Assembly: GCA_937125455.1 (NCBI GenBank)
Contig: CAKZLK010000056.1
Span: 1 to 38,697, forward strand
Length of the DNA stretch: 38,697 nt
Direction of reading: 5' to 3'
Origin: an uncultured Aequorivita sp.
GTDB taxonomy: Bacteria; Bacteroidota; Bacteroidia; Flavobacteriales; Flavobacteriaceae
The position numbers were made by a program, and so were the translations under genes. Each line of letters opens with the position of its first letter. Position 1 is the first letter of the stretch. Positions 1 through 38,697 of this stretch are shown piece by piece. The notes below the pieces were generated by a model that was given only the letters and a program-made list of their open reading frames with translations, was not told the origin of the DNA and ran no database searches.

Positions 1-2955
1 GGAGTAGAAGGAATGACCTATTTAACTTCTACGGCTACCAATAATGGAACAGCTTCCATAAGCGTGTTTTTTGATCAGGACGTAGATCCAGATATTGCGG
101 CAGTAAACGTTCAAAACCGTGTGGCGCGTGCTAATTCGTTATTGCCACAAGCGGTAATCCAGACAGGGGTTACAACTTCTAAACAGCAAACTAGCGCGTT
201 GATGTTCCTTTCGTTTTACAGCACAAATAAGGATTATAATGACACCTATCTTCAAAATTATTTAAAAATAAATGTCATTCCCGAATTACAAAGGGTAAAT
301 GGAGTTGGAGATGTTACTGTTTTTGGAGGAAAGGATTATTCCATGCGTATTTGGTTAGATCCACAAAAGCTTGCTGCATATAGTTTAATGCCGTCAGATG
401 TTGTAGCCGCTTTGAAGGAACAAAGTCTTGAAGCTGCTGCGGGTTCTTTGGGTGAAAATAATGGTGAAGCATTTTCATACACCATTAAGTATCCCGGACG
501 ATACAAAACGGAAAAACAATACAGCGATATTGTAATAAAAGCGCTGGGTAATGGCGAATTTTTGAGATTGAGTGATGTGGCCCAAATTGAATTGGGAGCA
601 CAATCATACTCGGGAGGTTCTGTAACCAACGGCTATCCTGCGGTGAATATGGGTATTTTTCAAACGAAAGGTTCAAATGCACGAGAAATTATTGATGCAA
701 TAAAACTAGAATTGGGCAAGGTGGAGCGTGATTTGCCTGATGGAATTACATATTATATTCCTTATGATACTAACAATTTCCTTAACGCCTCCATTGAAAA
801 AGTAGTAAGTACATTGGTTGAAGCCTTTCTTTTGGTTTTCTTGGTTGTTTTTATCTTTTTGCAGGATTTTCGTTCTACATTAATACCAGCAATTGCAGTT
901 CCCGTTTCTATTATCGGAACATTTTTCTTCCTTAATTTATTTGGATACTCCATAAACCTATTGACCCTTTTTGCATTGGTTCTTGCAATTGGAATTGTGG
1001 TGGATGATGCAATTGTTGTCGTGGAAGCTGTCCACGCAAAAATTGATGAAGGGGAGAAAAGTTCAAAAAAGGCATCACTGAATGCCATGCACGAAATTTC
1101 GGGAGCAATTATTTCTATTACTTTGGTGATGTCTGCGGTGTTTATTCCGGTAACCTTCATCAAAGGTCCAACAGGTGTGTTTTACGAACAGTTTGGGGTA
1201 ACACTTATTGTAGCAATTATAATTTCGGCCGTAAATGCCTTGACATTGACTCCTGCCCTAAGTGCATTATTTCTTAAAGGGCACGATGAAAAACAAAACA
1301 GCAATAAACCAGGATTTTTACAGAAGTTTTTTAACGGTTTTAACAAAGGTTTTAAGGCCACTGTTGATCGTTACGGAAGATCGGTACATTTTCTTTATAG
1401 AAATAAATGGATTACGGGATTTATATTGCTTTTGGCAGTTCTCGGAATTTGGTGGTCATCATCAACGCTTCAAACAGGTTTTGTCCCCGACGAAGACCGT
1501 GGAATTATCTTTATGAACGTTGAACTTCCTGCAGGTTCTTCAGTTGATAGAACACACGAAGTAAACCAGATACTTTATTCTAAAATTAAGAATTTACCAG
1601 GGATTCAAGGAGCTTCGGTAATTGACGGACGAAGCTTGATAAGTGGTGCTGGAAGTAATTATGGGCTCGGCTTTATAAGGTTGGACGATTGGAAAGATCG
1701 TGAAGCAGATTCACTTTCCGTGCAAGCAATTACAGGTCAATTGTTCGGTATTGCAGCTCAAATTCCAGATGCTAATATTATTTTCTTCTCTCCTCCAAGT
1801 ATCCCCGGTTTTGGTAATTCGGCTGGAGCTGAAGTAAACTTATTAGATCGTTCGGGAGGAAGCTTTACCGATCTTGATCAAGCGAATCAAGAGTTTATAG
1901 CAAAACTGTCACAACGCCCCGAAATTCAATACGCACAATCATCTTTCAACACACGCTATCCGCAATATGAAATGACACTTAATGTGCCTTTGGCAAAAGA
2001 AGTAGGTGTTTCTGTTCAAACTATTTTCAATACCCTTCAAGGATATATAGGAAGTATTTTCGCAGCAGATTTTTCTCGCTTCGGAAAACAATATCGGGTT
2101 TATGTGCAAGCATTGCCGGAAGACCGTGCGGATGAAAGTGATCTTAATAGTATTTACGTCCGAACTGAAAGTGGTGAAATGACTCCAATTACGCAATTCG
2201 TAACGCTAAAAAGAGTATATGGCCCACAATCTGTGACGCGTTTTAACTTGTTCAACTCCACAAAAGTTACTGCAGCACCAGCTCCTGGTTATAGTTCGGG
2301 AGATGTTATTGCCGCTGTAGAAGAAGTTACCAAAACACTACCTAGTAATTTTGACATAGCCTATTCGGGTTTAACATTGGAAGAAAAAAGTGCCGGCAAT
2401 CAAACAACGACGATTTTCATTTTGTCGTTGGTGTTTGTTTACTTTTTGCTTGCTGCACAATATGAAAGTTATTTATTACCCTTTTCGGTATTATTTTCAT
2501 TGCCTGTGGGAGTTTTCGGCGCCTATATTACAACCCAATTAACGGGGCTACAGAATAACATTTATTTCCAGATAGCATTGATTATGCTTATTGGACTGCT
2601 TGCCAAAAATGCAATTCTTATTGTGGAATTTGCGTTACAGCGAAGGAAGCACGGCGAGTCTATTCTGGATGCGGCAATAGACGGTGCTGAAGCGCGATTA
2701 CGACCTATTTTGATGACTTCATTCGCCTTTATTTTTGGGTTGATGCCATTGGTACTTTCCAACGGGGTTGGTGCAGCAGGAAACCGTTCTATTGGTACAG
2801 GAGCCGTTGGGGGATTATTAGTAGGTACCGTTTTCGGAGTTTTTGTAATACCAATATTATTCATCCTTTTCCAATGGCTACAGGAAAAAATTACGGGTGC
2901 GCCAACAGATAAATTAGAAATTTCAGAAGAAAACATTTCAAATGAAAAAGAATAG
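1..2955 (+). CDS. RND-family efflux transporter permease (AcrB/HAE1 type), 5'-truncated by window edge
   Basis: This is the inner-membrane proton-driven pump of a tripartite multidrug efflux system. The frame is open from base 1 (four codons before the first ATG at 13), and the visible protein begins at the conserved porter-domain stretch after the first membrane helix, so roughly 50-60 N-terminal residues lie outside the window and ATG 13 is not the real start. The first block of membrane helices (about bases 800-1280) contains the paired proton-relay aspartates in GIVVDDAIVV (bases 1003-1008). The second block (about 2410-2890) contains the partner lysine in LLAKNAILIVEF (base 2605). Two periplasmic porter domains surround them, as in AcrB. 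The 3' end overlaps the outer-membrane channel gene by 14 bp, so the two are translated together. The membrane-fusion subunit is expected just upstream, outside the window. The substrate cannot be told from sequence. Confidence 0.96.
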   Translation, partial: GVEGMTYLTSTATNNGTASISVFFDQDVDPDIAAVNVQNRVARANSLLPQAVIQTGVTTSKQQTSALMFLSFYSTNKDYNDTYLQNYLKINVIPELQRVNGVGDVTVFGGKDYSMRIWLDPQKLAAYSLMPSDVVAALKEQSLEAAAGSLGENNGEAFSYTIKYPGRYKTEKQYSDIVIKALGNGEFLRLSDVAQIELGAQSYSGGSVTNGYPAVNMGIFQTKGSNAREIIDAIKLELGKVERDLPDGITYYIPYDTNNFLNASIEKVVSTLVEAFLLVFLVVFIFLQDFRSTLIPAIAVPVSIIGTFFFLNLFGYSINLLTLFALVLAIGIVVDDAIVVVEAVHAKIDEGEKSSKKASLNAMHEISGAIISITLVMSAVFIPVTFIKGPTGVFYEQFGVTLIVAIIISAVNALTLTPALSALFLKGHDEKQNSNKPGFLQKFFNGFNKGFKATVDRYGRSVHFLYRNKWITGFILLLAVLGIWWSSSTLQTGFVPDEDRGIIFMNVELPAGSSVDRTHEVNQILYSKIKNLPGIQGASVIDGRSLISGAGSNYGLGFIRLDDWKDREADSLSVQAITGQLFGIAAQIPDANIIFFSPPSIPGFGNSAGAEVNLLDRSGGSFTDLDQANQEFIAKLSQRPEIQYAQSSFNTRYPQYEMTLNVPLAKEVGVSVQTIFNTLQGYIGSIFAADFSRFGKQYRVYVQALPEDRADESDLNSIYVRTESGEMTPITQFVTLKRVYGPQSVTRFNLFNSTKVTAAPAPGYSSGDVIAAVEEVTKTLPSNFDIAYSGLTLEEKSAGNQTTTIFILSLVFVYFLLAAQYESYLLPFSVLFSLPVGVFGAYITTQLTGLQNNIYFQIALIMLIGLLAKNAILIVEFALQRRKHGESILDAAIDGAEARLRPILMTSFAFIFGLMPLVLSNGVGAAGNRSIGTGAVGGLLVGTVFGVFVIPILFILFQWLQEKITGAPTDKLEISEENISNEKE

Positions 2956-4339
2956 CATTTATAAAATATTGATTCTGGCAAGTTTGCCATTTCTACTTGT
3001 TTCCTGCTTTGCGGCAAAAAATTACGAACAGCCACAAGTCGTGAATGAAGCTAATTACAGAACCGAAAATCTTCAGCAAGATACCTTGACGATAGCAACC
3101 GTCTCTTGGAAGGAATTGTTTACTGATCCCATTCTTCAAGGTTATATTGAAGAAGGATTAAAAAGCAATATGGACATTCGCGTTGCATTGCAGCAAATAA
3201 GAATAGCTGAAGCCTATGTAAAACAAGGCAAGGCAGGTTATTTTCCCAGCTTGAACGGAAGCGCCAAAGTTACCCATCAAGAATTTTCGCAGGGTAGTCA
3301 GTTTGGCGCCCAATTTTCACAATTAACACAATATGAGTTGAGTGGAAGCCTTTCTTGGGAAGCAGATATCTGGGGGAAAATTAGAAGTAATGAACGTGCT
3401 TTTCAAGCGTCATATTTACAAAGTGCTGCAGCACACCAAGCTGTAAAAAGTAAATTGATTGCAAATATTGCTTCAGTTTATTATCAATTGATGGCTTTGG
3501 ATGAACAAATACGCGTAACCGAAAAAACCATTGAGACCCGTTCTAAAGGCTTGGAAACTACAAAAGCTTTAAAGGAAGCTGGTAATGTTACTGAAGTGGG
3601 CGTAAAACAAACCGAAGCACAATTATACAATGCACAGGGAATTCTAATCGACTTGAAAAATGAGGCACGCTTGCTGGAAAATACCATGTCTATTTTATTG
3701 GGAAGCGCTCCACGTGACATTGCGCGTGGTAGTCTTGAAAATCAGGAAATAACAACACCCTTAAATACAGGTGTGCCAACACAATTGCTTAGAAATAGAC
3801 CCGATGTTATGGCTGCAGAGTATAATTTGATGAACACTTTTGAGCTTACCAACGCTGCCCGTGCTGATTTCTATCCTTCGTTGACACTTTCAGCAAGTGG
3901 AGGTTTACAGAATTTAGAGCTCGATAAACTATTCAACGCTAATTCATTATTTGCAACAATCATTGGAGGATTAACCCAGCCTATTTTCAACAAACGCCAA
4001 ATCCGGACGCAATATGAAGTTTCGCAAGCGAAGCAGGAACAAGCTTATTTAGATTTTAAACTTGCCGTTATTACTGCTAGCAAAGAAGTTTCAGATGCAT
4101 TGTACAGTTACGAGGCAGCAACTGAAAAAATTGATGTAAAGACGAAAGAATATGAAGCATATAGCTTGGCAACAAATTATTCCGAAGAGCTTTTGGACAA
4201 TGGTTTGGCAAACTATTTAGAGGTTTTAAACGCTCAAGAAAACGCATTAAACTCAAGTTTAAGTTTAATTACAGCAAAGAATAACCAACTTCAATCTATT
4301 GTAAATTTATATGAAGCCTTAGGCGGCGGTTGGCGATAA
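2942..4339 (+). CDS. RND efflux outer-membrane lipoprotein channel (NodT/OprM family)
   Basis: This is the outer-membrane exit duct of the efflux system whose pump is encoded just upstream (14-bp overlap). The protein has 465 residues, a normal size for the TolC/OprM superfamily. It starts with a lipoprotein signal peptide, KKNSIYKILILASLPFLLVSC, with the lipidated cysteine at residue 22. Two internally similar halves of long amphipathic helices follow. Hallmarks are WELDIW-like SWEADIWGKIRS near residue 140, the RNRPDVMAAE segment near residue 285, and FYPSLTLSASGG shortly after it. The gene is followed by a good intrinsic terminator, so it is the last gene of the operon. Confidence 0.95.
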   Translation: MKKNSIYKILILASLPFLLVSCFAAKNYEQPQVVNEANYRTENLQQDTLTIATVSWKELFTDPILQGYIEEGLKSNMDIRVALQQIRIAEAYVKQGKAGYFPSLNGSAKVTHQEFSQGSQFGAQFSQLTQYELSGSLSWEADIWGKIRSNERAFQASYLQSAAAHQAVKSKLIANIASVYYQLMALDEQIRVTEKTIETRSKGLETTKALKEAGNVTEVGVKQTEAQLYNAQGILIDLKNEARLLENTMSILLGSAPRDIARGSLENQEITTPLNTGVPTQLLRNRPDVMAAEYNLMNTFELTNAARADFYPSLTLSASGGLQNLELDKLFNANSLFATIIGGLTQPIFNKRQIRTQYEVSQAKQEQAYLDFKLAVITASKEVSDALYSYEAATEKIDVKTKEYEAYSLATNYSEELLDNGLANYLEVLNAQENALNSSLSLITAKNNQLQSIVNLYEALGGGWR

Positions 4340-4369
4340 TTTTTTTCATAATTTTTTATTGTTGATTGT

Positions 4370-4406
4370 AAACCTGTCTTGTAATTTTCAAGGCAGGTTT
4401 TTTTTT
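4370..4406 (+). terminator. Intrinsic terminator of the RND efflux operon
   Basis: A 12-bp stem (AAACCTGTCTTG / CAAGGCAGGTTT, one G-U pair) with a 7-nt loop is followed by nine consecutive T on the plus strand. It lies 30 bp after the channel gene stop. Its T-run overlaps the stop codon of the convergent lipoprotein gene at 4405. The reverse strand has no T-run after the stem, so it should act mainly on the plus strand. Confidence 0.85.
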
Positions 4407-4899
4407 AACGTAATAGAAATCCTTTCGCCGCCCACCACGGATGCACTTCTATTACCAATCTTCCAGATTTTACCATTGGATCCATATTGGCCAGACTGTC
4501 CGCCATTTTTTGGGTTGGAACATTGTAAATGGTGATGCCACGAATATCGCCATCATCACCAAACGGCCCAGAAATATCCGCAAATCCTTCTTCATACATT
4601 CTGCCCAAGTGTGCTAAATGCAACTTTTGAAGACTATCTGCTTCTTCTTTTGTTTGGGAACGGGTTGGCCCACTTTTCAGAAAAGCGATAAAATATTGTT
4701 GCATCAAAATAGTGTCGCCCGATTTGTCATCAACATAATCAAATGTTTGAAAACCCTTTTCGGTCAATTCTTGTTTGAGTTGCGCCATTGGAATTTTTAT
4801 TTCTTCAGGACAAGGCTCGGTGATATATTCTTTTTCAACTTTGGTTTCACAACCAAAAAGTGTAATTCCTAAAATTGCACCAAGTAGTTTAGCTTTCAT
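4405..4899 (-). CDS. YCII-related domain lipoprotein
   Basis: A 164-residue protein with a short lipoprotein signal (MKAKLLGAILGITLFGC, lipidated Cys17). A domain of about 95 residues follows that resembles the YciI/YCII fold: a strand reading YFIAFLKSGP, the helix LQKLHLAHLGRMYEEG, then ADISGPFGDDGDIRGITIYNV and a C-terminal WEVHPW-like stretch (VIEVHPWW). In cytoplasmic YCII proteins a His and an Asp form the presumed active site. His and Asp residues are present here, but I cannot align them with certainty. It is the last gene of an overlapping three-gene operon (its start overlaps the CYTH gene by 11 bp). A lipid-anchored YCII domain implies an envelope location. The function is unknown. 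Confidence 0.8.
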   Translation of the reverse strand: MKAKLLGAILGITLFGCETKVEKEYITEPCPEEIKIPMAQLKQELTEKGFQTFDYVDDKSGDTILMQQYFIAFLKSGPTRSQTKEEADSLQKLHLAHLGRMYEEGFADISGPFGDDGDIRGITIYNVPTQKMADSLANMDPMVKSGRLVIEVHPWWAAKGFLLR

Positions 4900-5368
4900 G
4901 TGTCCAGTTTTTAAAAGGATTTTTACTTAATTTGGAATTATAATATTTAATATCTCCAGTAACTTCTTTTCCCAGCCATTGGGGTTTTGAAAAAGGTTCG
5001 GTTTCGGAACTGAGTTCAATTTCAGCTATAATTAATCCTTCATTTTCGCCCATAAAATCGTCCACTTCAAAAGTGTGATTATCACTGGAAATTTCATAAC
5101 GTGTTTTTTCAATAATGCCCGGTTCGCATAGGTGAAGCAGTTCCTCAGCTTCTGAAAGGGAAATCTGCTTTTCCCATTCAAAACGAGAAAGACCTGATTT
5201 GTTCGATTTACCTTTAACAGTCAGAAAACCATCATTTCCTTGAATACGCACGCGGACGGTACGCTCGGGATTTGTGTTCAAAAACCCTTGCACAATGCGA
5301 GTGCGTTTGTGGGCTTCGCTTTTGAAAGCTTCGGAAGTGACTAAAAATTTACGCTCTATTTCCTGCAT
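4889..5368 (-). CDS. CYTH domain protein (class IV adenylate cyclase / triphosphatase-like)
   Basis: The protein is 159 residues and consists of one CYTH domain. It begins with the diagnostic MQEIERKFLV (ExExK motif, residues 3-7), which binds the metal and triphosphate in this superfamily. Alternating charged strands follow, such as RTVRVRIQGNDGFLTVKGK and RFEWEKQI, and an acidic C-terminal strand, LIIAEIELSSE. Members of this size in Bacteroidota are usually inorganic triphosphatases or are uncharacterised; cyclase activity should not be assumed. The gene overlaps the upstream NAD(P)-binding gene by 20 bp and the downstream lipoprotein gene by 11 bp, so all three are translationally coupled. 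Confidence 0.92.
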   Translation of the reverse strand: MQEIERKFLVTSEAFKSEAHKRTRIVQGFLNTNPERTVRVRIQGNDGFLTVKGKSNKSGLSRFEWEKQISLSEAEELLHLCEPGIIEKTRYEISSDNHTFEVDDFMGENEGLIIAEIELSSETEPFSKPQWLGKEVTGDIKYYNSKLSKNPFKNWTHES

Positions 5369-6014
5369 TTTGGGCTATTTGTTTAATTTCGTCGGAAGTG
5401 ATTTGTTGCTGTGAAAACCCTTCTTTCGCCAAAACTACCATCGCATCTGCAATCGTTTCAGCTTTAATCATTTTGTATTTCTTCGGAATTAAAAACCCGA
5501 ATATTTTCATAAAAGATATCGCTACTTTTTCTCCAAAACGTTTTTCCTCACGATCTCCAAAAATCAAGGATGGCTGTAAAACATAGGTGTTTTCTATATT
5601 TTTATTTATCACATCGCGTTGCATTTCACCTTTGGTTTTGTTGTAAAAAATGCTACTATCTGCATCTGCACCCATTGCTGAAATTACAACAAACGTTTTA
5701 ACTTCGTTCTGTTTTGCAAGTTTTGAAGCCGTGACGGGAATTCCGTAATCAATCTTTTTATAGGTCTCCTTATCAGGAGTGTTGGCTTTTGTAGTACCAA
5801 TACAGCAGAAAACCACGTCGGCTTTAAATGCTTCGGAATGGTCTTCCAAGTGAAACATATCTATTAAATGTTCTTCAATTTTTGGAGAATTATTTTTCAC
5901 TGAGCTGCGAGAGAACAATTTTATTTTTTCAAAGGAAGCATCTTTTAAAAGCTTTTCTAACAAAATACCGCCTGTCAATCCTGTTGCGCCTAAAATGATT
6001 GCTGTTTTTTTCAT
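5349..6014 (-). CDS. NAD(P)H-binding short-chain protein (HTATIP2/YwnB-like Rossmann fold)
   Basis: The protein is 221 residues and opens with a nucleotide-binding Rossmann motif, AIILGATGLTGGILLEKLL (GATGLTGG at residues 8-15). It contains VVFCCIGTTKA after the third strand, TFVVISAMGADADS at the active-site strand and YVLQPSLIFGDREEKR, as in atypical SDR proteins of the HTATIP2/oxidoreductase group. It is the first gene of the reverse operon and overlaps the CYTH gene by 20 bp. It is divergent from dinB, with 68 bp between the starts. The substrate is unknown. Confidence 0.88.
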   Translation of the reverse strand: MKKTAIILGATGLTGGILLEKLLKDASFEKIKLFSRSSVKNNSPKIEEHLIDMFHLEDHSEAFKADVVFCCIGTTKANTPDKETYKKIDYGIPVTASKLAKQNEVKTFVVISAMGADADSSIFYNKTKGEMQRDVINKNIENTYVLQPSLIFGDREEKRFGEKVAISFMKIFGFLIPKKYKMIKAETIADAMVVLAKEGFSQQQITSDEIKQIAQNAGNRA

Positions 6015-6082
6015 TATCTTATTTGGTTGAAATTAGGTTTGTACTGCGCTCAACCAGACATTAAAGATATTAAATTTGTAAG

Positions 6083-7186
6083 ATGCAAGACGTAATGCCT
6101 CTTCGTAAAATAATTCATGTAGATATGGATGCTTTTTATGCGTCTGTGGAGCAGCTGGATAATCCCGAACTGCGCGGAAAAGCTATTGCCGTTGGTGGTA
6201 GTTCTGCGCGTGGCGTGGTAAGTGCTGCAAGTTATGAAGCCCGGAAGTTTGGTGTTCGCAGTGCAATGAGCGGCGCAATGGCTCGGAAACTTTGCCCGGA
6301 GCTTATTTTTGTACGAACCAATTTTGACCGTTACAAAGAAGTTTCAAAACAGATTAGAAAGATATTTTTTGAATATACCGATTTGGTCGAACCATTGTCA
6401 CTGGACGAAGCCTATCTGGATGTCACCGAAAACAAAAAAGGCAATCCCAGTGCGACGATGATTGCTACGGAGATTCGAAAAAGGATTAAAGAAAAAACGG
6501 GACTGAATGCTTCCGCAGGAATTTCGGTGAACAAATTTGTAGCGAAAATCGCCAGTGATATAAACAAACCCAATGGACAGAAAACCATTGGCCCTGAAGA
6601 AGTAGTCCCTTTTTTGGAAACACTGGATGTAAAGAAATTTTACGGCGTTGGAAAGGTAACCAAAGAGAAAATGTACCGTTTGGGAATTTTCACGGGAAAT
6701 GATTTAAAATCGAAATCGCTTGAGTTTTTAGAAGAAAACTTTGGCAAGAGCGGCGGGTTTTATTACAATGTTGTCCGAGGAATCCACAACAGCAAAGTGA
6801 AACCTTCACGAACTCAGAAGTCATTGGCGGCGGAACATACATTTTCAGAAAATATTTCTTCGGAAATTTTTATGATGGAACGTCTTGAGGAAATCGCTTC
6901 GGAAGTTGAAAACAGATTAAAACGCAGTAAAATCGCTGGAAAGACAGTAACCTTGAAAATTAAATATCGCGATTTCACCCTGCAAACCCGCAGTAAAACG
7001 CTTCCGCTTTTTATCGCTTCCAAAGAATTGATTTTGGACGTAGTTAAAGAATTGTTATTTCAGGAAAAAATGAAGGAATCGGTACGGTTGTTGGGAATTT
7101 CAATTTCGAACCTAAACAACGAAACCCCAAAGAAAAAGGAGGCTCCGAAAGAATCAATCGACGTACAACTAAAACTTGAATTTTAG
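6083..7186 (+). CDS. dinB: DNA polymerase IV (Y-family translesion polymerase)
   Basis: An error-prone Y-family polymerase that copies past DNA lesions. The protein is 367 residues. It has the metal-binding HVDMDAFYASVEQ motif (D14, D16) and the SLDEAYLDVT motif (D108, E109), then the thumb (helix-hairpin-helix around KKFYGVGKVTKEKMYRLG) and the little-finger domain. The C-terminus ends in VQLKLEF, close to the QLxLF sliding-clamp binding peptide. Two in-frame starts are possible: ATG 6083 and ATG 6095 (MPLRKII...). A TAAATTTG -7 box at 6071-6078 ends only 4 nt before ATG 6083. That means either a leaderless message from 6083 or a very short leader to 6095, and 6095 fits the usual protein start slightly better. 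No SOS box was recognised. Confidence 0.95.
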   Translation: MQDVMPLRKIIHVDMDAFYASVEQLDNPELRGKAIAVGGSSARGVVSAASYEARKFGVRSAMSGAMARKLCPELIFVRTNFDRYKEVSKQIRKIFFEYTDLVEPLSLDEAYLDVTENKKGNPSATMIATEIRKRIKEKTGLNASAGISVNKFVAKIASDINKPNGQKTIGPEEVVPFLETLDVKKFYGVGKVTKEKMYRLGIFTGNDLKSKSLEFLEENFGKSGGFYYNVVRGIHNSKVKPSRTQKSLAAEHTFSENISSEIFMMERLEEIASEVENRLKRSKIAGKTVTLKIKYRDFTLQTRSKTLPLFIASKELILDVVKELLFQEKMKESVRLLGISISNLNNETPKKKEAPKESIDVQLKLEF

Positions 7187-7187
7187 T

Positions 7188-7254
7188 CCCATCCCCGGCC
7201 CTTCCCAAAGAGAAGGGGGTTTAAAGCCCTTCCTTTGGAGGGGTTGGGGAGGAC
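7188..7254. repeat. Palindromic intergenic repeat of the flavobacterial CCCTTCC...GGAGGGG type
   Basis: About 67 bp directly after the dinB stop. It contains two GC-rich hairpins in an AT-rich gap: CCCTTC (7199-7204) with GAAGGG (7212-7217), and CCCTTCC (7227-7233) with GGAGGGG (7237-7243) around a TTT loop. An outer near-complement, CCATCCCC (7189-7196) with GGGGAGG (7246-7252), would enclose both. Elements with this C/G-rich palindromic look are, from general knowledge, dispersed between genes of many Flavobacteriia. Here the element could also act as the 3' end of the dinB transcript. A shorter relative lies at the end of purN (14842-14863). Confidence 0.65.
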
Positions 7255-7322
7255 ACCAAGTCATAAATTTTAATTATGAAAAAAAGACTACGTACCTTTA
7301 ACTAATTTAAAACTCTAGATTT

Positions 7323-8084
7323 ATGAAGACTGTAGCTTTTTCTATCCTTGCCCTTGTAGGTTTTACTTTCCTTTTTTCCTGTAAAAACGACGCCAAAAAC
7401 AACGATGAAACCCAAACCGTTGTAGCAGATTCCATTCCCGCAGCAACCACTCCTGAAGCGATGTATGTTACTGCTGTTAGTGGATTGACTTTGCGCGAGC
7501 ACCCAAACTTACAAAGTGAAAAGCTTTCTGTAATGTCTCTTGGAACAAAAGTAAAAATTGTAAATGCCGAAGGTAAAACAACGATGAACGTAGGCGGGAT
7601 TGATGGCGCGATGGATGAAGTTGAATTTAATAACCAAAAGGGTTTTGCTTTTAATGGTTTTCTGTCGAAATTTTTCCCTCCTGGGGAAGATGCTTCCGCA
7701 AAAAATTATGCTGAAGAACTAAAGAAAGATTTCCCAAATGTCAATTATTCCGAAGCAACAGGTGGAACTACAAGTAAACCCACAAAAACCGAAACACTTG
7801 TTTTACCAACCGATAAATGGCACGAAGCGTTTTTTACTGCGCAGCAACTTTTTAATATTCCAAAGGCATTTGCGTTCCCAAACCCGAAAGGTTCTAATAA
7901 TGAAACACAACAAAACGGGGAGAAAAAGAAAACTGATTTTATCAGCGAGCTACAGATTTCTAGAAATGAAAACGAACTTCAGAAAATAGTTTATAATTAC
8001 AAAACCACAGGTTTTGGATATACGGTAACCATTACCAAAGAAGCAGATGGAATGAAACTTGAAAAGGTTGAGGTTTCGGATTAG
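7323..8084 (+). CDS. Lipoprotein with bacterial SH3-like domain
   Basis: The protein is 253 residues with a lipoprotein signal peptide ending FLFSC (lipidated Cys20), then a short acidic and Asn/Thr-rich linker. Residues about 46-115 form an SH3-like barrel. This includes the typical opening SGLTLREHPNLQSEKLSVM, a GTKVKIV strand, and a C-terminal GFAFNGFLSKFF that corresponds to the 'GWVxxxyL' end of SH3b domains. The remaining part, about 135 residues, has no family I recognise. It probably sits in the cell envelope. A weak TACCTTTA box at 7293-7300 may be its promoter. It stands alone between dinB and a T9SS protein. Confidence 0.85.
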   Translation: MKTVAFSILALVGFTFLFSCKNDAKNNDETQTVVADSIPAATTPEAMYVTAVSGLTLREHPNLQSEKLSVMSLGTKVKIVNAEGKTTMNVGGIDGAMDEVEFNNQKGFAFNGFLSKFFPPGEDASAKNYAEELKKDFPNVNYSEATGGTTSKPTKTETLVLPTDKWHEAFFTAQQLFNIPKAFAFPNPKGSNNETQQNGEKKKTDFISELQISRNENELQKIVYNYKTTGFGYTVTITKEADGMKLEKVEVSD

Positions 8085-8297
8085 AATGATAACGGAAATG
8101 AAAGTTATTTATAAATCACTATATTTAATTTTATATTTTCATAAAACTAAATTTTGAACCTACGACTTTATAAAATTGAGAAGATTTATGAGGAAGGGAA
8201 TACGGAGCAGGATATCATATTCAAACAAGATTAAAAAGACCAAGAAATGGCTCCTAATAGAAATAGAATAGGGGCCGTTTCTTTTATTCCAAAAGAC

Positions 8298-9662
8298 ATG
8301 AAATATTTTTTGTTGACCATAATGTGCTTATTTTATGTTGATGCATATAGTCAATTTGGTCCCCAACAAATAATTACTCAAGCTGCAGATGGCTCCAAAT
8401 GGATTATTGCTACAGATATAGATGGCGATGGGTATAAAGATGTAGCTTCTGCAAATCAGTTTGGGAGTAACCTTACATGGTATAAAAATCTGGACCGGCA
8501 CGGAACCTTTGGTCCTGAGAATATAATAGCAAGTTTAAACCAGACCTTTTTTATATCTGATGCAGATATTGATGGTGATGGGGATATAGACGTTATGGCC
8601 GTATCTTTTGCACAAGACAAGATAGTTTGGTATGAAAACTTAGACGGGCAGGGCAATTTCAGTGTCCAAAATATTATTTCCAATACTACAGACGGTGCAT
8701 ATTGTGTGGTTGCGGGCGATCTGGACGGTGATGGTGATATGGATGTAATCTCGGGTTCCGATTTTTCAGGGTTAGCATGGTATGAAAATTTGGATGGACA
8801 GGGGGTTTTTTTTAAGCACCTTATTGATAATAATGTTTCAGGCACTCGTTCCGTAGTAGTAATAGATGTGGATGGTGACAGTGACTTGGATATTGTGGGA
8901 AATAGTACTGCTCCTAATAAAACCTATTGGATTGAAAACGTGGATGGTCTCGGTACTTTTGGTGCGCCCAACTCTATATATGAAATGGGGCAATATGTAA
9001 CCAAAGTTATTGCAGCAGATGTGGATGGTGATGGTGATACGGATGTGCTTACAGCATCTTCGGGCGATAATGAAATAGCTTGGTTTGAAAACTTGGACGG
9101 TTTGGGCAATTTTGGCCCAAAAAACACGATAACCAATACCTTGGTTGATGCCTGGACGGTTTATGCAGCCGATTTAGACAACGATGGGGATATTGATGTA
9201 TTGGCAACCAGCACAGAACCTTTTGGCGGAGAAATTGTATGGTTTGAAAATCTGGATGGACAAGGAAATTTCAGTGCAAAAAAAACAATCAGTACCCAAG
9301 TGCAATCGCCCCGCTCGGTAATAGCTGCAGATATAGACAACGATGGCGATATGGACGTGATTGCCTCTTCATTGGTTGACGACACAATAGCTTGGTATGA
9401 AAATTATACCATTTTGGGGGTTGAGGAGAACCAAATTGACACCATTAAAATCTATCCAAACCCTACGGAAGGTTTAATCTATATAAGTTCAAAAAAAGAA
9501 CCTATTATTGGCGCAACAATCTTTGATATACTGGGCAAAAAAGTTCTTCAATTAGATGGAAATATCCAGCAACTTGATATTTCAAACCTTCAAAACGGGA
9601 TGTATTTTTTACAGATAACCACTGATACTGGAGCCATTGTCCAAAAAATTATTAAAGAATAA
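8298..9662 (+). CDS. Secreted FG-GAP/VCBS-repeat protein with type IX secretion sorting tail
   Basis: The protein is 454 residues from the chosen start. An earlier in-frame ATG at 8247 would put 17 polar residues before the signal peptide, so ATG 8298 (MKYFLLTIMCLFYVDAYSQ) is preferred. After the signal peptide come seven calcium-binding-type repeats of about 50-55 residues, each with a DxDGDGDxD core (for example IDGDGDIDVM, LDGDGDMDVI, LDNDGDIDVL) and an (I/L)(A/V)WYENLDGQG spacer. This is the pattern of FG-GAP/VCBS beta-propeller blades. The last 70 or so residues (IKIYPNPTEGLIYISS ... MYFLQITTDTGAIVQKII) form a Por-secretion (T9SS type A) C-terminal sorting domain, so the protein is exported to the cell surface or medium. 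Its gene converges on pyk with only 9 bp between the stop codons. Confidence 0.92.
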   Translation: MKYFLLTIMCLFYVDAYSQFGPQQIITQAADGSKWIIATDIDGDGYKDVASANQFGSNLTWYKNLDRHGTFGPENIIASLNQTFFISDADIDGDGDIDVMAVSFAQDKIVWYENLDGQGNFSVQNIISNTTDGAYCVVAGDLDGDGDMDVISGSDFSGLAWYENLDGQGVFFKHLIDNNVSGTRSVVVIDVDGDSDLDIVGNSTAPNKTYWIENVDGLGTFGAPNSIYEMGQYVTKVIAADVDGDGDTDVLTASSGDNEIAWFENLDGLGNFGPKNTITNTLVDAWTVYAADLDNDGDIDVLATSTEPFGGEIVWFENLDGQGNFSAKKTISTQVQSPRSVIAADIDNDGDMDVIASSLVDDTIAWYENYTILGVEENQIDTIKIYPNPTEGLIYISSKKEPIIGATIFDILGKKVLQLDGNIQQLDISNLQNGMYFLQITTDTGAIVQKIIKE

Positions 9663-9671
9663 AAATCGTTT

Positions 9672-11102
9672 TTACTTCACCTGCGTAACCCGCAAGGTAT
9701 TCACCATTCCTTTGTCCACAATAGGCATAGCCGCAAGGTTTATTAAATAATCGCCTTTATGCACATAGCCTTTTTCAAAGGCAATTCTATTTACATCATC
9801 CACGGTTTCGTCGGTGCTTACGTATTTGTCATAATAAAACGCTTTTACGCCCCATAATAAATTCAAGCGGGCAAGAATACGTTTGTTGCTGGTAAATGCC
9901 AAGATAAAAGCGGAAGGCCGCCAAGCAGAAATTTGAAAGGCCGTGTAACCGCTGTTTGTCAATGTGCAAATGGCTTGCGCTTCTATTTCATTAGCCATAA
10001 GCGCGGCGTGATAACAAATGGATTTGGTAACGTAACGGTTGGTTTTAATCTGTGGTGGCTGTTGCGGTACGCGTATCAATTCAGAATTTTCTACGCTTTT
10101 TAAAATTTTTGTCATTGTTTTAATCACTGCAACAGGATAATTCCCGACTGAAGTTTCACCAGAAAGCATCACTGCATCAGCGCCATCCATTACGGAGTTT
10201 GCAACATCGTTCACTTCAGCACGTGTTGGTGTGAGTGAGGTTATCATCGTTTCCATCATTTGGGTGGCAATGATTACGGGAATGCGCGCGCGTTTTGCGG
10301 TAAGCACTAATTCCTTTTGAATAAGAGGCACTTCCTCGGCAGGAACTTCTACACCCAAATCGCCACGGGCAACCATCAAACCGTCGCAATAGGCAACGAT
10401 TTTGTCAATGTTTGCAACAGCTTCTGGTTTTTCGATTTTAGCGATTATAGGAATTTTATATTCCGAGTGTGCTTCAATCAGGGCCTGTAGTTCCTTTAAA
10501 TCTTCAGCGTGGCGTACAAAGGAAAGTGCCATCCAATCTACTTTTTGCTGAATTGCAAAAACGGCATCTTCTTTGTCTTTTGCGGTGAGTGCTGGAAGGG
10601 AAATATTGGTATTTGGGAGGTTCACGCCTTTTTTGGAACGCAAGGGTCCGCCCTGGATTACCATTACTTTTACTTCGTCTTTTCTATTTGTTTCAAGTAC
10701 TTCAAAAATAAGCTTACCATCGTCTAAAAGGACACGTTCTCCTGGGTTTACATCTTGTGGAAATTTGTCGTAGTTCATGTAAACTCTAGTTTTGGTACCT
10801 TCAAATTCTTCGCCTGTACAAAAGGAAAGTTCATCACCTGGTTGCACAACTACTTCTTCTTTCATCATACCAACGCGAAGTTTTGGTCCTTGAAGGTCGC
10901 CAAGGATGGCAACATGGATGTCCAATTCTTCTGAAAGTTTTCTGATAGTAGCAATCGTTTTTTTGACCGTGGCATAGTCAGCGTGTGAAAAATTTACCCT
11001 AAAAACGTCCACACCTTCCAAAATCATATTTTTCAGAATTTCTTTGGTGGAAGTAGCTGGGCCAAGTGTGGCAACTATTTTAGTTCTTTTTTGATCTGAC
11101 AT
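9672..11102 (-). CDS. pyk: Pyruvate kinase
   Basis: Catalyses the last step of glycolysis, phosphoenolpyruvate + ADP to pyruvate + ATP. The protein is 476 residues, normal for the family. It starts KRTKIVATLGPATS with the substrate-binding region VFRVNFSHA, contains the inserted B domain (about 70-170), the signature IPIIAKIEKPEAVANID (catalytic lysine), MVARGDLGVEVP, and VMLSGETSVGNYP, then a C-terminal regulatory domain. It is the last gene of the reverse cluster and starts 0 bp after the IPExxxVDY gene, with which it is surely co-transcribed. Confidence 0.98.
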   Translation of the reverse strand: MSDQKRTKIVATLGPATSTKEILKNMILEGVDVFRVNFSHADYATVKKTIATIRKLSEELDIHVAILGDLQGPKLRVGMMKEEVVVQPGDELSFCTGEEFEGTKTRVYMNYDKFPQDVNPGERVLLDDGKLIFEVLETNRKDEVKVMVIQGGPLRSKKGVNLPNTNISLPALTAKDKEDAVFAIQQKVDWMALSFVRHAEDLKELQALIEAHSEYKIPIIAKIEKPEAVANIDKIVAYCDGLMVARGDLGVEVPAEEVPLIQKELVLTAKRARIPVIIATQMMETMITSLTPTRAEVNDVANSVMDGADAVMLSGETSVGNYPVAVIKTMTKILKSVENSELIRVPQQPPQIKTNRYVTKSICYHAALMANEIEAQAICTLTNSGYTAFQISAWRPSAFILAFTSNKRILARLNLLWGVKAFYYDKYVSTDETVDDVNRIAFEKGYVHKGDYLINLAAMPIVDKGMVNTLRVTQVK

Positions 11103-11594
11103 TTAGTCGAAAATTAAATTGTTCTTAGATTTTATTGTATCTGTTTCCACTACATAAGCGGAAACAATTTGCTCTATATTGTTTATTTGTGAAATAAAAG
11201 TTCGCAAAGGAACGGTTTCAAAGTCTGAATAAATTTTCAGAAAATAATCTACTTTTTTATGCTCTGGAAGCAGATAATGATCTGTAGCTTTTTCTGAATT
11301 AAATTCTGAAAACAGACCCCCGGAGCTTTGTAAACCTGCCTCTATAGTCCTACATTTATTTGCGACGAGATAAAACTGGCTATAATTGGACTCGTCCACA
11401 AAATCGAATATTGGAAATGTAATCATCAATCCATCCGCAGGAAAATCTATATCAACTCTTCTTCTTTTGAAACGTGTATTCAGGTTTTGATTCATCAAAT
11501 AGGCAACTTTATACTCTTCTTCGCTACAATGTATGGCGATGAGTGTATAAGGCTCTTCAAATTCCTCTTCCATTATCAATTTGTGATGGACCAT
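11103..11594 (-). CDS. IPExxxVDY family protein
   Basis: The protein is 163 residues and belongs to a small Bacteroidota-specific family named after a motif seen here as LPEHKKVDYFLKI (about residues 106-118). The rest is a soluble alpha/beta protein with no signal peptide or membrane segment. The start MVHHKLIMEEEFEE gives the usual family N-terminus. Genes of this family typically lie between rnc and pyk in Flavobacteriia, as here, and the function is unknown. A possible promoter on the reverse strand (TATTTTTG, 11622-11615) lies 21 bp before the start, so this gene and pyk may have their own transcript. Confidence 0.9.
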   Translation of the reverse strand: MVHHKLIMEEEFEEPYTLIAIHCSEEEYKVAYLMNQNLNTRFKRRRVDIDFPADGLMITFPIFDFVDESNYSQFYLVANKCRTIEAGLQSSGGLFSEFNSEKATDHYLLPEHKKVDYFLKIYSDFETVPLRTFISQINNIEQIVSAYVVETDTIKSKNNLIFD

Positions 11595-11694
11595 ATATTT
11601 TTGATGCTACTATACAAAAATAGTCAACTTTAAAGGTATTAACTAAAGAAGTTGTGAATGTTGGATATAATTAATGGAAAATTAATAGAACTTT

Positions 11695-12438
11695 TTAAGG
11701 CTTTTCCGAATCAACCTTTATTTGAAGTTTATAAAAAGCTCTTTTGGCAGCACGTTCTTCAGCTTTCTTTTTTGAAGTTGCACGAGCTTTTGTAACTATC
11801 TCATCATCAAGCTTTAGTCGAACAGCAAAATGTTTCATTTGATCTCTGCCATTGTCTTCGTAGATTTCAAAATTGAATTGTTTTTTGTTTTTTTGGCACC
11901 ATTCAATAAAAAGGCTTTTATAGCTGATAACCTTTCCTTCCAATTTTTTAATGTCCACATAGGGTTTAATGACTCTTTTTTGGATGAATTTTTCGCAGTA
12001 TTTAAATCCACGGTCCAAATAAATTGCACCAACGAGCGCTTCAAAAACGTTTCCGTAAATATTTCCACTGAATTGTTGTGCTGGAACAGTTGTTTTTAAA
12101 AATTTCACCAACTGAAGATCACGCCCAAGTTCATTCAGGTGTTCCCGACTCACTACTTTACTGCGCATTTTTGTTAGGTACCCTTCGTTGCCGCCAGGTA
12201 CTTTTTTGAATAAATGTGCAGCAATTACAGCTCCGAGCATGGCATCACCCAAAAATTCTAATCTTTCATAGTTTTGCGGTTGCCCGTCAAGATTTTTTTC
12301 ATTTGTGGAGCGGTGCGTAAATGCGGTTTCGTAAATGGAAATATCTTTTGGCTTGAATCCTAATATTCTTTTTAGGGAATTAGAAAATTCCCCGCTTTTA
12401 TCTGAACGGGAAGAGAATATGTTTTTAATGGAAGCCAT
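11695..12438 (-). CDS. rnc: Ribonuclease III
   Basis: A double-strand-specific endoribonuclease that matures rRNA and mRNA. The protein is 247 residues. It has the RNase III signature NYERLEFLGDAMLGAVIA (about 57-74) with the catalytic Glu/Asp, the second acidic cluster in GNVFEALVGAIYLD (about 129-142), and a C-terminal double-stranded-RNA-binding domain ending in KARATSKKKAEERAAKRAFYKL. It lies 8 bp downstream of fabF, in the same reverse operon. Confidence 0.97.
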   Translation of the reverse strand: MASIKNIFSSRSDKSGEFSNSLKRILGFKPKDISIYETAFTHRSTNEKNLDGQPQNYERLEFLGDAMLGAVIAAHLFKKVPGGNEGYLTKMRSKVVSREHLNELGRDLQLVKFLKTTVPAQQFSGNIYGNVFEALVGAIYLDRGFKYCEKFIQKRVIKPYVDIKKLEGKVISYKSLFIEWCQKNKKQFNFEIYEDNGRDQMKHFAVRLKLDDEIVTKARATSKKKAEERAAKRAFYKLQIKVDSEKP

Positions 12439-12446
12439 TAATTGTT

Positions 12447-13700
12447 TTAGGCATCAAGTTTTTTAAAGAGCACACAAGCATTGTGCCCGCCAAACCCAAA
12501 GGTATTACTCATTGCTACTTTTATGTCGCGTTTTTGAGCTTTATTAAGGGTGAGATTTAAAGAAGGATCAATGTTTTCATCTACCGTAGTATGGTTAATG
12601 GTAGGTGGAACAATCCCGTATTTCATTGCCAAAATAGAGGCAATTGCTTCAATAGCACCGGCAGCGCCCAAAAGGTGGCCAGTCATGGATTTTGTTGAAT
12701 TGATGTTTATGTCCTTAGCGTGTTTGCCAAAAACTTTTACAATAGCTTTCAACTCAGCAACATCACCAAGTGGAGTTGAAGTTCCGTGGGTGTTTATAGC
12801 ATCTACTTCTTCCGGCTTCATATTGGCATCTTGCAAACAATTCAGCATTACGCGTTCCACACCAATTCCGTCAGGATGTGGAGCCGTCATATGGTATGCA
12901 TCACTGCTCATACCGCCACCAACAACTTCTGCGTAAATTTTTGCACCACGTTTTTTTGCGTGCTCGTATTCCTCAAGGATTAATGCACCTGCTCCTTCAC
13001 CAAGAACGAACCCATCACGGGTAGCGTCAAACGGTCTTGAAGCTGTTTCAGGGCTGTCATTTCTTGTTGACAGTGCGTGCATCGCATTGAACCCTCCCAT
13101 TCCTGCCTTGGTAACAGCAGCTTCACTTCCTCCGGTAACGACAATGTCACACTGGCCTAAACGGATATAATTAAATGCATCAATCATAGCATTTGCCGAA
13201 GAGGCACAGGCTGAAACTGTTGTATAATTAGGGCCCATAAAACCGTGCTTTATGGAAATGTTTCCGGGAGCAATGTCCGCAATCATTTTAGGAATAAAGA
13301 AGGGGTTGAAACGTGGTGTTCCATCCCCTTCTGCAAAGTTTATCACTTCATCTTGAAAAGTTTCCAACCCGCCTATTCCGGCACCCCAAATAACACCTAC
13401 TCTAAATTTATCTACATCAATGAAGTCTATTCCCGCATCGAGAATGGCTTCATCTGAAGAAACAAGGGCATATTGGGCAAAACGGTCCAGCTTTCGGGCT
13501 TCTTTCCTTTCAAAATGGTCTTCTGCATTGAAATTCTTCAATTCGCAAGCGAATTTTGTTTTGAACTTTTCAGTATCAAAATAGGTTATGGGCGCACAGC
13601 CACTTTTCCCACTAATAAGTGCATCCCAATATTCTTGAATATTGTTGCCTATAGGGGTAAGGGCGCCAAGACCAGTAACTACAACTCGCTTTAATTCCAT
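12447..13700 (-). CDS. fabF: 3-oxoacyl-ACP synthase II (beta-ketoacyl-ACP synthase)
   Basis: A condensing enzyme of type II fatty-acid elongation, joining malonyl-ACP to acyl-ACP. The protein is 417 residues, typical of FabF. It has the active-site cysteine in TTVSACASSANAM (C165) and the two catalytic histidines in NTHGTSTPLGD (about 305) and GHLLGAAGAIE (about 341). The glycine-rich C-terminus FGFGGHNACVLF completes the thiolase fold. It starts 10 bp after acpP, the gene for its acyl carrier, so the two are translated from one message. Confidence 0.98.
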   Translation of the reverse strand: MELKRVVVTGLGALTPIGNNIQEYWDALISGKSGCAPITYFDTEKFKTKFACELKNFNAEDHFERKEARKLDRFAQYALVSSDEAILDAGIDFIDVDKFRVGVIWGAGIGGLETFQDEVINFAEGDGTPRFNPFFIPKMIADIAPGNISIKHGFMGPNYTTVSACASSANAMIDAFNYIRLGQCDIVVTGGSEAAVTKAGMGGFNAMHALSTRNDSPETASRPFDATRDGFVLGEGAGALILEEYEHAKKRGAKIYAEVVGGGMSSDAYHMTAPHPDGIGVERVMLNCLQDANMKPEEVDAINTHGTSTPLGDVAELKAIVKVFGKHAKDININSTKSMTGHLLGAAGAIEAIASILAMKYGIVPPTINHTTVDENIDPSLNLTLNKAQKRDIKVAMSNTFGFGGHNACVLFKKLDA

Positions 13701-13710
13701 AGAAGAATTT

Positions 13711-13944
13711 TTATTTTGCTGCTTCTATATAGGAAATTGCTTGACCTACTGTCGCAATGTTTTCAGCTTGGTCGTCTGGAATCTGGATATCAAATTCTTT
13801 TTCAAATTCCATAATAAGCTCTACCGTATCTAGGGAGTCTGCTCCTAAGTCGTTAGTGAAGCTAGCTTCGTTTACAACTTCGTTTTCGTCTACACCTAAT
13901 TTGTCTACGATAATCGCTTTTACTCGTGATGCAATGTCTGACAT
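13711..13944 (-). CDS. acpP: Acyl carrier protein
   Basis: A 77-residue acidic four-helix carrier for growing acyl chains. The phosphopantetheine attachment serine is Ser37 in the [10 protein letters not shown] motif. It is the first gene of the acpP-fabF-rnc-IPExxxVDY-pyk cluster and has a well-placed Bacteroidota promoter upstream. Codon use is strongly biased, as expected of a highly expressed gene. Confidence 0.98.
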
Positions 13945-13976
13945 AATTCTTGATTTTTAAATTTAATTATAAGTGG

Positions 13977-14006
13977 CAAAAATAAAATATTTTAATTGAA
14001 AACACC
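13977..14006 (-). promoter_or_regulatory. Promoter of acpP-fabF cluster
   Basis: On the reverse strand a TATTTTTG box (13984 to 13977) matches the Bacteroidota -7 consensus TAnnTTTG. GTTTTC (14006 to 14001) sits about 16 bp upstream as a weak -33 element. The box ends 32 bp before the acpP start codon. The position fits; the -33 match is poor. Confidence 0.55.
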
Positions 14007-14068
14007 ATTTAATGTTAAAAATGTGGCTTTGATAATCTTGATTTTTCACATTTAAACAAATTTGGGAA

Positions 14069-14120
14069 AATGCGCACCGGTGAAAATTTCTTAATATTCA
14101 CACTATTTTCGTTGCGCATT
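14069..14120. other. Nested inverted repeats in the acpP-purN intergenic gap
   Basis: The gap of about 313 bp between acpP and purN (13945-14257) has no gene. In its middle, AATGCGCA (14069-14076) is the exact reverse complement of TGCGCATT (14113-14120). Inside them lie the 8-bp palindrome CACCGGTG (14075-14082) and a GTGAA/TTCAC pair. The two flanks hold the divergent promoters, so this could be an operator or a processing structure. The rest of the gap is plain AT-rich sequence. Confidence 0.4.
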
Positions 14121-14173
14121 CACTCTTTCCAAAATTTATAATAGTCCAGAAAGATTAAACCAATTTAAACAAT

Positions 14174-14208
14174 TTTGGGCGAAGTAAAACCCTATTGCCG
14201 TACTTTTG
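14174..14208 (+). promoter_or_regulatory. Promoter of purN-rnhA
   Basis: TTTG (14174-14177) and TACTTTTG (14201-14208) are separated by 23 bp. They match the Bacteroidota -33 TTTG / -7 TAnnTTTG pair. The -7 box is 49 bp before the purN start codon. Confidence 0.55.
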
Positions 14209-14257
14209 TTATTTTATTTATTAATATTTACTTCGAGAAAAACTTTTGGAAACAGGA

Positions 14258-14869
14258 ATGAAGAAACGGATTGTAATTTTTGCGTCGGGTAGTGGTACCA
14301 ATGCCGAGAACATTATTAAATACTTTCAACGAACCCAATTTGCCGAGGTCGTTCTGATTCTTTCAAACAAGAAAGATGCCAAAGTTTTAGAACGTTCCGA
14401 AGTCCTTGATATTAAAGCAATCTCTTTTACAAAACAGGAATTATTTTCAGAAGAAGGAGTTTTAAAAATTTTAAAGGACGCCAAACCCGATCTTATAGTT
14501 TTAGCTGGATTTCTGTTGAAGTTTCCTGAACAAATTTTGAAAGAATTTCCAAACAAAGTAATAAACATTCACCCTGCATTGCTTCCAAAATACGGCGGAA
14601 AAGGAATGTATGGCAATTTTGTGCACGAAGCTGTTGTAAAGAATAACGAAACCGAAACTGGAATTACGATTCATTATGTGAATGAAAATTATGATGAAGG
14701 TGCAATTATATTTCAACAAAAAGTGAAGCTTTCCAAAACAGAAACAGCTGAAACTGTCGCTGAAAAAATCCATGAACTGGAATACGAGTGGTTTCCGAAA
14801 ATAATTGAAGAAGTACTTCGTGAAAAAACATCCACCCATAACCACTCCTTCGAAGGAGGGGAACTATAA
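14258..14869 (+). CDS. purN: Phosphoribosylglycinamide formyltransferase (GART)
   Basis: Transfers a formyl group from 10-formyl-tetrahydrofolate to GAR, the third step of purine synthesis. The protein is 203 residues from ATG 14258. A TTG four codons upstream is an unlikely start because the conserved N-terminus is MKKRIVIFASGSGTNAENII. The catalytic residues are visible in VINIHPALLPKYGGKGMYG (His) and NENYDEGAII (Asp). The C-terminal STHNHSFEGGEL is not part of the family fold. It is encoded by a fragment of a palindromic repeat. rnhA starts 3 bp after the stop. Confidence 0.96.
   Translation: MKKRIVIFASGSGTNAENIIKYFQRTQFAEVVLILSNKKDAKVLERSEVLDIKAISFTKQELFSEEGVLKILKDAKPDLIVLAGFLLKFPEQILKEFPNKVINIHPALLPKYGGKGMYGNFVHEAVVKNNETETGITIHYVNENYDEGAIIFQQKVKLSKTETAETVAEKIHELEYEWFPKIIEEVLREKTSTHNHSFEGGEL
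14842..14863. repeat. Short palindromic repeat fragment inside the purN 3' end
   Basis: CTCCTTCGAAGGAG (14845-14858) is a perfect 14-nt palindrome, followed by GGG. It resembles the C/G-rich hairpins after dinB (7188-7254). It lies in frame within the last codons of purN and encodes the odd tail HSFEGGEL. Confidence 0.6.
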
Positions 14870-14872
14870 GTT

Positions 14873-15508
14873 ATGGCGAGTAAAAAACAGAAATTTTATG
14901 TGGTTTGGTTTGGGAATCCTGCTGGTATTTTTGGCAGTTGGAAGGAATGCAAACGATCCATTGATGGCGTGAAAGGCGCACAATACAAAAGTTTTGAAAC
15001 GTTTGACGAAGCAAAAAAAGCCTACAATAAAGAATATGCAGATTATAAAGGAAAGACTGTAAAAAAAGAGCTTTCCAAAGAACAACTTCAAAAAATTGGC
15101 GAACCAAATCTATATTCCATTGCTGTTGATGCGGCTTCCAGCGGTAATCCCGGAAAGATGGAATATCGCGGGGTGGACACGCAAACGCACAAACAATTAT
15201 TTCACCAAGGCCCTTTTCAGCAGGGAACTAACAATATTGGCGAGTTTTTGGCGCTTGTGCACGGCTTGGCTTTTCTGAAAAAAAACAACAGCGACCGCAT
15301 TATTTACAGTGATTCACGGATTGCGATTGGTTGGGTAAAGAAGAAAAAATGCAATACAAAGCTGAAACAATCTACAAAAAACAAAACGCTCTTTGAATTG
15401 GTTGACCGAGCTGAAAACTGGCTAAAGGCTAATAAATACGAAACAAAAATCGTGAAATGGGAAACCAAAGCCTGGGGCGAAATACCTGCGGATTTTGGAC
15501 GGAAATAA
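14873..15508 (+). CDS. rnhA: Ribonuclease HI with N-terminal viroplasmin (RNA/DNA hybrid-binding) domain
   Basis: Cuts the RNA strand of RNA-DNA hybrids. The protein is 211 residues. Residues about 6-50 (FYVVWFGNPAGIFGSWKECK ... YKSFETFDEAKKAY) form the small viroplasmin/hybrid-binding domain also found in eukaryotic RNase H1. A linker follows, then the RNase H fold with the acidic active site Asp86 (VDAASSGNPG), Glu124 (NNIGEFLAL), Asp147 (IYSDSRIAIGW) and Asp207 (IPADFGRK). It starts 3 bp after purN and shares its transcript. Its stop lies 15 bp from that of the convergent gene. Confidence 0.95.
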   Translation: MASKKQKFYVVWFGNPAGIFGSWKECKRSIDGVKGAQYKSFETFDEAKKAYNKEYADYKGKTVKKELSKEQLQKIGEPNLYSIAVDAASSGNPGKMEYRGVDTQTHKQLFHQGPFQQGTNNIGEFLALVHGLAFLKKNNSDRIIYSDSRIAIGWVKKKKCNTKLKQSTKNKTLFELVDRAENWLKANKYETKIVKWETKAWGEIPADFGRK

Positions 15509-15523
15509 ATTTATTTACGGTTT

Positions 15524-17116
15524 CTAAAGATTAATTTTCATAATCCAGATTTCCTTAAAGTATTCAAAGCCCTTATACAGTTTCCATTTTTCATAAACCG
15601 GTTTCAAAGCATTGTTTTTGGAAACATATACATAATTCCAGTTGTTTCTAGGGTTGACAAAAGTTTGTGGGCTGTAGCTTTTTTCAGTTAAAAATTGCGA
15701 CCACTTTGTAGCATTGCTGGATACGGAAAAAACATTTGTAACAAGATAATAGCCCGAAGCCAAACCGGGAACAGACATAGATTGAACCCTGACTTCTTTT
15801 TTTATTTTATCTTCTTCGGAAAGTACAACAGGTTTTTTGGGAACCACAATTTCCTTCGGTTTTTTAGTTATTGGAGTCTTCTTTTGAACTGGTTGGGGTT
15901 CCTTTTTTTCAGTTAAAGCAATTGTATTTGACGGTTCTTCCTCAATTGAATTTTGGTTTTTCACGATTGGAGCTGTATTAATAATAGTATCTTCAATTGT
16001 CTTTGTTTTTTCTTCTAAAAAATCTTTATTTATTTCAGTTTCAAAGGCAACAAAAAATAAGTAAAAGCGATCTGCCTTAGCTTGAAACTTAAGATTTGCC
16101 TGTGTGGTGGCGTTGTCCAAAAGTTCATTGTTTGGGTTTGGGATTTCCATTTTCAATAAATCGAAACCGAGCGTGTTGGCACTGTTTGGGTTTCTATCGG
16201 TAAAAAATTCATCGCCCATAGTAATTGAACTATTGAAAAAATTATTTTCGTCCCTTACTTTGTTGCTTAAAGGTTTATAACTTCCCGTTTTTTTGTCGAA
16301 GATCGAAAACTCATCCGTCTTTATTTTTCGGTCGCCTTCCATAGCTCCGAGAGCAATTGTAGTGGTAACGATTCCTTCTTCTTTGCTTTTAAAACCTTTG
16401 AAGTTTATCTCCACAGCTTCTTTGTTCACTTCAACCAACCCATTATAGGTTGTGAAGTATTTAGGGCTTTCCGAAGCATCTTCATAAACAACATATAAAA
16501 GCCATCCCGCTGAGCCACCTCCCAATATTTCACCCTCAGTTGCTTTAATGTTTGCGACGGTATAAGTGCCATTAATAGATTTTAGGTTTTGAAGTTTTGA
16601 AGTTACATCGGCATAGCAAACATAGGGTGAGTTTGCAGTAAAAACTTTAGTGCCATAGCTGTCAAAAATTATTTTTCCATTTAAAGTTTCATAGTTCCCA
16701 TTAGGAATTTTAAACAATATTGAATTTATTGCTGGATCTCTTTCTCCGCGACCCACGTGGATCATTCTGTTTCCAGATTTGCGCAACGCACTTTTTTCAT
16801 ATGGATACAATCCGCACCAATAAAGGCCTGCGTGTGCAATTTTTGGATTTTCTGGAGCATTTTTTATTGCCGCTTCACTGGAACTAAATGTTGCTTCGTC
16901 ATCGTCAACATCTATATATTCCATTTTTACAACATCGTTGGGAATGTTAATATCCATTAATGGTTCCGTGGGATGATCACCAAGAATGTTATTTCCGATA
17001 AGAATGGAATTTCCGCTTAGATATAGTTGCTTATTTTCTTTAAAAGCAACGCCTTCTTGGGAAAATATAAATTGAAAAAATAAAAAGGAAGAAATTAGAA
17101 AGTATATGTTTTTCAT
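15524..17116 (-). CDS. Secreted protein with adhesin-like N-terminal module and C-terminal SPOR-like domain
   Basis: The protein is 530 residues. Signal peptide at residues 1-19 (KNIYFLISSFLFFQFIFSQ). Residues about 28-350 resemble the N-terminal module of large flavobacterial surface proteins: SILIGNNIL, then MEYIDVDDDEATFSSSEA, AHAGLYWCGLYPY, GTYTVANIKA, GGSAGWLLYVVYED and ALGAMEGDRKI. A Lys/Pro/Thr-rich linker (about 385-435) follows. The last 80 or so residues (ASGYYLVTNVFSVSSNATKW ... NYVYVSKNN ... KEIWIMKI) look like a SPOR-like domain, which in other proteins binds peptidoglycan. There is no T9SS sorting tail, so the protein probably stays in the periplasm or envelope. The module similarities come from memory of family patterns; the function is unknown. 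Confidence 0.8.
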   Translation of the reverse strand: MKNIYFLISSFLFFQFIFSQEGVAFKENKQLYLSGNSILIGNNILGDHPTEPLMDINIPNDVVKMEYIDVDDDEATFSSSEAAIKNAPENPKIAHAGLYWCGLYPYEKSALRKSGNRMIHVGRGERDPAINSILFKIPNGNYETLNGKIIFDSYGTKVFTANSPYVCYADVTSKLQNLKSINGTYTVANIKATEGEILGGGSAGWLLYVVYEDASESPKYFTTYNGLVEVNKEAVEINFKGFKSKEEGIVTTTIALGAMEGDRKIKTDEFSIFDKKTGSYKPLSNKVRDENNFFNSSITMGDEFFTDRNPNSANTLGFDLLKMEIPNPNNELLDNATTQANLKFQAKADRFYLFFVAFETEINKDFLEEKTKTIEDTIINTAPIVKNQNSIEEEPSNTIALTEKKEPQPVQKKTPITKKPKEIVVPKKPVVLSEEDKIKKEVRVQSMSVPGLASGYYLVTNVFSVSSNATKWSQFLTEKSYSPQTFVNPRNNWNYVYVSKNNALKPVYEKWKLYKGFEYFKEIWIMKINL

Positions 17117-17235
17117 TCAAAGAGGATTAAAAGCTTCGGAATTTACAATTTTTAAAATTATTATGTTTTTTAACTTTGAGGTTTGTTACAATATTTCTTC
17201 AGGCTTATAAACCCTTAAAATTGTAAATAATTGAT

Positions 17236-17243
17236 TAAATTTG
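17236..17243 (+). promoter_or_regulatory. Probable -7 box for the PfkB-kinase/purF transcript
   Basis: TAAATTTG matches the Bacteroidota -7 consensus TAnnTTTG and lies 20 bp before the kinase start codon. No clear -33 TTTG is seen at the right distance. Confidence 0.45.
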
Positions 17244-17263
17244 CACCTCTTTAAAAAACCCTT

Positions 17264-18187
17264 ATGAGCAAACTTGTAATCGTTGGTACCGTAGCTTTTG
17301 ACGCTATTGAAACCCCTTTTGGAAAAACCGATAAAATCCTTGGTGGCGCAGCTACTTACATAGGTTTGGCAGCTTCACAGTTTCATGCTGATGGCGCTAT
17401 TGTTTCGATAGTAGGTGGCGATTTTCCGAAAGAAGACCTTAAAATGCTCGAAGAAAACGGAATGGATATTTCAGGCCTTCAAGTGGTTGAAAATGGAAAA
17501 ACCTTTTTTTGGAGCGGAAAATATCATAACGATATGAATACCCGCGACACCTTGATAACCGATTTAAATGTGCTGGCAGACTTCAATCCACAAGTTCCCG
17601 AAGCATATCTTGATGCCGAAGTAGTGATGTTAGGAAACCTGCATCCGCTCGTCCAACTAAGCGTAATTGAACAGATGGATTCGCCAAAATTAATTGTTCT
17701 CGATACGATGAATTTTTGGATGGATAGTGCTTTGGAAGAATTAATGAGTGTAATTGCTAAAGTTGATGTAATTACCATAAATGATGAAGAGGCAAGACAA
17801 CTTTCCGGCGAGTATTCACTAGTAAAAGCTGCCCATAAAATTATGAAAATGGGTCCAAAATATGTTGTTATAAAAAAAGGAGAACACGGAGCGTTACTTT
17901 TTAGTGATGATGATGTTTTCTTTGCGCCCGCGCTTCCGCTAGAAGAAGTTTTTGATCCAACCGGAGCAGGCGATACTTTTGCAGGTGGATTTACTGGATA
18001 CTTGGCAAAAACCGGAGATTACAGTTATGATAATATGAAGAATGCCATAATTAACGGCTCGGCTTTGGCTTCCTTTTGTGTAGAAAAGTTCGGCCCCGAA
18101 AGATTACTCAAGCTTTCAAATGGTGAAGTGCACCAGCGTTTACAACAATTTAAAAGCCTGACACAGTTTGACATCAAATTAACCTAA
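17264..18187 (+). CDS. PfkB-family carbohydrate/nucleoside kinase
   Basis: The protein is 307 residues of the ribokinase/PfkB superfamily. It has the N-terminal substrate-side glycine motif LGGAATYIGLAAS (about residues 26-38), VITINDEEARQLSG in the middle, and the C-terminal anion-hole signature FDPTGAGDTFAGGFTGYL with the catalytic Asp. It transfers phosphate from ATP to a sugar or nucleoside, and the exact substrate is not evident. The gene sits 68 bp upstream of purF with a terminator-like hairpin between them, so a link to nucleotide or ribose metabolism is plausible but inferred only from context. Confidence 0.92.
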   Translation: MSKLVIVGTVAFDAIETPFGKTDKILGGAATYIGLAASQFHADGAIVSIVGGDFPKEDLKMLEENGMDISGLQVVENGKTFFWSGKYHNDMNTRDTLITDLNVLADFNPQVPEAYLDAEVVMLGNLHPLVQLSVIEQMDSPKLIVLDTMNFWMDSALEELMSVIAKVDVITINDEEARQLSGEYSLVKAAHKIMKMGPKYVVIKKGEHGALLFSDDDVFFAPALPLEEVFDPTGAGDTFAGGFTGYLAKTGDYSYDNMKNAIINGSALASFCVEKFGPERLLKLSNGEVHQRLQQFKSLTQFDIKLT

Positions 18188-18193
18188 ATACGA

Positions 18194-18228
18194 GCCTTGA
18201 TCCCGAGACTTCGGGACAGGCGTTTTTT
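18194..18228 (+). terminator. Terminator-like hairpin between the kinase gene and purF
   Basis: GCCT (18194-18197) pairs with AGGC (18218-18221), and inside it TCCCGA (18201-18206) pairs with TCGGGA (18211-18216). A run of six T follows at 18223-18228. It lies 6 bp after the kinase stop and 27 bp before the purF start. It could end the kinase message, or act as a partial stop that lowers purF expression. Confidence 0.7.
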
Positions 18229-18255
18229 GTACATTTATATAGTTTCAGAAAAAAT

Positions 18256-20154
18256 ATGAGCGACGCGTTAAAACATGAATGTGGAATTGCACTAGTAAGA
18301 CTTTTGAAGCCCTTGGAGTATTATAAGGAAAAATACGGAACGGCTTTTTACGGTGTTAATAAAATGTATTTAATGATGGAAAAACAGCACAACCGCGGAC
18401 AAGATGGCGCGGGTTTTGCCAGCATTAAATTGGATGTTAATCCTGGGGAGCGCTACATAAGTCGTGTTCGTTCCAATGCATCTCAGCCCATTCAGGATAT
18501 TTTTGCACAAATCAACGAACGTATAAATCTTGAATTCAAAAATCATCCCGAATATAAAGACGATGTTGCTGCACAAAAAAAGAACATTCCTTATATAGGT
18601 GAATTGCTTCTGGGCCATGTTCGTTACGGTACTTTTGGAATAAATAGTGTTGAAAACGTACATCCTTTCCTACGCCAAAATAATTGGATGCACCGAAACC
18701 TAATTATCGCGGGAAATTTCAACATGACCAATACCAACGAGCTTTTTGACAATCTTATAAAACTCGGAATGCATCCTAAAGAGAAGGCCGATACCGTTAC
18801 GGTTATGGAAAAAATTGGTCACTTTTTAGATGATGCAGTTCGCAAACTATACAAAAAGGCAAAAGCCAAAGGATTGAACAAACAAGAAGCTTCACCCTAT
18901 ATTGCCGAACATCTGAATGTTGCAAAAATTCTCCGTAAATCTGCCGCTGATTGGGACGGTGGTTATGCCATGGCTGGACTTTTAGGTCACGGAGATTCTT
19001 TTGTGCTTCGCGACCCTGCAGGAATACGTCCCGCATATTTTTACCAAGATGATGAGGTGATTGTAGTTGCTTCAGAAAGACCTGCAATCCAAACTGTTTT
19101 CAATGTTCCTTTTGAAGAAGTGAAAGAGCTTGACCCTGGACATGCATTGATTATAAAGAAAGATGGAAGCATGAAACTTTCTGAAATACTTTCGCCTTTG
19201 GAACGCAGATCTTGTTCTTTTGAACGCATCTATTTTTCTCGTGGAAGCGATGCAGAAATTTATCAAGAGCGAAAAATGCTCGGTAAATTGATTATGCCAA
19301 AAATTTTGGAGGCCATAGATTACGATACTGAAAACTCTGTTTTTTCCTTTATACCAAATACAGCAGAAACTTCGTTTTACGGAATGCTTGAAGCTGCGCA
19401 GGATGAACTGAACAAACAAAAAAACGAGGCAATTCTGAACGAAAAGGAAAAGTTAACTCCTGAGAGACTTAAACAAATACAAGCCCATAAAATACGCACA
19501 GAAAAGATTGCGATTAAAGATGTAAAGCTTAGAACCTTTATTACAGACGATAGCAGTCGCGATGATTTGGTTGCCCACGTTTATGATGTTACTTACGGGG
19601 TGGTGAAACCAGAAGACAATCTCGTTATTATTGACGATAGCATTGTTCGCGGAACCACTTTGAAAAAGAGTATTCTGAAAATGTTGGATAGGCTTCACCC
19701 AAAACAAATTGTTGTGGTTTCTTCGGCTCCACAAATTCGTTATCCAGATTGTTATGGAATTGATATGGCGCGCCTTGAGCATTTAGTTGCTTTCCAAGCT
19801 GCGTTAGAGCTTCACAAAGATCGTGGTACTTATTCAATTGTTGAAGAAATATATCATAAATGTAAAGAGCAGGTTGAAATGGAAGATGTCAATGTCATCA
19901 ACCATGTCAAAAAGTTATATGCTCCTTTTACAGATGAAGAAATTTCAGATAAAATAGCTGAAATAATCAGTGAAGAAAACATTGAATCCAAAGTGAAACT
20001 AATTTTTCAATCTGTTGATGATCTGCACAAAGCGTGTCCAAAAAACCTTGGTGATTGGTATTTTACTGGAAACTACCCTACCGCAGGTGGAAACAGGGTT
20101 GTGAACCGAGCCTACATCAACTTTTATGAGGGTAATCCAGATCGAGCGTATTAA
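18256..20154 (+). CDS. purF: Amidophosphoribosyltransferase (glutamine PRPP amidotransferase), long Bacteroidota form
   Basis: Catalyses the first committed step of purine synthesis: PRPP plus glutamine to phosphoribosylamine. The protein is 632 residues, longer than the roughly 470-510 of E. coli or B. subtilis PurF. The glutaminase nucleophile is Cys9 in MSDALKHECGIALV, which implies removal of an eight-residue leader. NRGQDGAGFAS and LLGHVRYGTFG belong to the N-terminal amidotransferase domain. The phosphoribosyltransferase PRPP loop is LVIIDDSIVRGTTLKKS (about residues 455-470). Extra length is spread over insertions around 85-115, 185-225 and 375-420, and a longer C-terminus. SCSFERIYFSRGSD and the later PDCYGID keep cysteines near positions that hold an iron-sulfur cluster in some relatives, but I cannot confirm a cluster. 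Confidence 0.95.
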   Translation: MSDALKHECGIALVRLLKPLEYYKEKYGTAFYGVNKMYLMMEKQHNRGQDGAGFASIKLDVNPGERYISRVRSNASQPIQDIFAQINERINLEFKNHPEYKDDVAAQKKNIPYIGELLLGHVRYGTFGINSVENVHPFLRQNNWMHRNLIIAGNFNMTNTNELFDNLIKLGMHPKEKADTVTVMEKIGHFLDDAVRKLYKKAKAKGLNKQEASPYIAEHLNVAKILRKSAADWDGGYAMAGLLGHGDSFVLRDPAGIRPAYFYQDDEVIVVASERPAIQTVFNVPFEEVKELDPGHALIIKKDGSMKLSEILSPLERRSCSFERIYFSRGSDAEIYQERKMLGKLIMPKILEAIDYDTENSVFSFIPNTAETSFYGMLEAAQDELNKQKNEAILNEKEKLTPERLKQIQAHKIRTEKIAIKDVKLRTFITDDSSRDDLVAHVYDVTYGVVKPEDNLVIIDDSIVRGTTLKKSILKMLDRLHPKQIVVVSSAPQIRYPDCYGIDMARLEHLVAFQAALELHKDRGTYSIVEEIYHKCKEQVEMEDVNVINHVKKLYAPFTDEEISDKIAEIISEENIESKVKLIFQSVDDLHKACPKNLGDWYFTGNYPTAGGNRVVNRAYINFYEGNPDRAY

Positions 20155-20231
20155 ATCCTTTTAATTTTAACACACACATTACCGTTTATCGGAAACCCAA
20201 TCCACTTTATCGAAATTGTTGATTGACACTA

Positions 20232-20260
20232 TTTTAGTGCTCAAACTTAAATTATATTTG
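20232..20260 (+). promoter_or_regulatory. Promoter of putative small RNA A
   Basis: TATATTTG (20253-20260) matches the -7 consensus TAnnTTTG, with TTTTA (20232-20236) 16 bp upstream as a weak -33 element. The equivalent place in cassette B has the same -7 box. A short palindrome CACTATTTTAGTG (20227-20239) overlaps the -33 position. Between the purF stop and here (20155-20226) there is no gene and no clear purF terminator. Confidence 0.6.
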
Positions 20261-20261
20261 A

Positions 20262-20342
20262 GCTTACCATATGGCGTAAGTAGGTTAGGTCTATGGTAAG
20301 ATTTGGGGCAAAAAAGGTAGGCGAAAGCCTGCCTTTTTTCAT
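20262..20342 (+). ncRNA. Putative small RNA A (stem-loop plus terminator hairpin)
   Basis: It starts a few bases after the -7 box. First hairpin: CTTACCATA (20263-20271) and TATGGTAAG (20292-20300) are exact reverse complements around a 20-nt loop containing GTAAGTAGGTTAGGT. Second hairpin: AAAAAAGGTAGGC (20310-20322), GAAA loop, GCCTGCCTTTTTT (20327-20339), one G-U pair, enclosed by ATTTGGGGC (20301-20309) and GCCCCAAAT (20343-20351). This has the shape of an intrinsic terminator. The predicted RNA is about 80 nt. A paralogue with a different hairpin sequence but the same plan lies at 20733-20811. No protein-coding potential is evident. Expression is inferred, not shown. Confidence 0.65.
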
Positions 20343-20554
20343 GCCCCAAATATGGGGTGGCGAGTATTCTATATTTTTTATTTATTCCATAAATGGGTCC
20401 GAGCCGTTTCTACCTTTCTTTGCGAAAGCCTGCCTTTTTTCATGCCCCAAATATGGGGTGGCGAGCATTCTATATTTTTATTTATTCCATAAATGGTTCC
20501 GAGCCGTTTCCACCTTTCTTTGCGAAAGCCTGCCTTTTTTCATGCCCCAAATAT
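20321..20554. repeat. Tandem repeat array A (about 2.3 copies of a 100-101 bp unit)
   Basis: Units start at 20321, 20422 and 20522 (partial, to about 20554). Each begins GCGAAAGCCTGCCTTTTTTC, the right arm of the hairpin of RNA A, then ATGCCCCAAATATGGGGTGG, CGAG(T/C)ATTCTATATTTTT, ATTTATTCCATAAATGG and CCGAGCCGTTTC. The left hairpin arm occurs only once, ahead of the array. ATGC...CCCC/GGGG...GCAT can form a further small hairpin in each unit, and in unit 1 the C-to-T change still allows a G-U pair. The 101/100 bp spacing breaks the reading frame between units, so the array is not coding. From 20555 to 20703 I see only AT-rich sequence. Confidence 0.9.
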
Positions 20555-20703
20555 TGGTGATTAGTCGGTTAAAAATTTTCTTATTTTAATACTTTACTAA
20601 AATCCCAAACGTTAAATTTTCTAATTATTGAATGGTTTTTTAATTAAAAAATGGCAAAACACGTTTTTCAACGAGAAAATAAGCAATTCGTCTAAAACCG
20701 TAG

Positions 20704-20731
20704 TTTTGAATACTTTATTGATATATATTTG
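20704..20731 (+). promoter_or_regulatory. Promoter of putative small RNA B
   Basis: TATATTTG (20724-20731) is an exact copy of the -7 box of cassette A, with TTTTG (20704-20708) 15 bp upstream in the -33 position. Confidence 0.6.
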
Positions 20732-20732
20732 A

Positions 20733-20811
20733 ACATACCATTAGCATAAGTAGGTTAAGTTCATGGTAGATTTGGGGCAAAAAAAGGCAAACACTGTTTG
20801 CCTTTTTTTAT
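20733..20811 (+). ncRNA. Putative small RNA B (paralogue of RNA A)
   Basis: It has the same order as RNA A. TACCAT (20736-20741) pairs with ATGGTA (20763-20768) around a loop carrying CATAAGTAGGTTAAGT, then ATTTGGGGC. The terminator hairpin is AAAAAAAGGCAAAC (20779-20792), loop ACT, GTTTGCCTTTTTTT (20796-20809), perfect over 14 bp. Compared with RNA A, both arms of the terminator stem have changed together while the loop of the first hairpin is nearly identical. That is the pattern expected for a structured RNA. Predicted length is about 79 nt. Confidence 0.65.
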
Positions 20812-21095
20812 GCGTCAAATATTTAGGGGTGGCGAGCTTTACATGGCATCTTTTGATATTTATAATCTCCCTTGCGAGCCGTTTACCCTTCTCCAAAAAC
20901 ACTGTTTGCCTTTTTTTATGCCCCAAATATGATGGGGTGGCGAGCATTTCCGGATACCTTATTGATATTTAAGCTCCTTTTGCGAGCCGTTTGCCCTTCT
21001 CCAAAACACTGTTTGCCTTTTTTTATGCCCCAAATATTTAGGGGTGGCGAGCATTTCCGAACATCTTATTGATATTTATGCTCCTTTGCGAAACG
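20791..21095. repeat. Tandem repeat array B (about 2.8 copies of a 107-108 bp unit)
   Basis: Units start at 20791, 20899 and 21006. Each begins ACACTGTTTGCCTTTTTTTA, the right arm of hairpin B, then GC(C/G)(C/T)CAAATAT, GGGGTGGCGAGC, a TTATTGATATTTA-like stretch and TGCGAGCCGTTT. The third unit decays near 21085-21095. Array B shares its core (GCCCCAAATAT, GGGGTGGCGAG, GAGCCGTTT) with array A but has its own hairpin arm, matching the single left arm at its head. From 21096 to 21210 there is only low-complexity CT-rich and AT-rich sequence. Confidence 0.9.
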
Positions 21096-21210
21096 TCCCT
21101 CCCTCTCTCTCTTAATAGACACTTCTATGCTCTTTTATATCTAATCTCTTCAGGGCGTTGAGTTATTCAAAATTTTCTTATAATATTTAAAAACTTAGTA
21201 CGAATGAGTA

Positions 21211-21241
21211 AAAAAAACCGCAACCAAAATTTTGGTTGCGG
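21211..21241 (-). terminator. Intrinsic terminator of sodA
   Basis: CCGCAACCAAAA (21218-21229) and TTTTGGTTGCGG (21230-21241) form a perfect 24-nt palindrome. On the reverse strand it is followed by seven T. It lies 36 bp after the sodA stop. Confidence 0.9.
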
Positions 21242-21276
21242 ATTTCAAGTAACCTATTTACTTTTTCTAGGTATTC

Positions 21277-21885
21277 CTATTTGTTTTTAGCGTAATTCGC
21301 GGAAACTTCTTCCCAGTTAATTACATTCCAAAATGCACCAACGTAATCTGGGCGCTTATTTTGATATTTCAAATAATAGGCGTGTTCCCATACATCCAAT
21401 CCTAAAATTGGTGTTCCACCGCAACCTACTTTTGGCATTAATGGGTTGTCTTGATTTGGAGTGGAACAAACATCCACTTTTCCGCCTTTATGAACGCAAA
21501 GCCAAGCCCAGCCCGAACCGAATTGCGTTTTGGCAGCATTAGAGAATTTTTCTTTAAAAGCATCGAAACTTCCAAAGGCATCATCAATAGCTTTTGCCAA
21601 GTCGCCTGAGGGCTTTCCGCCACCGTTTGGAGACATTACTTTCCAAAAAAGGCTGTGATTATAAAAACCGCCGCCATTGTTACGGACAGCTTTATTCTCC
21701 ATATCAAGATTGGTCAAAATATTTTCAATGGTTTTTCCTTCCATTTCGGTGCCTTTAATGGCATCGTTCAAATTGTTGGTATAACCTTGGTGGTGTTTGT
21801 CGTGGTGTATTTCCATCGTTCTGGCATCGATGTTTGGTTCCAAAGCATCAAATGCATACGGTAATTTTGGTAATTCGAATGACAT
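21277..21885 (-). CDS. sodA: Superoxide dismutase, manganese-type
   Basis: Converts superoxide to oxygen and hydrogen peroxide. The protein is 202 residues. The four metal ligands are His27 (EIHHDKHH), His77 ([11 protein letters not shown]), Asp164 and His168 ([14 protein letters not shown]). Gly-rich [10 protein letters not shown] and Gln145 in NQDNPLM sit at positions where Mn enzymes carry Gly and Gln, so Mn or dual metal use is more likely than strict Fe use. There is no signal peptide, so it is cytoplasmic. The gene stands alone with its own promoter and terminator. Confidence 0.97.
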
Positions 21886-21924
21886 AATTATATTGTTTTT
21901 TATTGGTTATTACTATAATTACTC

Positions 21925-21953
21925 CAAATTTAGGCAATCTCATTTTTTAAAAG
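21925..21953 (-). promoter_or_regulatory. Promoter of sodA
   Basis: On the reverse strand TAAATTTG (21932 to 21925) matches TAnnTTTG, with CTTTTA (21953 to 21948) 15 bp upstream as a weak -33 element. The -7 box lies 39 bp before the sodA start. Confidence 0.5.
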
Positions 21954-22026
21954 TGTTATAGCTTTTATAAGATTTCTATTCAATCATAGATTAATTTGAT
22001 TCCAAAGCCATAAAAACAGTATTTTA

Positions 22027-25000
22027 GTGCGAAAAGAATATTTCTTGGAAAATCAATCCTCCTTTTCAATTTATGATGCCGCTGCAGGAAGCGGAAAAAC
22101 ATTTACGCTCGTAAAAGAATATTTAAAACAAATTCTTTCTTCAAAAAGCGAAGATTACTTCAAACATCTTTTGGCAATTACCTTTACGAACAAAGCTGTG
22201 GCCGAAATGAAGCAACGCATTGTAGAAACTCTGGTGAATTTTAGTGAAGACAAAAGTATTGTGGAGCCGCTTCCAATGATGCATAAAATTTCTGAGGAAA
22301 CGGAAATGAGTCTTGAAGAAATTCAAATTAGATCCCAAAAAATCCTGAAAAGCATCCTTCATAATTACGCTGCCTTCAGCGTAGAAACCATAGATAGGTT
22401 CAACCATCGTTTAATACGGACTTTTGCTCGCGATCTAAAACTGGCCACTAATTTTGAAGTTACGCTCGAAACCAATGAACTTTTGGCACAAGCCGTAGAT
22501 TTATTGCTGAGCAAGGCCGGCGAAAACAAGGAAATTACAAAAGTGCTGCTCGATTTCGCCTTGGAGAAAACAGACGATGACAAATCTTGGGATATATCAA
22601 GAGATATTGCCAGTGCTGCAAAATTGCTTTACAATGAAAACGATTCGGACCACGTTTCAATTTTAAAACAAAAATCGTTGGAAGATTTTTTGGAATTCAA
22701 AAAACAATTGATTCTTAAAAAGAAAAAACTTTCTGAAGCAATTGAAAATATTGCTATGGAAACCCTTCAACTTATTGATGAAAGTGGTTTGCAACATTCA
22801 GATTTTACCCGAGGAACACTACCCAATCATTTTTTAAAGTTGAAAGAGGGCAACTATAATGTATATGCAAATAAACTTCAAGAAAATCTAGAAACTGGAA
22901 AAGGACTTTATAAAGTAAAAGAAGCTGCTTTTATAGTTGAAACAATAGATAGTTTAGTGCCAAACCTTCTTTCCAATTATATTGAAATAAAAGAAAATGT
23001 AAATAAATACAATCTTTACGATTCAATCCTGAAAAACATCACCCCACTTTCAGTAATCAATCTTGTAAACCATGAAATTGAAACCATAAAGGAAGAAAAA
23101 AATGTGTTGCCCATTTCAGAATTCAATTCGCTTATAAATAAGGAAATTAAAAACCAGCCCGCACCTTTTATTTACGAACGTTTGGGCGAAAAATACCGTC
23201 ATTTTTTTATTGATGAATTTCAGGATACTTCAAAATTACAATGGGAGAATTTGATTCCGCTGATTGACAATGCACTGTCTCAACAATTGGAACCAACATC
23301 TGGCAGCCTTTTATTAGTGGGCGATGCCAAACAATCCATTTATCGTTGGCGGGGCGGTTTGCCCGAACAGTTTATGGGTTTGTACGGAGATGCGAATCCG
23401 TTTCAGCGTGAGAAAGAAGTATTTCCTTTAGGCACAAATTTTAGAAGTTGTGCTGAAATTATAAAATTCAATAACGACTTTTTCACCCAGATCTCCTCCA
23501 ATTTTTCGAATGCGAACCATGGAAAATTATACGAGGACGGGAACAAACAAAAGCTGAATGCTAAGGAAGGCGGCTATGTGAAATTTGAATTCATTGAAAG
23601 GCAAAATAAAGCTGAAAAACAAGAAACGTATTCAAATTTGGTTTTTGAAACAATTAGCGATTTGAAAAACAACGGATTTTCAGAAAGTGATATTTGTATT
23701 TTAACTCGAAAAAAGGCAGATGGAATTGCCCTCGGCGCATTTTTGATGGAGCAGGGAGTGCCCGTGATTTCATCAGAAACCTTACTTTTGCAGTCTTCCG
23801 TTTTGGTACAGATTTTGGTTTTTTCTTTACAGGTTTGTCTGTATCCAAACAATGATGAAGCCAAAATACAATTGTTGGATCTGTTGCACGACCATTTAAA
23901 AATTTCAGAAGAAAAGCACACTTTCTTTATCAAATTCTTAAACATTTCTGAAGCAAAATTCTCTGAAAATTTAAGGGAACACGGCATAGATTTCACTTTT
24001 GCGGAAATGCGCTCCGTTTCACTGTACGAAGCTTTTGAATACTGTATTGAAAAATTCCAAATTGCGGATGCAGCTGACGCCTATCTTTTCGGGTTTATGG
24101 ATTTGGTTTATGAGTTTGGGCAGAAACCACAAGCTGACAAAATTTCGTTTTTAGACCATTGGGAAACAAAAAAAGAGAATGCATCCATTCCCGCCAGTGA
24201 AGGCACCAATGCTGTGCAATTGATGACTATTCACAAAGCAAAAGGGCTAGAATTTCCGGCAGTTATTTTTCCGTTTGCTGATATGCAATTGTACGATGGA
24301 AAATATGATAAACTTTGGTATCCTTTGGCGAATGAAGATTTCAATTTTAAGGAAGCGCAAATAAATTACAAAGCTGAAATTGCAAATTATGGTGAAATTG
24401 GTGAACAGATGTACAGCGAACACCGAAGTCAATTGGAATTGGACACGATCAATTTGCTATACGTAACTTTAACGCGAGCCGTTGAAAAACTATTTGTTTT
24501 TGCCGAAATGCCCACCGAACCAAAAGATGGTATTCCCTCAACATACAACCACCTTTTTATGGAATTTCTCAAACAAAAGGGAATGTGGAATAGTGAGCAA
24601 ATGATTTATGAATTCGGAAAAAATTCAGAAAAGATTTCAAAAAAGAAAGAAACCGTTTTTCAGATGGAACCGAAATATCTATCCAGCAATCCCAAAGCGC
24701 ATGGACTTAAAATTGTTTCTTCCGAAGAAATCTTTCTGGAAACAGAGACCGTTGCCGCCATTACCGCCGGAAATCTGCTTCATGACACCATGGCCCAGGT
24801 CTATTCGGAAACAGATGCAGAACGTGTTTTGATGGAATTGGAAGAACGGGGGATTATTCCGAAGCAAGAATTTGAGATTTTAACCAAAACGATTCATCAA
24901 ATAATTCAGCATCCCGACATAAAAAAGTTGTTTGATGGAACCGATAAAGTTTATAATGAGCGAAGCATAATCACGAAAGAAGGTTTGGTTTTGCGGCCCG

Positions 25001-25185
25001 ATAGAATAAATATCAGTACGGAAAACACTTCGGTTATTGTTGATTATAAAACAGGAAGCCCCAAAATTTATCATAATGATCAATTGATTGATTATGCAAA
25101 TGCATTGCAGGATATGGGTTTTATAGTTTCAGAAAAAATGCTTATCTATAGCAATGAGGGTGAAATAGTAATAAATAAAGTTTAA
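22027..25185 (+). CDS. UvrD-type helicase / RecB-family nuclease (AddA-like)
   Basis: Probable helicase-nuclease subunit of an AddAB/RecBCD-type complex that processes double-strand breaks. The protein is 1052 residues. Superfamily 1 helicase motifs appear in order: Walker A AAAGSGKTFTLVKEYL (residues 18-33), FFIDEFQDTSKLQWENL (Walker B), LLVGDAKQSIYRWRGG, VQLMTIHKAKGLEFPAVIFP and LLYVTLTRAVEKLFVF. The C-terminus holds a PD-(D/E)xK nuclease: GNLLHDTM, then LRPDRINI with VIVDYKTGSP and the HNDQLIDYANAL helix. The start is GTG 22027; no ATG is close, and TTG 22045 is an alternative. The AddB-like partner lies 2.8 kb downstream, separated by kbl and an OmpA-family gene. Confidence 0.93.
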   Translation: MRKEYFLENQSSFSIYDAAAGSGKTFTLVKEYLKQILSSKSEDYFKHLLAITFTNKAVAEMKQRIVETLVNFSEDKSIVEPLPMMHKISEETEMSLEEIQIRSQKILKSILHNYAAFSVETIDRFNHRLIRTFARDLKLATNFEVTLETNELLAQAVDLLLSKAGENKEITKVLLDFALEKTDDDKSWDISRDIASAAKLLYNENDSDHVSILKQKSLEDFLEFKKQLILKKKKLSEAIENIAMETLQLIDESGLQHSDFTRGTLPNHFLKLKEGNYNVYANKLQENLETGKGLYKVKEAAFIVETIDSLVPNLLSNYIEIKENVNKYNLYDSILKNITPLSVINLVNHEIETIKEEKNVLPISEFNSLINKEIKNQPAPFIYERLGEKYRHFFIDEFQDTSKLQWENLIPLIDNALSQQLEPTSGSLLLVGDAKQSIYRWRGGLPEQFMGLYGDANPFQREKEVFPLGTNFRSCAEIIKFNNDFFTQISSNFSNANHGKLYEDGNKQKLNAKEGGYVKFEFIERQNKAEKQETYSNLVFETISDLKNNGFSESDICILTRKKADGIALGAFLMEQGVPVISSETLLLQSSVLVQILVFSLQVCLYPNNDEAKIQLLDLLHDHLKISEEKHTFFIKFLNISEAKFSENLREHGIDFTFAEMRSVSLYEAFEYCIEKFQIADAADAYLFGFMDLVYEFGQKPQADKISFLDHWETKKENASIPASEGTNAVQLMTIHKAKGLEFPAVIFPFADMQLYDGKYDKLWYPLANEDFNFKEAQINYKAEIANYGEIGEQMYSEHRSQLELDTINLLYVTLTRAVEKLFVFAEMPTEPKDGIPSTYNHLFMEFLKQKGMWNSEQMIYEFGKNSEKISKKKETVFQMEPKYLSSNPKAHGLKIVSSEEIFLETETVAAITAGNLLHDTMAQVYSETDAERVLMELEERGIIPKQEFEILTKTIHQIIQHPDIKKLFDGTDKVYNERSIITKEGLVLRPDRINISTENTSVIVDYKTGSPKIYHNDQLIDYANALQDMGFIVSEKMLIYSNEGEIVINKV

Positions 25186-25212
25186 TTTTGAAGCTTTAAT
25201 AAAACGATAATT

Positions 25213-26412
25213 ATGTACGGAAAAATAAAGGAACAGCTACAAAAAGAACTCGAAGAAATAAAGGATAACGGGCTCTATAAAAAGGAGCGGATAATAACAT
25301 CGCCCCAAGATGCTGAAATTACTATCTCTACCGGAGAAAAGGTAATAAACTTTTGCGCAAACAACTATCTGGGGTTGTCTTCAAATAAAGAAGTGATTCA
25401 AGCTGCAAAAGATGCGATGGATACCCACGGTTTTGGAATGTCGTCTGTTAGATTCATTTGTGGAACTCAAGATATTCACAAAGAATTGGAACAAAAGATA
25501 GCCGATTTTTATCAAACCGAAGACACTATATTATATGCTGCAGCTTTTGATGCCAATGGCGGTGTTTTTGAACCACTTTTAGGAGAAGAAGATGCAATCA
25601 TTTCAGATTCTTTGAATCATGCTTCCATTATAGATGGTGTACGTCTTTGTAAAGCCGCCCGCTATCGTTATGAAAATAGCAACATGGAAGATCTGGAAAA
25701 GCAACTTATCGCAGCAAATGAAAAAGGCGCCAGATTTAAAATTATTGTAACGGATGGGGTGTTTTCAATGGATGGTTTAGTAGCTCCATTAGACAAAATT
25801 TGTGATTTGGCTGAAAAGTATGATGCCATGGTAATGATAGACGAGTGTCATGCCGCTGGTTTCATTGGTGAAACAGGAAGAGGAACACTGGAAGAGAAAG
25901 GTGTAATGGGGAGGATAGATATCATTACCGGAACGCTTGGTAAAGCTCTGGGAGGGGCAATGGGCGGTTATACCACAGGTAAAAAGGAAATTATTGAAAT
26001 GCTTCGCCAACGCTCCCGACCATACTTGTTTTCAAACTCTTTGGCACCTGCAATTGTAGGTGCATCTATTAAGGTATTTGAAATGCTTTCTAATGATACT
26101 TCATTAAGAGATAAACTTGCAGAAAATACTGCTTATTTTAAAAAAGGGATGAAGGCAGCTGGATTTGATATTATTGATGGAGACTCTGCTATTGTGCCTG
26201 TAATGCTATATGACGCCAAGCTTTCTCAGCAAATGGCAGATATGCTTTTAGAAGAAGGTATTTATGTTATAGGATTCTTCTTTCCTGTTGTTCCAAAAGG
26301 AAAGGCCAGAATTCGTGTACAGCTTTCAGCAGCGCACAATAAAGAGCATTTAGACAAAGCAATAAATGCCTTTATTAAGATTGGAAAAAAATTGGAGGTT
26401 ATTGACAAGTAA
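25213..26412 (+). CDS. kbl: Glycine C-acetyltransferase (2-amino-3-ketobutyrate CoA ligase)
   Basis: A PLP enzyme that cleaves 2-amino-3-ketobutyrate with CoA to glycine and acetyl-CoA in threonine breakdown. The protein is 399 residues, full length. The PLP lysine is Lys244 in [26 protein letters not shown] binds the cofactor ring, and [12 protein letters not shown] and [13 protein letters not shown] are typical of the alpha-oxoamine synthase family. KBL is distinguished from BioF and ALAS by overall similarity rather than by one residue. A TAATTTTG box at 25183-25190 overlaps the preceding gene's stop and may give kbl its own promoter. Confidence 0.95.
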
Positions 26413-26468
26413 ATCCTTTATTTACGTATCAATAGCAATGACTTTAGGAAAATTTTATTAGATTTGCT

Positions 26469-26499
26469 TTTGTTTATAAAATTTAACAACTTACTTTTG
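26469..26499 (+). promoter_or_regulatory. Strong Bacteroidota promoter of the OmpA-family gene
   Basis: TTTG (26469-26472) and TACTTTTG (26492-26499) are separated by 19 bp, a near-perfect match to the -33/-7 consensus. The -7 box lies 35 bp before the start codon. A second -7-like box TAGATTTG is at 26459-26466. Confidence 0.75.
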
Positions 26500-26534
26500 C
26501 TCTTAATTAACACTTAAAAATTAAACAATCGAAT

Positions 26535-27920
26535 ATGAAACATCTTAACAGATTATTAGTTGTTGCCATTCTATTCTTAGGAATAGGGGTAGCGAACGCG
26601 CAAGACGAAAACAATCCTTGGGCTGTTGAGGTTGGTGCAAACGCTGTTGACGTTTATCCAGCCGGACTCAATGAGAATCAAGTACGTATCCCAGCTGCTG
26701 CTAGAGGGGATATTTTTGACGAGTATTTTAATGCAAATGACCACTGGAATATCCTACCTTCAGTTTCTAGACTTGCTATCAGTAGATATATTGGTAGTGG
26801 TTTTGTATTTACTGCGGCTGGGTCTATCAACCGTATTGACAAATTAGGAGATCTTCCTGCAAATGACCTTAGCTACTACGGTGCTGATGGTGAAATTAAA
26901 TATAGCTTCAAAAACGCTATCGGTAGCAGCTGGTTTGATCCATCTATTGGTGTTGGTGGTGGTTATACTTGGGTAGATGATATCGGATTTGGTACTGCGA
27001 ACGCAATTGCTGGTGTAAAATTTTGGTTTAATGACTATTTAGCTCTTAACCTTCAATCAACATACAAACATGCATTTGAAGATTCTTATGGAATTACCCA
27101 TTTCCAACACTCTGCTGGTATTGTTTTCCAATTTGGTGGAAAAGATACTGATGGTGATGGAATTTATGACAAAGATGACGAATGTCCAGAAACTCCAGGT
27201 TTAGCTGAATTTAACGGTTGTCCTGATACTGATGGTGATGGTATCGAAGATAGAAACGACGCTTGTCCAAACACTCCAGGTTTAGCTGAATTCAATGGTT
27301 GTCCTGATACTGACGGTGACGGTGTTGCTGATCCTCAGGATGAATGTCCTACTGTTGCTGGTCTAGCTGCTCTTAACGGTTGTCCAGATGCAGATGGTGA
27401 TGGTATCGCTGATAAAGATGATGCTTGTCCTAACGAAGCTGGTCCAAAAGCTAACAACGGTTGCCCTTACCAAGATAGAGATGGTGATGGTGTTCTTGAC
27501 AAAGACGATCAGTGTCCAGATGTTGCTGGTACTGTAGCTAACAAGGGTTGTCCAGAAGTTTCTGTAGAAATCATCAAGCAATTGAACGATTACTCTAAAA
27601 CTATCTTGTTCGACTTAGGTAAATCTACTATCCGTAAAGAGTCTTATGCTGTACTTCAAAACATCGCTGATATTATGAAAGAATATCCAAACGCGAAGTT
27701 CGAAATTGAAGGTCACACTGATAGCCAAGGTAGCGATGCTTTAAATATGAAATTATCTGACGCAAGAGCTGCATCTGTAAAAGATTACTTGACAACTATT
27801 GGTATGGATGCTAATAGATTGACTTCAGTTGGTTACGGTGAGTCAAGACCAATCGCAACCAATGCTACTAAAGCAGGAAGACAACAAAACCGTCGTGTTG
27901 AAATTTCTTTGAAGAAATAA
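26535..27920 (+). CDS. OmpA-family outer-membrane protein with calcium-binding TSP3 repeats
   Basis: The protein is 461 residues. Signal peptide ends near residue 22 (GVANA/QDE). An N-terminal beta-barrel of about 185 residues ([20 protein letters not shown] ... [14 protein letters not shown]) spans the outer membrane. Residues about 205-335 hold five thrombospondin type-3-like repeats of the form DTDGDGIxDxxDxCPxTPGLAxxNGCP. A C-terminal OmpA domain ([14 protein letters not shown], then [11 protein letters not shown] with [13 protein letters not shown] and ESRPIATN ... QNRRVEI) binds peptidoglycan. Codon choice is much more biased than in its neighbours, suggesting a very abundant protein. 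It has its own strong promoter and terminator. Confidence 0.95.
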
Positions 27921-27951
27921 TATCGACCGATAAGTTTTAAATAAATATTTT

Positions 27952-27988
27952 GAAACGCCTCCGATTTACGGGGGCGTTTCTTATTTTT
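27952..27988 (+). terminator. Intrinsic terminator of the OmpA-family gene
   Basis: GAAACGCCTCC (27952-27962) pairs with GGGGGCGTTTC (27970-27980), 11 bp with one G-U, loop GATTTAC, followed by a T-rich tail (27981-27988). The next gene starts 6 bp later. Confidence 0.85.
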
Positions 27989-27993
27989 AGGCT

Positions 27994-30720
27994 ATGGTAA
28001 CATTCCTTCAAGAAGTCCTGGCCGATATAAAAAATACCTTCTCAGATATTTCTGAAATCACACTCATTCTACCAAGTAAAAGAGCAGGTGGATTTTTGAT
28101 GAATGAGTTGAGAAAGAATTCTTTAAAAACACAATTCGCACCTCGAATAATAAGTATCGAGGAATTTATTGAGGAACTTTCCAATCTTTCAATAGTGGAT
28201 AATACAGAGTTACTATTCAAAAGTTATGAGGCTTATTCACAAACCAACAGCATTGTAGAAAAAGACGATTTTGAAATCTATTCCACTTGGGCAAACACAT
28301 TGCTGAATGACTTTAATGAGATAGATCGCTATTTGGTTGAACCCAAACCATTTTTTAGTTATCTAGCTAGTATTAAAACTCTTGAAAGGTGGGGTGTAAA
28401 TGAAGAGCAGACTGAGCTTATCAATAATTATTTACGCTTTTGGGAAAGCCTTCCCTCTTTTTACGAAAACATCCAATCCCTTTTGCTACAGGAAAATATA
28501 GGTTATCAAGGTATGGTTTACCGTGAAGCGGTTTCCAATCTTGAATATTACATCAATACAAATGGGAACAAAACACATATTTTTATTGGTTTTAATGCCT
28601 TAAATACCGCGGAGCAGCATATAATTCAAGAATTACTCGAAACGGGAAATACATCAGTTTACTGGGATACCGACGAATGTTTTTTTGAGGATGTAAAACA
28701 TAGCGCTTCACTTTTCATAAGAAAATATATAAACGAATGGAATTATTTTAAAAATAACCAGCCTAAATTTATTGCAGACAATTTTGAAAAGCCAAAACAT
28801 TTTCAGTTTGTTGAGGTCCAAAAAAATGTGGGACAGGCAAAATATGTGGGCGAATTGCTTTCAAAACTTTCGGAGGAAGAGATCAACAAAACGGCCATTG
28901 TATTGGGAGATGAAAATTTACTTGTTCCCTTGTTATATTCACTTCCTTCCAATTTAAAAAATGTGAATATTACGATGGGTGTTTCATTAAAAAACTTTCC
29001 CGCAGTTGTTTTTTTTGAGTTGCTATTCTCCATTCATCTTCGCGGTACTGAAACACTTTATTACAAAGATATTCTTTCTGTTTTGAATCATCCTTTGGGG
29101 GTCAGTTTAGTGCCAAGTTCTCGGGCTATTTCGCAAAAATTAGTTGAAGAAAATATTACACATATTTCTGCTACTGATCTTGTTGAACTATTAGAAACCC
29201 CGGATTATGAGATACTTCAACTTCTTTTTGAGGATTGGAAGGACAACAGTAAAACAGCTATAAATGCTGTTTTAAAGATCCTTGATACGCTTCAAATGAA
29301 GCCCAAAACCAGTTCAGTGGAACTTTTGGTAATTCATCAACTTACTTCGGTAATAGGAAAAATCGAGGCACTTAATGAAAAATATCCATACATCAAATCA
29401 ATAAAAAGTATGTTGATGCTTTTTTCTGAATTGGCAGCATCCACATCGCTCGATTTTGAAGGTGATGCTTATACGGGATTACAATTAATGGGCGTGTTGG
29501 AAACTCGAGTGCTCGATTTTGAAAACGTAATTATTACTTCTGTAAATGAAGGTATTTTCCCTTCTGGCAAATCGAACAATTCATTTATTACTTATGATTT
29601 AAAACAGCAGTTCAATCTTCCACTTTACATCGAAAAAGATGCTATTTACACCTATCATTTTTACAGATTATTGCACCGGGCCAAAACAGTTACACTTTTA
29701 TATAACAGTCATTCCGAAGGAATAAACACAGGTGAAAAAAGCCGTTTCATTAGACAACTGGAAATTGAGAATTATCCAAATCACACTATTGAAAAACGCA
29801 CTCTTTCGCCCAAAGTTCAAATAAAGCCACAAGTTTTAAAACGAATAGAAAAAACAGAAGGGGTTATGCAGCGCATACAGGAGATTGCAGCAAAAGGCTT
29901 TTCGCCTTCGGCATTGACAAGTTACATTCGCAATCCGTTGGATTTTTATTTTCAGAAAATATTGAAGTTGAATGAATTTGAAGAGGTAGAGGAGACCGTT
30001 GCCGCAAATACCTTGGGAACCATCGTTCACGATACGTTGGAAGTTTTTTATAAGTCATTTGAAGGTGCAGTTCTTTCAGTTGAAGATTTGGTAAAAATGA
30101 AGCGCCAAATCCAAGATGAAGTGACCCTTCAATTTAAAAAGACATTCAGGGGAGGCACTTTTACAAAGGGGAAAAACCTCATTATTTTTGAAGTAGCGAA
30201 GCGTTATATTTCAAATTTTATTGACCGTGAAATTTTTGAGGTTGAAGCAGGGAATACGATTAAAGTAATTAAAATTGAAACAGATCTTACTCTGAATATA
30301 CCAATTTCAGAACTTGATTTTCCAGTAAAAATTCATGGAAAGGTTGATAGAGTTGATGAATACAATGGACAATACAGAATTATTGATTATAAAACTGGCT
30401 TGGTAAATCAAGGCGATGTTGAAATAATTAATTGGGAAGAATTGAATCAGGATTACAAATTCAGCAAGGCATTTCAGGTTTTGACGTATGCTTTAATGAT
30501 GAATGCAGAAATTCCTGTAAATAATGTAGAGGCAGGAATTATATCTTTCAAAAACCTTGGAGGTGGTTTCCTAAAATTTGGAACCAAAACGTCATCTTAC
30601 AGTAAAAGAGACCAGCAAATAACGAATGATACCTTGGAAACTTTTGCAGTTGAATTAAAGAAACTTATTTTGGAAATTTGTAATCCAAATATTCCATTTA
30701 TTGAAAAAGAAATAGACTGA
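27994..30720 (+). CDS. PD-(D/E)xK nuclease family protein (AddB-like)
   Basis: Probable second subunit of the AddAB-type break-processing complex. The protein is 908 residues. The N-terminal half is an inactive helicase-like region beginning TLILPSKRAGGFLMNEL, with no Walker A. The C-terminal nuclease domain has SALTSYIRNPLDFYFQKIL, LGTIVHDTLEVFY, then HGKVDRVDEYNGQYRIIDYKTG with the catalytic Asp and D-x-K, and KAFQVLTYALMM. The position that is often a cysteine in Fe-S-type AddB (xxCPxxF) is Asn here, and only one cysteine is near, so an iron-sulfur cluster is unlikely. The gene overlaps the hydrolase gene by one base. Confidence 0.9.
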   Translation: MVTFLQEVLADIKNTFSDISEITLILPSKRAGGFLMNELRKNSLKTQFAPRIISIEEFIEELSNLSIVDNTELLFKSYEAYSQTNSIVEKDDFEIYSTWANTLLNDFNEIDRYLVEPKPFFSYLASIKTLERWGVNEEQTELINNYLRFWESLPSFYENIQSLLLQENIGYQGMVYREAVSNLEYYINTNGNKTHIFIGFNALNTAEQHIIQELLETGNTSVYWDTDECFFEDVKHSASLFIRKYINEWNYFKNNQPKFIADNFEKPKHFQFVEVQKNVGQAKYVGELLSKLSEEEINKTAIVLGDENLLVPLLYSLPSNLKNVNITMGVSLKNFPAVVFFELLFSIHLRGTETLYYKDILSVLNHPLGVSLVPSSRAISQKLVEENITHISATDLVELLETPDYEILQLLFEDWKDNSKTAINAVLKILDTLQMKPKTSSVELLVIHQLTSVIGKIEALNEKYPYIKSIKSMLMLFSELAASTSLDFEGDAYTGLQLMGVLETRVLDFENVIITSVNEGIFPSGKSNNSFITYDLKQQFNLPLYIEKDAIYTYHFYRLLHRAKTVTLLYNSHSEGINTGEKSRFIRQLEIENYPNHTIEKRTLSPKVQIKPQVLKRIEKTEGVMQRIQEIAAKGFSPSALTSYIRNPLDFYFQKILKLNEFEEVEETVAANTLGTIVHDTLEVFYKSFEGAVLSVEDLVKMKRQIQDEVTLQFKKTFRGGTFTKGKNLIIFEVAKRYISNFIDREIFEVEAGNTIKVIKIETDLTLNIPISELDFPVKIHGKVDRVDEYNGQYRIIDYKTGLVNQGDVEIINWEELNQDYKFSKAFQVLTYALMMNAEIPVNNVEAGIISFKNLGGGFLKFGTKTSSYSKRDQQITNDTLETFAVELKKLILEICNPNIPFIEKEID

Positions 30721-31559
30721 TGATTATTAGAAAAAACCAAATCCTTACTTCCAAAAGCAAAAAACCAATTCTATACGATGTGTACTATAAAGAAGCTACA
30801 AAACCATTGCCCGTTGTAGTTTTTTGCCATGGGTATAAAGGCTTCAAGGATTGGGGCGCATGGCATTTGGTAGCCGAGTTTTTTGCAGAGGCAGGTTTTT
30901 GTTTCTTGAAGTTCAATTTTTCACACAATGGAGGTACGATGGAACAACCCATTGATTTTCCAGATTTGAAAGCCTTTGCCGAAAATAATTTCAGTTTAGA
31001 GTTGGATGATTTAGAAAGAATTATAAATGAAATTAAAAACGGAAACGAAAATATTCCAAATAAAATTTCAAGCATTTCCCTTATTGGCCATAGTCGTGGT
31101 GGCGGAATTGTTTTAATAAAAGCCGAAGAAGATCTACGAATAAATAAAGTAGCTACTTGGGCCAGTGTAAGTGATTTTAAGGCCAGATTTCAGGAGACAA
31201 CAGATGAATTTAAGTCTTGGAAAGAAACAGGTGTTACGCACGTTGAAAACAGCAGGACGAAACAAATGCTTCCGCACAACTTTCAGTTTTATAAAGATTT
31301 TAAAGAAAACGAAAAACGCTTTTCAATCAATCGCGCTGTTAAGAATTTAAAAATTCCACAACTTATTGTTCACGGCAGTGATGATCCAACTGTTTCATTA
31401 AAAGAAGCAAAGGCAATTCATTCTTGGAATCCACAAAGCTATTTAGAAATTATTGACGAAGCAGATCACGTTTTCAACGCAAAACATCCGTGGGATGAAA
31501 ACAGCTTGCCGCAGGCGTTAAAAAATGTTGTTCAAAAAACAATAGATTTTTTAAAATGA
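30720..31559 (+). CDS. Alpha/beta-fold hydrolase
   Basis: The protein is 279 residues. It has the oxyanion strand PVVVFCHGYKGFKDWGAWH, the nucleophile elbow LIGHSRGGG (Ser125), the acid strand LIVHGSDDPTVSLKEA and the catalytic His in EADHVFNAKHPW. There is no signal peptide, so it is cytoplasmic. The substrate is unknown; an esterase or dienelactone-hydrolase-like role is possible. Start and stop overlap the upstream nuclease gene in TGATG, so the two are translationally coupled. Confidence 0.9.
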   Translation: MIIRKNQILTSKSKKPILYDVYYKEATKPLPVVVFCHGYKGFKDWGAWHLVAEFFAEAGFCFLKFNFSHNGGTMEQPIDFPDLKAFAENNFSLELDDLERIINEIKNGNENIPNKISSISLIGHSRGGGIVLIKAEEDLRINKVATWASVSDFKARFQETTDEFKSWKETGVTHVENSRTKQMLPHNFQFYKDFKENEKRFSINRAVKNLKIPQLIVHGSDDPTVSLKEAKAIHSWNPQSYLEIIDEADHVFNAKHPWDENSLPQALKNVVQKTIDFLK

Positions 31560-31580
31560 AGCTTGTATTGAAATATTTAC

Positions 31581-31588
31581 TATTTTTG
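31581..31588 (+). promoter_or_regulatory. -7 box of the tRNA-Ala gene
   Basis: TATTTTTG matches TAnnTTTG and ends 18 bp before the tRNA. A TTG at 31563-31565 could serve as the -33 element (15-bp spacer). Confidence 0.5.
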
Positions 31589-31604
31589 GCATCCTAATCA
31601 GCAA

Positions 31605-31680
<76 letters not shown>

Positions 31681-31681
31681 C

Positions 31682-31714
31682 AAAAAAACCACCGTGAAAA
31701 CGGTGGTTTTTTTT
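31682..31714. terminator. Bidirectional terminator between tRNA-Ala and the universal stress gene
   Basis: AAAACCACCGT and ACGGTGGTTTT form a stem with a GAAA loop (31696-31699), flanked by A-runs on the left and eight T on the right. Both strands therefore end in a stem plus T-run. The T-run includes two bases of the stop codon of the reverse gene at 31713. Confidence 0.9.
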
Positions 31715-32507
31715 ATTCCTGTACCGGTAAAACCAATAAAGGCTTACTGGTATAAAATTCTTTTTTTAGGATTTCGTTCTTTTCCCAAAGCTTTTTAAAG
31801 AAACCGCGCTTTCTTCTTATTACACAAAGCATATCTGGGTTATATTGCTGAAAATACTCAATTACCCCTTGAAAAGTAGAAGCAGCTTGAACCTGTGTGT
31901 ACGAAGTTTGCAATGCTTTTAAATTTTCAGTCACTTTTTTCATTTCTTCTGTGGTTTCTGGGGTTTCAACGTGAAGCACATGAACCTCAGTACCAAAACT
32001 TTGTTTGAATTTACGCAATACTTCCAGCAATTCGTCTTTTTCAAAAGTTCCATTTTTAAATGCCATCAACATTGTTTTTGGCGCTTGAAATTTTGCTTTC
32101 TCTGGAACCACCAAAATGGGAATATTCGTTTGTTTTAATAATTTACCTGAAGTTTTTCCAAGATAAACCTCTTCTTTAATAGAATTGCTTCTTGGTGCTA
32201 ATACCATTAAATCTATCGGTACCTGTTTACTTATACGGCTAATTCCGTCTAAAATTTCACCTTTTATAGGATGTGCAATAACTTTAACTCCTTTTTTATC
32301 TACAAGGGAAAGCACTTTATCCAAACGGTTTTCAGATTCTTCCTTTAAAATGGTATTAACTTTTGAAAGCCCACCTACTTTTGAAAGCTCCTTAAAAACA
32401 GAAACCACATACACATTGGCATTTATCTCTTTTGCCAAATCAATGGCATATTGAAGATTACTTATTGAATTTTCTGAAGACCCAATGGGAACCAAAATAT
32501 TTTTCAT
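31713..32507 (-). CDS. Universal stress protein (UspA family, two-domain)
   Basis: The protein is 264 residues, about twice a single Usp domain. The first domain runs from MKNILVPIGSSENSISNLQYAIDLA to LGKTSGKLLKQTNIPILVVPEK (residues about 1-140), which contains the G-rich ATP-binding end. The second domain (about 145-264: TMLMAFKNGTFEKDELLEVL ... LHVE ... SKPLLVLPV) is degenerate. It is cytoplasmic and probably stress-induced; the precise role is unknown. A possible promoter on the reverse strand is TAATTTTG (32543 to 32536). Confidence 0.92.
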   Translation of the reverse strand: MKNILVPIGSSENSISNLQYAIDLAKEINANVYVVSVFKELSKVGGLSKVNTILKEESENRLDKVLSLVDKKGVKVIAHPIKGEILDGISRISKQVPIDLMVLAPRSNSIKEEVYLGKTSGKLLKQTNIPILVVPEKAKFQAPKTMLMAFKNGTFEKDELLEVLRKFKQSFGTEVHVLHVETPETTEEMKKVTENLKALQTSYTQVQAASTFQGVIEYFQQYNPDMLCVIRRKRGFFKKLWEKNEILKKEFYTSKPLLVLPVQE

Positions 32508-32655
32508 AGTCTAAAACTTCTTCTTTGATTGAATACAAAATTAACTTTTAAAACCATTCAAGCCACACTTCTTTAACATTTCAAATAAATTTAAATATTT
32601 AAAGACAAACTAATCCACTGACTTTTGACTTTTACGTAGTTTTGTTTTTTCCAAA

Positions 32656-33990
32656 ATGCTACAAACCGACATCTCATTCAAACGAATCCAGCAACTTGCC
32701 ATTCCAGCAATTATTTCAGGAATTGCAGAACCAGTATTATCTGCAACCGACGCCGCTGTTGTTGGAAACATAAAGGAATTTGGAATTGAATCACTTGCAG
32801 CAGTGGGGATTGTAGGATCGTTTCTTTCTGCTTTGATTTGGATTTTGGCCCAGACTCGGAGCGCCATTACAGCAATCGTATCGCAGAACTTAGGTGCTGG
32901 AAAACTCAAAGACTTGCAAAATTTTCCCGCACAGGCCATTTATTTCAATATTGCACTCAGCATAATCGTATTGTTTTCTACCTATTTTTTTGTTGAAGAA
33001 ATCTTCAAATTGCTTAATGCCGATGGGATGGTACTTTCCTTGAGCATTGATTACTACAACATTCGTGTTTGGGGTTTTCCACTCACGCTTTTCACTTTTG
33101 CAGTTTTTGGGTTGTTCCGAGGACTCCAAAATACATTTTGGCCGATGATTATTGCGGCTATTGGCGCAGGATTAAACATTGGGCTGGATTTTGCTTTGGT
33201 TTATGGCATTGATGGCTATATTTTCCCATTGGGAATAAAAGGGGCAGCATGGGCAAGCCTTATTTCGCAAGCTGTAATGGCATTGATTGCTTTATTTTTT
33301 CTTTTGAAGAAAACCGATATTTCTTTAAAATTGAAATTCCCTTTGCATCCTGAAATTAAACGATTGGTCAATATGAGTTTCAATCTGTTTTTGCGTTCTG
33401 TGGCATTGAATACCGCGTTAATCTTGGCCACTCGTGAAGCTGCCGATTTGGGGAAGGAATATATTGCTGCACATACTATCGCCTTCAACATTTGGATTTT
33501 CACTGCTTTTTTTATTGATGGCTTTGGAGCTGCCGGAAATATTCTCGGAGGCAAACTTCTAGGGGAACGCAACTACGGCTCACTTTGGAAACTCACAAAA
33601 AAAGTAAATCTCTATAATTTGGGCGTCGCCGCATTGCTGGTTATGATAGGTTTGATATTTTATGAACCGCTGGGACTTCTTTTCAACAAAGATGAAAAAG
33701 TACTTTCTATCTTCTATGGTATGTTTTTCATGGTGCTTATTTGTTTGCCGTTTAATGCCTTAGCTTTTACGCTAGATTCCATTTTTAAAGGTTTAGGCGA
33801 AATGAGTTTCTTGCGAAACGTCCTTTTGGGCGCAACTATTTTTGGGTTTATACCCGTGCTTTATTTTTCAAAATACATGCATTGGGGTCTGATTGGAATT
33901 TGGGTTGCGCTTATTGTTTGGGTGGCTTACAGAGCCTTTGCGCTGCTGATTAAATTTCGAAGAAAATACATTCCGCTGATAGAAAATTAA
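32656..33990 (+). CDS. MATE family efflux transporter
   Basis: The protein is 444 residues with about twelve membrane helices in two similar halves. It shows typical MATE stretches: AIPAIISGIAEPVLSATDAAVVG in the first helix, SLISQAVMALIALFF in the middle and FIDGFGAAGNILGGKLLG at the start of the second half. It exports cationic drugs or metabolites using a Na+ or H+ gradient, or has a DinF-like role. The substrate is unknown. A TAGTTTTG box (32637-32644) lies 11 bp before the start. It is divergent from the universal stress gene. Confidence 0.95.
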   Translation: MLQTDISFKRIQQLAIPAIISGIAEPVLSATDAAVVGNIKEFGIESLAAVGIVGSFLSALIWILAQTRSAITAIVSQNLGAGKLKDLQNFPAQAIYFNIALSIIVLFSTYFFVEEIFKLLNADGMVLSLSIDYYNIRVWGFPLTLFTFAVFGLFRGLQNTFWPMIIAAIGAGLNIGLDFALVYGIDGYIFPLGIKGAAWASLISQAVMALIALFFLLKKTDISLKLKFPLHPEIKRLVNMSFNLFLRSVALNTALILATREAADLGKEYIAAHTIAFNIWIFTAFFIDGFGAAGNILGGKLLGERNYGSLWKLTKKVNLYNLGVAALLVMIGLIFYEPLGLLFNKDEKVLSIFYGMFFMVLICLPFNALAFTLDSIFKGLGEMSFLRNVLLGATIFGFIPVLYFSKYMHWGLIGIWVALIVWVAYRAFALLIKFRRKYIPLIEN

Positions 33991-34015
33991 ATACATTTAC
34001 TAAAAATCGTAAGTA

Positions 34016-34114
34016 ATGGATATTCTTAAATTTATCGGCGGTCCTGGTCTTTTTTTGTTACTGGCTATTTTGGTGATTGCCGTTGTTGTTTACAATAAAA
34101 TTAAAAAGAAATAA
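34016..34114 (+). CDS. Small single-pass membrane peptide (32 residues)
   Basis: ATG 34016 opens a 32-residue frame ending TAA 34112-34114. It has a short amphipathic start (MDILKFIGGPG), one hydrophobic helix of about 15 residues (LFLLLAILVIAVVVY) and a basic tail NKIKKK. That is the layout of a small inner-membrane protein with its C-terminus inside. It sits 25 bp after the MATE gene, fills the whole gap, and ends exactly where the stop of the convergent oxygenase gene begins. No family is recognised. It could be co-transcribed with the transporter. Confidence 0.6.
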   Translation: MDILKFIGGPGLFLLLAILVIAVVVYNKIKKK

Positions 34115-34750
34115 TCAACGCGTTTTTAGCCAGCCTGTAATGCTCAATCGTTCTGAGGCTTTCACAACTTTCACTTCGTGTTCCAAAATCTGGCTCTCAA
34201 AAATAACTACACGTCCGGGTAGCGGTAAAATATCCAACGCCTCTTTTTCAGTATAAATGGTTAATTCACCGCCATTTTCGCGAAGCCAATTATCTTCATT
34301 CAAATAGCAAACAATGGAAAGTTTTCGGCGATCGTCATTTTGAAAAGTGTCTAAATGACGCTTGTAAAAAGTGCCCGTGGGATAAACGGCGTAGTGAAAC
34401 TCTTTATGAAGAATTCCTAGAAAGCAGGTTTTATTTAAATAATTTACAAGCTCATTTATTTTTTTGAAGAAAAGCAGTTCGGCTTCATTGGCATTCTTTT
34501 CATCCATCCAAAGAATAAAATCACCGCGTATCGTTTTGTCAATTTCTTCGTTGGTACGGTTGCCGATTGCCGATTTCTTGAATCGGTCTGCTTCATATTT
34601 TGCAAGCAAGGAATTGCGTAAAATGTCCACTTCTTCTGAAGAAAAAAAGTCATTCACAATGCTGTACTGCTGTTGAAGTAAGTTGTCAATAATAGTTTCA
34701 AACAACGGATTTTCAATAAATTCAAGTTGTTCAAAAAGTTCTTCGGTCAT
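34115..34750 (-). CDS. 2-oxoglutarate/Fe(II)-dependent oxygenase (prolyl 4-hydroxylase-like)
   Basis: The protein is 211 residues. The double-stranded beta-helix core carries the iron ligands in GTFYKRHLDTFQ (HxD) and LEHEVK (distal His), and a 2-oxoglutarate-binding Arg in ERLSITGWLK. The strand RRKLSIVCYLNEDNWLRENGGELTIYT is typical of the P4H/SM-20 group. It probably hydroxylates a protein side chain; in other bacteria such enzymes modify ribosomal proteins or EF-Tu, but the target here is not evident. It lies alone, converging on the small membrane ORF. Confidence 0.9.
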   Translation of the reverse strand: MTEELFEQLEFIENPLFETIIDNLLQQQYSIVNDFFSSEEVDILRNSLLAKYEADRFKKSAIGNRTNEEIDKTIRGDFILWMDEKNANEAELLFFKKINELVNYLNKTCFLGILHKEFHYAVYPTGTFYKRHLDTFQNDDRRKLSIVCYLNEDNWLRENGGELTIYTEKEALDILPLPGRVVIFESQILEHEVKVVKASERLSITGWLKTR

Positions 34751-34830
34751 TTTTTTCTCTTTAAAAAAGTGGGCAAATATAGGCTAGAAATCTATAGGTT
34801 TTTAGAAAATAATTTTCCTTTCAAAAACAG

Positions 34831-34838
34831 TATCTTTG
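34831..34838 (+). promoter_or_regulatory. -7 box of queD
   Basis: TATCTTTG matches TAnnTTTG and ends 17 bp before the queD start. The same ten bases TATCTTTGAA recur before lpxH (35321-35330). Confidence 0.45.
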
Positions 34839-34855
34839 AAGCCTAAAGTAAAGCA

Positions 34856-35305
34856 ATGCAAGTAATACGAATTACCAAAATTTTTTCTTTTGAAACCGGC
34901 CACGCCCTTTATGGCTATGACGGTAAATGTAGAAATGTTCATGGGCACAGTTACAAGCTTTCTGTAACCGTAATTGGTGCTCCAATTGAAGATAATAAAA
35001 ACGTAAAATTTGGGATGGTGATTGATTTTGGCGACCTTAAAAAAATCGTAAAGGAAGAAATTGTAGATGTTTTTGACCATTCCACCGTTTTCAACAAAAA
35101 CACGCCACATGTTGAATTGGCAAAAGAACTAAGCGATCGCGGCCACAGTGTGCTTTTGGTAGATTATCAACCCACCAGCGAAATGATGGTGATAGATTTT
35201 TCTGAAAAAATAAAAAACCGTTTGCCAAAAAATATTCAACTTCACTCCCTAAAATTGCAGGAAACCGACAGTAGTTACGCAGAGTGGTTTGCTGCGGATA
35301 ATTAA
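34856..35305 (+). CDS. queD: 6-carboxy-5,6,7,8-tetrahydropterin synthase (QueD/PTPS family)
   Basis: Makes 6-carboxytetrahydropterin from dihydroneopterin triphosphate, an early step towards queuosine in tRNA. The protein is 149 residues. The zinc ligands are His16 (ETGHALYG), His29 and His31 (CRNVHGHSY), and the catalytic cysteine is Cys25. DHSTVFNKN contains the second catalytic His/Asp region, and ETDSSYAEW the substrate-binding Glu at the C-terminus. The Cys-xxx-His-Gly-His spacing supports QueD rather than a eukaryotic PTPS. The gene is followed 26 bp later by lpxH. Confidence 0.93.
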   Translation: MQVIRITKIFSFETGHALYGYDGKCRNVHGHSYKLSVTVIGAPIEDNKNVKFGMVIDFGDLKKIVKEEIVDVFDHSTVFNKNTPHVELAKELSDRGHSVLLVDYQPTSEMMVIDFSEKIKNRLPKNIQLHSLKLQETDSSYAEWFAADN

Positions 35306-35331
35306 ACCGAATCTCTTCTTTATCTTTGAAT

Positions 35332-36090
35332 ATGCAAATTCCACAGGGCAAAAAAATATATTTTTCAAGCGACAACCATCTTGGTGCGCCCACTCAGGCC
35401 GAAAGCTTGCCGCGCGAAAAGATTTTTGTGAAATGGCTGGACAGCATTAAACACGATGCCGAAATGATTTTTCTGCTCGGCGACCTTTTCGATTTTTGGT
35501 TTGAATACCGAACCGTTGTGCCAAAAGGCTTTATACGTGTTTTAGGCAAATTGGCTGAACTTCGTGATAGTGGTATTCAAATACATTTTTTTGTGGGAAA
35601 CCACGATTTGTGGATGCACGATTATTTTGAAAAGGAATTAAACATTCCTGTAAATCACGAACCAAAAGAGTTTGTATTCAACAATAAGCACTTCTTAATC
35701 GGCCATGGCGATGGAAAGGGTCCAGGTGATAAAGGTTACAAACGGATGAAGAAAGTTTTTACTAATCCTTTTTTTAAATGGCTATTCCGGTGGTTGCATC
35801 CAGATATTGGCATGCGAATAGCACAGCACCTTTCGGTAAAAAACAAATTGATTTCTGGTGATGAAGACAAAAAATTTTTGGGTGAGGAAAATGAATGGCT
35901 GGCACAATATTCAAAACGAAAGCTGGAAAACAAGCATTTTGATTATTTTATCTTTGGCCATCGTCATTTACCAATGGAAATTAAAGTAGGTGAAAACTCG
36001 AAATATTATAATCTTGGCGATTGGATAAACCATTATACCTTCGGCGTTTTTGATGGGGAAAAGTTTGAACTCAAAACATTTACTCCATAA
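35332..36090 (+). CDS. lpxH: UDP-2,3-diacylglucosamine diphosphatase
   Basis: Splits UDP-2,3-diacylglucosamine to lipid X and UMP in lipid A synthesis, at the inner membrane. The protein is 252 residues from ATG 35332; a TTG two codons earlier is not preferred. Calcineurin-like metallophosphatase motifs are in order: SSDNHLG (D14, H16), LLGDLFDFWFEY, FVGNHDLWMHDYF, LIGHGDGKG and FGHRHLP. KGYKRMKKVFTNPFFKWLFRWLHPDIG is the basic cap that binds the acyl chains in LpxH. Its stop overlaps the 3' end of the convergent recJ gene by 11 bp. Confidence 0.93.
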   Translation: MQIPQGKKIYFSSDNHLGAPTQAESLPREKIFVKWLDSIKHDAEMIFLLGDLFDFWFEYRTVVPKGFIRVLGKLAELRDSGIQIHFFVGNHDLWMHDYFEKELNIPVNHEPKEFVFNNKHFLIGHGDGKGPGDKGYKRMKKVFTNPFFKWLFRWLHPDIGMRIAQHLSVKNKLISGDEDKKFLGEENEWLAQYSKRKLENKHFDYFIFGHRHLPMEIKVGENSKYYNLGDWINHYTFGVFDGEKFELKTFTP

Positions 36091-38077
36091 TATCTTTCAA
36101 ACGAAGCTGTAAGCTCACATTTCCTTGCCATTCATTTTCATCAATGCAATATGCTGCTTTAAAGGGTTTTCCGCTGCAAGCAATATCACTTTTTTCAGCC
36201 ATACTGAAACCAATTCCTGTAAATTGATTGGAATTTCCTTGCTTCACCACAACGCGCAGGTGCGTTTTATCTTCTCCAACACATTTTCCCCAGCCAGTAT
36301 CTTTTAGGTTTTGTGTCATAAAAGTTGGAGTCATATTTCCAGGACCGAAGGGTGCAAATTGTTTTAGAATTCTGAAGAATTTAGGGGTAATTTCATTTAA
36401 ATCAATTTCAGCATCTATTCTAATTTCAGGTGTAAGCAAATGCGGATCAATGGTCTCGGAGACCACACGTTCAAATTCATTTTTGAAGTTTTCGAAATCT
36501 TTTTCCAACAGAGTCAAACCCGCCGCATACATATGGCCACCGAATTGTTCAATATGCTCCGAACAACTTTCCAAAGCGTTGTAAACATCAAATCCTTTTA
36601 CGGAACGGGCGGATGCAGCGAGCTTTTCACCACTTTTTGTAAACACCAAAGTTGGGCGATAATAGGTTTCGGTTAATCGGGAAGCCACGATGCCGATAAC
36701 ACCTTTGTGCCAGTTTTCTTGATAAACCACCGTGGTCTTTCGTTCTTCCTCTTTATTTTGAATTATTTGCTGAAGGGCTTCTTCCGTAATTTGTTTGTCT
36801 GCTTCTCTGCGGTCTGTGTTGAAGCTTTCAATTTCAGCGGCGAATATTTCAGCTTTTTCAAAATCGGTTTCGGTGAGCAAGGTAACGGCATGGTTTCCGT
36901 GTTTCATTCTTCCTGCTGCATTGATTCGTGGGGCAATGATAAAAACCACATCGGTAATGGTAAGGGTTTCTTTTTTCACTTGTTTTAAAATTGCCTGAAT
37001 TCCCGTCCGCGGATTGCTGTTAATCACTTTCAATCCGTAATGCGCAAGTATTCTATTTTCGCCTGTGATTGGAACGATATCTGCTGCAATTGCTGTGGCA
37101 ACCAGATCTAAGTAAAGCAATAAGTCTTCAATCTGCAACCCTCTTTTTTCAGATAAAGCTTGAATAAGTTTAAAACCAACGCCACATCCGCAAAGTTCTT
37201 TGTACGGATATTCACAATCTTCCCGTTTTGGGTCGAGTACTGCAATAGCTTTTGGTATTTCCTTCCCTGGGCGGTGGTGATCGCAGATTATGAAATCTAT
37301 TTTTTTTTCGGAAGCGTAGGAAACTTTGTCAATGGCTTTTATGCCACAATCCAACGCGATAATTAGTGAAAAACCATTGTCCTCAGCGTAGTCAATTCCT
37401 TTGTATGAAATGCCGTAGCCTTCGTCATATCTGTCAGGTATGTAGGTTGAGATATTTGGATAGTAACTTTTTAAATAGGAAGAAAGCAGTGCAACGCTTG
37501 TCGTTCCATCTACATCGTAATCGCCGTAGATTAAAATGTTTTCTTGGTTTTCAATTGCTTTTTCAATTAAATCATATGTCAGTTCACTTGCAAAGACCAT
37601 ATTTTTCTTGGCAATAACCTTATTCGAATTTCTTACCCAAACTAGTGGGTGAATTGTAATATACTGCCTTGTCATCATGCAGTTACTAGCCAAATAATTG
37701 GTCAAACCCCATTTCATTTTGCTTAAGCTATCTTGAAAATCTAAGTGGTCATCTTTAAAATCACTTTCATCCTCAGTAGTTTTTTTATCCGCATTATTGT
37801 AATCATCAACAATCGATACAGCAATAATTTGATTTTTAACATAAATTCTTTCATCATCCTTTTCAATGCGATACCAACTTTTATCCAATCGCGGAATATT
37901 TAAGAGAATTATAAAGTCTATTGTTCCTTGAGAAGAAACAGCAACAGGAAAATTATTTAATATAATTACTTCTGCTTTTTTACATGTAGGGCTAAGCTGT
38001 TCTCTTAATTGACTATAAAATAAATCATAGTTAAGAACTGTGTTTGTACCGTTAATTTTACTTGTGGATAGCTCCAA
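36080..38077 (-). CDS. recJ: RecJ single-strand exonuclease core with a foreign N-terminal domain (chimera)
   Basis: The protein is 665 residues, about 100 longer than a usual RecJ. From about residue 172 on (EKAIENQENILIYGDYDVDG) it is canonical: GDYDVDGTTSVAL (D186, D188, D190), ALDCGIKAID, the DHH motif ICDHHRPG (D266-H268), GCGVGFKL, PRINAAGRM, then the DHHA1 region with GVIGIVASRL and EQFGGHMYAAGLTL, and the OB domain to the end. Its usual first 75 or so residues are missing. In their place, residues 1 to about 170 hold an unrelated domain. AEVIILNNFPVAV, GTIDFIILLN, NQIIAVSIVDDY and HPLVWVRNS recall NERD/restriction-type folds, but the ExK expected after the IDF strand is absent. This 5' part (about 37560-38077) is visibly AT-richer than the rest. 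It is the last gene of a reverse operon, 20 bp after a GIY-YIG gene. Confidence 0.9.
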   Translation of the reverse strand: MELSTSKINGTNTVLNYDLFYSQLREQLSPTCKKAEVIILNNFPVAVSSQGTIDFIILLNIPRLDKSWYRIEKDDERIYVKNQIIAVSIVDDYNNADKKTTEDESDFKDDHLDFQDSLSKMKWGLTNYLASNCMMTRQYITIHPLVWVRNSNKVIAKKNMVFASELTYDLIEKAIENQENILIYGDYDVDGTTSVALLSSYLKSYYPNISTYIPDRYDEGYGISYKGIDYAEDNGFSLIIALDCGIKAIDKVSYASEKKIDFIICDHHRPGKEIPKAIAVLDPKREDCEYPYKELCGCGVGFKLIQALSEKRGLQIEDLLLYLDLVATAIAADIVPITGENRILAHYGLKVINSNPRTGIQAILKQVKKETLTITDVVFIIAPRINAAGRMKHGNHAVTLLTETDFEKAEIFAAEIESFNTDRREADKQITEEALQQIIQNKEEERKTTVVYQENWHKGVIGIVASRLTETYYRPTLVFTKSGEKLAASARSVKGFDVYNALESCSEHIEQFGGHMYAAGLTLLEKDFENFKNEFERVVSETIDPHLLTPEIRIDAEIDLNEITPKFFRILKQFAPFGPGNMTPTFMTQNLKDTGWGKCVGEDKTHLRVVVKQGNSNQFTGIGFSMAEKSDIACSGKPFKAAYCIDENEWQGNVSLQLRLKDIME

Positions 38078-38097
38078 TTTTATTTACATTTTTAATC

Positions 38098-38547
38098 CTA
38101 AATATTTCTATTCCAAACAAGTTGCTCTTTGTTTTTTATAATCAACCATTCTTCTAAAGGCTTCCTCATGTAACTCGGCTCGATAATTAGATAACTTAGC
38201 GCAATTGTTTCTTTTCTTGACAAACACTCCTTAACATTATCTAATTTCGCCCCCGTTCTTTTATTCTTTTTTGTTAGATGACATCGAATTCGCTGTCTTG
38301 AAATGGTTTCTTTGGCGTGACCAATGTACATCGCTTTATACTCATTACTATTCGCCTTAACCCATATGCAATAGACAATTGGTTTTTTTGAAATGGTTTG
38401 AAGCAGAGACTTATTCAATTTATCAAATGTTGAAACATCAAAATTATCGTACTTAATCGGTATTAGATTCGACTTATTGAACAAGAGCTTTTCGGCAGAT
38501 AAGAATAATGCCTCTATTCCTGAATTACTAAATGAAAATTGACTCAT
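38098..38547 (-). CDS. Small GIY-YIG-like nuclease domain protein
   Basis: The protein is 149 residues. Residues about 55-135 fit the GIY-YIG fold: IVYCIWVKAN (strand 1, degenerate GIY), KAMYIGHAKETISRQRIRCH (strand 2 with YIG, the conserved Arg and His), then LSYLIIEPSYMRKPLEEWLI with the Glu that binds metal in this family. The N-terminal 50 residues are unrecognised. It begins 3 bp after the stop of the upstream partial gene and ends 20 bp before the chimeric recJ, so the three are one transcript. Base composition is AT-rich. A role in DNA cutting, perhaps in defence, is inferred only from fold and context. Confidence 0.7.
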   Translation of the reverse strand: MSQFSFSNSGIEALFLSAEKLLFNKSNLIPIKYDNFDVSTFDKLNKSLLQTISKKPIVYCIWVKANSNEYKAMYIGHAKETISRQRIRCHLTKKNKRTGAKLDNVKECLSRKETIALSYLIIEPSYMRKPLEEWLIIKNKEQLVWNRNI

Positions 38548-38550
38548 TCA

Positions 38551-38697
38551 CTACAATTTTGATATTTCATCTTGAAAAGCTTTTTCAAAGTTTGGCAGCT
38601 GTTCAACAAAAAAATCATTCATTTTTGACCAATGCGACTTATCAAAAAGATTTACATTCTTCAACATAAATTTTATTCTACTCATTTTCTTGTCAGG
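38551..38697 (-). CDS. C-terminal end of an unidentified protein, cut by window edge
   Basis: A reverse-strand frame is open from base 38697 to a TAG stop at 38553-38551 (48 visible codons). The last residues read NLFDKSHWSKMNDFFVEQLP then NFEKAFQDEISKL. Such an aromatic and acidic helical tail occurs at the ends of several nuclease-associated domains of unknown function (for example DUF4268-type), but 48 residues are too few to assign a family. Its stop lies 3 bp before the GIY-YIG start (TAG-TGA-ATG), so it belongs to the same operon. Confidence 0.6.
   Translation of the reverse strand, partial: PDKKMSRIKFMLKNVNLFDKSHWSKMNDFFVEQLPNFEKAFQDEISKL

Follow-up and report, generated by a model that had tools for sequence, protein, structure and literature searches.

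The CiaR-dependent csRNAs of streptococci and the Qrr small RNAs (sRNAs) of Vibrio are encoded in multiple copies, which have their own promoters with sites for one regulator and pair near start codons. In type I modules such as TisB/IstR-1, the mRNA of a small hydrophobic peptide is accompanied by an RNA complementary to its leader. For LhrC of Listeria, the two-component system LisRK is named in the portion of the article drawn on here (PMC4132741). The nearest published work that we found is a transcriptome of Flavobacterium psychrophilum with 85 newly described RNAs, among them Rfp18, a structured RNA conserved in Flavobacterium without which the mRNA levels of two metalloproteases are not normal; these statements, and a mention of the Flavo-1 RNA motif, come from excerpts of PMC9723704. 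Candidate non-coding RNAs are described for F. columnare (excerpts of PMC5395568), and mRNAs of Bacteroidota are naturally without Shine-Dalgarno sequences (excerpts of PMC6847099). The sRNA biology of the Flavobacteriaceae, a major marine and freshwater family, is thinly known. Searching titles and the beginnings of abstracts in the open-licence literature, we found no family-wide RNA, multicopy locus or partner RNA of the kind reported here; searches of this literature also gave no paper joining purF, sodA, sRNA and Flavobacterium, and none with the five core strings.

The locus studied here lies in a stretch of 38,697 nucleotides from an uncultured Aequorivita sp. (the window), in which an earlier note had proposed two paralogous sRNA cassettes between purF and sodA. 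We confirm, at the level of sequence, that Aequorivita has two paralogous sRNA genes here, both with a promoter-like box, a terminator and a predicted RNA of ~75 nt, and consider it probable that they belong to a multicopy sRNA that acts in trans by base pairing and has a co-regulated partner RNA, the two pairing near the start codon of the latter. The features of the locus are as follows.

18256..20154, + strand: purF, the upstream neighbour (open reading frame with Pfam glutamine amidotransferase domains; the gene name is a reading of the sequence)
20185..20211, + strand: tentative repeat TTTATC ... TTTATC, 21 apart, 5' of copy A (from the sequence)
20253..20260, + strand: -7-like box TATATTTG of copy A (from the sequence)
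20264..20339, + strand: sRNA copy A (covariance-model match 20264-20339, and fold), with 5' hairpin, linker GATTTGGGGC and terminator hairpin
20282..20309, + strand: main predicted target-pairing region of copy A (-43.4 kcal/mol for the duplex with the leader of the small ORF)
20667..20692, + strand: direct repeat TTCAAC-N14-TTCGTC, 5' of copy B, starting 71 bases before CCAT
20724..20731, + strand: -7-like box TATATTTG of copy B (from the sequence)
20735..20809, + strand: sRNA copy B (covariance-model match 20735-20808, and fold), layout as in copy A
20779-20793/20795-20809, + strand: terminator arms of copy B (from the sequence)
21277..21885, - strand: sodA, the convergent neighbour (Pfam Fe/Mn SOD), with its own terminator at 21241-21218

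The anatomy given in the earlier note was borne out: both cassettes share the same -7 box, the stem TACCAT/ATGGTA, the common loop TAAGTAGGTTA and the linker ATTTGGGGC, followed by a terminator hairpin, and folding agrees with this layout. The terminator arms differ between the copies and still pair, with folded stems of 13 and 14 bp. The z-scores of the fold energies are -6.2 and -3.2 for the two copies (200 shuffles). The reading frame that runs through the RNA differs by one base in copy B as against copy A, while the RNA itself is kept; a coding reading of the cassette (MVRFGAKK...) was rejected, as this frame is absent from copy B. Each gene thus has its own promoter-like box and an intrinsic terminator, with no conserved ORF.

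Downstream of each copy, at 20321-20579 and 20788-21087, there are about three tandem units of 100-108 bp each, which repeat the terminator 3' arm and GCCCCAAAT-like letters, mostly also GGGGTGGCGAGC...GCGAGCCGTTT. In the source genome this pattern is confined to the two stretches. At least one GGTGGCGAGC unit lies 3' of sRNA copies in 18 of 22 Aequorivita genomes and also in another genus (L055), and tandem GGTGGCGAGC units hold additional linker complements.

A blastn search with copy A matched 22 of 28 Aequorivita genomes, and both copy classes, A and B, were present in all 22. The covariance-model search that the earlier note had proposed was carried out with a model of 8 distinct A copies (R1). 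It matched 313 of 397 sampled Flavobacteriaceae genomes (195 of 237 genera), each with one to seven matches, often in tandem; the 84 genomes left over had no R1 match under stricter filters. The pair in the window goes far beyond what chance would give, and is one case of a family-wide set. With a second model of 65 copies (R2), an order-wide sample of 346 genomes gave 64 matches at E up to 0.01, of which 52 were in Flavobacteriaceae (50 of them strong) and 12 in other families, with at most 33.7 bits; among the Flavobacterium genomes shown of this sample (genus g127), the RNA was strong in 28 of 30. A class-wide sample (295 genomes, E up to 1e-4) had 7 matches, of which six fell in the family; the remaining one, from outside, scored 37.7 bits. 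Outside Flavobacteriaceae there are thus weak matches only.

A pattern scan of named genomes found at least 118 loci. With one exception, these were assigned to Flavobacteriaceae genera or to a higher rank, the genera including Maribacter, Zobellia, Flavobacterium, Aquimarina and Winogradskyella, all of which we take to belong to this family. The exception, contig L197, is recorded as a Lentimicrobium MAG, presumably not a Flavobacteriaceae genus, and carries purF, sodA and Flavobacterium-like sRNA copies; it is probably a mis-binned contig.

The earlier note had recognised no known RNA family, and none emerged from Rfam 15: at the gathering threshold, a tRNA was the sole match in the whole window, and at E up to 10 the best match in the region was RmaA, with 25.4 bits against a gathering threshold of 57. 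We file the sRNA as a putative new RNA family of a known kind, that of multicopy trans-acting sRNAs. If this is true, few regulatory sRNAs known from Flavobacteriaceae would be as widely conserved.

Among the matches listed, 84 of 118 loci have purF upstream on the same strand together with sodA downstream in convergent orientation, 17 have purF alone, 11 sodA alone and 6 neither, several of the loci with a single neighbour being cut by the contig end or by the end of the fetched stretch. In total, purF is upstream on the same strand in 101 of these 118 loci and sodA downstream and convergent in 95. In one Flavobacterium genome (G626, L246), a degenerate sRNA copy is found just 3' of purF, and its loop reads AGTAAATTAAT.

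This arrangement bears on two other explanations. A hairpin followed by an intrinsic terminator is also what a cis-acting element would look like, either an aptamer with a terminator or an attenuator of a neighbouring gene. However, the copies are arranged in tandem, many with a promoter-like box of their own, and the next gene, sodA, is encoded on the opposite strand (convergently in 95 of 118 loci among the matches listed) and has a terminator of its own, which led us to reject cis-regulation of sodA and makes a cis-acting element very unlikely in general. The tandem copies and the adjoining repeats on the 100-bp scale in Aequorivita could also be taken for chance repeats or the remnant of a mobile element rather than a gene. 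Against this stand the fixed synteny, a core that is invariant across genera and a search of viral contigs in which none carried the sRNA, so that we regard this explanation as practically refuted by the pattern of conservation.

The earlier note had based its case on covariation, and this part of it stood for one of the two hairpins. In 57 distinct copies, two-sided changes occur in 11 of the 13 terminator-stem pairs, whereas the first hairpin has 14 pairs, 9 of them invariant and one changed on both sides. Extended to 135 distinct copies, drawn from 80 of the 118 named loci among the matches listed, the counts are 12 of 13 terminator pairs against 1 of 13 first-hairpin pairs. As a clue to function, the covariation did not hold up: it is that of an intrinsic terminator, which says little on function, and the functional part is kept in sequence instead. 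The inner UAA/UUA pair (columns 15/23) is broken in 26 of the 135 copies, many of them from Flavobacterium, where many copies read UUA..UUA in place of UAA..UUA; conservation therefore does not extend to the innermost pairs, and the apical loop probably measures ~13 nt. All 150 copies among the matches listed contain the core AGTAGGTTA, and 149 of them contain ATTTGGG, counts that are biased upward because the locus-finding pattern contains both strings. Since the terminator stem covaries and the first hairpin hardly does, the selected property is mostly sequence, and the near invariance of the 5' hairpin and linker is probably due to pairing with the leaders of other RNAs. The last copies of Maribacter-type arrays have the linker variant GGGACGAAAA.

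Upstream of the copies, we found a direct repeat of the form TTNRTC-N14-TTNRTC. Among the matches listed, it occurs at spacing 20 before 31 of 76 distinct first-or-only copies (at most 2 in shuffles, at most 5 at other spacings from 10 to 30), 6 of 35 middle copies and 5 of 41 last copies. Strict pairs precede 42 of 152 copies, and 41 of these 42 start 70 or 71 bases before CCAT, again among the matches listed. In the window, the first half of the copy B repeat is one base off TTNRTC, and the tentative repeat of copy A is unlike the family consensus in position and spacing. Boxes similar to the -7-like box are found in many other copies. With its halves about two turns of the helix apart, such a repeat is reminiscent of LytTR-type regulators. 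In arrays of the Maribacter type (e.g. L102, L107, L137), a different upstream region, CAATACCAGTA(A/T)TTTAG, is conserved before the last copy, and the copies of an array are therefore probably driven differently.

Exact searches for the linker complement in three genomes led to a partner. An orthologous site in G000 and G007 comprises a direct-repeat promoter region, a leader (TCCCAAATCTTACCAACTTAACCTCATATG in G000, ACCC.. in G007), a 29-codon ORF and a terminator, and adjoins a gene for an ABC transporter ATPase with an oligopeptide-transporter domain (Pfam). The mRNA of the ORF begins CCCAAAUCUUACCAACUUAACCUCAUAUG, and at this site a second CCCCAAATCT follows the stop codon, before the terminator; in G000 the ORF is MEKVIRSFKSTKELLLNVLFIFKKVFLLV. 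Complementarity between leader and sRNA extends over at least 14 + 9 bp and ends three bases 5' of the start codon. The predicted pairing region of copy A consists of the 3' half of the apical loop, the 3' strand of the hairpin and the linker, and the duplex with the leader has an energy of -43.4 kcal/mol for copy A and -37.6 for copy B, values that none of 200 shuffles reached in either case. Among 10,094 background windows of 70 nt, taken from the window and 20 named loci, a single one reached -35 with both probes, and its sequence identifies it as a diverged sRNA copy that had escaped masking, read in antisense; when probe A was taken alone, 11 windows reached -35 and 3 reached -40. The suggestion of the earlier note that the loop could be a target-pairing site is supported by these complementary leaders and by their co-occurrence with the sRNA described below.

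In a family-wide search built to skip the sRNA itself, the long complement was found in 8 of 397 genomes, compared to 2 of 397 for the backwards control. The 8 matches were one sRNA copy, three cases of the Aequorivita gene, two ORFs of other genera and two candidate sponges. The first of these, L307, was rejected as a target, being an sRNA copy read backwards. Conserved complementarity to unlinked mRNA leaders is thus limited to Aequorivita and a few other genera, and because the long complement is present in only 8 of 397 genomes, most sRNA-bearing genera are without an identified partner.

In two genomes of other genera (G179, G051), the complement is accompanied by ORFs of 43 and 42 codons, the second read by eye, which lie beside apparently the same transporter gene. 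In two more (G237, G217), a terminator closely follows it, and the flanking genes on either side are similar in the two genomes; the short RNAs that would start with the complement are candidate sponges, and in G237 an ATG frame continues through the terminator. At ~1500-1565 (motif strand) of L308 and L309, from two genera, there are short RNA candidates with a complement at the start and an early terminator, flanked on one side by a fasciclin-like gene and on the other by a small gene that adjoins a YidC-like one (as read from the sequence). In L306 (~1380-1540), about three sRNA complements fall in a small-ORF leader and its first codons. Six viral contigs contain the complement and, as far as they were read, none has a partner-like leader with a small ORF.

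Direct repeats, under a looser pattern, also lie 5' of 8 of the 9 small-ORF leaders compared in sRNA-bearing genomes (four more were left out of the comparison) and are missing in G051. Promoter repeats are thus shared by sRNA and partner genes, and one transcription factor may act on both.

That sRNA and complement are missing together from some Aequorivita offers a natural experiment. Six Aequorivita genomes have no sRNA match. One of these (G018) is 69% complete and has no purF match; three (G022, G010, G027) have kept purF, a terminator-like hairpin and sodA and lack the sRNA array; and the other two (G024, G005) have no sodA within 1.5 kb of purF. We sought the transporter in 30 genomes and found it in 18, which together with 5 more gave 23 for comparison, 13 with the sRNA and 10 without an intact one (one degenerate); five of the latter belong to other genera, in which the neighbourhood is altogether different. 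Of the 16 sRNA-bearing genomes asked, 8 gave no ABC orthologue. With both probes, pairing to the 420 bases beside the transporter was stronger than in any of 12 shuffles in 11 of the 13 genomes with the sRNA and in none of the 10 without. When the five genomes in which the site was discovered were removed, 6 of 8 sRNA-bearing genomes still beat the shuffles. The exceptions among the 13 were G100, which did so with one probe only, and G013, with none; among the 10, G027 exceeded the shuffles by 0.1 kcal with one probe.

The complement is gone in all five checked Aequorivita without sRNA, and in four of these the whole small-ORF unit is lost. The fifth, G005, has kept the ORF (MKNVTLFLKNTFGLVRNVFFVFKKVFLLM) without sRNA, complement or direct repeat, and G009 and G013 have kept the leader (weakly in G013), with the ORF reduced to a frame of 4 or 7 codons. 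Judging from these sequences, the presence of the complement goes with that of the sRNA and not with that of the ORF. On the transporter-gene tree, parsimony needs three changes of the sRNA label (G022; G024 with G005; G010 with G027), but the well-supported branches alone force only one change, so that the number of independent losses of the sRNA is uncertain.

These observations also bear on whether the RNA mainly binds a protein, by sequestration or in an RNP, with the leader complementarity being secondary. The nearly invariant 5' hairpin across the family and the amplification of copies in tandem, as in protein-titrating RNAs, would fit such a role, yet the conserved part fits the partner leaders over 23 bp, and genomes that have retained the sRNA have retained the complement as well. 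Further, a one-base indel is matched on both sides, by GGTAAGATTT/AATCTTACC in Aequorivita copy A and GGTAGATTT/AATCTACC in G085, with the limit that copy B and one G100 copy are of the short form without a matching leader. A protein-binding RNA therefore appears unlikely to us.

A type I-like toxin-antitoxin system acting in trans, in which the peptide is toxic and the sRNA array serves as antitoxin, would draw on the peptides themselves, which are 29-43 residues long, hydrophobic and basic (composition judged by eye) and have a common KK-hydrophobic C-terminal end, on the predicted pairing across the start codon region, and on the loss of the small gene in 4 of 5 Aequorivita without sRNA. 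It is at odds with the leaders without ORF in G009 and G013, with the ORF without the RNA in G005, and with the presence of the sRNA in many genera where no such peptide gene was found. Moreover, the RNA is neither antisense nor adjacent to the peptide gene: the array is on G000:C56 and the peptide gene on G000:C43, and in G007, where both are on one contig, they are ~248 kb apart. To our knowledge, the members of type I toxin-antitoxin pairs are encoded overlapping or adjacent to each other. We judge this explanation, too, to be improbable.

The preferred reading is that of a base-pairing sRNA, which would work as follows. Each cassette would be transcribed from its own promoter into a short trans-acting sRNA of ~75 nt that ends at the intrinsic terminator. 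The part that pairs would comprise the 3' half of the apical loop, the 3' strand of the first hairpin and the linker AGAUUUGGGG, with AGAUUUGGG as the predicted contact stretch. The leaders it would target in the cell read CCCAAAUCU(U)ACCA..CUUAACC, located just before or at the start codon. The clearest candidate partner, in Aequorivita and some relatives, is the small mRNA for the peptide of 29-43 residues, with its direct-repeat promoter of the same type. Pairing over the start region most likely blocks translation of this mRNA, or the partner RNA titrates the sRNA, or both. We tentatively extend this to a two-part circuit across the family, a possibility we put forward with considerable reserve, in which a differentially driven tandem array and a dedicated partner, beginning with a long complement to the array RNA, would carry repeats of the same regulator, their ratio setting the threshold of a regulon; the partner would sometimes code for a peptide and sometimes be a bare sponge, and the regulon would include surface proteins. 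With a fixed locus, a first partner and both a covariance model and a predicted site of pairing at hand, the mechanism is directly testable.

One possible further target is the gene of a CAP-domain protein (Pfam PF00188) with a lipoprotein-like start in G007; the start codon of this gene is surrounded by CCCCAAATCT, CCCCCAAAT and two copies of AACCTACT. Its duplexes have energies of -37.9 and -41.7, with no shuffle of 200 as low; the CCCCAAATCT site before this gene is found in one of three genomes only, and the direct-repeat pattern used has no match in the promoter of the gene. Taken by itself, the loop complement TTAACCTACT was not enriched and was dropped as a target finder, being rarer than the backwards control, which is itself not a fair control. 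In G106 (L262, ~1500), TTAACCTACT begins 15 bases 5' of a PorP/SprF-like start (as read from the sequence), possibly a further target.

Compared to known systems, the sRNA resembles the csRNAs and Qrr RNAs in being multicopy, in having its own predicted promoters and in its predicted pairing close to start codons; whether they are related in sequence was judged via Rfam only. With TisB/IstR-1 it shares the small hydrophobic peptide mRNA and the RNA complementary to its leader, but it differs from type I modules in that the RNA is multicopy, far from the peptide gene and present in many more genera than the latter. The Flavo-1 motif, which we take to be RF01705, likewise occurs in Flavobacteriaceae, but has no match in the region, at the gathering threshold or at E up to 10. 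LhrC is also a multicopy sRNA and regulates mRNA (portion of PMC4132741 drawn on here), but belongs to another phylum and has another sequence, and the sRNA of our locus has no Rfam match. Like this sRNA, the Rfp RNAs of F. psychrophilum are outside Rfam (excerpts of PMC9723704). In the main-text excerpts of that article there is no mention of purF or sodA, and the pairing site of Rfp18 is described as a 'third stem-loop', compared to two hairpins per copy here; one may speculate that a transcript over two tandem copies would hold a third stem-loop. Likened by description rather than by sequence, and on the basis of these excerpts, Rfp18 could be a member of the sRNA family reported here. As far as the descriptions of the F. 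psychrophilum and F. columnare RNAs go, transcripts of the family may already have been detected in Flavobacterium.
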